Below, one piece after another: positions 1 to 64,000 of a stretch of 64,000 nucleotides of DNA (position 1 is its first letter; each line of letters opens with the position of its first letter). Source of the stretch: Heterotrichella gracilis (Eukaryota > Sar > Xanthophyceae > Tribonematales > Xanthonemataceae); assembly GCA_032358255.1 (NCBI GenBank), contig JAULBX010002335.1:1-64000 (forward strand), written 5' to 3'. A program made the position numbers and the translations under genes. Below the pieces are notes generated by a model that saw only the letters and a program-made list of their open reading frames with translations, was not told the origin of the DNA and ran no database searches.

Positions 1-244
1 CCCCCAGGCCCTGCGCATCGCCATCACCCTCACCCTTGCCCAGATGACGGCGCACTTGCTCTTCTGGCCAGCAATGCATGACCCCCCCATCGCCCAGTTT
101 GTATCGCATATCCTGCAAAGCGCCATCGCCGGGCTGTTTCAGCTGTGGACAGCTGGCGGGTCGCCAGGTGGCGCCACGCTGGCACCTGGGAGCTCTCTGG
201 TTCAGACCCTGCTCATGGTCCAGGACAAGGCTGCTACTCAATAG
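1..244 (+). CDS. 3' terminal exon of an unidentified gene (partial)
   Basis: The window opens on a probable splice acceptor (CCCCCAG at 1-7), followed by an open frame from GCC at 8 to TAG at 242-244. It encodes about 78 residues beginning ALRIAITLTLAQM and ending QDKAATQ. The first part is amphipathic or hydrophobic and looks helical; the middle is Gly/Pro-rich. I do not recognise the family. The upstream exons lie outside the window, so product and start cannot be stated. The frame, the acceptor-like start and the absence of any competing gene support a real terminal exon, but a chance ORF is not excluded. Confidence 0.45.
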   Translation, partial: PQALRIAITLTLAQMTAHLLFWPAMHDPPIAQFVSHILQSAIAGLFQLWTAGGSPGGATLAPGSSLVQTLLMVQDKAATQ

Positions 245-1503
245 GGTTTTTAGTAGGGCTTTTGTATTTGTATTTTTTCACCCTGTTTCCATACTGTGCA
301 ACATGCAGGCTGTTTGTCAGACACCTGATGCATGCGCTGGTGGCATGCCTTAGAAAAGGATCATTCTGGCAATTGAATAATACTTTTCTGGGATGATAAT
401 AGAATTAATCATGGGATCATTGAGCCAACGTTGCAAGCCAACGTGGCAAGGCCTGTCAGCCAAAGGGAAGAGGGAGGATTGAAGTGTTACAGGCAGTATC
501 GCGGCGCATAGTTCACGTCGACGACGTATGTATCGCTCACGATGAAGAATTTTGGAAATTGGTTGCCTGGAGGTGCTGCGCAGTACTGCCTGCTGATCTG
601 AGATAATTATTTGTATCATGGTGGTAAGAAGCTGGTAGTGCCTTAATTAAGCAGCAGCCATCCAGCGAGATGCTTAAAATTGAAGAGGGAAAATTTTCTT
701 AAGAGGGCGATAAAGACATTTATTTTGTCCAGAAGTGCAATGATGTTGCCAACCCAGCCTGAGGCCTGGGCGGCCCACTGTCATTGATAGAACGAAAACC
801 CTGAACCCCTTGAAGTCTTGACCCTAGGCTAGGGTAACACAAAAATACTAGCTACTACATGCGACACAAGAAAGCCCAGCTTGTAATTGTTGCCAACACA
901 GTTGGTACCACCAGTGCTGCTTCCCACTGAAGAATGTCATTGAAGAGGGTGGAAAGACAGGGAAAATTCATAGCAATGCATCCATGAAAAAGGGTGCAGG
1001 GTAACATACTATGCACCGCGGATTGCATTGCACGGTTTGGCAAACTGCCCAAAAGGTTGCTAAGGGAAGAGAATGGCGAGGCAGGAAATTCAATAATGTA
1101 TGGCGCCATATTTTCAGCAGTTGCCATGTGTCAGCTTGAGACACATGCATCAGCTGCCACCTCAAAGAAAACAGCATTTGTGGGAAAGAGTCCGTGTGTT
1201 GCAAATTGAGAAGTTCAGGATGACTGCTGTCTTAAAACCACAGACACACAAGGCCTAAAACTAATAACTACCTCTTGTAGTGTAGCGCCCGTGCCGTATA
1301 AGAGACCTCAGGAGGCTCATATACAAACACTCTAAACCCTAGAGGCACACATACAAACCCCCTACATGTGGCCGTGCTCCCCATGTGGCAATGAATAGAA
1401 ACCCCATGACCTACTGCCCCCGGCAGGTGCGTCAGAGGCCAATCACGTGGATCGAATTTTGGTCACAGTTATACACCCTAGGGTGCACGCCCTCCCCATC
1501 TCC
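245..1503. other. Intergenic, convergent gene ends; no gene seen
   Basis: No coding exon is recognisable. From about 960 to 1230 the sequence resembles 7080-7370 (shared blocks around GATTGCATTGCAC and CACCTCAAAGAA). It is therefore the 3' flank of a duplication unit shared by VWD1 and VWD2. A CCCTA motif lies near 1340. Confidence 0.6.
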
Positions 1504-4500
1504 TCACGATTGCAGGGCCACAAACACCGCCTCACCCAGGGGTTGCTGACCTTCCCTGCTTGCGTCGCCACCCTTGAGTGCCACCAGGGAAACCCCATCC
1601 AGCAACACGCGCCGGGCGGCAACTGACTCCTTGGCAGCCAGCCCTGCAGCCGGTGCAACAGCGGGTGTAGCATACATGTTGTAGGCGAAGCTGGACCCAA
1701 AGATGCCGTCAGCCACCACGTAGTCGAGGGTGTCTCCGGTGACCACGTGTGCGCCGTTGATCACTGGCAGGGAGCGCGCGTGGCCGTGCTGCCATGTCTG
1801 GCCCAACACGCCGTGCATGTCGATGACCGGGCTGCAGAGGAGAGGGAGGCTGGGTTAGAAATCATCACTGGGAGCAGGAAATGGTCACATGCATTACAGC
1901 AAAGAAAGGGTGGCTGCCATTCTTAAACATCATAGCAGGAATAACAAAATAATGTTCTTATCCAGGATAAGGAAGACAGGACCGGCATTCAGCAGCACGC
2001 CCTTACTCAACCCTAAGCTGTCGATCCTGACAGCAGGAATCCCTAAACCCTACAGCCTAAAACCACAAACCCTAGGTGCAGCAGCATGCCCTTACTGCAT
2101 GCGGAAGGGCAAGTGCACCACAGCGGCCTGGGAGGATGCGCCTGCACAGCATAGACCCTAAGCCCTAATACCTGCATGCACCTGGTTGTGCGCTCACCCA
2201 ATTCTCTCCAGAAGCAAACGCATGGTACCACATGAACCTTAGATGATGGCATGCAGGCATAGCTTCAAATTGGTTTATATTTGACTTGCGCATTTACAAC
2301 TGCTAAATAAATGTTTTGATTTATCAGGCTGAGGGTTTCGGTTCTTTGCACGTCCTCACCTTTCGCTCTCCATGACCGACACATTCACGTCCAGGTAGTC
2401 AGTGCCCTTCTCGCTCACAATGCGGAAGCGCAGCTCGGGCATGTCCACCACCAGGGCAGCACCGCTTGCGCGGACCTCCTTGCGCACCACGATGTTGTCG
2501 CTGTACTTGCGCAGGGTCATGGGCTGGCCGGGCATGAGGTAGGCGGTCACGTCCATGTTGTTAATGTACACTGGGGAGTGGGAGAAAAGGGGGTCAGGGG
2601 AGGGGAGGGGAGGTGGGCGAGGAGAGGGCAGATGGTGATAGGGAGGAACAAGCTCTTGTGAGACTATTGCGCCGTGGAACATGTCAGCTGGGCAGCACAT
2701 CAAGGCGTTAGGGTTATGTGTAGGGTTAGGTTTTTTGTGTTGCATTTTCTGAAATGTGGTGCCAGCTGGGCAGCGCATCACTGACAACAGGAGGACATGT
2801 GGGTGTTTTGCTTACCTCCAATCTTGCCATCCCCCCTTGCCTCAATGGCGATCTGCACCTTGCCGTGCACCAGGCCAATGAGGGTCATGTAGTTGTTCAT
2901 GACCTCGGTGTTGCCCAGGTTGGAGAAGAGCGCGTTGAGCTGGTAGCGGGGCTCGGTCAGCAGGTTGAACACCTTGTCGGGCAGGCCGGGGAAGTCAAAC
3001 CAGCGGCCATCAAAGCCGTTGATGTGGGGGTCGCCAAAGCCGCCACCAGAGTTGCCGCCTCCTTTGGGGCCGGGGGCAGCGTAAGGGGGTGGTGAAGGAT
3101 TGACTGGAAGGGTGGGTGATGGGGAGCTGGTGACAATGGGCGGTGGGGAGTTGGCGACGGCGGGTGGTGGGGGGTTGACAACGGCGGGTGGTGGGGACTT
3201 GTTAACGCCACCACCGGAGGGGAGGCCTGGTGGTGGTGATGCTACAGTGGCTGGTGGTGGTGATGCTGCGGAGGCTGGTGGCGGTGATGCTGTGGTGGCT
3301 GGTGGTGGAGACTTCAAGTTGCCTCCACCACCAGAGGGGAGGCCTGGTGGTGGTGATGCTGTAACAACCACTGGCGGCGGTGACGCTGTAGTAGTGGGTG
3401 GTGGGGATGCCTTCACAAGGGGCGGCGGTGATGCTGTGACCACAACAGCGGGTGGCGGTGATGCCTTCACAGTGGGTGGTGGTGATGCGCCTGGAGGGGG
3501 TGGGCTCTCCGACTCAAGTACCACTTTCTTCCCGTCTGGCACACCGCACTTCCAGTTGGGGGCGAAGTAGCCTGGCGGCGTGAGGGGGGAGACGTAGGCG
3601 TAGTCGTGGTCGTTGATTGGTGGGCGGGGAACGGGGTAGGGGTCGGATGTGTAGATCCAGCACTCCTGCAAGCAGCGTGGGAAGGGGTGCTTGTCAGTAA
3701 CGTGTGTGATGCCAAGATGGTTGCTGTTCGCATGCAAGGGCTATGCTGCGGTTCATTGGGAGACATGTAAAGGGCAGAGAACACTCAACACTAAGGGAAC
3801 AAGCACTGTTTGAAACTAGCCATAGAAGACCAGATACGCATACATCCCCTTAAAAGTGGGCTTGGCAACAGTGCCCCAGCTACAAGCAACCTTCCAGTCC
3901 AAGAGGGGAGGGGTCGAGGAAGACAACCCAGGTACTTAGCGTGAGGTTTTCACCTTCAACACACCTTTTCGTTCTGCGCAGAGTCTTCTTGATTTCCCTT
4001 GCCTGCCGACTCGAGGTAGTTCCAGAACTTGCAGCCAGCGGTGGCGGTGCAGGTGTCGCAGCAGTCGCCCCAGTTTCCGCTGCCGTATTTTGCCTGCTTG
4101 TCTTTGCCGTCCCATGCCCACGCCAGGGTGCCCCGCTCACTGGTCTTGGAGGCACAGTGCCACCGGGCAGTGAAGTCGCAGGCGCCTGTGGAACAACAGA
4201 ACCACCACATCAGCAACCTTGTACCAAGCGTTTCAGCTCTATTTATACTCGCATTATACTCGCAACCCAGAGACCTCTAGCAATGGGGAGCCTGTTGCTC
4301 TTCCTAGTCAACTTGCACCTTTGACCAGGCATGAGTTGATGGTAACAGCTAAAGCTAGCTACCTCGTCGACGGGCAAAGAGTGCAAGGCAGTGGTGAACG
4401 ACGCCACTGGCCGCACTGAATGAGAAACAAGTGGAAGGCAACGCTCAGCATCAACTGGTCAGTTTGCACCAGTTGCTAATATGGAATCTGAAACACCGGG

Positions 4501-4616
4501 TACCCCATATGGCTAGCTACCGACTGGTGGAAGTGCGCACCTCCCGCGGAAGCCCCTTGCAGCGCAGCCGCTATCAGCACACCCAGAAGGGCAAGTGCCA
4601 TAGATACACGCGCCAT
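1504..4616 (-). CDS. VWD1: secreted apple/PAN-like, Pro-rich, root-cap/vWD-like protein
   Basis: Five exons: 4616-4541, 4185-3965, 3665-2816, 2570-2360 and 1831-1504. They total 1686 nt, in frame, 561 aa. Residues 1-24 are a signal peptide (MARVSMALALLGVL). Residues 25-100 are a Cys-rich apple/PAN-like module with the motif GDCCDTC...GCKFWNYL. A short ECWIY...NWKCG segment follows, then a long (SPPP)n hydroxyproline-type linker (about 150-300). From about 309 comes a vWD/plant root-cap-like domain (FGDPHINGFDGRWFDFPG), ending with HGVLGQTW and DTLDYVVADGIFGS. MHGVLGQTW resembles the GVLGQTY signature of plant Root_cap/LEA-like proteins. Extracellular or cell-wall location is inferred from the signal peptide, Cys pattern and SPPP repeats; the function is unknown. 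The five paralogs share the same intron positions and phases (1,0,1,2), with a phase shift at the exon 1 and 2 donors only in decayed VWD5. Confidence 0.88.
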
Positions 4617-4822
4617 GTCGTTGTTGGAGCGTGGCGTTCAAGTCAAATCGCGCGTCGTACCGATAATCGCGGGTTGCGCAATTGGGTGCGCGGCGAGGGA
4701 TCCTCAGGTCGGATGAATGACCCGCTGACCTGCAAATTGGGGGAAGATACACGTGAGACTGGGTGATCGTGACTCCAGTAACAGCTTTAGGTTTATGCAT
4801 AGGCGTTGTCAGGGTCCTTACC
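4617..4822 (-). promoter_or_regulatory. VWD1 5' UTR with an intron
   Basis: On the minus strand a donor (CAAACG|GTAAGG, exon edge 4822) and an acceptor (TTTGCAG|GTCAGC, exon edge 4729) define a probable 92-nt 5' UTR intron upstream of the ATG at 4616. VWD2 has the equivalent pair, which supports it. There is no coding potential. Confidence 0.6.
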
Positions 4823-7474
4823 GTTTGCTGCAGCGTGATGAACGGAGTTCGTTTTCGGCTTTCAAGGGAGCCACTTGCAGGATGATGAGTGGGTGCGCGT
4901 TGATCAAGCTCTCGCCTGTAAAACGGAGGTCGACGAGTTTAGAGACCGCTTTGGGCAGTGCTACAAGCAGTGGTTATGGGCAGTGCTCAACAGGGCGAAC
5001 CACACTTAGCGAACCCTCCACCCCCGCATGTGCAAGCATGCCACTACACGATAACCGTGCCCGTGCAGCCACGAGCGAACAATCGCCACCTCACTCCCAA
5101 GCACAACAGGCAACCTGACCACAGCGCAGTTAAGCCCTTGAGCTTACCGTCTAAAGCTCCGGCTGTCACTGAAACCAACTGTTGGGGCGTTCCTGTTGAT
5201 GAGCCCAGATGCACGGCAAGGGCGCTTACAAGCTGTGGTGGGTGTGACAAACAACTATCGCAAGGTTTGCTATTGATACGAGCTTGGCGTCGATCAGCTG
5301 GTGTACAAACTTTGCAGACCAGTTTGCTGCTAGACATAGGCGGTGCACAGAAACGTCTCACGGGATTACAAGTTGCCAGAAAGCCTGGTTTGGCCTCGCG
5401 CTCCACACTTGTCGTCATCTGGATGGGGAGTTACGTCAAATCGGCGGCATTCGGCGGTCGACGGCTCTCAGACGCACACAAAAAACGACAAATATACAAA
5501 CTTCCAGAGCGGATGCGTCAGCATCCACTGCTCAAAATTCGCCAAGTCGCCATGCCGGGATGAGAATACATAGCTACAGAAGGCAAAGCGACAAGGGTCA
5601 CCCGCCGCGCAGACAAGCCAGAACCACAGACACAGAGAGGCAGCCACGCCTACCTCTGGTTTGTCAGCTCTGGCTCAGTCACTGCTTAGGCTCTTTGTCG
5701 CCTGTTGAGCAGCACATCTAAGCCTGATACTGTTGGGTCAGGGTTTTGGGTGTGTGTGTGGGGAGGGTGGGGTTGGGGGTGCGGGTGTGGCAATAGCCTG
5801 ATTGCCTTCTTTCAAGGCGCTGCTGCAAATCACTTCAGCAGAGGCACGTTCTTGGAGAAAAACAGGGATCTGTAAAGACTCACCCAAAATCTTTACATGA
5901 TGTACTGCTGCCGGGCATGTAGGCATGTAGGTTGTTGGCATTGAGGAAGTAGGTTGTTGTGTGCCACCCTTGAACAGCAACCCCAGAGCCCTGAAAACAA
6001 CCCACTGTACACAAGGCGGCAAGTTTTTTTCTCTCTTGTGTGCTTGGCGCCCTCACCTGGACATGCTTCAGGTGTGACAGGGGTGCACAGGTGTGACAGG
6101 TGTGCACTGCTTCAGGTGTGCACTGTCACATTATAACCTGGCAAGGTACCTGCGCCAAAGACATTACAGCTGTGGTAGTAGGGCACAGCAAAGTTTCTGT
6201 TGAAGTCAGCTGAGGAGCCCCTTTTTTGAGAAAAGGATGTGGCATTATACGAGATAAAGGCTGCGTGGGGTGGACAAGGAGATGGCGTTGGGCCACCCTA
6301 GGCAGAGCAACTGGTTCATAACCACACCACGCCCACAGGGTGTTGCTAGAACCTGGTGACCACGGCACAACCAGGTGTGCAGCTCACATAACCTGACGCT
6401 CCGCCCTCCCACTTGTCAACCGTTTCAATTGATGGAATCATGGTGTCAACAATTCTTATTCTTATAGGCTTCTTATTATCAATCATATTTCCCCCACCCC
6501 CTCCCCTGCCCACGACCATCTACACCCCCTTGCAACTGGTTAGGCTGGGTGCAGCTCCTCCGATCGGGTAGAAGGGGCAATATCTGGCTTTCAACTTTGG
6601 TTTATTGCCTTTGAATTGAAAGGGATGCACTATTCCGAATGCATGAATGTCGGACATGCCGTCTTTGTAGTACGGGCCATGGACATGGCTGCAAGCACGT
6701 GGTAGCCTGTGACAATTTTCTCGACAATCACTAATGATCAATTCCTTTGCAAGCTTAGTGTTGTTACAAAGCAGGATTGTAATTAACACTAATTGGTTGG
6801 TGCTGGCATTCTGCTGAAGTAAAACCACCTACTTAAACCCAGCTGATATTACTAGCCTCTAGAGCCTGCTGCCAACTGTTACAGAGCTGCATCCCACTAG
6901 TGTGTAAAAAGTGGTCGCCATCATGGCAACATTAAATGTGAAGTTAAACTTTGCACTGTTTGAGAACTGGTGACTGGCGCTGATTGGGAAAATTGCACAT
7001 GCAATGCGGGTAAGGAAAACCCCCAAGGAGCATTTGAGGTGACAGGAAAAAGGGATGATAAAAAAGTTTATTTTGGTTCTCAGCGAATTGCATTGCACAG
7101 TCTAACAAGCTGTCAAAACAGGTATTGATAGCACTGGTGAGGTCTCGGGGTACTAACTATTGGTGATAGAGAGTGGCACTTCAGGAATTCAATGGTACGA
7201 TCGCATGACATATTGTATCCAATGCATCCATGTGTTTTTTAACTTGGGACACGAGGACCAGCTGCAACCTCAAAGAAAGGCGTAGTTAGGAGGCGACCTC
7301 AAAGAAGAGCAACATTTGCGGGAAGGAATCCGTGCCTTGTGCCAATTGGAAAGTTCAGGTTGAAAGCTCTCTGGAACGAAACAAACCAAGCCTAAGGCTA
7401 ACAAAACTACACAAAGCCTAAAACGTATCAATGCTGCATCATGGGCTGCCTAGCAGCCACATCTACCCAGCTGC
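4823..7474. other. Intergenic: VWD1 promoter region and VWD2 3' flank
   Basis: About 4823-5720 is the upstream region of VWD1 and is partly alignable with 10367-11060 upstream of VWD2. It holds CGGCGG-type repeats and a TTACGTCA (TGACGTAA) element near 5430-5460. About 5720-6850 appears unique to this copy and has no recognisable gene; short repeats of CAGGTGTGACAGG occur around 6070-6120. About 6850-7474 is VWD2 3' flank resembling 900-1440. Confidence 0.5.
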
Positions 7475-10165
7475 TCACGATTGCAGGGCCACAAACACCG
7501 CCTCACCCAGAGGCTTCTGACCCTCCCTGCTCACACGATCTGCCTCGGTGCCAGTGATTGCCACCAAAGAAATCCCGTCCAGCAGCACGCGACGGGCGGC
7601 AACCGACTCCTTGGCAGTATCAGCCGGTGCAGCATACATGTTGTAGACAAAGCTGGATCCAAAAATGCCGTCGGCCACCACATAGTCGAGGGTATCGCCG
7701 GTGACCACGTGTGCGCCGTTGATCACTGGCAGGGAGCGGGCGTGGCCCTGATGCCATGTCTGGCCCAGCACGCCGTGCATGTCGATGGCGGGGCTGCGCA
7801 GGGAGGAGGGAGGGGGTTAGGCAATGGCAGATTATGGCAGGCATTGGTCACATGGGTCACAGCAATGAGGTGGTGGGTGCAGCTGTGAGTAACAGCAACA
7901 TTATTGTGCCTCGATTTCCCCTTCCAAGAAAATAGTCTTAGCATGGAGACAGGATTGGCATGCAGCAGCATGCCCTCACTCAATCCTAAACCCTGACAAA
8001 TTCATCTTCTTATGAGTCATAATAAATTCATTAAACATCTTTCAGCACAATTAAATTCCAAGTTCATTTTAATTTCTCAGTGATTTCAACAAAATGTAAG
8101 TTTTTCAGCATGTCCTCACCTTTCGCTCTCCATGACTGAGACATTCACGTCCAGGTAGTCGTTGCCCTGGTCGCTCACAATGCGGAAGCGCAGCTCGGGT
8201 GTGTCCACAACCACAGCAGCACCAGTGGTGCGCACCTCCTTGCGAACCACGATGTCATCGCTGTACTTGCGCAGGGTCATGGGCTGGCCGGGCATGAGAT
8301 AGGCTGTCACGTCCATGTTGTTGATGTACACTGCGGGTGGGGGAGAGAGGATGTGGGGTCAGGGGCGGGGAATGGAGGAGATGCGTGGGAAAAGGGTGGC
8401 TTACGTGATGATGCTAGGGCACGGTGGAGGGTTTTCACATATTGGGTTGGCAATAATGGTAGCCAGACATTGGGACCACGGGTGTAGGGTTGGGGTGCCT
8501 CTGCGCCATGGACCATCAAGGTGTTCAGGGTTTGAGGTTATGTCTAGGGTTCTGGGTTTTGTGTTGAGGGTTTTCATTGGTGGGTTGCCAACTGGGGAGC
8601 GCATCGTGGATAACAGGGGGGCATGTGGTGTTGTGCTCACCTCCAATCTCGCCATCCCCCCTGGCCTCAATGGCGATCTGCACCTTGCCGTGCACAATGC
8701 CGATAAGGGTCATGTAGTTGTTCATGACCTCGGTGTTGCCCAGGTTGGAGAAGAGCGCGTTGAGCTGGTAGCGGGGCTCGGTCAGCAGGTTGAACACCTT
8801 GTCGGGCAGGCCGGGGAAGTCAAACCAGCGGCCATCAAAGCCATTGATGTGGGGGTCGCCAAAGCTGCCACCAGAGTTGCCACCTCCCTTGGGGGCGGGG
8901 GCGGAGTAAGGGGATGGCGAGGCCTTGGCTGGAGGGGGGGACTTAGAAGTGCCTCCACCGGAGGGGAGGCCTGGTGGTGGGGACTTGGTGCTGCTGCCAC
9001 CACCTGAGGGGAGGCCTGGAGGTGGGGATGCTACAGCGACGGGGGATGGTGGGGATGGGGTGGTTTCGAGGACCACTTTCTGCCCGTCTGGCACGCCGCA
9101 CTTCCAGTTGGGGGCAAAGTAGCCTGGTGGTGTGAGGGGGGAGACGTAGGCGTAGTCATGGTCGTTGATTGGTGGGCGCGGCACTGGGTAGGGGTCGGAC
9201 TTGTAGATCCAGCACTCCTGCAGTATGGAAAGGGGTACTGGTCAGTAACATGGGTGATGGCAGAGATGGTTGCTGTCCACAGGCAAGGGTTGCATTAGGG
9301 TTTGCAGACAAGTGTTGAATTAGGTTCTTAAACCCTAAACCCTAACAAATAGTTGCTATTCAAGGAAAGGTCTATGCTGAGGTTTCAGTGGATGTAAAGG
9401 GTCAAGTGGCATACGATATTTATTACAAAGGAAACAAGCACTGATTGAAAATAGCAGTGGAAGACCAGATACGTATACATTCCCTTTCCCTTGCCCCATG
9501 TACAAGCACACTTCCAGCCCAACCCCTTGCTGGCCCTGTTGGGCTGGAAGCCAATCCAGGTCGCTAGCCTTCACGTTTAACACACCTTTTCATTCTGCGC
9601 AGAGTCTTCTTTCTGCCCCTTGCCTGCCGACTCCAGGTAGTTCCAGAACTTGCAGCCAGCGGTGGCGGTGCAGGTGTCGCAGCAGTCTCCCCAGTTTCCG
9701 CTGCCGTATTCTGCCTGCTTGTCCTGGCCGTCCCAGGCCCACGCCAGGGTGCCCCGCTCACTTGTCTCGGAGGCGCAGTGCCACCGGGCAGTGAAGTCGC
9801 AGGCGCCTGTGAACAAGAAACAGCATATCAGTAACCCTGCACCAAGCGTTTCAGACTTCACTTGACTGGCAACAGTTGACACACTGCGGAGGTTCCTACC
9901 CCTACATATAAGTATATGGACTTTGACGAGGCAATAAGTACTTCAAGACGCACTGGGACCGTGCTGGAACAAAAAAAGCCACAGGCAACTTCGAGTATCA
10001 GCTGTTCAACGTGCACGTAGGTTCCACAAGGTTCTGCAACACCCATGCTAGCTACAGCCAGCCAGCTACAGGGTGGTCATAGTGCGCACCTCCCGCGGAA
10101 GCCCCTTGCAGCGCAGCCGCTAGCAGCACACCCAGAAGGGCGACTGCCATAGGTACACGCGCCAT
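7475..10165 (-). CDS. VWD2: secreted apple/PAN-like, Pro-rich, root-cap/vWD-like protein
   Basis: Five exons: 10165-10090, 9806-9586, 9217-8641, 8330-8120 and 7793-7475. They total 1404 nt, in frame, 467 aa. The order matches VWD1: signal peptide (MARVPMAVALLGVLL), apple/PAN-like module (GDCCDTCTATAGCKFWNY), ECWIY segment, a shorter (SPPP)n linker, then FGDPHINGFDGRWFDF and MHGVLGQTW. The main difference from VWD1 is contraction of the Pro-rich linker. The frame is open 28 codons upstream but without an ATG (only GTG), so the ATG at 10165 before the signal peptide is the start. All splice sites are canonical and no lesion is visible. With VWD1 it forms a same-strand tandem duplicate about 5.5-6 kb apart. 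Function unknown; secretion inferred. Confidence 0.88.
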
Positions 10166-10366
10166 GCCTCGTTGGCTCGGTGCAAGCGTGGTCTTGAAGT
10201 CGATCGAGGAGAAGGGCAAGGGTGCTGCTGGCGCTGGTTCCGAATTCACGGGCGCGCGCAGGATTCAACCACGGACCTGCGGGTCGGGGGAGGCACAGGT
10301 GAGCTCTAGTAACGCCAGAAACAGCAATGGTTTGGGCGCAAGACGAGGCGTTGTCAGGTGCGTACC
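10166..10366 (-). promoter_or_regulatory. VWD2 5' UTR with an intron
   Basis: Minus-strand donor ACACG|GTACGC (exon edge 10366) and acceptor CCCGCAG|GTCCG (exon edge 10276) give an 89-nt 5' UTR intron. It sits at the position seen in VWD1. Confidence 0.55.
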
Positions 10367-11992
10367 GTGTGCTGCTAGCGCTGCCTGGGCCGGAGCAGGG
10401 TTGAAGTCGTTTGGGCTTTCGTGGGTGCCAAGTTGGAGTGGATGCGCGGTGTGCAAGCTCTTTCACCTGCACAACGGGGAGCAAAGAGCTTAAGACAAAG
10501 AGGTGTGAGCTATGCAATGAGCAGTGGTATGAGCAGCTCTAACAAACGAGCCGCAACACAGCCAAGGAACCACCATCCCACCCGCATGTGTCAGCATGCC
10601 ACAACCCTAATCATGCTCGCCAGTTCACCCAAGGGTTGGAAAATGCGGCACATCGCCACCATATCACCCTAGTGCTGAACAAGCAGCCACAACCACCACG
10701 CAGCTCAGCACTTACCGTGTTTGGTAGCCACTGTTCTCGACTGGACAGCGTTGGTGCCTGGCAAGGTGAACACGGTGTGTTGAGTGCAGACTAGCGCCAA
10801 CAACAAATTTTGCTACGACTTACTTGCCAATGAGATGGTGACAAACTCCGCAGACTGATACTACTTCTGGAAGCCTGCTTTCTATTTACCAGTGGAAGAC
10901 GGTGCCCACGGAAAACCGCTCCAAGTCGTACAGCGCCCTGTGTTTTTGCCTCGCCTCCCACACTGAGGCGGTGTGACGTCAGTATCGGCGGTCTGCGGCT
11001 ATCGGCGGCCCACCAAACGCACGCAAATGCGAGAAGTCCTGTTCGAAGGTCATGCGACACCCTGGTGGTGCGTCACCTCTCATCCCCAAAAAACACGACA
11101 AGTTGACAGGCCGGGATAGAAAGGCAAAGCTAACATCAACAAAATCGCATTTCTGTGTAAAATGACATCATCCGGCCGCGCAGGACATTCAAAATAGCTG
11201 TAGTGCAACGAGCAAGCAACGCTCCAAGGGGTGGCCAGTACAGTCAAACCCACCACACAGTAGTGCCAGTTCTGCACTTTTCTCAGAGTAGTGCCAGTTC
11301 TGCAGATGATGGTTACCAGCCTGGTAATACCAGCCTGTGTACGTTCTACTTGTCCAAAACAAAGTAGTCACTAATAGGCAGAGCAGTCATCCTCCCTCAA
11401 AATGGTCGAGCCCGCACTTCACACAGGCCTTCGGGGTGGGTTCTCTTTCGATAAAGACCACCCGCAACACACTCGCAGCATGGCACAGCAGCCATGCCGC
11501 GGCAGCCCACCGTTTTGCACCATACCCACCCAGCAACCTAGGCGTATTGGCGCACTATGCTGGGCTTGAAAGGGGTCTGTTACAGTGCTACAGGCAGCAG
11601 CAGTTGTTTCGTTGCAGTGCATCTGCAGCGTATATATGCAACGGGTGACAGAGCATTCCCCTGAGAAGACCCTGCCATGCGCTGTGTCACTGCCCACAGA
11701 AACCAGGCACGCCCCCACTGGTCAACTAGCAAGCAAGCGTGCACGTGACCTTTGCCTGCAATGTGCGCCACCACCCGTGCCGCCTTCCCTCCCAGCCCGC
11801 ACCCCTCCCTTGTCATGCCCAAGATACCCCCTCATTAGGCCCATTGAGTCACAGCACCAGCGCCGCGCCAATGGGCCCAGGTACAGGCCCAGGGAGAGGT
11901 TGCCAATGCCACACGGCCCATAGGGATTGGTCACCACCCCCCCAGCACCAGCACCCCCCCACCCCGCCATCTGCTACCTTCACACGCCGCCC
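10367..11992. other. Intergenic: VWD2 promoter and a decayed copy of the TCERG1-like last exon
   Basis: 10367-11060 is VWD2 upstream DNA. It has repeated CGGCGG near 10984-11010 and a palindromic TGACGTCA (CRE-like) at 10974-10981. About 11060-11740 shows no gene. About 11810-11960 is a degenerate copy of the terminal coding exon of the neighbouring TCERG1-like gene: GTCATGCCCAAGATACCCCC mirrors GTCATGCTCAAGGTACTCCC at 12017. It follows the stop codon and is not thought to be coding. Confidence 0.55.
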
Positions 11993-14900
11993 TCACTCCC
12001 GGCGCACCCGTTTTTTGTCATGCTCAAGGTACTCCCGCTGGTAGGCCCTGTCGGTGACTGCCCCAGTGCCAACGGCCTCAGGTTCCCTCCCGCTCCGCCC
12101 CACGGGCCCGCCCCGCGCGGCGCCAACTGGCGCTGGTCGGCTGCGCCGGGAGCCTGGGTGGTCCCGATCGTAGTACAAGTCCTCCACATACCTGCGCCAC
12201 ACACGCTCCCTGCGTGACACAAAGTAAGGGTCAAGGTTAGGGTTTAGGGTGCACCCGGGTGTCAAGCAAGCAAACCGGTGGCATGTACAGGGTACTTCAG
12301 CTGGCCGCACCCTGCTCAAGCGGGTCATAGTTTCGGGCGCATTGCGCATTGCCCAGAAGGGCTTGGGGTTTAGGATTAAGGGCTGGGTTTCAGGTGTAGT
12401 CTTCAAGGTAAATAGCCCTACCCCCAGCCCACCCACTTTGCCTCTTCAGGGCACATGGCCTGCTCCGCTGCACCGCCTACTGTGCAGGGCTTAGGGTACC
12501 CCCCAGAGGTGTGCGCATCCCCTTACCCTACTCACACCGCACAGAGTACCCGCCTACCCAGGCCTACACCCCTCCTGCCCACCCACCTCTCCCCCTCGGG
12601 GCACCGCCCTAGCCGCACATCATCCCCCGCAAGCGTATCGGCCTGTGCAAATGAGGACAGGGCACCGGGTCGCTCCGCCCCCTGTGCCGGTAGCAGCGGC
12701 CGCAGAACCTGATCCACGGAAAAAACAGATTAAAATTTCAATAAAGGTTTCTCACAAAAGCCCAACAGCGGGTCGTCAAAGAATACAAACACAATACATT
12801 TCAACAGTTTTAAAAACAAGATGCGGTGTAACCTGGGAATGCAAGAACGTGCAATAACTTGTTAACGAGTGCAGGCATGCCTGTAAGAACGTCAATATAG
12901 ACATCTGAGCAGCAGCTTGGCCTTGAATATGCCCCTTGGTGAGGGAGGGAGGGTGCCCATGAAACCCCAGCTAAGGGTCACTAGTACCAGGTGAATGAGG
13001 AGGTTTTGGCACAGAGGAGGGCATCGCAGTCCTTCCCCTACATCCCTGCAATGTACCTTCAAGGGGAATAGATAGGACTACTCGAGTCACCCAGGTACCC
13101 TGTCTACCACCTCCCCTCAACCTAAAAACCCTGCTTCCCCTGCCAGTTAGGGTCTAGCCACACCCTAGAAACCCTAGCCTCACCGTGAAAACCCTACGTC
13201 CCCTGCCATTACCTGGTCCAGCACCTCCCTTAGCCCTGCATGCGCCTTCTCCATCAGACCAGCCACATGGTCCCTAAACAGATGCTCCGGCTCGCCTGGC
13301 TCAAGGGCAGGGTTGCTGGCTCGATTCTGCGGGACAGGTGTTCACTTTGTTGTAAACGGGAGGTGGGTGGTGCACAGTTGTGTATTGAAGGTTGGGCAAC
13401 CGGGGGTGAATGCAGCATAACATGCGTGTGGCAAAACAAGTACCCTAAACCCTCGATTCCACGTCTCCCCAAACCCCACCCCCATCCTTTCAAATTGGGG
13501 ACTTGGCACCTCCCAAATCCACATAATTGTTGGGACCCTCTGCCCATCCCCGCGCCCCTGACCTGTGGGTTGCGCATGCGCCTATCCTAGAGTCAAAATA
13601 AAACCCTAAACCCCAAACCCTAAACAGCAGGAGATTCCCCACTTGCCCCTCACCTGCGGGTCGCGCATGAGCCTGTCCTTGTAGTCCCTCCAGTTGGCGC
13701 CAGGGTCCCTCACTAGCTCACCCAGCAGCGCCTGGAACCCTGCCAGGGCCTCGCCATGCGCAGCCTTGCGCCTGAGGAAAGAGTGTGTGTGGTCAGTGTG
13801 GGAACATCGCCAGTGTGGCACTGAGGCATTCTATAAATGCCTCCCCAAATCCTAAAGGCTATCGATGGGAAGGCTTCCGGCCTTTGAACAGCATGACAAC
13901 CCTGTCTCAAACCATAATCACGAACCGCATCCTCCACTGCCACCTCCTAGGAGTTACAGAACCAGGCATGCAGCCGCCACTGGCGCCGCCGCCCACCCTC
14001 CTCAAATTCCTGTCTCAAAACCCTAAACCCTTACCTGCGCCCCGCGGCCTCTTCCTCCACCGCGCGAGCAGCCGCCACCTGGCGCCGCCGCTCACCCTCC
14101 TCGCGCCTCCGGGCCTCATCAGCAGCCTGCAGGGTTGTGGTATCCACATTAGGGTACTGGCTAGGGTTTTCACACAGGGGACTGGCTAGAGCTCGTCGGC
14201 GGGGTGTTTCCACCTCAGGGTGGGGGGGGGGCTAGTGTTCCTCCTTAGGGTACTGGCTAGAGTTGTGAGCCGGGTCACAATCGTAGCATGCCATACTAGG
14301 GTTTCCACCATAGGGTGATGCAATAGGGCTCAGCACAGGGTATCGCTGGGCTGGGCTTGCTAGCAGGACTTGCCCGCAGGCCCTTCCCCGGTGTGTGCTG
14401 CTTGGGATTCTTGCCAAGGGGTTTGTCATTCCACTGCAGGACAACCCTCGGCACGCACGTCAACAGCCCAAACCCTAGCACAGGGTTTCACCTGCAGCTC
14501 CGCCACAAACGCCCTGAACAGCTTCTCCCTGTTTTCCCTCTTCACCCCCTTGTAGCGGGGATCCTTGGCAAGCGCGTCCTTGGTTTTGGACCACCGCGCA
14601 TCCCCACCCACGCCATGGTCCTTCAGCAGCTGCCTGTGGGGATCAGGGACAGGGCTGTATGGGGATGCGGGATTTGACTTCGGGATTATGATATAGGGCG
14701 TTGCATGGGTGGCTCCCCCAGCTGCCGAAGAAGAAAAAGAATACGAATACGAGTAAGGACTACCGTACACCCAGGAGCTGCGGGGATCATGGCTACGTTG
14801 GGGACAGGTTCTGGACGCAATGGGAAATTGGAGATACGATTCCCACAGGGCTTTATGTGCGTTGAAGATGAAATTAAGAAGTAACAATGGTAGGGTCCCA

Positions 14901-17900
14901 CCACCAACACAACAACATACAATAAGAGATAAATGGTCACAACAGCTTCAACCCACACCTATATTCGTCCTCAGCCTTGGTTGCTGCTTGCTCAGCCTCT
15001 TTTGCCGCCTGGAGCCGCAGGGGGGCAACCATTTTCTGGAAAACCTGGTCCCGGACTTTGGGGTCACAGGCCTGCCAGCGGGGATCCCCGCTGCACTGCT
15101 CCTCTAAGGTTTCTAGTGTGACTGCAGGGTCCCGCAGGGGGTTGGGCTTGGGGCGGTGTTCAATTGCCTCTCCCTCTTCGTTGTCTTCCACAGCCTCCCC
15201 TGGAAGCGGGAACAGGTTCAAGGTGTATCAGAATGGGGTTAATGCATTAAGCGGGATGTTCAAAGACTATGTATGTGAAGTGATGCTTGTTGGTAGAGCA
15301 ACAGTTGACAAAAACCCTTCCGATGCAACCAAATGTCAAAGGGAGACCTGTGGCACACCCACCACATCATCCATCGCACACAAAACCCTCTTCCTAGGGT
15401 ATCCCCACCTACCTGGCAACCCCGCTGCCGCCACCTCCTCCAGCAAAACCCTAAACCCTTCCGCCCCCTGGCCCTCCCCCTCCTCCGGAGGCGCCTGCGC
15501 CTTGCTCCCATCTTTCGCCTTCTTCACCCCCTTGTCTGCCAGTGCAGCAGACCTGCAGCAGTGGTGCCATCTTTGTTAATTACCCAAATTTGGCGAAACG
15601 TCTATAAAATACAAAACACCTCTGGGTGCCCCTTTCGGTCAGAAAACGAGGATTTTGGGTTTTTCTGCCGCGGAAAAGGCCACATAACGAGCGATCTAAC
15701 GAATACACAGGGCCGATTGGGTCCTTTTTCGTTTGCACTAACCAACATGTGATATAAAGATGGCACCACTGACCTGCAGTAGTCATCGAACAGCGCCCTC
15801 CTTTCCTTCATGTTAGCCACAGCCTGGTACCTCTCGTCAGTGATGAGCTTGGGGAGCTCACGCTCCCACCTGGAAAAGGGGGTCACCTGCGCAGCGCAGG
15901 AAAACCCTAAAACCCTAAGCCCGGAGTTCCCCACCACTGCAGAGATTATATAGGCAGTGCCAGTACAGGGCTGATTGGCGCAAGGCATGTAGGATTGACT
16001 GCTAATCTGGCTTTATTGCTTTATTATGCATGCAAGTAAGTGATGGGCACCCCCACAACCGCAAACCCTACATCCTAGGAAGGAGTGGCTAATGGCCTTC
16101 TCCTTTGCGTTTGCCTCTGCCTGGTACCGCTCATCACACCAATCTAAACTGGCCAACCGCGTGTCATTATGACACTCATCCCAGCCATTCCACACCCGGT
16201 GCTGGTAAGGACAACAACGTTGTTGTCATAAAAAAGTCGGAACATTAAAGGGTTTGCAATTACAGCAAAGCAAAATTCGCACCCCTTTCTCCTTCAGCAG
16301 CTCCTTGAACGCATCCCCAACATGCATCCCCACCCTCGCGGGCCGCACCGCACCCCCCATGCCGGGCGCCACAGCCACCACCATAGGGCGGTGGAGCGGC
16401 ACCCCCACACCCCCCACCGCACGCGGCCCCGGGGGCCAGGCTCCGGGGGGTGGGTGGGCGTGGGGTGCGGTGGCGGTGGCGGTGGTGGTGGCTGGCATGA
16501 TGTCATCCATGCTGAAGCTGACATCATCGGTGTCGCCCAGATCATCGATGATGGTGTCATCTGGGGGTGGGAATAAGGTGGAGTTGGGTGGGGGTCCGGG
16601 TGGTTTGGTGATGAACGGAAGGGGGGGGGGGAGTACGAAGACGGCGCATACGAACCCATCCTTTACTTGCGTGGCGCTGTCACAATGCTCGTCAAATCCC
16701 CGGTACAGCTTTTCTACCCGCAATATCGGTGTTTCCTACCAGAACATAGTACCATCACCACCACCACCATCACCACCATTGACACAGTTTCCTCCACCCC
16801 CCCCGCCACCCCCCTGAAACCCACAACCATGCATTTGCAATGGCGCACATGTGACCAAGCAGGGGGTGGTCCCATGTATCAGGCCTACCTCGTAGGTCGG
16901 GCCTTAGGATGGCGTCATGCCCCGACGCCTTCATGCGTTTCACGATGGCCTGGGCTGCAGCGGTGAGGACAGGCTCCTGCGCAGCACGGGTTTTAGGGTT
17001 CAAATTAGGGTTTCAGGTTTAAAAAGGCTGCGTGGCTTGAGCTGCAGGGGTGAGGGCAGGCTCCTGCGCAGCAAGGGTTTTAGGGTTCAAATTAGGGTTT
17101 CAGGTTTTAGAAGGCTGCGTGGCTTGAGCTGCAGGGGTGAGGGCAGGCTCCTGCGCAGCAAGGGTTTTAGGGTTCAAATTAGGGTTTCAGGTTTTAGAAG
17201 GCTGCGTGGCTTGAGCTGCAGGGGTGAGGGCAGGCTCCTGCGCAGCAAGGGTTTTAGGGTTCAAATTAGGGTTTCAGGTTTTAGAAGGCTGCGTGGCTTG
17301 AGCTGCAGGGGTGAGGGCAGGCTCCNNNNNNNNNNNNNNNNNNNNNNNNNNNNNNNNNNNNNNNNNNNNNNNNNNNNNNNNNNNNNNNNNNNNNNNNNNN
17401 NNNNNNNNNNNNNNNNNNNNNNNNNTAGGGTTCAAATTAGGGTTTCAGGTTTTAGAAGGCTGCGTGGCTTGAGCTGCAGGGGTGAGGGCAGGCTCCTGCG
17501 CAACAAGGGCAGGACTTACAGCGCAGCTGGGGCTTTTTTCGCATGTCGGTGGGGGGTGCAATTTGGGCTGGTTAGGGCTTTGCCGTGTGACAGGGGGGAG
17601 GGTTTACACGGGGATTGAGCTTAGTATGTGTGTCGTGTATCAAGGTATTTCCAGCCCCCAAAAAGACCCTTAGCCAGGGTGTACCTTATTGGCAAGCTGC
17701 CTGGCTTTCGCTGCAGCAACCTCCGGCGGCACCGTCCACGAGGTCTCCCCCTTCTTTTCATGATAGTAGTATTTCCGCCCATCGCTGCAGCTGACCTCCT
17801 GCCACTCGGTGCCTTTTACTGGCTCTGAACTGACGGGGGTGGGGTTGGAATGCGCCGCATTTGCGGGGTCCCCGGAAAAACCCTCGGGCTTGTCCCAGGA

Positions 17901-20174
17901 CGACTTCCCCGTGAGGGTGTTGTAATAGTACACCTGCAGCGGGATGCAGGGATTACGATGCGGCACATTTTCCGACGCGAAGGGTTTTAACCTTGGGCTT
18001 CTAATCAGTCACCTAATCACCTTCCAGCAGGACAGCCAGGCCAACACTCAGTCCTGCTCACGCTTTGCCAAGCACAATTGTCCTGCCACTGTCTGTACCG
18101 CTTGTTGATTCCTTGTGGCTCAGACTGGGTGCATGCCATGCACAGGTGCATGAGCAACGGGCAAGGTTCTGCCTCACCCACCCTCCCGGGCCATTTCCTA
18201 ACAGGGGGTTCCCCCCCGCACACCCACACGGGGCATGTGTAACATGGCTCCACCTACCTCCACCCCTTTAGGGCATGTGCAAACAGCAAGGATTCCCACC
18301 CCCACCCACCGACCTGCCTATATGCGCTCTTGTGCTCTCCACGCAGCCCGCCTCAGCCTTGGCATGAGTCTCAGCCTCACCCACCCATGTAGTGCATGCG
18401 CCCACAGCAGAAATCCACCTCATCCACCCATCTAATGCATGTGCCCACAGCACGGCGCCCCAATCACCCCTCCCGGGGTGCATGCCCAACTACCAAGGTA
18501 CCATTCCACCCACCTGCCCATCTGCGCTCTTGTGCGCAATCCAGGCAGCAGCCTCAGCCTTGGCCTGAGCCTCTGCCTCTTGCCTCCTGTGCTCCTCGGC
18601 CCGAGCACGCTCAATCTCCTCCACTATCCTCTGCTGCTGCTGCTGGTGTTGTTGTTCTTGTTGTTGCTGTTGTTGGGATGCTGCTGAGGGGTCCTGTGGT
18701 GGTGGAGCGTGTAGCGGTGGCTGGCCGTTTAGAGGCCCTGAAGGGGGGTGCTGACCTGGCGGGGCCCCTGAGTGGGGTGGCTGGCCTGGCGGGGGAGGCC
18801 CTGTGGGGCATGTTAATGGTGTTATGGATGAGTCGCAGATTGTGGTGTGCATGTTGCAAAGGTTGGAATCAACGCAGAGCTGCAGATGGGGTGCATATCA
18901 GTTTGCCACATGCGCCCAGCAGTACAGCCCTGTGAGGGCTACACTGCTCAGTACTGTGTGCAGCTTTTAGGGTTCCCTAGGGTTTACCTCCGAGGGGTTG
19001 CTGGCCAGCGGGTGGTGGTGGCCCCGGATGCATGTGGGGGCGAGGGGGGTAGGGCGCATGGGGGTGGAGCGGGTAGGGCATCATCCCCGGGGGAGAGGGG
19101 CGAGGGGCAAACTGCGGCGCCATTGGCGGACCACCTGGCAGGAAGAGAGGGGGGATGGGCATCAAGGGAGTTGGTGAGGGACAACGTACTGCACAGTTGG
19201 GGATGCGGATGTGGGGAGGGAGAAGCTTGCAAATGGCGCTTGGCAAAGACAGGTTCCGGGTTCAATCCCGGTCCATGAGGCAACCAAAAACCGAAGGCCA
19301 AGCACCGACATAGGCGAGTTGTGGCAGGAACCCTACAGCCTAAGCCCTAAAACCCTAAAATGGCGCTGCGTGCAGACCTGCCTCTAGAGGTTCTAGTGTG
19401 GTGCAGAGGGGTGGTACCATACCTTGAAGTGGGCGGGGAGGGTAGGGCATCCCTGGCGGGGGGCCGCCCATCGGGGGCCTAAAGCCTGGCGGGGGGGGTC
19501 CACCCATAGGGGGTCGCGCCCCAGGGAGGTAATGAGGAGGTGGGTAGTAAGGCGGGGCACTAGGTGGAGCCTGTGCAGGATGGAGCGGATAAGGTAAGGC
19601 TTCACAGGCAACCAATAGCATGCATGGCATCAGCGGTGGCATGCAGGTGTGACCCCAGATAACAGGCAACCAGCAGCTTGTTGCGCTACTACCAGTATAA
19701 AGCATGATACAGATTCAATAGAACCTCCCTATAGATTTCAGAAAGCATGCACTGAGGTGCCCAGCAACAGGTTGCATGCCATACACTCCTATATGCATGC
19801 ATATGCAGCTTGAACCCACCCCTGGTGGAGGCATGCCGGGGCGAAACCCAGGTGGGGGTGGCATCCCCGGGGGCCTGGGACCGGGGGGAGGTCCCTGTGG
19901 CGGCGGTGGACCTCCAGGAAACGGCGGTCGGGGGCCCTGGGGGTGTTGCTGTGGTGGGGGTTGCCCCTGACCCGAGCTGCAAAGGGGGTGCACGGTGACA
20001 TCACGTCAACCAGCAAGGAGACGGTTGGGGTGTTAACGCCTTTAAAGCCCACCGGGGCAAAGTGGGTTCTTACCTTGAAGGACCTCCGAACCCCAAGCCG
20101 TGTTTGTGCATCTGTGCTCCCGCCCCTGCCTGTCTGAGCTCTTGGTAATATGCATGCGCTTTAGCCTCCTCCAT
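11993..20174 (-). CDS. TCERG1: TCERG1/CA150-like (plant PRP40C-like) WW-FF transcription elongation and splicing factor
   Basis: Seventeen exons: 20174-20074, 19976-19820, 19570-19423, 19134-18988, 18800-18514, 17933-17685, 16976-16889, 16560-16283, 15886-15774, 15552-15413, 15199-14959, 14633-14492, 14126-14035, 13771-13654, 13326-13213, 12708-12587 and 12209-11993. They total 2754 nt, in frame, 917 aa. An upstream in-frame TAG supports the ATG. Residues 50-240 are Pro/Gly-rich and end in a poly-Gln run. WW1 is split by an intron (AAWIAHKSADGQ/VYYYNTLTGKSSWDKP); WW2 is WQEVSCSDGRKYYYHEKKG. FF repeats follow, e.g. AFKELLKEKG/VTPFSRWEREL and ARWSKTKDALAKDPRYKG, in the order of animal TCERG1. 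This nuclear family couples RNA polymerase II C-terminal-domain binding to splicing factors. The RYVEDL segment in the last exon matches the TCERG1 C-terminus. Confidence 0.88.
15559..15771. mobile_element. Introner-like TIR element forming an intron of the TCERG1-like gene
   Basis: The 213-bp element has perfect 16-bp terminal inverted repeats: CAGTGGTGCCATCTTT at 15559-15574 and its reverse complement at 15756-15771. It is flanked on both sides by the identical 8-mer ACCTGCAG (15551-15558 and 15772-15779), a target-site duplication. On the gene strand that 8-mer reads CTGCAG|GT and supplies both the donor and the acceptor. Splicing therefore restores the pre-insertion sequence exactly (codons TAC TGC AGG TCT, inside or just after FF1). 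No transposase is present, so it is non-autonomous. The 8-bp duplication and CAGTGG ends suggest a hAT-like origin, which is inference. Confidence 0.88.
16004..16203 (-). pseudogene. Relic or alternative FF-like exon in intron 8 of the TCERG1-like gene
   Basis: On the minus strand an acceptor-like CTTACCAG precedes an open segment reading HRVWNGWDECHN...CDERYQAEANAKEKA. It closely resembles ERELPKLITDERYQAVANMK of the real FF1 exon at 15886-15774. The upstream exon joins in phase to either. However, I find no GT donor here that leaves the phase needed by the next exon, while direct joining to 15886 reproduces TCERG1 FF1 cleanly. I read it as a decayed duplicate exon, possibly an alternative one. 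Confidence 0.5.
16960..17512. repeat. 87-bp intronic minisatellite containing copies of an exon start
   Basis: Repeat-unit starts (GGCTGCGTGG) occur at 17026, 17113, 17200, 17287 and 17458. The spacing is exactly 87 bp except across the assembly gap. Each unit contains TAGGGTTCAAATTAGGGTTT. On the gene strand it also carries CTGCGCAG followed by a copy of the first codons of TCERG1 exon 7 (EPALTPAAQA versus EPVLTAAAQA). The first, diverged member is the exon itself. The array is an acceptor-plus-exon-start duplication amplified in the upstream intron. Confidence 0.85.
17326..17425. other. Assembly gap (100 N)
   Basis: Exactly 100 N lie within the 87-bp tandem array. The round number indicates a placeholder, so the true repeat count is unknown. 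Confidence 0.97.
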
Positions 20175-20644
20175 AGCGCTCGGCGGCTGTGCGGATGCTA
20201 TACAGCACTATTCTTCCGAAGAGATCAGATCGTCAACTTACGGCATTGCCCCTAGACTGCAGCATCAGCCAACAGGTAATGTATAAGACGTGATGATGCG
20301 TTGGTGGGTTTCAATATAAGTGGGCGCTGGTATGTGTGGGCAGTCTCAGTGAGCTTCTCGTTTCCTCTTTCCCTACTGCAGGAGTGCCCACTTTCCAAAG
20401 GCGCATGCTTTGATATACTGCCAGTATTACTGGGGGGATGCATGCACAATGACCCTGAAAACAATCAGAAATGATCACTGCAGTAATTACATATGATCAT
20501 TCGTTTGCGTGCTTGTGCGTAAAAACCGGCTTGCAAGAAGGCACAGAGCAGCTCATAGCCCATTGCCCTCGAGCCCACTCCTGGTTCTTGTACGTGTCCT
20601 TTTGTTTTTGTCGCCGACTTCAAACCAGGGCACGGCCGAGACGA
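20175..20644. promoter_or_regulatory. Bidirectional promoter interval
   Basis: This 470-bp interval lies between the start of the minus-strand TCERG1-like gene (20174) and the plus-strand RNA-binding gene (20645). Both are inferred RNA-processing genes, so shared transcription control is plausible. No convincing TATA box is seen. Confidence 0.5.
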
Positions 20645-22434
20645 ATGGGCACCCAGGCGGAACTGGAATTGGATGTCACGAAGTTGGTAGAAGATTTGGG
20701 CCTTGATAAGGTATTCAGTGTATACAGTCTTTTCACAGTTGGACTGTCAACATAGGCTATCAATTGGGCTACGCGTGTACTGTACTGTACGCCACACAAC
20801 CCGCTGCGTAGTTGCATTCAGGCATGCATGCAAGTTGCATGCACCTGAAGATCTCCCACCGGGTGCTACTTTCAGTTAACCTCCAGAGGAATAACTTACG
20901 TTGCTGCTCTATGCATCAACGTAAGTGCCTCCGTGGATAGTCGCTGCTCGTCCTGGCGTGAATTAGCTGTACTGCCATGCAGGATTCAGACCCAAGTGGC
21001 CCGCCTGCAAGTGATGAAGTGGACGACTGGGAACTAGGTGGGTGCTGGGAAGCAAGCTGTGATGTATGAAGGTGGCCTAGCATATCACACAATGCGTGAG
21101 GATATCCATCCTGTAGCTCTTGATTGGATACGCCGTGGGTGGACCCAAACCAAGTAGCGCTGGCAACTCAGTGGTGGACTCTGGTGTCCCAACTCACCAG
21201 CGGCCACAAACCACGATACCACCCCACTACAGGTCCCGATATACCCCCCCACACACCGCCACCACCACCACCACCAGAAGACCCGGAGCCACAGCCGCAG
21301 CCCTCCACATCCAGGCCACGGCGCCACGACCCCACACCGCCCCATCAAAACCCCGACGAGGGTGCCGACCCTGACGCGATACCCTTCGATGGCGCCCATG
21401 TGCTTGAGCTGTACGACCTCAGTGAGGATGTCAGCAGCGTGCATTTGGAGCGGGAGCTGAGGCGGGTGGAAGTGACGGGCTTGCCTCCGGTGGTGCGGTG
21501 CGTGTGATGGGGGCACAATGCATGGGCATAATTTCAACTGCCATTCTGTGCACACGGGCATGCGCATGTGGTACATGTAGCAGCATGCCGAATGCCTTGT
21601 AATCATGGGCCTATGCGGTGCATCCTCAGCAAGCCATGTCACCCAGTGTGGCAATCTGTGCCACACCAGTGGCAGTCCTGACACTGACCTTCTCCTTGTT
21701 GCACTGGGGGCTTGCTTGCTCCCAAGCCACAAAGTTTGAATGGTTTGACACTTGTGCATAGGTGGCTGGATGACTACCACGCCCTGGCTGTGTTTGCCAA
21801 TCCCCGGGATGCACGGCTGGCCCTCACCTGCCTGCACGGGGGCGAGTTTAGGCTACGGGGGTTTGCTGAGGTGGGTTGGTGCTATTGAGCCAAATCGCAT
21901 GGGAGAGGTGGTGGCTTGTAAGGGTGCCACTGTGTGGAATATGATGGCCACACTGGTGGGGTAGTGTGTGCCTGGGGTGGACGATGTTCCTGGGACAGGC
22001 AAGCAGTGTTGTCAAATCAGTGGCGGTACCAATCAGCTTGCACGTTGTGCTGTTCCCACGTCACCACCACCAACCCCCTATATTCCAGCGATTGGGATAG
22101 CAAGCATGCACTCCTGCCCTTGCTCCATTCATGCGCACGCCCTGTAAATTCCGCCATAACAACCCTAGCCAGTCAACCACCTCTCGGTCACCACACCCCT
22201 CCACCGCAGGCCTCCGCCACTGCCCGCGCCGCACCGCCCTCCTCCCTCGCCCCGCCCAAGCCGCGCCCCAAGACCAGCTCAGCGGTTGCCCGGCGGCTGA
22301 TCGGGAGCGCGCTGGGCAATGTGCGCCAGCTGCGGGATGTGGGCGGGGAGCGCCAGCTGGCAGCGCAGCGGCAACAGGTGGCGGTGGACAGGCGGGTGCG
22401 GGAGGAGCAACTGGCCGATGCGTGGGGTGAATAA
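20645..22434 (+). CDS. R3HCC1L-like small RNA-binding protein with RRM-like domain
   Basis: Five exons: 20645-20710, 20983-21037, 21233-21497, 21762-21870 and 22210-22434. They total 720 nt, in frame, 239 aa. The N-terminus is acidic (MGTQAELELDVTKLVEDLGL, then DSDPSGPPASDEVDDWEL). A Pro-rich linker leads into an RRM-like fold: HVLELYDLSEDVSSVHLERE, then WLDDYHALAVFANPRDARLA. The spacing and the WxDDxHALxVF motif resemble the C-terminal domain of animal R3HCC1/R3HCC1L (GIDRP88) and plant relatives. The C-terminus is basic and helical (VARRLIGSALGNVRQLRD...EEQLADAWGE). No R3H domain is visible, so the name reflects the RRM-like part only. It is divergent from the TCERG1-like gene. Confidence 0.75.
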
Positions 22435-23880
22435 TACAAAATGTATGCAAAGTCTTGTAGCTGACCTGCTCTCTTCCCCATTTCATTTGCGTGGGCGGAA
22501 TTAATGGCTTGCCCGCCTTCTGAGTGGATGGCATGACGCCTATTTAGGAGGAATTAGATATATGCTAGCCATTCACATATTAATGCAGCCAGCCAAGTTG
22601 GTCCTGGCGGGGTTACACTTCTAGGCCTGTGTATGGGTTGTGGTGAGTGCAGTGCTGAGCCTAGAGTAACCAGTGGTTTGCAGGGGCTGAGTGACAGCAG
22701 TGCTGCTGTGTTTCAAAGGACTGTGGAATAGGCAACACCCTTTCTTATATATTCTCGATGGCACCATTATTGGTCTGTGCAGTTCAAGCAACCCCCCACC
22801 GCTCCACCACATTCCCTACCCCATTCGCTGCCATCGTTCTCCTGAGGACGGTTTTCCAGATTATTTTTATGTGCCATTGCTCACGCTGATGTTACCTTTC
22901 TTGATTTTTTGCCAGTGCTTTTGAAGAGGGCCGCGTAGCACCTGAACACCGGTTGGCCACCAAAGTACATCTGTACACTGCTATATAGCACAGCTGGGTG
23001 TTTGGAAGTCAAAGCTACTTGTGGCATACTGGACGCACACCAGTCTTGACTGCCCTTCAGATTGTAGTGAACCAGCTGGTTCCTCCAGCCGTTTAGGTTT
23101 TGGTAATTTGAAAGTAAAATTGAGCATTTTCAACCCGTGTATCCTGCTTTGCTGTTGATAGCACAGATACCATGACACAGACGCCATGACACCTGTGGTG
23201 CCTTGATGGCAGCCGCCGCACCCACATCAGCTAACCTTGTAGCAACCAACACGGGCTGCCTGAGACTCACGCTGGTGCATGTCCACTGTAACCCAAGCCA
23301 GGTGGCTAGTGCAAGTGCTATTGGTATGGGTTGCAGGACTGCAGAGAAGAACGGAGGGTTAACGCCTGTTCATGCAGGTTGTGCATGCTTAATACACACT
23401 TGCGAGCAGGATGAGCTCAATTGCAAGGTAAGAATGCGTGCCCACTTGAGCCACCAGGGATAACTTGTGAATGGGACCAGCGCCACTGATGATGCTGAAC
23501 TGTACACGCGTGATGCACACACTGGCTGCTGATGGTGATGAGGGACTATGCTATCTATGCATAGGGTGAGGTGGCAATTGTGCAACACAAGGCCTTACTA
23601 TGTAAGAGCTGATCTACAGCCTCTAAGAGAAGGAGTGCAGAGGGTGCAGGACATGGGGACATGAGGCACCCAGCAGCCCTAGAAAATAACACCTGATATT
23701 GTGGACCAACAGGGAAGACCCCAAGTCCCCGTACATACTAAGGCTGAGGGGGATTGAGAGCCTCCATCGGCACCGCCACAAGGGCGATGGAGTGGGCAGT
23801 AAAGGGAGTCGCTGTGTTTCGAGTCTGTGTTACAGAGCGAGGCCTACATAAGTGCTATGGCCGTGGGACAGTTGCACTGT
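22435..23880. other. Intergenic; no gene seen
   Basis: The interval between the convergent R3HCC1L-like and RPL41 genes has only short unsupported ORFs, none with family features, signal peptide or splice logic. AT content is somewhat higher around 22720-22920. Confidence 0.5.
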
Positions 23881-24100
23881 CTATTTCGCGCGCTGGCGAC
23901 GGCGCTTGCGCTTCAAGCGCCTCATTCGCTTCTTCTTCCACTGCAAAAGGCAAACGCTTGCTCAGTAGATGGAAAGGAACACACTCAAATGAACATCAGT
24001 GGATGGCCAGGGCACCGATGCAAACGCTGCGTGCCACGCATCTATACCCTCCCCAACACACACCATCCGTGACAGGAAAGACCCTTACCTTGGCTCTCAT
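23881..24100 (-). CDS. RPL41: Ribosomal protein eL41
   Basis: Two exons on the minus strand: 24100-24089 (ATG AGA GCC AAG, donor AAG|GTAAGG) and 23940-23881 (acceptor TTTTGCAG|TGG, stop TAG). They encode only 23 aa: MRAK, then WKKKRMRRLKRKRR and a short RQRAK tail. This matches the almost invariant 25-residue eL41 of eukaryotic large ribosomal subunits, with two residues fewer near the C-terminus. The extreme Arg/Lys content, the split after MRAK and canonical splice sites make the identification firm despite the length. The first coding exon is just 12 nt. eL41 sits at the subunit interface. Upstream on the gene strand is a pyrimidine-containing leader (CCCTTCTC). Confidence 0.93.
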
Positions 24101-25049
24101 TTCGCCTTGTTTTTGACGGGTTAAAGATTGAGAAGGGCTGAACAGGGCGCAGAGCCGCCATATATGTACACGCCGGGGCAAACACTACAAGGGGAGGATG
24201 ACCATTGAAACAAAACGGGGACACTTCTCTCCTCGCTTTCATCCCTTACCAACTTCACCTTTCCCGCTAAACCACTTGGCAGGCGAGGCATCCCTGAGGA
24301 ATCGTGTTGTTTTCAGGCAAAGAGATCACCGGCACGCAGTCCATTTCCTTACTTGTTGCGTCTCTACACCCAGCCACAACGCCTGCGTGTGCTGTACTGC
24401 AGCCAGCTTGCGCATCTAACGGGTGCTGGACTGTGCATGGGGGAGGTGGAAGGCAGACAGCACTGATGGCAACGCACAGTGTGCCTTTTGCAGTTATGAT
24501 AAGGTTACAAGGTGTGTGCAGTGGTGAGTGCGAGCAGATCAGTGCCGCTACATCACTTGGTCAACGGCTCGGTCACATCAGATCACTTGTTTCATGCAAT
24601 GCGCCTGACCGGTCCCACGCGTAATCGTAGGTGTGGAGGGCGTAATAGACGTAAATATTATCGTGAACCTTTTCCCGCCGTATAGCAAGCTGCTTATACA
24701 TCCTCTGCTTACGAGACACAGCAAAGTTGACACTTGTGCACACACAGTAGATGGTATTCACACAGCAGTTCACACAGCAATCTGCCTATACTAGACCCCC
24801 TGAACAACCAGGTCTACAGTTCTGCTTTGCAAAAGCTCGCTTCCTGTCTGCAAATGCATATTGACAATGACCTGCAGGTGCCATTGGCCCCTTCTTCATC
24901 ACCACCCCCCTGGAGGGGCTGGGCCCAGAAGGCAGCAGCGGGGCAACCAACGCAAGCTTCCTGACCACCACCTGAAAGCCCACAGCCTCAACCTATTCCA
25001 AAGGGTTGTACCAGCAGTTTCCCCAGCGCAGCTCCAGGAGGCAGGCACC
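24101..25049. other. Intergenic, divergent promoters of RPL41 and the MFS gene
   Basis: No exon is recognised. An ATG at 24867 lies in the MFS frame and stays open to 25050, so a longer MFS N-terminus is formally possible. The extra residues look unlike a transporter N-terminus. Confidence 0.45.
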
Positions 25050-28000
25050 ATGCTTGCAGCCCAGCCGGACAAGCAGTCCTTGCTGCCCACAGCAGTCACA
25101 GAGAGCTCAGTCCTCTCAAAAGTGAACCGCCACCTGCTCCCGCAGTTCTTCTTCCTCACAGTGCTGTGCTACCTCGACCGAACCAACCTAGCCTTTGCAG
25201 CCCTGCAGCTCAACAAGGACCTGGGCTTCTCAGGTCAACCAAAAACCCTAAACCCTACCCACCCAGCCCCATTGCCCTGTGCACGGACTTGGTCTTCAGG
25301 TCAGCCAGTACGCACCATGCCCACCAATACGCACCCAGCCACCGGCGCATTCAAAACCCACCGTTGGGTCACCAAGGTCACAAAGCAGACAGCCTTGATG
25401 ATGACAGCCCACCACCATTCGCTGGCTGCTGATCTGGCTGTAACTAACTAACTAACTTACCACCCACGGTGTCCCTGCCCTTGCATCCACCCATTTGCAC
25501 GCCGAGTACAGAACCTTGCTTCTGTTCAGAGTGATGTCAGACCCTGCTACCCTGCTTCCCCGCACGCAATGCCATGCAATTGCATCCATTCCACACAGCC
25601 CCCCGCCTGGCTGCGTCCTGACGACCTTTATTCCCTGCCTTCCAGGCTACGTGTATGGGCTGGGCAGCAGCATCTTCTTCCTGGGCTACAGCCTGTTCCA
25701 GGTGCCTAGCAACCTGGTCCTGGTGCGGGTGGGGGCGCCTACGTGGCTGGCAAGCATAATTGTAGCATGGGGGCTGGTGGCCGTGGCGTTTGCTTGGATA
25801 CAAAGTGCGTCAGCAAACCCTAAATCCAAACCCTAAACCCTTATCATGGTGGCTTGTGGCTGTGGCAGTCGCATTTGCCAGGGGGATTGGTGTTATTGTG
25901 TGAAAGTCAGCGGCTAGGTTGAGTATTCAGTACAGTAAGGAGCTCAGCAGCACTGATGAGGTGGACCATATTTTCAGCTTTCCAAGAACATCGTTCAGTG
26001 GTAAGGGCTGGCTGAAAAGAGTGGACAGAAGCCAAGCATTACTGTCCTAGCGCTGCCTGTACCATTTCAACGCGCCCGGTGAAGCGAGCCGCTGCAGGGG
26101 TGCCAGTGTGCTTGCAGTTTCTTCTGGCATTAATAACTGTGCGTGGCACGTTTGTTCCATACTTTAAAAAAAAGGTATTGTACCTACTGTCTTACCCCGC
26201 TGGCACCATATATGAGTAGTGTTTTTTTATTTTCTAAATATATCCATTCTTAAAATAGAAGCATATATATTCAACAGGCGACTTCTATGTGCTACGCCTT
26301 CTGGGAAGCACCGAGCGCAGGGAAGGGCATATTAACGGCATGTTGGTACCACATGTAACTGATTCACCTCACTGCCCCGCATGCAACCGATTTTGTAGCC
26401 TTTGTGTTGCCCTGCAGGCACGCGAGACTTCTACGTGCTTCGCCTGCTGCTGGGCATCACCGAGTGCGGGCTGTTCCCCGGCATGTGGTACCACATGTCG
26501 CTGTTCTACCCCGAGCACCACCTGCCCATCGCCTGGTCCACCGTCATCACAGGGGTGGTGCTCAGCCAGGTGGTGGGGGCGCCCATGGCGGCATGTGAGT
26601 GGGGTTGTGGAGTGGGGTGACGTTGAGCATTTGCACGGCGAATGGTTGTTGGCACCCAGAGGTTGAGGCTGGAGGGTGCACACACATGCGCCCAACCAAC
26701 CAAGGCCATCAGCGGCCTTGATTGCGGCCAAGGGCCGGGGGAAGCGAGAGTCATTGCATCAACACTGCATGCTGCATGATTGCACCCATGATTCTTTGTG
26801 CCACTCCCCACATGGACGCGCATCCCTGTGGGCCCTAACATGCTTGAGCACAAACCGGCATTGCCAACATGGCAGCCCACCACCAACAGCCACAGACTAC
26901 GGCACCACTGACATTTCCATGCCCACCCTGCCCCCGCAGTCTTCCTGTCCCTGGACGGGACCTTTGGCCTCAAGGGCTGGCAGTGGCTGTTTGTGCTGGA
27001 GGGGCTTCCCACACTAGCGGCAGGCGGGTGGATACTCACGCGCCTGGCGGAGTCGCCCGCACAGGCGGCTTTCTTGTCGCCCAGTGAGCGCAGCTGGCTG
27101 GTTGCACGGTGAGGGCTGGGCTGGTGGGGTGGGCGGGCAGTGGGTGGGTTGCATAAAAAAATAGTTTCACGCTCCATCTGTACATGCAGGCCTTTACAGG
27201 TTCATGAGTCCTGTCTCGAGTTACCATGAAACCCTTAGGTGGGGCACAGCTGCATTCATCTTTGATGGCACCGCCATACCAAAACCCTAGCCCCAAACCC
27301 TGCACATGACCAGGCTGTAGATCAACACAGCGAACGGCATAAAATTTCATGTTAGACCACAATCTGAAACCCCCCGTGCCCCTTCAGATTACAAGAGGAG
27401 CAGGCCAGCAAGGCCTCCCGAGGCGCCTCGGGCGACGCCTGGTCCGCCGTGCGCAACTGGCGCACCTGGTACCTGTCGGCGCTGGGCATGCTGGTGGCGG
27501 TGGCACGCTATGCCATCATTTACTGGTGCCCGCTCATCATCTACTCAATGGTGGCAACCGACCAGGTCCAGCTGGGTGAGAGGGACAGGGAGGCGCTGGT
27601 GGCGCTGCTAACGGCGGTTCCCTTCAGCTTTGCTGCGCTGACCACGGTGCTCAATGCGCGGCACTCGCAGCGGACAGGTGGGCAGGATTAGGGCGGGGGG
27701 CGGGGGGCGGCTTCTTGGTGTAGGAGGCGGGGGTAGGGCTGTCGGCCACAGACCTGGATGTGGGTGGGAAGGACAAGGAGGCTCTGGTGGCGCTGCTGAC
27801 AGCACTGCCCTTCAGCTTTGCTGCGCAGGCCATGGTGCTAAATTCGCAGCACTTGCAGCGGACGGATGCGTGTGATGGGTGGGAAGGGTGGGGTGGGGTG
27901 GGGTGTTTTGCATGGGGGGTAGTGGTAAGGCATGTGGGCACTGACCTTGAGCTGAGTGAGAGGGTAGGGAGGCACGGGCGGCGCTGTCAGCAGCGGTGTC

Positions 28001-29054
28001 AGCAGCGGTGCCAGCCATGTCAGCAGACGTGTCAGCAGTGTCAGCAGCCTACATTGCTGAACGCGCGGCGCGCGCTTCCGATGGGTGTGTGGGTGGAGGT
28101 GGCTGGTGTGTGTGCATGGGAGGGGGGGATCTGGCCTGTGACCATGTTCATCATTGGGTGGTGTGGTTGCCTGAGGCACACCTTAAAACCCTAAACCCTC
28201 CATGGCCTGCAGGAGAGCGCCGGCTGCATGTTGCTGTGCCGCTGGTCATCGCGGGGGCCTCGTTCGGCGTTCTCCCCTTCCTCATGGACTTCTCCCCCTC
28301 GCTGGCATTCATCGCAATGATACCTTCTACATGTGCGTAACCCTGCACCCTACACCCTTCGTGGCCATGATGCCCTAAACCCTGAATCAGTGCCCACAGT
28401 ACCGGTAGGGGTGTGGGTCCTGAGTGCACGTGTGGATGCCTTGGATGGCCTCTCAGCACAGGCTACTCATATCATATCTGTGATATTTTTTTGTGTATGT
28501 TTTATTGTTTCTTCATGCATGCGCTCGCCACGCACAGGCAAGGCAGCAAAAGCGCCGTTTTTAGATTTTTTTCTCGCTATATATAATATTTTGCGGTTGA
28601 GGATTTATAGGATTGTGCTGTGTTTGTCTTGCATGATGTGCGCCCATGCGGCAATTCACCTTACACCATATGATATGGTCCATATCGCCATGACCTGCCA
28701 GCTGGCATTCACCTCCACCACTGCTGTCTTGTCCCAGTACCACACTGACTGTTGCCTCCTGTGTGTGCAGTGGTGTGGGCAGGCGAGGGCGTGTTCATGG
28801 CGTGGCCAGCCACCTTCCTCCAAGGACCGGGGGCAGCCACGGGGGTGGCGCTCATCAATTCGGTGGCAAACATGGGGGGCATGATCGGGCCCTACCTCAT
28901 AGGTGCGCTCAAGGAGTCCCAGGGCAATTATGCCGGGGCCTTTGTGGTGCTGGCGCTGGTGCTACTCACCACATCCATCATGGCATACTGCTTCCCAGAC
29001 AGCAACCGGAAGCCTGGGGCAGCGGCGGGGGTAGGGCGCAAAGACACGCAATAG
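25050..29054 (+). CDS. MFS transporter, anion:cation symporter (ACS)-like
   Basis: Seven exons: 25050-25233, 25646-25804, 26418-26594, 26940-27108, 27388-27677, 28213-28332 and 28771-29054. They total 1383 nt, in frame, 460 aa, typical for a 12-helix MFS carrier. Family marks are TM1 FFFLTVLCYLDRTNLAFAAL, the GLGSSIFFLGYSLFQVPSN segment, FYVLRLLLGITECGLFPGMW, and the central GLKGWQWLFVLEGLPTLAAG followed by LTRLAESPAQAAFLS. This is the pattern of ACS permeases (allantoate, nicotinate or phthalate-type organic anions). The last exon holds GVALINSVANMGGMIGPYLI. The substrate cannot be deduced. Introns contain echoes of exon 3 (near 26275) and of the exon 5 end (27728-28080). A decayed second copy lies at 37615-40491. 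Confidence 0.88.
27690..28085 (+). repeat. Degenerate copies of the MFS exon 5 end in the following intron
   Basis: Exon 5 ends with GAGGCGCTGGTGGCGCTGCT...CGGACAG|GTGGG. After the donor the intron repeats this block at about 27775-27880 (GAGGCTCTGGTGGCGCTGCT...CGGACGG) and more loosely at about 27965-28080. The copies accumulate stops and lack a clean acceptor, so they are duplication debris rather than exons. Confidence 0.75.
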
Positions 29055-31005
29055 CAGGGGGTAACTGGGTGCGGAGGGTGGGTGGGTGGGTGGGTGGGGG
29101 GCGGAGTGGTGTGATGGCTGCTGGAGGTCCTGGCGCTGGTGCAGGCCACATCCATCATGGCATACAGTCACAGTAGAAGGCATTTCCAGCTGTCACCGAC
29201 TAATTTAAAACATTGACTTGGGTATCCCTCAAGGGCAGTCGGTCTACAACTTTTTTGACAACTAGAGTGAGTGCACATCATGGCATAGTGCTTCCAGAGA
29301 ACAAATGGAGCAGGGGCCAAGCGTTGGGAGCGGCGGGGCCCCCCAGTGACGCGCAAAGATACGGGGAGGTGTTTATCAGGTGTGATGCTACGCCTTTGGT
29401 TGGTTTGGTTTGAGCATGCCAAAGGGCTGTGTTGCTGCGATAATCTGGCCAGAGCTCTGCTGTGCCATGTATTTCAAATCGCTTCCTTCGTATCCATTTT
29501 TTGAATGGGAACACGGAGCCCTTTGTAGGTTTCCTGTGTTTTGGCGCGCCTGGGTGGCTGGGGCTTATTTATTGTTATATGTCTCCTACTGCAGTTTGTT
29601 GTTGGAGGCAGAAATGCTGCTGCAGGATAACTTGGTAGGTAACTACCCAAAACCTGAATGCCTGTGGGCCAGGCACAAGTTATAACAGTGCCTGGCGTAT
29701 GCACTGCTTTTGTTCCTTGGGCATTTGTCCACGGCGGTTGTGGCCGCAGGAACCCAAAGGGGTGTTACCACCCAGCCAGAGCCCGCGCCACATATACATC
29801 CGCACACCGTGTGGGTGGTAAGACTGTGAGTTGAGTTGATGTCAACAAGGCCGTAGCAAAAGTGTTGTAACCCGCCAGGCTTCAAGCTTTGGGCTTCAAG
29901 CACGGTGGTGTGGGTGTCCCCAGAAAAGTAGATGCAAGGTTACTAACCTTAGGTTAATCGTAGGGACAGGACCGCCAGAGCGGCAGCTTGCAAAATGTAA
30001 GTGCTACCTCTCTCACACTGGCATGTGCAGTCAGTTCTGGCCTGTTGGTGGGCGGTGCTGTGTGGGCGATGCTGTGGCAGCAACAGTACAAGGAGAAAGG
30101 GGGAGAATAGCAGTGAGGACCCAGGACCTATTGCCACCACCATGCGTTGGTCTTCATACACTGTGCCCTTGAGAAACTCAGCACACTGCAGCAAACACTT
30201 GCGGGGGCTGACTACCAGTGCTACCACAGCCATCAGCCATGGGACACAGCCAGCAAAAAGGCAAGTAGGTGAGTTGGTAAGCCCACCACTAGGGTAGGAT
30301 AGTGTACAAGTATACCATCACAGGTACATAGACCGTGTACGAGTATATTATTACAGACGGTGTACCAGGATCCCACATTGATCCTTTTTCCCTAGCCAGA
30401 AACGTCAGGTTGTGGTCAGTATTGTTGGTAAGCATGTCTCCTAGGGCGGCCCGGCCAACACCCTTTGGCTAACGTGTCCACTACCGCTGCTAGTGTGTAT
30501 TCCCCCCGTGCTGTTGCTTGCACCACATGTGTACAACAGCTTGCACCAAGCACAAGCTCAAGCGTTCCCCTGTTCGAGCAGATCTGGCGGGGGAGTGAAC
30601 AGTCCTACACACCTAGGTAAGGTCGTGTACTATCGATGACATAGTTCCCGCTCAAGTTTCTACAGCACTCGGGCTGTGCCCTTGCCGTTTGACCTCGCTA
30701 AGCTAACCGTAAAGCACCGATTGGCAGGCTGGCGCCCATGCTGGGCGCCCGCCTATTCATGACAAATCCTGGGTCATGGAAATGCGCCAAGCAATCGTCC
30801 GGCCAGGAGGACTTTAAGTACATCACAAGTGTCTTCCTGGTACGGCATACGTACGGCAAGGGACTATTCAACAAATTGCGACAAACATGGTTTAATAATC
30901 TGCCACCGTTTCGGCGGAGACCGCCGTTAGGCGCTTTAAAAGAAGTCTGTGAAAGACTGGTAACCAATTCGCGCGCTTGTAGGCCCTATCTGCAGCTATA
31001 AGAGC
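29055..31005 (+). promoter_or_regulatory. MFS 3' flank and VWD3 promoter region
   Basis: No gene is seen. Segments recur in unit B: 29200-29430 resembles 40640-40870, and 29960-30250 resembles 41500-41850. At 30903-30940 a CG-rich dyad (TTTCGGCGGAGACCGCCGTT followed by AGGCGCTTTAAA) is conserved upstream of VWD4 (42718-42756) and partly of VWD5 (48250-48285). A TATA-like GCTATAAGAGC lies near 30995. Confidence 0.5.
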
Positions 31006-31540
31006 TCCAAACCTGCACACTGCTAGGCATAATCTGCTATCTCCTTGTGACTTGCATAGGACACGGCTTCATTTTCACCCCACACTAGTCTGCCTGTGCA
31101 ATAGCTAATTGGTTGCAACTGCAAGCACCTTCAACTGTCAACGTTGCCTGCACTTCAAGGTTTCACTCCCCTCGACAGCTGCTCCAAAGGGTAAGCGAAC
31201 TAGCCTTGCCAAGAATGCTTCAACTCCACAGGGCCATACGTTGGTGGCATGCATATATGCACACTGCGAGGCTGCACACAAGCACATACGTACGTTACAA
31301 GCATGCTCCACTAGTGATTCGGGCTACGTCCGTATAACTAGCTCGCCAGCACGCATGTAGCACTCACGCTGCAAATTAGGTATTTTGCCTTGCTGACCAC
31401 TGTCGCACACACTTCTGCAGGTTGTTAGTTGTTTGGGCAGGGTTCGTGGTGCATGCGCACTATGGATATGGGATAGGGGTGACGTGTATTCTGCTCGTAT
31501 TCCAGGTTCAAGCCCAAGATCTCGTTCACCAACCCTCACG
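31006..31540 (+). promoter_or_regulatory. VWD3 5' UTR with a 315-nt intron
   Basis: Donor AAAGG|GTAAGCG (exon edge 31190) and acceptor TATTCCAG|GTTCAAGCCC (31506) define a 5' UTR intron. Homologous donors and acceptors occur in VWD4 (42997/43311) and VWD5 (48524/48925). The leader GTTCAAGCCCAA...CTCGTTC directly before the ATG is conserved in all three. Confidence 0.6.
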
Positions 31541-34229
31541 ATGGCTCGTATTGCGGTTACGCTGCTGTTTGCGGCGTTGGCTGTGGCCACCACCCTACAG
31601 GGCGCAGCAGCAGGTGGGTTGATGCATTGCGCGCGCAGCCGCGCGGCATGCACATGCGTTGCCTGCACCCTCCTGCCAAGACCTCGAAAGGGCAACTTCG
31701 GCCCAAACTGGACCTGCGTTGCTAGCTAGCTATACTGTGCCACCACCCCTTTTGTCCTCGTCATACCCCTGGTCACCTTTGCCTAGCTAGCTCAATAGAG
31801 AGTTGGGTGCACGTGCCCACTGCTGCATGCCGTTCCGCCTCGAGGTCGTCAATGCTCTTCGCGCTTTGCTCTGTGAGCTATGTGAACGCCTAAGAAAGCT
31901 GCCAAAATCACCCTCACTAAGTTGCCTGCCTGCTGGTTCCCACTGCGACCTCCCACAAAGTGCATTTACCGGTCTGTGCGCACCCATGGGTAGCAACCCT
32001 AGCGGCGGAAACGCCAGGCGTACGCTTTGCTGATACGTTGGTTCCTGTTACAGGCACCTGCCCTTTCACCGCCCGGTGGCACTGCGCCTCAACGACGGGT
32101 GAGAGGGGTACCCTGGCGTGGGCGTGGACCGGCGCGGACAAGAAGGCGCCCTACCACAACGCAAACTTCGGTGCCTGCTGCGACACCTGCACCGCCACCC
32201 CTGGCTGCAAGTTCTGGAACTACCTCGAGTCAGCGGGCAAGGGTCAACCAGAAGACTCTCAGCAGAACGAGAAGGTGTGTGTTAGGTGTGTATTAGGTGT
32301 GTATTAGGCGAAACATCCAGGCTCGGGACCTGTACTGGTTTTCGTGTTACCCTGTTTTGCTGGCAATTTAAACCTATAATGGAGCCAAATTTGCTTACAC
32401 TTGAAGCAATTTGCAAGGATGCCAGGCGCTAGCGCTGCAAAGCTGTGCATGACACTGCATGGCACTGCGCGCATCTAGTTTGAAGTCAGTGCTTTGTTCA
32501 ACCTATTTTGTGTTTTGTCTGTTCTGTCTGGCTACCGCATGCACATGTCTTGAAAGACAGATATTTTGCTCCCTTGAAAGTCAACACAGCACCTTGCCTG
32601 CAAAATATGTATAGAACCTGTTGGCAAGCAACATGGTATTGACCATTACCCGTTTACACTGTTGCAGGAGTGCTGGATCTACACCTCCGCCCCCTACCCC
32701 GTGCCCTCCCCATGGCCACGTGGCCACCCATCAACGACCACGACTACCCCTACGTCTCTCCTACGACTCCCCCAGGCTACTTCGCTCCCAACTGGAAGTG
32801 CGGCACCCCAGCGCCCCCAACCACTCCAGGCACCCCTGGCACCCCAGGTGCCCCCGCCCCCAGTGGAGGCGGCAACTCTGGCGGCGGCTTTGGCGACCCC
32901 CACATCAATGGCTTTGATGGCCGCTGGTTTGACTTCCCCGGCCTGCCCGACAAGGTATTCAACCTGCTGACTGAGCCCCGTTACCAGCTCAACGCGCTCT
33001 TCTCCAACCTGGGCAACACCGAGGTCATGAACAACTACATGACCCTCATTGGCCTGGTGCACGGCAAGGTGCAGATAGCCATTGAGGCAAGGGGGGATGG
33101 CAAGATTGGAGGTGAGCACAACACCACATGGCCCCCTGTTGTCAGTGATGCGCTGCCTCCCTGATACTTAATTATTGCATTGTGCACTACCAGCCTTATA
33201 CCCTGATTAGGGTTGTCATGAACCAGTGCTGTCAAGCCAGTTGCAACAATTCAATTTTTATTGCCTCAGCGTAATAACCTATGCCTCACCCCACTCCACC
33301 ACTCCTCCACCCCCTCCCCTGACCCCCCACCCATTTCTCACTCGCAGTGTACATCAACAACATGGACGTCACCGCCTACCTCGTACCAGGCCAGCCCATG
33401 ACCCTGCGCAAGTTCAGTGCCGACATCGTGCTGCGCAAGGAGGTGCGCGCCACAGGTGCTGCCCTGGTGGTGGACACCCCCGAGCTGCGCTTCCGGATTG
33501 TGAGCGACCAGGGCAATGACTACCTTGATGTCAACGTGGCTGTCATGGAGAGCCAAAGGTGAGGGACATGCATCCATGTGGTGGTTTTGTCTGCATGCAT
33601 TTTCTAGAAGCCATCATGTCATGCCATGTGATGTAGTGCTGCACACCAAAAACCCTAAACCCTAAACACTCCCTGTGCATTGCTCTTTTGCAATCCTGTC
33701 CAGGGTGCTGTCCCAGGACGCCATGCATTGCTGTGTCTTGAAACCCTAAATCTAGCCCTACACTTAATTGCTAGTGCCTGTGTACTGCTGCCCTCAACCC
33801 CCGCCCCTACCCTCCCGCGCAGCCTGAACCCTAAACCCTAAACCCTAAACACCGGCCACTGCCTGACCCCCCCCCCCACCCCCCCTGCGCAGCCCCATCG
33901 TCGATATGCACGGCGTGCTGGGCCAGACTTGGTACCATGGCAAGGCGCGCTCCCTACCAGTGGTTAACGGCACACATATAGTCGCCGGCGACACCCTCGA
34001 CTACGTGGTGGCTGATGGCATCTTTGGATCCAGCTTCGCCTACAACGCCTTCATCCCCGTTGCCCCTGTGGTGGAGGCTGAGGCTAGCACTGACTCTGAG
34101 ACACCTGTGCGCCGCGCACTGGTTGAGGGCGTCCCCTTGATTGCCCTCACTGGTGCCGATGCAGGGTTTGCCACGAGGAATGGCCAGGCTGTGCGTGGTG
34201 AGGCGGTGTTCATTGCTCTGCAATCGTAG
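31541..34229 (+). pseudogene. VWD3: secreted-family paralog with a 14-bp frameshifting insertion
   Basis: Five exons: 31541-31613, 32054-32274, 32668-33111, 33348-33558 and 33893-34229. They total 1286 nt, which is 3n+2. The signal peptide (MARIAVTLLFAALAVATTLQ), apple/PAN-like module (GACCDTCTATPGCKFWNY), vWD-like exons and MHGVLGQTW end are all present with canonical splice sites. Exon 3 shifts frame after ECWIYTSAPYPVPSP. Against VWD5 it has 14 extra bases at 32712-32725, containing the perfect 12-bp palindrome GGCCACGTGGCC. Without them the coding length would be 424 codons, stop included. The linker is short and Pro/Gly-rich (GTPGTPGAPAP) rather than SPPP. Either it is a very recent pseudogene, it is spliced differently, or the insertion is an assembly error. 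Confidence 0.8.
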
Positions 34230-35499
34230 GTGCAGACACCCACATGGGCTGTTTTCTACTCTGCCCTGTGATTACGACTATTCTCAATTTTCGTTTGCAT
34301 TTTCACAGCCCTTTGTGCCTCTGGGCTGCGATGATACCTAGTATAAACTGAGGAATTGAACTAGCCTTAAGGGTTTTTCAGGGGGCTCAATAGGATAAAT
34401 TCTATTGCAGCTAGTTTTGTACATTGGCATATATGTGGCATGGTGCGCTGCTTTTCGTATGCATTTACACAATACACTTACATTTGTTGTTCCCCCTACC
34501 CAGTAAAGGTTGAATTTGACTTTCTAAAGCTCACGTATGACGCCTTTGTAGTTTTGGAATGATTTGTGGATCACCCATGCGAATTGTCACCCACTAGGGT
34601 CAGGATTTCATGATGAATTACCTTCCAAACACCTTACTCCATCTCATCAACATACCAAGTGTGCTTTTCACCTAGAACAATCTGCACTCCACAGGTAGAT
34701 ACAATGACTGTTTTCCAGCAAATATCATCATGCAGCAGTGTCTGCTTTTCTAACTCTGCCCACCAAACTACCGGTATGTAGTGCAGTTTTTAGAGCCCCC
34801 AAGGGTCCCAGATGCCCTGTAATGAAACACCTGGCCAGTGCGGGTGTGGTTACAACCTAGTAGGGTACCCTAGTACTAATACTCGCCACCAGCATACGCT
34901 GCAACATTGCAAGATCCCCAATTGTAACAACCTACAACAATGGCCACCAATTCCCAACCCTATCTGCATGGCAGATATCGATAGATATCTTAGCGGCACG
35001 CAACACCTGTGGCTTCCGCAGCTTTTCAAATTGAAGCCAAGAAGTCAAACACTAGGACTGCCCAGAAGTTCCCTAAATAGCTAATTTACAAAACTGGGTG
35101 ACGGTGGCCGTTCCACAGCTGCCAGGCTGAACAGCGACTGATGGGATAGTGCTTATGCTTGGCTTCTGTTGTAACCATTTCTGAAGAGAGGGGATGCACA
35201 AAGGCAAACCGCGTTGCATTTCCTGTTGATTTTGATGTGTGGCCTCCGTGACCAATGCAATCCATGAGAACCACTGGTAATTTATCAAGGTTGTGCATGT
35301 TGCAGCCCGCCTGTTTCCAGCCTGCAGCGCTTCCGACTGGAGTGGTGGGGGAGAGTGCATTGGTTGAAGGCAGAGAACCTCTCCTTATTTTTTTGTGGGA
35401 AACTCTGAAGCACTTTCTGAGACTGGTTGTTCGCTCAACCCTACTAGGGTGTTGCTCCAGGGGGTACGGTAGCAAGGAAAGGTGTGTGCACTTAGGGGC
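34230..35499. other. Conserved 3' flank of the duplicated VWD units; no gene seen
   Basis: This segment is alignable with the flanks of VWD4 (46158-47350) and VWD5 (51666-52750). Shared landmarks are GGGTTTTTCAGGGGGCTC, CCGGTATGTAGTGCA and ATTGAAGCCAAGAAGTCAAA. No coding sequence is recognised. Confidence 0.6.
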
Positions 35500-35789
35500 C
35501 AACTCCATGATCGAGTCCCTCGAGAGGCTCACACGAGTCGGTGCGTTTGCCAAAGCCCTGTGCATAGGGCCGCATCACCTGCCCGCGCTTGCATGAGGTG
35601 TCACATCGACGTGCTCCCCCTGCAGACCAGGCTGTTGTAAGCTGTTGCTGAGCTGTATGGAGAGCCAGAGCTCTCTATTTATTGAGTTCCAACGGGCAAC
35701 CGTGTACTCGCAAGACCTGGAGGGGGGTGCTTTCCAACAGGCTGCCTGGGTCTGCAAGTAAAGACAAGGAGAACGGATGGCAGCTTCAG
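35500..35789 (+). pseudogene. TPS exon 1-2 relic (unit A)
   Basis: 35500-35540 copies the end of TPS exon 1 (ATCGAG...AGGCTCACACGAGTCG|GTGCG). 35626-35789 copies exon 2 (GTGTACTCGCAAGACCTGGA ... GATGGCAGCTTCAG). It lacks the bases encoding QQRLIVVAN and contains stops. It cannot encode TPS. Confidence 0.85.
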
Positions 35790-36496
35790 GTGTGCATGCA
35801 TTGGTGCATGCATATGTGCAAGGGCGTGGATTGACGTGGGCCTGCTTGCATATGTGTCTATTTAGCAAGCAGTGAATATTTGGGCATCCATTGCACATAT
35901 GGGTTACACTGGTGGATATGGAGGTGGGAGGGTGGGGTGGCTGTGGCACGGCGCTTGGCACTTGGCCTGGATAGTTGATGGGTAGTTGTGCAGCAATTGG
36001 AGACAGTTGTGGTTGAATGACTGAGGATTAAAGGGTGGCACATAGTGCTGAGCAAGTGCTTGGCAGTAACCCCTCGTGCATTGTTGACAGTGGCACCTCA
36101 TGCGTTGTTGACAACTTGTGAATACCTCAATGTGCGAATGTGGGTGGGGGTGTATTGGGTGGGAGGGGAAGGAAATCCTTGCGCCAGCTGTCCATTCGGG
36201 GCTCCGCTGGTTTAGGACGTGCACTGGCAATAGTACATTGGGACACTGCCACTGCAATATCACTAGCTAGGTCCCTGCTACACTGACTGCATGGACTGCC
36301 CAATGGCGCTTCCAACACCTTTTAGCCGCTGTGACTACCGCCTACCCAAGGGCCCATTTTGGGTGCTTCCCATTTCCTGGCGCAGCACTGGTGGTGCGCT
36401 AGGGTTGTAGGGTTACTTTGCGGCGTTGCATGTTTGGTGAGCACGCTAGGGTTTCAGGATCTCAGGGTCTTAGGGTTTTGCTTTGTGTTTTTGCAG

Positions 36497-37225
36497 GTCA
36501 GTGCTGGTGGCCTGTGAGTGCGCTGATGGGGGTGAGCAACTTCAGGACAGAGTGGATTTGGTGGCTAGGTGGGGAAACCCTTAAACCCTAAACTTGAAAC
36601 CCTGCGATAGGGTCTGTTGCACCCTAGGGTCTGCTGCACTAAACATGCACATGCACAACTCTTTGCCTTTGATATGGCCATGAGACATCAAGAATTGGTT
36701 GCTTTCCAAATGTCTACATGCCAATACAATGTGAAAAAGCTGCATTTGACAGTCCCACCAGACGGGGAGGCAACCAATCATGAACACCTGGTGACTGCGT
36801 GTATGTTCCATGCTGTTCCAATACCATGGCACACCACGCACTTGCTTGTGTACTGTCCTCTAGCCATCTCTTTCTACACACAAGCACCCTACAGCAGCCA
36901 CACAAGCTACACAGGTAGAGGTCATTGTTCAAGCTTGAAAGCGGTTTGAAAAGGAGCAGGTTGGAAAAGTACCATCTCCAACTGACATGCACCCTACACA
37001 ATAAATTTGCGTCCTGGCACTCCACTAGGGTTAGGGATTTGCCTCCCGGCAATCGAGTAGGATTTAGGGTTCAGAGTTTGGGCATTGCAGTGGTTGCAGG
37101 CCACTGAAAAACCCTAGTTTCAAACCCCGTGTGTAGGGTTGTATGTGGAGGATCAAGACCGGTCTGCTCTCACCACTGCACTTGACAAGGAGCTCTACAC
37201 ACCGGTGTACCTGGATTCCAAATCG
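36497..37225 (+). pseudogene. TPS exon 3 and exon 4 relics (unit A)
   Basis: 36497-36568 matches TPS exon 3 (SAGGLVSALMGVSNF) with one base missing after GGCCTG, which shifts the frame. 37137-37225 matches exon 4 (LYVEDQDR...PVYLDSKS) and is still open. Nothing from TPS exon 5 onward follows: the copy breaks off near 37500, where MFS-derived sequence begins. Confidence 0.82.
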
Positions 37226-37614
37226 GTAGGGTTGCGCTAGAATCCCCTTTGAGGTGAGACACAAAACCCTTTAGGGTCTCAAGTCCGCATTGCACTGGAC
37301 AAGGAGCACTACAACAGCTGTGTATCTGGATTGGAAACCACAACAGGGTTCCAGAAAATAACCCTTTAGGATTGCTTGGACACAAACAGGCGCTCAGACA
37401 TTGGGTGCTACCTGCATTCCACCTCGACAAGGGTCCACCCATGTAAATATTTGTCATTCATTGCATTGTCCACCCATGTAAATATTGCAAATGCCTACTG
37501 TCGTGCCCCGCAGGCACTATCTATTAAAACATGATGGAAATTTCAAACCTTTTAAACAGGCCATTTGTATGTGTTGCGCCTGCTGCTTGGAGCACTGATT
37601 GCGTTGCCCTGCAG

Positions 37615-40491
37615 GCACTCGAGACTTCTACGTGCTTCGCCTGCTGCTGGGCATCACCGAGTGCGGGCTGTTCCCCGGCATGTGGTACCACATGTCGCTG
37701 TTCTACCCCGAACACCACCTGCCCATCGCCTGGTCCACTGTCATCACGGGGGTGGTGCTCAGCCAGGTGGTTGGGGCACCCATGGCGGCATGTGAGTAGG
37801 AAGGGTGGTGGATGGTGGCGTTGGTGGTTGTTACGGGCGCCCATGGTCGCATGTGAGTGGCGGTGGTGCGCAGACGGGTAGCTGAGAATGCGGCATTTAT
37901 GTGGGAAGGTTGCTCTGGTGGTGGTGGGTGGGTTGGGGGGTGCATGTTTAGGGGTCTCAATGGCTTGCAAGCCGATGCAAGGCAGGTCATTGGCGCACCC
38001 ATGGCGGTCTGGGAGTTGGTGGGAGGTAGAAGATGGTGGTTGTGGAGTGGTGGTTGGCGTTGAGCATTGCACGCTGATTGGTTGGTGGGCGCCCCAGTGG
38101 TTAGGGCTGGAGGGTGCACACACACGCGCCCTACCAAGCAGGGCCATCAGCATTAACGTTGCATGCTACGTGGGTGCGGCCATCTCAACTGGGGAATGGC
38201 GCCCATGATTTTTTGGTGCCACACGCCACACGGACGCCCATCTCTGAGGGCTGGGCGACAAGCATGACCACAACTCGGCATTGCCAGCATGGCAGCCCAC
38301 CAACAACAGCCACAGACCAGGTCACCACTGACAATATCATGTTCCCCTGCCCCCGCAGTCTTCTTGTCCCCTGGACGGTACCTTTGGCCTCAAGGGCTGG
38401 CAGTGGCTGTTTGTGCTGGAGGGGCTGCCCACACTAGCGGCGGGCGGGTGGGTACTCACGCGCCTGGCGGGGTTGCCCGCACGGGGCTTTCCTGTCGCCC
38501 AGCGAGCACAGCTGGCTGGTTGCACGGTGAGGAACAGGGCTGGAAGGATGTAAATGATATTCACAAATAAAATCAATGTGGGCTATATCTTTATATATGT
38601 TATTTTACTGTGTATTGAAAGGGTAACCACATGTCAACATAACACACTGAGCCTCAACCATAAACTGTGATGACGTGTGTGCTGGTTGATACTCATGCCC
38701 CTGGCGGAGTCGCCTGCGCATGCGGCCTTTTTGTCGCCCAGCGAGCGCAGCTGGCTGGTTGCATGGTGAGGAACGGGGCTGGATGGCGTAAATGATGTTT
38801 ATAAATAAAATCAATAAAGGCTATATTTTTATATATGTTATTTTACTGTGTATTCGATGGGTAAACACATGTCAACATAACACACCGAGCCTCAAACCTT
38901 AAACTGTGATGACGTGTGTGCGGGTTGATACTCATGCCCCTGGCGGAGTCGCCTGCGCATGCAGGCTTTTTGTCGCCCAGCGAGCGCAGCTGGCTGGTTG
39001 CATGGTGAGGAACGGGGCTGGAGGGCGTAAATGATGTTTATAAATAAAATCAATAAAGGCTATATTTTTATATATGTTATTTTACTGTGTATTCAATGGG
39101 TAACCACATGTCAACATAACACACCGAGCCTCAAACCTTAAACTGTGCTGGCAGGTGTGCGGGTGGATACTCACGCGCCTGGCCGATTCGCCTGCACAGG
39201 CGATTGTTTTGTCGCATAGTGAGCGCATCTTAGCTGGTTGCACGGTGAGGGCTGGTCTGGTGAGGTGGGCAGGCGGTGGGTGGGTTGCATTAAAAAATGG
39301 TTTCACGCAATGCCATTCCTTCCCAGCTGCACATGCAGGTATGGCACACAGATTCATAAAGTCCTGTCTTGAGTCATCCTAAAATTTTTAAATGGGACAC
39401 AGCCGCAACAGTCTCTGACGGCGCCGCCATATTAAACCCTATCCCCACACCCTGCCCCTGACCTGACGGTAGTTGGACACAGCAGACGCCCCAAAAGAAC
39501 CATGCCAAACCCTCCATTCTCTCAGCTTACAAGACGAGCAGGCCAGCAAGGCCTCCCGAGGTGCCTCGGGTGATGCCTGGTCCGCCGTGCGCAACTGGCG
39601 TACCTGGTACCTGTCGGCGCTGGGCATGCTGGTGGCGGTGGCGCGCTACGCCATCATCTACTGGTGCCCGCTCATCATCTACTCAATGGTGGCAATCGAC
39701 CAGGTCCAGCTGGGTGAGAGGGACAGGGAGGCGCTGGTGGCGCTGCTAAGGGCGGTGCCCTTCAGCTTTGCGGCGCTGACCACGGTGCTCAACGCGCGGC
39801 ACTCGCAGCGGACAGGTGCGCAGGAGGGTGGGGGTTGCTTTGGGGGTGGGGCGGGGTGTCTATGCGTAGGAGGCGGTGGTAGGGCCTGGGGCCACAGACC
39901 TGGATGTGGGAGAGAGGGACAGGGAGGCGCTGGTGGCGCTGCTGACGCCCTTCATTGCCCTTCACTCTGCTGCGCTGATCAGGGTGTGAATGCGCGGCAC
40001 TTGCAGCGGACGGGTGAATGTGATGGGTGGGGTGTTTGTGCATGGGGTTTGGTGGCAAGGCAAGTGGGCACAGATCAGGCCATGACCTTTGGTGGGTGGA
40101 GGGGAGGGGAGGCGGGGGCGGCGCTGCTAACAGGAGTACCAGCTTTGTGGCGCAGGCTACACTGCTGACTGGGCGGCGCTTGGTGCCAACGGGGGCGTGG
40201 GTGGCGGTGGCTGGTGTGTGTGCTTGGGAGGGGGGGATCCAGCCTGTGACCATGTTCATGATTGGGTGGTGTGGTTGCGCCTGAGGCACACCTTAAACCC
40301 TAAACAAAATCCAAATCCTAAACCCTCCATGGCCTGCAGGGGAGCGCCGGCTGCGTGCCGCTGGTCATCGCTGGGGCCTCGTTCGGCGTGCGCTGGTGCT
40401 GCTCACCACATCCATCATGGCATACTGCTTCCCAGACAGCATCCGGAAGCAGGAGGCAGCGGCGGGGGCGGCGCGCAAAGGCACGCAATAG
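37615..40491 (+). pseudogene. Decayed second copy of the MFS transporter (unit B)
   Basis: Exon equivalents: exon 3 at 37615-37791 (intact, FYVLRLLLGITECGLFPGMW), exon 4 at 38359-38527, and exon 5 at 39526-39815 (intact, SAVRNWRTWYLSALGMLV). An exon 6/7 remnant occupies 40340-40491. Exons 1-2 are absent. Exon 4 has an extra C (TTGTCCCCTGGACGG versus CTGTCCCTGGACGG) that shifts the frame. In the last piece exon 6 is fused within GTTCGGCG to the end of exon 7, deleting the region for VWAGEGVFMAWP through YAGAFVV. It cannot make a transporter. The intact gene is at 25050-29054. Confidence 0.9.
38530..39245 (+). repeat. About 239-bp tandem array carrying MFS exon 4 ends
   Basis: The string TTATATATGTTATTTTACTG recurs at about 38591, 38829 and 39068, a spacing of 238-239 bp. 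Each unit includes a copy of the MFS exon 4 end with its donor (CTGGCGGAGTCGCCTGCGCA ... GCTGGCTGGTTGCATG|GTGAGG). The first two are nearly identical and the last is more diverged. The array lies in the pseudogene intron between exons 4 and 5. Confidence 0.85.
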
Positions 40492-42500
40492 CAGGGGGTA
40501 AAAGGGGTGGGTGTGTGGGTGGGGGGTGGGGTGGTGGGGTGGCTGCTGGAGTTGCGGGCGCTGGTGCTGGTGCTGGTGCCCACATCCACCATGGCGTACA
40601 GTCACAGTTACGGCATTTCTGAGCATGTCCAGCCATCATCAGCGTATCGCCTTGTGTGTCACTGAAGGGCACGAAGTCCATAATTCATGACAATTAGAAT
40701 AAATACCATGACACACTTTTTCAGAGAGCAAGTGGAGCTGGGGCCAGGCGTGAGGAGCGGCGGGGGTGGCGCGCAAAGATTTGCAATAGCAGGGAAGGTG
40801 TTTGTGGGTGTGGCGTTACGCTATTTTTCTTGGCCTTTGGGTTGTTTGGATTTGAGCATGCCCAATGGGGCTGTGTGCCTGCAGTAGTTTGCCCTGCCGT
40901 TCATTTTTTTATTTAAAGGTAGTTTCTTCATATTCTTTGCTGGGAAACATAGGCCCGCCAGGCGTGTAGGGTTTCCACTGTTTTGCCACTCCTGGGTGGC
41001 TGGGCCTTATTTGATGTGATGTCCCTGAGCGCAGTTGTTGTAGATTGTTGAGAGGGGAGGGAACCTTCCCACCCTTGGTTTCCTGTCCAGGTGTAAATGC
41101 TACTGCAGGGTACTTGGAGGGTATCTACCCAAAACCCTAAAAGAAAAGAAAACAGACGCCAAAGGCGTAAATAAGGCGGCATAGCAACTACGCATAGCCC
41201 CCAAGTCAAGTCAGTCAGGAGGGAAAAAGGTAGTGGTGGAGGGAGTGGTGGTACTGTGGGGAGCAGTGTAGGTCCTAAACAACAATTGCCCAGTTGGGCA
41301 GTGAAAAATTGCATACTTGGCGCATGCACTGCTTTCGTGCCTTGGGTAACTTGTCCACTGCTGGCGCCTAAGGGGTTTTACCACCCACCCAGAGCATGCC
41401 TTTCAGCCGCAAATAGTTGGTGGTGTGGGTGATAAGACTTCCTGTGAGTGACGAGGTCAAAGTGATGTAACCTGCCTGTGGTGTATGTAAACCAGAAAAA
41501 GAGTTGCAAGGTGAGTGGACCATATCTTGAGAGCAATGGAGACAGAACGGCCAGTGCTGCAGCTTGCAAAGTGTGTGTGCTTTCCTCTTCTACACTGGCA
41601 GTCGGTTCTGGCGTGTTGGTGCGATGCCTTATCAGTAGCCCACAGTGTGTGGGCAATGCAGTGGCAGCAACAGGATGGGGAGTGGGGAGAGCTCTGCAGT
41701 GAGGACCCAGGATCTATTGCCACCGCCAAACGTTGGTCCTCATACGCTGCGCCCTATGAAGGAATACACCGCAGCAGCAGAGGCCTGCGGGGGCTGCCAA
41801 CGCTGCCAGTGCCAGCAGCCAAGGGACACAGAACCTGCCCTTCAAGGAACACAGCACACCGCAGCAGCAGGAGCCTGCGGGGCTCACCGATGCTGCCAAT
41901 GCCAGCAGCCATGCATGCCCATATGTGACACAGCAACACCTCGAGCCCGTTAAATAGGCCACCTGAGTCCACCCGCCGTTCACCCAGCAACCGCATGTGT
42001 GATACCACCAGTGGGGCGCCTTTCACCCAGCCTAGGGCGTGTGTTTGCCGGCCAAAAATGCGAACTGGCTGATGTATACACCACAGTGCTACACTAGAGG
42101 TGCTGTGTACATAGTTGTTACACCACATACTAGGGGTACCCCACCCCACGCACATAGTGTAGCTCAGGGGCATACCACACACACACAGTGGCACACCATT
42201 CAAGGTAGTGGCAAACCCCCTCCTCACCAGGGGGGTATACACTTTGTGCACCACATGGTGCACACACTCTATATACACACCATATGTGTACACTGTGTAT
42301 ACTGTACTTTCCCCCTGGCAAACAGGGTGTTGTCAGTGACAATGTCAGTGCTGTTGCTGAGCATTATCTGCTCACCTTTTGGTAATGTGTGCACTAGTGG
42401 GTAGTATTATCACGGTGATGGGTGTCTTTCCCCATACAAGCTCGAGCGTTGCCCTCCTCGAGCAGACCTGACGGGCTTGGACATCCGTGTACACCTAGGT
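40492..42500. other. Unit B spacer between the MFS pseudogene and VWD4 promoter
   Basis: No gene is seen. It is partly alignable with 29055-30400. Around 42096-42320 there is a cluster of short inverted repeats based on GTGTAC/GTATAC, including GTGCACCA-CA-TGGTGCAC near 42247. Confidence 0.5.
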
Positions 42501-42589
42501 GCTCTCGTGTGAAGCGATAAGAGGTTCGCGCTCAGGTTACAAACAAATAGTATGCCGGCTTGCGCCTCACCATCAACCTCGGAGCCCCT

Positions 42590-43344
42590 CCTGCAGGCTG
42601 CCTAGGCTGGCGCGCCTTGTCCGGCTGCCCCGCCTATTCATGAACCACGGAAATGCGCCAAGCAATCGCACGGCAAGGGTTATTTGACAAGTCCGCGACA
42701 AATATGGTTAAATACCCTCCACCGTTTCGGCGGGGACCACCGTTAAGCGCTTAAAGGGAGTCGTCGTCGATGAATTCACGCTCTTGTAGGCCGAGATATG
42801 AAGCTATTGGAGCTTCAAAACCTGCATATTGCTAGGCATCACCAGCATTCTATTCTTCTGACTTTTTGTAACTGACACAGGGTTTCACCTGCCCCCAGCA
42901 CACTAGTTCTCTGTGCCACCTTCGTACAAACCATCTTGGTTTGCCTGCCACGTCAAGGTCGTATTCTCCGCTCGCGCTCGACAGCCTTCTGCAAAAGGTG
43001 AAGTGAACAAGCCCTGCGAACCTCTTCAACCTCCACAGGACCCTACTGCGTTGGTCTCATGCCCCTCATACATATGCATGCATGCATATGCTGCAGCACA
43101 CCGACACATGCCGTTAGCTCCACTTCTGTCTAGATCCGCATACCTAGCTCGCCAGCGCACGCCTGTAGCACTCACAAAGCGCTGAAACACACACCTTTGC
43201 CTCGCTGACCACCGTCGTACGCACGTACTGCTGGTGGTGGTGCGGGGTGGTGCGCATGGGTTTGGGCGGGAACGGTGCAGGGAAAGCTGACGTCTGTTCT
43301 GCTCGTATAGGTTCAAGCCCAAGAACTCGTTCACGAGTCTCACA
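42590..43344 (+). promoter_or_regulatory. VWD4 promoter and 5' UTR with a 313-nt intron
   Basis: CCGCCTATTCATGA, AAATGCGCCAAGCAATCG and the dyad at 42718-42756 (CCGTTTCGGCGG ... CCACCGTTAAGCGCTTAAA) match the VWD3 upstream region. The 5' UTR intron runs 42998-43310 (AAAAG|GTGAAG to GTATAG|GTTCAAG). Confidence 0.55.
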
Positions 43345-46157
43345 ATGGGTCGTCTTGCGGGGTCGCTGCTTCTCGCGGCGTTGGCTCTGGGCCTCACCCT
43401 ACAGGGCGCAGCTGCAGCTGCAGGTGGCAATGGAGGCAGTAATAATGCAGGTGGCAATGGAGGCGGTAATGCAAATAGCAATGCAGGTGGTAATGGAGGC
43501 GGTAATGGAGGAGGCGGTAATGGAGGAGGCGGTTTTGGAAGCGGAGGGAAACCACCAGCAGGAGGTGGGTTGGTGCCTTGCGGCTTGCAGTACTGCCACG
43601 ACCTTGAAACGGCAAACTCCGGGTCCAAAACCGAACCTGCACCGTCAGGGCTTAGCCCCTTGCCACAATTTTATTTTGTCAGTGTCAAGCCCCTCGTCAA
43701 CTCTGCGTACTGATTAGACGCACCCACACAATGGTGCCATTGCGCCTCGTCATGGAGTTTTGCGCTCTCTGAACCGTTCGCAGGAGTTTAGTGACGCCTG
43801 CGCACACTGTCAACGCCCTTACTGCCTGCCTGCTGGTCCCATAGTGGACTTCGCGCTCAGCGTAATCGGTATGTGAGTGGCAAGAAAAGTTGACCGTCGA
43901 AACGGTTGCGCACGGTTCGCTGATAGACGGTGCCTCTGTCCACAGCTGTCTGCCACTTCGAAGCCGCGTGGCACTGCGCCTCCTCGACGGGTGAGGGGGG
44001 TACACTAGCGTGGGCCTGGGACGGTGGCTCCAGTTCAGCCCACCATAGCGATAACTACGGCGACTGCTGCGACCAATGCACCAACACGCCTGGCTGCAAG
44101 TTCTTTAACTACCTGTCGTCAGCGGGCAAGGGCAACCCTGGAGACTCCGCACAGAACGAAAAGGTGTGTACGAGGTGAAACTTCTGGCTTCCCTGGTCCC
44201 CTCCTGGCAGGTCGCTCGTAGCCTGCGCACTATTGCTTTGCACTGGAATGGGGTGTCAACGTAGCTGGTCTTCCTTTGCTGGTTTTAACCGATGCTGCTT
44301 GCTTTGCAGTGTGTTGTATGCCCTTTTTACCCTTCACTGTCGTCCTGTGAAACTCAACACAGCCTTTGCCTATAGAGCAGTTTGCATAAGGCTTGAAACC
44401 TGTTGATAACCACCAAACCCTGTTCACAATTCGCAGGAGTGCTGGATTTACACCTCGGCCCCCTACCCCGCGCCCCGTCACCCAAGAAACGCGGTGGCAG
44501 GCTTCGGCTACGTCCCTCTGGTTAGTGCCTCCGACACCATCAATGGAAAATACAAGGCGCCAGGCTACTTTGCTCCCAACTGGAAGTGCGGCTTGCCAGC
44601 ACCCCCACCTGGCACCCCAGCCGCCCCCGCCCCCTCTGAAGGCGGCGGCTCTGGCGGCAGCTTTGGTGACCCCCACATCAACGGCTTCGATGGCCGCTGG
44701 TTTGACTTCCCCGGTCTACCCGACAAGGTGTTCAACCTGCTGACCGAGCCCCGCTACCAGCTCAATGCGCTCTTCTCCAACTTGGGCAACACTGAGGTCA
44801 TGAACAACTACATGACCCTCATTGGCCTGGTGCACGGCAAGGTGCAGATCGCCATTGAGGCCAGGGGGGATGGCAAGATTGGAGGTGAGCACAACAAGGT
44901 TGTGAACACCGCCTTTGCCCCGGTTGTCCGTGATGTGCTGCCTGGCTGGTAACACCATTGCGCTGTAGCACTTGGCTTAGAACCCTGATTAGGGTTGTCT
45001 TGAACCCTAAGTTGTCAAACCCAAGCAGGAATATATCAAGGCGCACTAGCATCATAGCTTGACACCCCCCTCCCCTCCCACCTCCTCCATCTTCCTCTCC
45101 TGACCCCCCTTCTCCCACTCCCCAGTGTACATCAACAACATGGACGTGACAGCCTACCTCATGCCCGGCCAGCCCATGACCCTGCGCAAGTACAGCGCTG
45201 GCATTGTGCTGCGCAAGGAGGTGCGCGCCACTGGTGCTGCTGTGGTGGTGGACACACCCGAGCTGCGCTTTCGCATTGTGAGCGACCAGGGCAACGACTA
45301 CTTGGACGTCAACGTGGCTGTCATGCAGAGCGAAAGGTGAGGACGTGCAATTGACTCACAATTGTTCATTGAGTACAAGAATAGTTATCAGGGTGCATTC
45401 ATGTGGGTTTCAGTATAAGATAATAATACCATATATTATCATTGATAATGATAATCAGGGTGCATTCACGTGGCTGTCATGCAGAGCAAAAGGTGAGGAC
45501 ATGCAATTCATGTGGGGGCGTTGTCTACATGCCATGATCCTGAGCACCTACGTTGGTGCAAGTGTTGGAAAATGAATAATCCCATTCATCCCCTTACCTC
45601 GAAATCTTAAACGCTAGCAATGCTGGACTGCTTGGCAATCACCTGTTCGGCAACCTGTCGCAGGACGCCATGCATTGCTGCGGTATTCACATTGAGTCTT
45701 GACTCCAAACGCCAACTCAATGCCTGTGCTGCCTGCTGCTTCTGTCACGTCATGCTGCCTACCATTGATTAAACCTAAACAGCGGCCAGTGCCTAACCCC
45801 TCCCCGACCACCGTGTGCAGTCCCATCACCGACATGCACGGCGTGCTGGGTCAGACTTGGTACCAGGGCAAGCCTCGCACCCTTCCAGTGGTCAACGGCA
45901 CACATATTGTCGCCGGAGACACCCTCGACTACGTGGTGGCTGATGGCATCTTTGGATCCGGCTTCGCCTACAACGCCTTCATCCCTGGTGTCCCTGTGGT
46001 GGAGGCTGTGGTGACCACTGGCTCTGAGAAGCCTGTGCGCCGCTCGCTGATTGAGAGTCTTCCCTTGATTGCCCTCACCAGCGCCGATGCAGGCTTTGCC
46101 ATGAGGAATGGCCAGGCTGTGCGTGGTGAGGCTGTGTTCATGGCCCTGCAATCGTAG
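43345..46157 (+). CDS. VWD4: secreted apple/PAN-like and root-cap/vWD-like protein with Gly/Asn-rich N-terminal insert
   Basis: Five exons: 43345-43564, 43946-44163, 44437-44884, 45126-45336 and 45821-46157. They total 1434 nt, in frame, 477 aa, with no lesion. After the signal peptide (MGRLAGSLLLAALALGLTLQ) exon 1 has gained about 48 codons of Gly/Asn repeat (GGNGGGNANSNAGGNGGGN...), absent from the paralogs. The apple/PAN-like module reads GDCCDQCTNTPGCKFFNYL. The segment after ECWIY differs from the other members (RHPRNAVAGFGYVPLVSASD). The vWD/root-cap part has GDPHINGFDGRWFDFPG, YINNMDVTAYLMPG and MHGVLGQTWYQ. It is the only intact family member of the three plus-strand copies. Extracellular role inferred; function unknown. 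Confidence 0.88.
45440..45500 (+). repeat. Echo of the VWD4 exon 4 end inside intron 4
   Basis: After the true donor at 45336 the intron repeats CGTGGCTGTCATGCAGAGC followed by AAAAG|GTGAGGACATGCAATT. This closely copies the exon end AACGTGGCTGTCATGCAGAG plus donor. Confidence 0.8.
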
Positions 46158-47498
46158 GTGCAGACACCCACATGGGCTGTTTTCTAGGCACTACTCTGCC
46201 CTGTGATTACGACTATTCTCCATTTTCGTTTGCGCTTCACAGCCCTTTATTCCTTTAGGCTGCGCTAATACATAATATGAACTGAATTAGCCTCGAGGGT
46301 TTTTCAGGGGGCTCCATAGGATACATTATATTGCAGCTAGTGTTGTACATTGGCACCTTTTGCATGTTGCGCTGCTTTTCATATGCAATTACACAATATA
46401 TTTACACTCCTTGCCCCCTACCCAGTTTTGGCTGTTTTCAACTTTCTAAACTCAGGTAGAGCACTTGCATGACGCCTTTCGTTATCCTTAGAATGATATA
46501 TTCAGGGACTAGAGTATTTGTCCCTAGTTCCCAATACTTTGTGAATCACCCATGCGCATTATCACCCCACTAGGGACAGGATATCCTTATGAATTACCTT
46601 CCAAACACCTTTCTCCATCTCTTCAACATACCGAGTGTGCTTATCACCTAGACCAATACACTACCACAGGTAGATAGAAAGAGAAAAAGAAACAAAACGC
46701 CCCCACACAAACATATATGATACAATTACTGATTTCCAACAAACATTTCCATGCTGCATGCAGTGTTGTTTGCTTTTTTCCATTCTGTGCACCATTTACC
46801 GGTATGTAGTGCATTTTGTAGATCCCCCCAGGGTCCCAGCTGCCCTGTAGTGACACACCCAGTGTGGGTGTGGACACAACATACTCCCCACCAGCGCTCC
46901 AACATCCCCAATTGTAACCTACAACAATGGCCACCAATACCCAGCCCAATCTGCATGGTGGATATTATTGGCACACAACACCTGTGGCTTCCACAACTTT
47001 TAAATTGAAGCCAAGAATTCAAACACTACGACTGCCCAGAAGTTCCCTATTAAGTAAACAGGGAATCTAATAGTAATTTTAAAAACTGGGTAATGGTGGC
47101 CATTCCACAGCTGCCAGATTGGACAGCGACTGATGGGATAGGCTAAGCGCTTACGATTGGCTTCTGTCACAGTGTTACACAGTAGCCATTTCTGAACAAA
47201 GAGGACGCACAAAGGCAAACCTCCAGGACCTGTTGATCTCGATGTGTGGCCACCATGACCGATGCAATCCATGATAACCACCGGTAAATGTCTTGAAGGA
47301 TGTGCATGTCCCAGCCCACCTCTTTCCAGCCTGCAGCACTTCCGACTGGCAGTGCAGTGGTTGGCGAGAGTGCATTGAAAACCCCAGGGTTACTCAGCGA
47401 GGCTGTGCTGTGGTTTAGAGGTTTCAACTTAGCTTTCAGGGTGTCAAATTTAGGGTTCAAAGTTTCTAACCTGTCCCTTCCCCCACCGTGGGGCCCAG
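46158..47498. other. VWD4 3' flank; no gene seen
   Basis: This is the conserved flank shared with VWD3 and VWD5 (GGTTTTTCAGGGGGCTCC, CCGGTATGTAGTGCA). No coding sequence was identified up to the TPS fragment. Confidence 0.55.
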
Positions 47499-47671
47499 GG
47501 TACCCCAGAGGGTGTGGAGGACAACGGAGTGCTGTGCTGGGTGGCTGCCCTCCCCATTTGCTGCCTTCCCCATTGCCGGCATCGACCCAGAGCGCTTCAC
47601 GCGGGGCGCTTGATGAGCCTGAAGTGAATGCCAAAATCACGCAGCTGCTCAACAGATACGCGAGCAGGGCA
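47499..47671 (+). pseudogene. TPS exon 7 relic (unit B)
   Basis: The segment copies TPS exon 7 (GGTACCCCAGAGGGTGTGGA ... ATCACGCAGCTGCTCAACAG) with an internal duplication around CTGCCCTCCCCATTTGCTGC and a TGA at GCGCTTGATGAGCC. A second partial echo follows near 47740. TPS exons 1-6 are missing from this unit. Confidence 0.85.
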
Positions 47672-47899
47672 GTGCGTGGGAACCCTAGTACGAATCCCTC
47701 AGGGTTTCGTACTAGGCTAGACAGGAAGAACATACACCCTAAACATCACGCAGCTGCTCAACAGATATGCGGGCAGGACGGTGCATGAAAACCCTGAACA
47801 TGAACCCTAGACAGAAACCCTAGACGCACCTAGATGGCTATTGGAACAGGGACTTTAGGAAGGCACCCTTAAGGTTGCAACACCCCTGCTTTGTACCGC

Positions 47900-48958
47900 A
47901 TTTCAATTGCAGCTTAAATGGTGTGTAGGCAGTACGGAGTGTGTTGACAATGTTGTTGCTAAGCATTATTTGCTCACCTTCTGGTGAATAGTGTGCAACA
48001 GTGATCACGAGTAACCAGTTCTATAGTACTAGTCCTATCGGTAACATATGTCTTTTCCCCATTGAGCTCGAACGTTGGTTGCCTGCTCGAGCAGACTGAC
48101 GGGGGCGTGAACATCCCTGTTTCCTAGTCCGTCCTGTGTTCCGAGACCATGATTTTTACTGCACCTCCCCGTTGACCTCGGGGCACCGCTTGGCGGCAAA
48201 TTTCGTACGGTAAGGATTATTTAACAAAATGTGATAAATTTTGGAACTCTGCCACCGTTTCGCTGTTTTAACGCTTTTCAAAAGCGTTTACATGTACAAT
48301 GCAGGCAGAGAATGACTTCATTATTTCGCGTATCACCGTATCTGCAGCTATCAGAGCTTCGAACCTGCGCTGAGTTAGGCATAATCAGCATTCTCTCACT
48401 TGTATTCGACGCAAGCTTCACTTGCACACACCGGTGCCAACGTTCAAGCACCTTGGTTGGTTGCCTGCACTCCCAAGGTCCCACTCCCCTCGACTCTCTC
48501 GCGCTCGACAGCTGTCTAAAAACGGTAAGTGAACTAGCCTTGCCACCTCCAGGGCCCTGCTGCGTTGGTGTCACGCCCCGCATACTTGTAATGCATGCAT
48601 GCCGCTGCATATGCATACCGGCACGTGCCATGCGTTATAACTAGTTAGCTCCACTTCTGGCTAGGTCCACATACCTAGCTCACCATGGCTATCAAGAAGC
48701 ACAACAACATAGGAATTTTGCGTTGCTGATCACTATCGTACACACCCTTGTTGATTGTTGGTGGTGCACCATGCATGGGTCGCCCTGTCACGTTCGAGCT
48801 TTTGTAGGTGCGTCTACACAGGTCCACATGCGGCTACAACTGTGGCCACAACGGCTACAACATACAGTGGACTGATCGGGCACGCGGGAACCATGTCCTG
48901 ACGTCTATTCTGCTTGTATTTCAGATTCAAGCCCAACATCTCGTTCCCCAACTTCACA
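47900..48958 (+). promoter_or_regulatory. VWD5 upstream region and 5' UTR
   Basis: Unit C homology begins near 47930 and matches 42335 onward in unit B. The dyad is reduced (CCGTTTCGCTGTTTTAACG). A 400-nt 5' UTR intron is predicted at 48525-48924 (AAACG|GTAAGT to TTTCAG|ATTCAAG). Confidence 0.5.
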
Positions 48959-51665
48959 ATGGCTCGTCTTACGGTTAAGCTGCTTCTTGCGGCATTGGCT
49001 GTGGCCACCCTGCATGAAACATCAGCAAGGTGGGTTGTTGCATTGCCCGGCATGCATGCATGCCGCGTTACAAGTATGCGGCATCATGCGTTGCAACTGC
49101 CTGCACCCTGCTGCGTATGCCAAGACCTTGAAGGTGCCAACTCTGGGTCCAAGCTGAACCTGCGGTGCTAGATCTCAGACCTTACACAACCCATTTTGTC
49201 GGTGTCATACCCCTGGTCACCTTCCGCCTAGCCATGCATGGGTGCGCACTAGCTACACTAGTCCGCTGCCGAGTGCCTTCTGCAGCTGCTTCGAGCTCGG
49301 GTCTTCATGCGCTTCGCTCTTTGCTATCTGAACGCGTATGAACGCTGTCAAAATTACCCTCACTGCCTTGTCTTGCCTGCTAGCTATAGTTCCCACTGCG
49401 TTGTCATAGATGTCACACTGAGTACATTATCGGTCTGTGGGTGGCAACCATAACGGCCTTCGAAACGCTTGAAATTTGCTGATTCATGAATACGTTGGTT
49501 CCTGTTACAGGCACCTGCCCTTTCACCGCCCGGTGACACTGCGCCTCAACGACAGGGGAGAGGGGTACCCTGGCGTGGGCCTGGGACGGCGTGGACCACC
49601 ACGCACCCTACCACAACGCAAACTTCGGTAACTGCTGCAACACCTGCACCAACCACCGGTCACCGATCACCGGACTGCCAGACTGCTTGTTCTGGAACTA
49701 TCTCGAGTCAGCAGGCAAGGGTCAACCAGAAGATTCTCAGCAGACGAAAAGGTGTGTATTTAGGTCAAACCCCAGGCGCCTGCTCAGGACCTGGACTGGC
49801 TTCTGTGGTGCCCCTCTTGTGCTGGCTTTAAGCAAATTTGCTTACTCCTGAGAACGTGTCGCCAGCTCGGATTCCAGAGGCGCTGCAGCTGCAGTCTCTA
49901 TCTGGCACTGCACATATCTGGTTGCAAGTTTGGTGGCATGTTCCATTTGTTTTGTACTTGTATGTCCTGTCAGGCATCAAGTGTCTTTCTGTCCTGCCGC
50001 AAGATTCGCTGTGTAGTCCACAGCAAACCCTCTGGACTCAAATTTGAACATGCATGCATATGGTATTGACCACTACCCGTTTCCACTGTTGCAGGAGTGC
50101 TGGATCTACACCTCCACCCCCTACCCCGTGCCCTCCCCACCAATCAACGACCAGAACTACCCCTACGTCTCTCCTACGACTCCCCCAGGCTACTTTGCTC
50201 CCAACTGGAAGTGCGGCACCCCAGCGCCCCCAAGCAGCCCAGGCACCCCTGGCGCCCCAGGACCGGGGGCCCCTGGTCCCAGTGGCGGCGGCTTCGGCGA
50301 CCCCCACACCAACGGCTTTGATGGCCGCTGGTTTGATTTTCCCGGCCTGCCTGACAAGGTGTTCAACCTGCTGACCGAGCCCCGCTACCAGCTCAACGCG
50401 CTCTTCTCCAACCTGGGCAACACCGAGGTCATGAACAACTACATGACCCTCATTGGCCTGGTGCACGGCAAGGTGCAGATCGCCATTGAGGCAAGGGGGG
50501 ATGGCAAGATTGGAGGTGAGCACAACACACACATGCTACCCTACCCATGCCTGTTCACCAAGATGTGCTGCCTCCCTGATTTCAATGTGCACTACCAGCC
50601 TTCATACCCTGATTAGGGTTGTCATGGCCCAGTGCTGTCATGCCAGTTGCAACATTTTAATTGACATGTCAGGGCGCCTTAGCGTAATAAACCTATGCCC
50701 CCTCCCACTCCACCACTCCCCATCCCCTTCCCCTCACCCTCCAACCGCAGTGTACATCAACAACATGGACGTGACCGCCTACCTCCTGCCCGGCCAGCCC
50801 ATGACCCTGCGCAAGTTCAGCGCCGACATCGTGCTGCGCAAGGAGGCCCGCGCGAGTGGTGCTGCCCTGGTGGTGGACACACCCGAGCTGCGCTTCCGCA
50901 TTGTGAGCGACCAGGGCAACGACTACCTGAATGTCAACGTGGCTGTCATGCAGAGCCAAAGGTGAGGACCCGCACCCATGTGGTGGTTTTATCTGCATGC
51001 CAGTACCCTGAGCCTCTGCGCGCGCGTGGTGCAAGTGCTTGACCATGCAGTGCTGAGGAATCCCCTGGAGCACAAAATCCCTCAAAACCCTAATTTTAGA
51101 AACCCTTTTTAACGCTGTCAATGCCTTGCTGCTTGGCGACTTTCCACAGAATGCCATGCATTGCTGTGGTACTACCTGGGATATAATATATCCCAGTTTT
51201 GACTCCCAATCGCCAACTCAATGCCTGTGCCGTCTGCTGCTTTGCGCACTCCGCTCCCCCATACCATTGGCCAACTTTAAACCCTAAACAGCCGCCAATG
51301 CCTAACCCCCTCCCGACCCCCCTGCGCAGCCCCATCATCAACATGCACGGCGTGCTGGGCCAGACATGGTACCAGGGCAAGCCGCGCACCCTGCCAGTGG
51401 TCAACGGCACACACATTGTCGCCGCGACACCCTCGACTACGTTGTGCCTGACGGCATCTTCGGGTCCAACTTTGCCTACAACGCCTTCATCCCCGTTGCC
51501 CCTGTGGTGGAGGCTGAGGCTAGCACTGACTCTGAGACACCTGTGCACTGCGCACTGCTTGACAGCCTCCCCCTGGTTGCCCTCACCGCTGCCGATGCAG
51601 GCTTTGCCATGAGGAATGGCCAGGCTGTGCGCGGTGAGGCTGTGTTCATAGCCCTGCAATCGTAG
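48959..51665 (+). pseudogene. VWD5: pseudogene of the secreted family
   Basis: Five recognisable exons: 48959-49029, 49511-49751, 50095-50515, 50751-50961 and 51330-51665. Several independent lesions are visible. Exon 1 ends one base out of the family phase. Exon 2 has TGA at 49534-49536 in place of the conserved Trp codon of RWH, carries an in-frame insertion around CTNHRSPITGLPDC, and ends one base short (CAGACGAAAAG|GT). The shifted frame also stops (TAA in CGGTAACTG). Exon 5 has lost one G near 51424 (GTCGCCGCGAC versus GTCGCCGGCGAC), shifting the end of the vWD-like domain. Exons 3 and 4 are open and still encode GDPHTNGFDGRWFDFPG and YINNMDVTAYLLPG. The linker is collagen-like (PGAPGPGAPGP). 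Confidence 0.92.
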
Positions 51666-53118
51666 GTGCAGAGACCCACGTGGGCTGTTATCAAGGCACT
51701 AGTATGCCGTGTGATTACGACTACTCTCCATTTGCGCTTCACAGCCCATGTTTCCTCTGGGCTGCGCTGATACATAGTATACAACGAAGAAATGAATTAG
51801 CCTCAAAATTTTTTCAGGGGGCTCGACGCGTTTAACTATATTGCAGCTAGTGTTGTACATTGGCACATGTCTCATGGTGTGCTGCTTTCCATATGCAATT
51901 ACATAATATAACCCTTGTCCCACCACCCAGTAAAGTTTGTCTTCAACTTTTAAGCTCAGTTATGGCACTTGCAAGTCACCTTTTTTTAGTTTTAAAATGA
52001 TCTGTGGATCACCCATGGGAGTTATCACCCACTAGGGACAGGATATCCTTATGAAATTACTTCCAATTACCTTTCTCCATCTCTTCAACGTACCCTAGTG
52101 TGCTTATCACCTAGACCAATTTACTCATCAACAGGTAGATACAATTACTGTTGTCCAAGAAAAATCTCCATGCAGCAGTGTTGTTTGTTTTTCTATTTCT
52201 GTCCACCAACTACCGGTATGTAGTGCAATTTGTAGAGGCCCCTAGGGTCCCAGCTGCCACGTAGTGACACACCCAGCGTGAGTGCGGATACAACCTACAG
52301 TAGAGTACTAGTGACTTGCCACCAGCGTTGCAACTTTCCCATCTGTAACGTTGAACAATGGCCATCAATAACCAGTCCTGTCTGCATGGCGGATATCTCT
52401 GCGGCACACAATACCTGTGGCTGATCCCAGGCTTTTCAAATTGAAGCCAAGAAGTCAAATACTATGACTGGCCAGGGTTCCCTAAACAGGGTCACCCTGT
52501 TTAGTAGTAAGCATTTCACAGCTGCCAGGCTGAGCAGCGACCGATGCGATACAGATTATCTTGGCTTCTGTTGTAGCATTTGCAAACTACATTAAATTTC
52601 CTGTTGATTTTTTTGTATGGCCTCCGTGACCAATGCAACCCTTGATATTCAGCGGTAGGTTATCACATATGTGCATGTCCCAGGCCCACCTGTTCCCATC
52701 CTGCAGGGCTACTGACTGCAGTGGTGATGGGAGAATGCAGTGGTTAAATGCAGAGAACCTCTGCTTACCCAAAATTCTTGAGGAGTTTCAATTAATAAAT
52801 GAGAATATCTGAAGACTGGCTGTTCACGCAACCCTTAGATAGGGTGTTGCTCCAGGGGGGGTAAAAGGTGCCGCTAGCGGTGGTGGTGTGTGCCCAGCAT
52901 ATCCGCACAGCTGTCTAGAACAAGTTCCGGCACATAACTGGCCGCTATTAACGCAACCCCACATCCCCACCTGCACCACAAACCTCCTCTTCAACCTGTG
53001 CGTGTAAGCGCCCTGTGTAAAAGCCCGACTGTGGCCATCCCACACTGCTCTCGACCACATGTGCTAGCCACGCATTCCCTCCACACGCATACATATGGGG
53101 CGGGCGGGCCAACGGTAG
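51666..53118. other. VWD5 3' flank and TPS upstream region
   Basis: About 51666-52750 is the conserved flank of the VWD units. 52750-53118 precedes the first recognised TPS exon. No coding exon with a convincing start was found; an ATG at 53095 opens only seven codons before TAG. Confidence 0.5.
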
Positions 53119-56100
53119 CGGGGCGTCCTGGACGGGGCGATTGAGGCGCTACCCAACCCGGGGGCTCCCGAAGAGGAGCCCCCACAGGATGGGGAGGTGG
53201 ATGGGGAGCTGGATGGGGAGGAGGAGGACACTGGCTCACCCCTGCACAAGGGCCTGGGCAGTGCCAACTCCATCGAGAGGCTCACACGAGTCGGTGCGTT
53301 TTGCCCTGTGCATAGGGCCGCATCACCTGCACGCGCTTGCACGAGGTGTCACACCAACGTGCCCCTGCTGCAGACCGGCTATTGCTGCAGCGGATGAGGA
53401 AGAGCCAGAGCACCACTGCGCTCTATGGCGAGCCAGAGCTGTCTATCCCGGAGTTCCAGGAAGCAACCGTGTACTCGCAAGACCTGGAGGGGGGGGCTTC
53501 CCAGCAGCGGCTGATAGTGGTTGCCAACAGGCTGCCTGTGTCTGCAAGTAAAGACAAGGAGAACGGATGGCAGCTTCAGGTGTGCATGCATAGGTGCATG
53601 CATATGTGCACTGGGTGTGGATTAACGTGGGCCTGCTTGCATACGTGTCTATTTAGGTAGCAGTGAATATTGGGCATCCAATGCACATATGGGTTACACT
53701 GGTGGATATGGAGGTGGGAGGGTGGGGTGGCTGTGCAGTGGCGATTGGCACTTGGCCTGGATGGTTGATGGGTAGTTGTGCAGCTATTGGAAACAGTTGT
53801 GATGAAGTGACTGTGGACTGAAGGGTGGCAGAGTGCTGAGCAAGTGCTTGGCAGTAACCCATCGTGCATTGTGACAACGGCACCTGGTGCATTGTAGACA
53901 CTGCATTGCACTGTGAACTCCTTGTGCGAGCATCCATCCAGTGCTGGGTGTGTGTGTGTGGGTAGGGGATAGGGGTGTACCCACAGGCCAGCTATCCAAT
54001 CGGGGCCACGCTGATTAGTACGTGCACTGCCAATAGTACATTGTGAGCACTGCCGCTGGAGTATCACTAGCTAGGACCCTGCTGCAAGGAACGCATGGAC
54101 TTGCAGCGTCTTTAACGCCCTGTTTGTTAATAGATGCTGTGCCTACCACCTACCCAATGTCTCATTTTGGGGTATTTTCCCATTTCCCGGCGCTAGCACT
54201 GGTGGTGCGCTAGGGTAGTAGGGTTTTCTTTGCGGCATTGCAGGTCAATGCTGGAGGGTCATTGAGTGCGCTAGGGTTTCGGGGCCCGGGGTCTCAGGGT
54301 TTGCTTTGTGTCATTGCAGGTCAGTGCCGGTGGCCTGGTGAGTGCGCTGATGGGGGTGAGCAACTTCAGGACAAAGTGGATTGGGTGGCCAGGTGGGGAA
54401 ACCCTAAAACCCTAAATCTGAAAACCTGCGATAGGGACTGCTGCAGACAAAATGCACATGCACATATCTTGGCCTTTGAAGTGGGCACAAGACATTGAGA
54501 ATTGGTTGCTCCCAAATTATTTGGAAGCAAATGCCGATATAATAAAGCGTATTTTGGCAGACAACCAATCGCAGCCACCCGGTGACTGCGCTTACATTCC
54601 ATGCTATCCCACTACCAAACACACCACACGCTTGCTCATTCACTGCCCTCCAGCCATTCCTTACAACACATGAGCACCCTACTCAAGGGTTTGCGTCCAG
54701 GCACTCTAAAAGGGTCCAGGGATTTGCCTCCCGGCACTGCAGTGGATGCAGGCCACTGAAGAAACCTATCCCTTGTCTCCTTGTGTAGGGCTATATGTGG
54801 AGGATCAAGACCGACCTGCTCTCACCAGTGCACTTGACAAGGAGCACTACATACCGGTGTACCTGGATTCCAAAACGGTAGGGTTGCACTACGAAACCCT
54901 TAAGTTTGCATGCACATACCCAGGCAAGCGGTGCTACCCACATCCCGCCTAGCTAAGGGTCCGCCCAACCAAGGGTTCAGGGTTTAGGTCCACTCTCTGT
55001 TTAGGGTATAGGGTTTAGGGTTCAGGATCCACTCGGGCATGCACTGTCAGCGCCGCGGTGGAGGGGAATGGAGGAAAACATTTGACAGAAAATGTTCGGA
55101 TTGGTGGTGGTGGTTGGTTGGTGCCATGGCAGGGCTTTGCGGTGGTGGTTTGAAAGGGGTATACAACACGAGTGATGAAAATTTCCACAAATCTCCTACT
55201 CTACTCCCCGCAGATTGACCTGCACTACAACGGCTTCTGCAACAGCGTGCTGTGGCAGCTGTTCCACTACATGCCGCTCAACATAGACTGACACCTTGCA
55301 GCGCCTGCGGACCCCTTACCAAAACCCCTTCAAAACTCTTTAAAACATTGTCTTAAACCCTCCCGAAAATGTCCTACTCTCTCCTCCGCAGGTTGACCTG
55401 CACTACAATGGCTTCTGCAACAGCGTGCTGTGGCAGCTGTTCCACTACGTGCCCCTCAACATCGACTCCAAGCTGGCAGACACCCGCACGCTGCAGAGCC
55501 AGTGGACCGCCTACCAGCAGGCCAACGAGAGCTTTGCCAAGGCGGTGTTCTCGGTGTATGAAGAGGGCGACATCGTGTGGGTGCAGGACTACCACCTCAT
55601 GCTGCTGCCGGCGCTGCTCAAGGCGAGGTACCCCAAGATGAAGGTAAGGGTTTTGGTGGGGGTTTTGGTAGGGTTTCATTGGACAAAGGCCAGGTACCCT
55701 AAGGTGAAGGCAGGGTTTGAGTTTAGAAAGGCACTGCTGGCGCTGGTGGTGCCAGGTTTCCCACACACTGGCGGGGATCAGGAGAGGTCTGCCTGGGGTC
55801 AAGTGGTTGCGTGTATGAGGAGTTGCGCCAGGTGCATGTGCCTGCATGCGCCACTCTCTTGCGCTGCTCTAAGGCAAGCTGTTCACCCCTCCTTCTCTTG
55901 AACCCTAAAACCCTAAACCCCCCGTGGCGCCAGGTTGGCTGGTTCCTGCACACCCCCTTCCCCTCCTCCGAGATCTACCGCACCCTCCCCTACCGCGAGG
56001 AGGTGCTCAGAGCCTGCCTCAAGGCCGACCTCATTGGCTTCCACACATACGACTACGCGCGCCACTTTGTGTCGGCGTGCACGCGGATACTGGGGCTGGA

Positions 56101-59100
56101 GGTAAGGGTTTAGGGTTTGGATCTAGGGCTGGGTTTAGGGCTGGGTTTGTGTAGCACTTACTTTGTGTCTGTGTGCACCACGCGGATACTGGGGCTGGAG
56201 GTGAGGATTTAGGGTTTAGATCTAGGGTTGGTTTAGGGCTTGGTTTGTGTAGCACTTACTTTGTGTCTGTGTGCACGCGGAGACTGGGGCTGGAGATGAG
56301 GGTCTGGATTTAGGGTTCGGAATTGGGGTTGGGTGTTTGGGTAGCAGACAATACCTTTCTGTTGGTCAAATAAAGGACTTAAGACAACGGTGTGCTGTGC
56401 CGGGTGGCCGTCTCCTCTTGAGCCCTAAACCCTAAACCCTATTTGCTTTTCCGCAACTCGCAGGGTACCCCAGAGGGTGTGGAGGACAACGGAGTGCTGT
56501 GCCGGGTGGCTGCCTTCCCCATCGGCATCGACCCCGAGCGCTTCACGCGTGCACTAGAGGAGCCTGAAGTGAACGCCAACATCACGCAGCTGCTCAACAG
56601 ATACGCGGGCAGGACGGTGCGTGGGAACCCTAGACAGAAACCCTCGACAGGAAGTACATAAACCCTAAACATCGCGCAGCTGCTCAACAGATACGCGGGC
56701 AGGAAGGTGCATGGGAACCCTAGACAGGAGACATAGACGGGACCCTGGAATTGGAGCCTGGTTAAACCCTTACCTAGGATTCTATGTGCAACCCTGGACA
56801 AGAACCCTAGACAGGGACTCTTCTGGAACTGGATATGAACGCCAGTGCCCCTGCAAGTGTGGGCCCTAAATCAGCTGCGTGCAGCTTGCTTGACCCTAAA
56901 TCAGCTGCGTGATAAAACATGGTATGCAGAGCACACAGTGTTTGCAAAAACCCTGCAATGGGTCACCTCCCTCCCTTCGCAGGTGATGCTGGGCGTGGAA
57001 CGGTTGGACATGATCAAGGGCATCCCCCAGAAGCTGCTTGCCTTTGAACAGCATTCCAAGCATGCGTCCACAAAGCAGCGTATTCTAAAAGCCTAGGCAA
57101 AATCCCAGCATACTCTCCACCCTTGTAACCACCGCCCAACCTCCCTTTTTTATGACAGGTGATGCTGGGCGTGGATCGATTGGACATGATCAAGGGCATC
57201 CCCCAGAAGCTGCTTGCCTTTGAGAAGTTCCTGGAGGAGCACCCAGAGTGGCGCGAGCGGGTGCTGCTGGTGCAGATTGCGGTGCCATCGCGCACAGATG
57301 TGCCGGAATACCAGAAGCTGCGCAGCATGGTGCACGAGATAGTGGGGCGCATCAACGGGCAGTACGGTAGGGTCTCAGCTAGGGTTTTGGGCAGGGTTTT
57401 GAGCCGGGTGGTGGTGTGCCTGAGTACCAGAAGCTGCGCAGCACGGTGCACGAGATAGTGAGGCGCATCAAAGGGCAGTTCGGTGGGGCTTTAACTATGG
57501 TTTGGGGCAGGGTTTTGCCGCATATCAGAAGCTGCACAGCATGGTGCAGAAGGTTGTGGGGCGGATCAACGGACAATTTGATAGGGTTTGAGCTAGGGTT
57601 TCTGAGGCGGTGGTGCAGTGCTGGAGTTCCAGGACCTGCGCAGCATGGTGCATGAGATCGTGAGACGCATCAACGGCGAGTACAGTGGAGTTTAAGCCAG
57701 GGTTTGGGTAGAGAGTTATGCTGTCGTCGGGTGCATGACTGAGCAGGGTGCAGAGCAAAGCAGGGTTTGGGCATAGTGTACGCAATCAAGGGGCGCACCA
57801 ACCTCTTGAGGAGCACTCCATACGCCAGTTCTGATATTTGCACCTCGTTCCTCCCCTCCTTGACCCCCTCCTAGGTTTTTAAACCCTTGCGAGGCTCCCT
57901 CAGCCACATGCCCATCAACCTCGCCAGCTGTCCTTCCACAGATTGTGCGCTCTCTACACGGCCACCCGATGTAGTCACTGGGCAACTCATCGTAATGACT
58001 TATTACTAATGACAAGCCCTTCGGGATACATACCGATGTGGTATGAGTCTGCATCCCATTTCCCCCCTCCTCCTCACACTCCCCCTTTCCCCCTTGCCCA
58101 GGCTCCCTGAGCCACATGCCCATCAACCACCTGGACCGCCAGCTGTCATTCCACGAGCTGTGCGCGCTGTACGCGGTCACGGACGTGGCGCTGGTGACAT
58201 CGCTGAGGGACGGGATGAACCTGGTGAGCTACGAGTATGTGGCCTGCCAGGCGGACAACGCAGGTAAGGGTTTTGGTAGGGTTTTGGATGGGGTTTGGAT
58301 GAGGTCTATTGGGGGAAGGATGAACCTGGTGAGCTACGAGTATGTGGCATGCCAGGCGGACAACGCAGGTGAGCAAGGGTTTTGGGTAGGGTTTTGGATG
58401 GGGTTTGGATGGGGTTCTGATTGACTTTGGTGAGCTAGGAGCATGTGGCTTGCCAGGCAGACAATGCAGGTGAGCAAAGAAGTTCAAGTATGGTCCCGGA
58501 AGGGTTTAAGGCAGGGTCCCGGGAGGGGTTTTGCAATTGATAACCCAAACCCTTATCACTGTAGCTACCCGGCGCGCTGATGCTTTCCAAATTTCCTGGC
58601 GCGGCTCAAACCCTGGAGGACTTTGATCAACCTCGTGTTAACAAGCAACCAAGCTGCCGCAATACTATGAGCGATCCTGGTCAAGGTCTCAACCCTAAAC
58701 CCTACACCCCAGGTCAACCAAGTCGACCCTTAACCCTGACTACCACCCTGCAGGCGTGCTCATCCTGTCCGAGTTCGCGGGCGCGGCCCAGTCCCTGGGA
58801 GCCGGGGCCATCCTGGTCAATCCTTGGAACATCAACGACGTGGCGGCAGCCATAGAGGACGCGCTGACCATGAGCGAGGTGGAGCGGCGGGAGCGGCACC
58901 GGCAGAACTATATGCACGTGACCATACACACTGCGCAGACCTGGGCAGATACCTTCATCTCGGAGCTGAACGATACCCATGTGGAGGCGGAGCTGCGGAC
59001 GCGCCACATACCGCCTACGGTAGGGTTTGAGTTAGGGTTTGCAGTAGGGTTTTGAGGGTTGTGGTGAGGTGAAGGGGCCTGGCATGTTGTGCCCGCGGCA

Positions 59101-62100
59101 GGGTTTAGAAAGTGTCTCTTGGAACCAAACTGGTAGTAGGGTTTGGGCAGACACCTTTATCTCGGAGCTGAATGACACCCATGTGGAGGCGCAGCTGTAG
59201 GGGCGTCCACGGTAGGGTTTTAATCAGGGTTTTGCAAGTAGGGTTTGGGGAAGATGAGCCGTGGACGCTGCCCTTGCACACGCACACCTGTGGGGGCACA
59301 CACACCTCCTACTCCCACCCCCTCCCACCCCTCCTCATCACCCACTCCCCTCACCCACCCCTTTCTGCCCCCGCAGCTCAACCTGGGCGATGCGGTATTG
59401 GGGAAGGGTGTGAATGGTGGGCTGCTGTGCTGGCGCCAACCCGACCTCCGCATGTTGGTGCTGAGTCGCAATCCCACCCTCACCCCCTCATTTCTGTACC
59501 CACCACCCACCACCCGCTCCCATCCCGCACGCCACCCCTCACACCACTCCGGACAACCCCCCTTAATTAATCCCCCTTTTCTCATGAAGTCCCCACCCCC
59601 CCCCTGCAGCTCAACCTGGGCGACGCGGTGCGCAGCTGGCGCCAGTCGCGGCGGCGCCTGCTGGTTCTGGGCTACAACGCCACACTGACCACCAGTGAGG
59701 AGGCGCCCAAGCAGCCCAAGCGCCACTTTGACCAAATACAGGTGCGCGGGGACCATAGTAGGGTTTCGCCAGGGCTGTGTGAAGAGGAAAGCAGGTGGGC
59801 GGGCCCCTAGTAGGGGTTTTCCACGACTGCTGTGAGGAGGCCAAACGGGGACCTGGTAGGGTCCTGGCAGGGTTTTGCGCGGAGTCCTGGTAGGGTTTTG
59901 CCAGGGATGTTCTGACGGCGAATTGTCATGGTGCAGGGTGTTTGGGGGGATTTGCGAAGTGCATTGGTGTTCCAAAACTACCTTCAAAAAATCTACTTCA
60001 CCCCGCACACTCCCCCTGGCCCTGGCCCTCACCACCGTCAACCCCTTGGTGTACGAGAACCCTACCCAAAACCCTAATTCCCCTCCCCTTGCCCCAGGCC
60101 CTCACCACCGTCAACCCCGTGGTGTACGAGAACCTACGGGTGCTGGTCAAGGACCGCAACACCGACGTGGTGGTCATATCAGGGTCCGACAAGCACAAGC
60201 TGGAGGAGACCTTTGGCCAGATCGAGCAGGTGTGGCTGGCAGCGGAGAACGGCATCTGGATCAGGCCGCCCTCGCGGGCAGGGGGAGTGTGCCCGGTGGG
60301 TGGAGGCGGGACGGGGGGGGGGTACCACGTGGTTTTCAATCTGGTATCTACATTTGTTCCCTCACGGGGGCAGGGGTAGGGAGGGAGTTGGGTGTGGGAG
60401 GGGAGGAGGTGGGGGTGGGGCTTGGGGGTCTCAATTGGCATTTGGATCAGGCCACAAATGCGGACCGGGGGAGTGTGCCAGATGGGGGGGACAGGGGAGG
60501 GGAGAGTACCTGTTTGTACCAGGTGTGCATGCATATGCATTTTAATGCGCATGCGTGTGATTGAAATGGGCATGCGTGTGAATTATATCCTGTTCCCCCG
60601 TATGGATGCAGGGTACACAGCATCCTCAATGATAGATCCCCCCCTCCCTACCCACCCACTACCCTCACTCACCCCACAGGACTGGATCTCGGTTTTCGAT
60701 GTGACCAAGCGCGAGTGGATGCACAGCGTGCAGCTGGTGCTCACCTACCCTTAAAGAATACCCTTCCCTGCTCCCCTTTGCACACATACAGCACGCACAG
60801 AAGCACCTGTGACTTACCCACATTCCCGCTCCCATCCCCACAGGACTGGATCTCCGTCATCGACGTGACCAAGCGCGAGTGGATGGACAGCGTGCAGCTG
60901 GTGTTTGACTACTTCACAGAGCGAACCCCGAGGTCTTTTGTGGAGTCCCGCGAGACCTCCATGGTGTGGAACTACAAGTACGCCGACCTGGAGTTTGGCA
61001 GGCTGCAGGCCCGGGACCTGCTGCAGCACCTGTGGACGGGGCCTATCAGCAATGCGCCGGTGGACATTGTGCAGGTAAGGTTGCTTTGTGGCGGGCGGAG
61101 AGGGTTTTGAAAGGGTGGGCTTGGGGAATAGGTTTTACAAGTGTCGCGCGCGACCTCCTGGTGTTGTATTTCAAGTATGCGGACCTGGAGTTTGGCAGGC
61201 TGCGGGCTAGGCACCTGCTGCAGCACCTGTGGACGACACCCATCAGCAATGCGCCGGTGGACATTGTGCAGGTGGGGATGTGGTTTTGGAAGGGTTCGGG
61301 TTTGGGGATGTAGGGTTTGGGAGGAAGGGTTCAGGCGAGACCACCTGGTTTGCCACAGGTGGGCATTGTGCAGGTGGCCATGGGGTTTGGGGTGTGAAGG
61401 GGGGTAAGGTTGCACTGGGTGCAGCACCAATCATGCCTCAGGGGCAATGCGCCGGTGGTAATTGGGCATCATTTTGCTGGTACAAAGGTGCATGCCTCCT
61501 CTACCCCCAATGCCGCAGGGGTCCCTAACCCTTAACCCTAGAGTACGCATCGCAGCAGCAGCCTGCCCAACCCTTCCCCTTGTAACCCCTCCCCTTTGTG
61601 TCGCAGGGGTCCAAATCCGTGGAGGTGCGCCCCGTGGGGGTGTCTAAGGGCATGGCGATGGAGCGCATTTTGAAGATCATTGGGGAGCGCCAGCCGGGGG
61701 CCATTCAGGAGCTGGATTTCGTCATGGTGGCGGGCCACTTTTTGCGCCAGGACGAAAACATTTTTACCTACTTCGAGGTAAGACAGCAAATGTTAAAATA
61801 ATAATCAAACTAGTATCCTTCTAATAAGAAGTAAGGAAGTAGAGATATGCATACTAGTATTTTGCTAATCAATCTGTTCATTTTATTCAGTAGTATACTA
61901 TTAAATTCATAAATGCTCTTCTTCAGGGGCAGGGCGCGGCGGGTGCCTCGGGGGCCGGCGGGGGAGGCATCTACGGGGGCATGTCCGGGAAAGGCTCCGC
62001 CTCTGCGAGGTCCGCTGGGCGCCTGGGTGGCGGTGACAAGGAGGCTGCTTCGCCTGTGCTTCCTCACATGGCCACGCAGAAGGAGGGGCGCCCGGACTGG

Positions 62101-63504
62101 GAAGGTGGGTAAGCCCGTGTACTTATGGGTTTGTGGACATGCAGCATGCTTTGCATGATGGTGTATTTATTCAATTTCTCCTGTTTTGGGATCATTACCC
62201 CAACTCCTATTCTGGGATCATTACCCCTGAACCCCTGTCTGTGTGTACGCACAGAAACCGAGGCCAGCGACGCAGCGCCGGCAGGCAGCGGAGCCCCCAA
62301 CGGCCGCAGCCTGCGCTACAACAGCTTGAGTGACGACGGCAGGCGGAGCGTGCTGGTGCAGCCCTCCTCCTCTCCTGGAAACCCTAGCTTGCGCTACAAC
62401 AGCTTGAGCGATGACGGCAGGCGCAGCATGCTGGTCCCGCCCTCGCCCATGACTGCAAACCCTAATTTGCGGTACAACAGTCTGAGCGACGATGGCAGGC
62501 GCAGCATGTCGGCCACGCTGTCGCCCGCTGCTTCGGTGGATGTGCTGGGATCAGGTGGGCTTGGGGTTCAGGGGTTAGGGGTTCAGGGTGGATGTCCTGG
62601 GATTGGGTGGGCTTGGGGTCTATGGGTCAGAGTGGATGTGGGTATAGAGAGCATGGGAGGATGGTCGGTGCATTTGCCAATGCATACCCACTGTGGAAGG
62701 GAGGCATTTCACTCAGTTATTTACCGCTATGCTCCCCCTTATCCCTGAGCTAGTACCCTCCTATGTGTTTCCCGCCCCCTTGCTTCCTTCCCACCTCCAC
62801 CCCACCTCACGCAACATACCCTGCGCAGGGTTTGGCTTTGGGCCCCCGCCCTCCCACCGGCGCAGTCACCAGCACCCAGGCTTTGGGCCTGCGGCAGCGG
62901 CTGCTGCTGCTGCTGCTGCGCTCATGGCCACCCCCCTGCAGCTGCCCCCCAAGCACCTGTACACATGCACAGTGGGCCGCAACCGCTCGCAAGCAAGGTG
63001 CGTGTGCCGCCCTGAACCCTAAACCCTAGACCTTCGACTCTTAGCTACGCACATGCACAGTGGGGCGCAACCGCTCGCAAGCAAGGTGGGTGTGCCGCCC
63101 TGAACCCTAAACCTAAAACCCTAGGCTCTTATCTTCCAATTCACATGCACAGTGGGGCGCAACCGCTCGCAAGCTAGGTGCGTGTGCCGCCCTGAACCCT
63201 AAACCTAAACCCTGACCTGAAACCTCCTCACTTGCGCCATGGGTGGCAAAACCATGTGTTGCATTAGGCAAAGGACTGCCAGCACCCTCTCCAACACAGG
63301 CCACCCTCCCCTCCCACCCCTTGTATAATGTGGTCCGTAAGGGCTGCACTGGGACAGTCGATGTCTGTATGCGACAATCTGTCACAAGCGCATTGTGTTG
63401 ACCCCTCCTCCGCGCCTCCCCTTTGCAGGTACATGCTCCATGGGTCCATGGAGGTTGCGGAGCTGCTGCACGAGTTTACGCAGGGCATTGGGCCCAGGGT
63501 TTAG
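53119..63504 (+). CDS. TPS1: Class I trehalose-6-phosphate synthase (5' end unresolved)
   Basis: Exons: 53119-53293, 53374-53579, 54320-54392, 54789-54877, 55392-55643, 55934-56101, 56464-56616, 57159-57366, 58102-58263, 58754-59019, 59610-59741, 60098-60295, 60844-61074, 61607-61777, 61927-62104, 62255-62554, 62829-62997 and 63429-63504. They total 3207 nt, in frame, about 1068 aa without the start. The product makes trehalose-6-phosphate from UDP-glucose and glucose-6-phosphate. The GT20 sites are present: ANRLPVS, YNGFCNSVLWQLFHY, QDYHLMLLP, GWFLHTPFPSSEIYR, GVDRLDMIKGIPQK and SLRDGMNLVSYEY. The C-terminal phosphatase-like domain has GYNATLT in place of DxDxT, as in Arabidopsis TPS1, so it should not dephosphorylate. 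The ending matches TPS1 (CTVGRNRSQARYM). SIERLTRVDRLLLQR fits its N-terminal extension. No in-frame ATG exists in exon 1, so an upstream exon is missing. Confidence 0.9.
55214..55292 (+). repeat. Acceptor-side echo of TPS exon 5
   Basis: CCCCGCAG is followed by a near-identical copy of the first about 75 nt of exon 5 (IDLHYNGFCNSVLWQLFHYM), ending in TGA where the true exon reads GACTCCAAG. The real exon begins at 55392. Use of this copy would truncate the enzyme. Confidence 0.88.
56150..56300 (+). repeat. Two donor-side echoes of TPS exon 6
   Basis: The exon 6 end and donor (ACGCGGATACTGGGGCTGGA G|GTAAGG) recur at about 56155-56205 and 56255-56300. Each is preceded by TTTGTGTCTGTGTGCAC and followed by GTGAGG or ATGAGG and TTTAGGG-like sequence. 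Confidence 0.85.
56983..57062 (+). repeat. Acceptor-side echo of TPS exon 8
   Basis: CCTTCGCAG is followed by GTGATGCTGGGCGTGGAACG and continues as VMLGVERLDMIKGIPQKLLA, diverging after GCCTTTGAACAG. The true exon starts at 57159 and continues with the conserved GKVVLVQIAVP-type region (here RVLLVQIAVPSR). Confidence 0.87.
57417..57695 (+). repeat. Three donor-side echoes of TPS exon 8
   Basis: Copies of AGAAGCTGCGCAGCATGGTG CACGAGATAGTG and the following GGCGCATCAACGGGCAGTAC occur at about 57425-57482, 57528-57580 and 57628-57685. The first two are followed by a GGTGGGG or TAGGGTTT donor-like tract, the third by a TGGAG tract. Confidence 0.85.
58313..58475 (+). repeat. Two donor-side echoes of TPS exon 9
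   Basis: GATGAACCTGGTGAGCTACG AGTATGTGGC with GCCAGGCGGACAACGCAG|GT is repeated at about 58318-58372, and more diverged at about 58425-58472. Both keep a donor-like GTGAGCAA. Confidence 0.85.
59140..59460 (+). repeat. Donor echo of TPS exon 10 and acceptor echo of exon 11
   Basis: About 59147-59215 repeats ATCTCGGAGCTGAATGACAC CCATGTGGAGGCG and ends in CCACG|GTAGGGTTTT. About 59375-59450 repeats CCCGCAGCTCAACCTGGGCG ATGCGGT before the true exon 11 at 59610. Confidence 0.82.
60001..60056 (+). repeat. Acceptor-side echo of TPS exon 12
   Basis: CCCTCACCACCGTCAACCCC TTGGTGTACGAGAACC precedes the true exon 12 start (CCCTCACCACCGTCAACCCC GTGGTGTACGAGAACC at 60098), separated by CCCTA-type repeats. 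Confidence 0.82.
60680..60754 (+). repeat. Acceptor-side echo of TPS exon 13
   Basis: CACAGGACTGGATCTCGGTT TTCGATGTGACCAAGCGCGA G...CAGCGTGCAGCTGGTG copies the start of exon 13 (true start 60844) and then reaches TAA. Confidence 0.87.
61138..61465 (+). repeat. Donor-side echoes of TPS exon 13
   Basis: A long copy at about 61142-61271 repeats AAGTATGCGGACCTGGAGTT TGGCAGGCTGCGGGC through ATTGTGCAG|GTGGGG. Shorter remnants (GGGCATTGTGCAG|GTGGCC; GGCAATGCGCCGGTGG) follow near 61358 and 61441. Confidence 0.87.
62309..62520 (+). repeat. Threefold in-frame coding repeat in the TPS tail
   Basis: Within exon 16 the peptide LRYNSLSDDGRRS occurs three times, starting near 62309, 62390 and 62468, separated by Pro/Ser-rich spacers. 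It lies in the low-complexity loop before the conserved C-terminal CTVGRNRSQAR segment. The serines are candidate phosphorylation sites (inference). Confidence 0.9.
63040..63190 (+). repeat. Two donor-side echoes of TPS exon 17
   Basis: CACATGCACAGTGGGGCGCA ACCGCTCGCAAGCAAG|GTGGGTGTGCC (about 63051-63095) and a second copy (about 63142-63190) repeat the exon 17 end and its donor at 62997. Both are followed by the same GCCGCCCTGAACCCTAAACC tract. Confidence 0.88.
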
Positions 63505-64000
63505 GGCTTAGGGTGTAGGGCCTAGGGTACGTCGGGGCTGGGACCTAGCGATAGGGCTTAGGCTTTAGGGCTTAGGGTTGGGCAGCTGCTGGACGGGGTT
63601 CACGCAGGGTTGAATGCCTTGGGTATTGGGGATGAGGATGCAGGACCTTGGGTGCAGGGGTTCGGGCTGCTGCACCAGTTCACGCAAGGGTGTAGGGTTT
63701 AGGGATTAGGGTCGCGCAGCTTTTCTGTGACACTTGGTGACACCACACCAATTCGTGCACATGAAGGAGCCCCGCACAGGGTCGAAACATAACTAAACCA
63801 AAATCCGTATAATGGGCAGCCGGCAGCGCCTTTTTTTGACTCCCAAGCCCGTTTTTTTGTCTTTTGTTCCCCTAGGGAGTGCTCCATCGCAGCAGGTGTC
63901 AGGTTCAAGTCCCCGAACTGTCAGCCCAACCCCCAACGACGCGAGTTCAGCCCCTGGGCAGCAGCAAGGGAATTGCCAAAGCAGCGCCATAATTGTACCA
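63505..64000. other. TPS 3' flank; decayed echoes of the last exon, no gene seen
   Basis: TTTAGGG-like repeats follow the stop. Fragments such as GCAGCTGCTGGACGGGGTTCACGCAGGG (near 63580-63607) and CTGCTGCACCAGTTCACGCA (near 63667) echo the CTGCTGCACGAGTTTACGCA of the terminal exon. The remainder has no recognisable gene. Confidence 0.55.

Follow-up and report, generated by a model that had tools for sequence, protein, structure and literature searches.

How an intron can come to end, at both of its edges, inside the target-site duplication of a transposable element is the question raised by one locus in the window analyzed here, a stretch of 64,000 nucleotides from Heterotrichella gracilis. 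Very probably, a non-autonomous DNA transposon inserted in an exon, and its 8-bp duplication supplies both splice sites of the resulting intron. New introns may thus arise via a mobile element in coding sequence that is cut from the RNA at its own duplication. The case matters as an intron gain with a legible mechanism, since a single genome contains the element with its duplication, the exon that would be restored, and related copies both inside and outside genes.

The element and the putative intron in a TCERG1-like gene

The element occupies 213 bp (15559–15771, minus strand) and has perfect 16-bp terminal inverted repeats (16/16 complementary), with CAGTGGTGCCATCTTT at 15559–15574 on the plus strand and its perfect partner at 15756–15771 on the minus strand. 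It lies between identical octamers, ACCTGCAG, holds no noteworthy open frame, and matches the family profile over its full length. The element's size, its terminal repeats, and the flanking octamers had been predicted from the letters of the window, and both the coordinates and the letters proved correct. The two copies of the 8-bp duplication are on the minus strand with the gene. In the upstream copy (15772–15779), CTGCAG closes the exon and GT (15773–15772) opens the intron; in the downstream copy (15551–15558), CTGCAG (15558–15553) is the 3′ end of the intron and GT (15552–15551) opens the next exon. A family-blind scan for identical octamer pairs enclosing 50–1500 bp and inverted repeats of 12 bp, up to 2 mismatches being allowed, covered 305,461 bases (the window and the fetched loci, overlapping loci included). 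It returned 10 rows, every one of them the window element or its C676 sister, with 0 rows in the reverse-only control and 1 in the complement-only control; direct rather than inverted ends were found in 190 rows. At this stringency the element is the sole such structure within the window, and the family profile run over the window gave no second match.

On the gene strand, the sequence across the element reads exon..CTGCAG|GTCAGTGG .. CACTGCTGCAG|GT..exon. Because the octamers read CTGCAG|GT on this strand, removal of a GT..AG spliceosomal intron of 221 nt (15773–15553, minus strand; start GTCAGTGG, end CACTGCTGCAG) would restore the empty site and the frame of the FF-domain gene. The preceding exon (15774–15869, minus strand; start placed by eye from AG) codes for the latter half of an FF domain, and the following exon (15413–15552, minus strand; end placed by eye from GT) keeps its frame after the predicted splicing. 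Unspliced, the window copy has stops inside the element in all three frames. The joined peptide matches Pfam FF at 3.3e-07 over residues 1–30, the joint at 31/32 lying just past the match end, and the TCERG1 structure 3hfh at 3.1e-09 over residues 1–45, gapless at that joint. The FF score goes up from 30.7 bits to 43.9 when a further downstream exon, read by eye, is added. Within the open frame 14426–14947, 55 residues form another FF domain (6.7e-10); Pfam gave no match for the upstream exons as read by eye. The FF-domain matches support the TCERG1-like identity that the original prediction gave the gene. Its reading of AG|GT at both ends, with the empty site and the frame recreated, is borne out by an exact joint and by a frame that is open when joined, and its view that the transposon is itself the intron fits the anatomy, with the putative GT..AG edges inside the duplication.

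In the mechanism that we propose, a non-autonomous DNA transposon (terminal inverted repeats CAGTGGTGCCAT.., 8-bp target duplication) would have entered an exon of the TCERG1-like FF-domain gene at CTGCAGGT, inserted by a transposase presumably acting in trans. The duplication would place CAG|GT at both element edges, the first copy becoming the 5′ splice site, lengthened by the terminal repeat to GTCAGT, and the second the 3′ splice site. The spliceosome would then remove GT..AG and recreate the uninterrupted exon, and pairing of the terminal repeats in the RNA may draw the splice sites together. The predicted hairpin of the two repeats has a stability of −75.1 kcal/mol (z −4.95, with 0 of 200 shuffles equally stable), a stability that a perfect inverted repeat gives anyway.

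We consider it extremely improbable that an older intron predates the transposon and that the later insertion reached both of its edges by chance. The gene does have other introns, and two relics of the family (C455 and C553) sit within apparently older introns, all as read by eye. However, the duplication itself forms both splice sites, no remnant of an older intron is found, and the identical exact fit recurs in four further genes.

While the duplication and the terminal repeats of the window copy are flawless, its body differs by 22% from the wider family consensus, so the insertion is probably younger than most of the divergence in the family. The original prediction had read the pristine ends as recent insertion and active intron gain. 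The intact ends do suggest a late insertion, but the best relative is 68–69% identical; present activity is not supported, since identity to the closest relatives is only about 70% and genome searches found no near-identical copy of the window element.

Elsewhere in the window, the frames 2778–3740, 8525–9241, 32643–33164, 44410–44952, and 50017–50616 have FGDPH.NGFDGRWFDFPGLPDKVFNLLTEPRYQLNALFSN in common and constitute a local group of related genes, proline-rich in part.

Copies in other coding genes

Five copies lie in coding genes: the window copy (C26) and those on contigs C676, C63, C8, and C564. The octamers are CCCCAGGT on both sides in C676, TACCAGGT/CCCCAGGT in C63, GTGCAGGT/GCGCAGGT in C8, and, on the element strand, CGGACCTG/CGCACCTG in C564, where the gene strand reads CAG|GT. 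In every case the duplication contains AG|GT, and removal of GT..AG leaves one open frame across the joint; with the element left in, each has stops in all three frames. The terminal repeat extends the donor to GTCAGT in four of the five. C63 looks to be an older insertion, its ends and duplication having decayed.

The genes of the four further copies are, in the order given, of the topoisomerase 3-beta type, of the DEAH splicing-helicase type, an oxidoreductase, and a glycosyltransferase, the last two by weak matches. In comparisons with the PDB, the joined protein of the first matches topoisomerase 3-beta at 2.2e-39, gapless at the joint, and that of the second matches DEAH splicing helicases at 6.5e-27, also gapless at the joint, with small gaps some residues off. 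The third matches Pyr_redox_2 (pyridine-nucleotide oxidoreductase) at 1.6e-4 and 21.7 bits, below the cut-off of 26.1, and has no match in the PDB. The fourth matches Glyco_transf_34 at 3.9e-4 and 20.7 bits, below the cut-off of 23, and its best PDB hit (E 0.97) is meaningless. The copy on C80, with CAGGTCAG on both sides, is a candidate sixth, though its joined frame gave no coding match. At about 183–300 of that locus (L085), the element start and the CAGGTCAG octamer occur twice, 94 bp apart, as if the 5′ splice-site end had been duplicated locally.

C26, C676, C63, and C564 have a common body, and these similar sequences fill the inferred introns of four unrelated genes up to the splice edges, as is expected of introners; C564 is oriented opposite to the other three relative to its gene. 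The body of C8 has no match to the family profile and only its ends are common to the family, so that C8 is a family mate by its ends only. At the level of sequence, these data establish the anatomy, the family, its recurrence in coding genes, and the exact restoration of the frame on predicted removal.

Splicing is predicted here from sequence. If the element stayed in some or all transcripts, it would disrupt the gene or act as a poison exon instead of being a clean intron, and the stops found in each of its three frames would fit that reading. Against such retention, which we regard as very unlikely, five conserved genes have such insertions with their frames intact on both sides, and copies with decayed ends (C63) are among them, as expected for tolerated introns.

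The family across the genome and its insertion sites

The original prediction expected other copies in the genome, and about 25 relatives were indeed found by homology, with 8-bp duplications scored and both ends present in 15. We searched the host genome (68.5 Mb) with several queries. The window element matched C676 and C63 at 68 and 69% identity, and a consensus built from the three sequences had 19 matches. A wider consensus, to which the body of the window copy is 78% identical, gave 26; a 437-bp copy gave 13; and the 20-base left end with at most 3 mismatches was found at 23 places versus 3 in a reversed control. Merged by eye, these amount to 26 copies, spread over 25 contigs, the total falling to 25 if C4 and C389 each hold half of a single element. 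Fifteen copies have a duplication along with both ends, and the remaining 11 are partial or doubtful; the full copies with a duplication span 120 to 591 bp. The signs of DNA transposition, terminal inverted repeats with a target-site duplication, are seen in 14 copies, in which the two ends are present and the paired octamers differ at 0–2 positions, and additionally in C487a, where 6 of the 7 visible letters match. A second end type, CAGTGCTTACAT, occurs in C52 and C4, with altered forms on C887, C273, C903, and C723.

Patterns anchored on the splice sites extended the search. The donor-anchored pattern occurred at 317 places versus 128 in the control, with paired ends and a duplication in 4 of 30 fetched loci (L010 lay outside this test), and the acceptor-anchored pattern at 503 versus 162, with paired ends and a duplication in 2 of 29. 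Used as genome queries, L018 and L011 returned zero additional copies, and a search of a phage collection gave short matches only (E 3 to 9). An exact terminal-repeat match on C561 was set aside as degenerate and rearranged, a second end with a duplication being absent, and C30, C111, and C771 from the left-end search were judged by eye to be chance matches.

Some loci are unusual in other respects. C487:1907–2812 (L077) contains two copies of the 437-bp type nearly back to back, and a separate pair of octamers flanks each of them. C4:1–900 (L091) and C389:1–800 (L090) hold, respectively, the left half and the right half of an element of one type, with TGGACAAT beside each and the contig starts near, and are perhaps a single broken element. 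On C111, an 873-kb contig, positions 500400–501150 (L094) resemble bacterial recA when read by eye, and bacterial DNA therefore seems to be part of the assembly.

Nine copies have duplications without AGGT or ACCT (C887, C398, two on C487, C64, C52, C636, C903, and C553). The joined frames of eight of these (C487a left out) match no Pfam family above cut-off, the best E being 0.071, in a test that is weaker than that for the intronic copies, with one frame per copy and short flanks; the length of open frames did not separate coding from other insertion sites. Among the homology-found copies, AGGT or ACCT is present in 4 of 13 duplications versus 4.9% of window octamers (p 0.003; 3 of 12 without C80, p 0.019), an excess that is biased upward because the early queries came from intronic copies and the 19-match consensus query held duplication letters. 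Outside this count are the window copy (given), C8 (found through AGGT), C273 (by eye, its octamers disagree at 3 of 8 letters), C18 (60 bp, without a duplication), C4 and C389 (two halves, same octamer), and the partial copies C508, C372, C455, C312, C516, C561, and C723.

The excess, about six times background, could also reflect target choice more than selection, with a transposase that prefers AGGT-like targets and an element that is a specialized introner. On the gene strand, AGGT stands at the end of the octamer or, for C564 and C80, within it in three of the four AGGT copies, in the window copy, and in C8, as such a preference might produce. We consider this unlikely, however: AGGT is absent from 9 of the 13 duplications, these nine have no common motif by eye, and the copies with AGGT are those in recognizable genes. 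The excess agrees with a filter that would let an insertion in an exon persist if its duplication provides both splice sites. The family would land at varied octamers, and insertions in exons would last mainly where the octamer holds AG|GT, selection acting as the filter. The presence in one family of duplications with and without AG|GT makes the target-duplication model of splice-site origin testable.

At somewhat short of an even chance, we suggest further that this is an ordinary low-copy MITE family, not specialized as an introner, which makes introns when its 8-bp duplication holds AG|GT, with no need for a splice dinucleotide borne by the element and irrespective of orientation. If so, any transposon with an 8-bp duplication is a latent intron maker, and introners are a fate of common transposons rather than a special class. 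The data also suggest that low-copy, diverged families add introns too, and introner surveys based on similarity may overlook such families.

Known introner systems and the transposase

Insertions of maize Ds, a TIR transposon with an 8-bp duplication, are spliced out at or near the duplication, as predicted here, whereas the Ds cases are mutant alleles and the present family consists of resident introns in several genes. Aureococcus introners, the subject of work by Huff et al. in 2016, reportedly have terminal inverted repeats, as does the present family. Gozashti et al. 2022 describe 548 introner families in 175 genomes (PMC9860276). In Florenciella introners, the element carries neither splice site and both are drawn from the site of insertion, as predicted for the present family, but the host and the sequence are other, and the present family is low-copy, with many copies outside recognizable coding sequence (PMC9860276). 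Aureococcus introners are described there as having 8-bp duplications and a similar intron size; in contrast, both splice sites are part of the element in the Aureococcus example given, and its transcript gains 12 bp, whereas in the present copies the putative sites lie in the duplication and nothing would be added (PMC9860276). Introner elements of Amoebophrya resemble the present family in having direct repeats over the exon/intron edges and inverted repeats capable of forming hairpins, while their direct repeats are of 3–5 nt with mostly non-canonical splice motifs, compared to 8 bp and GT..AG here (PMC7789003). Our literature search on introners, which covered articles rather than supplements (where the family may already be listed), did not find a description of it.

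The original prediction suggested a hAT-like family. We regard membership of the hAT superfamily, with mobilization by a hAT transposase such as that of C875, as possible but slightly less than evenly likely. The 8-bp duplications in the family copies fit, CAGTG-type ends resemble hAT ends, and the genome has a hAT gene at C875:170358–172509 (L038–L040) with a DUF659 part and a dimerization part, the latter (C875:170400–170657) being the sole hAT-dimerization match in the genome. However, the hAT target motif nTnnnnAn is matched by both octamers in C636 only, 1 of 14 elements, and by one octamer only in C553. The C875 gene, moreover, has no family ends within about 10 kb, pairs of terminal repeats and duplications around it number 188 versus 179 in the control, and a second hAT gene copy is lacking at E 0.01. 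An autonomous transposase with the same ends, which the original prediction proposed to seek, was looked for among hAT genes, and the single gene recovered lacks such ends.

With the C875 protein as genome query, the 127 other matches are all confined to residues 1–50, which belong to a separate repeat. This repeat, of about 90 bp, lies inside the hAT gene (C875 about 171200–171320), in the intron adjoining the element (window 15955–16039, minus strand), at window 18022–18112, and at no fewer than 127 further places, many of which are the start of a contig.
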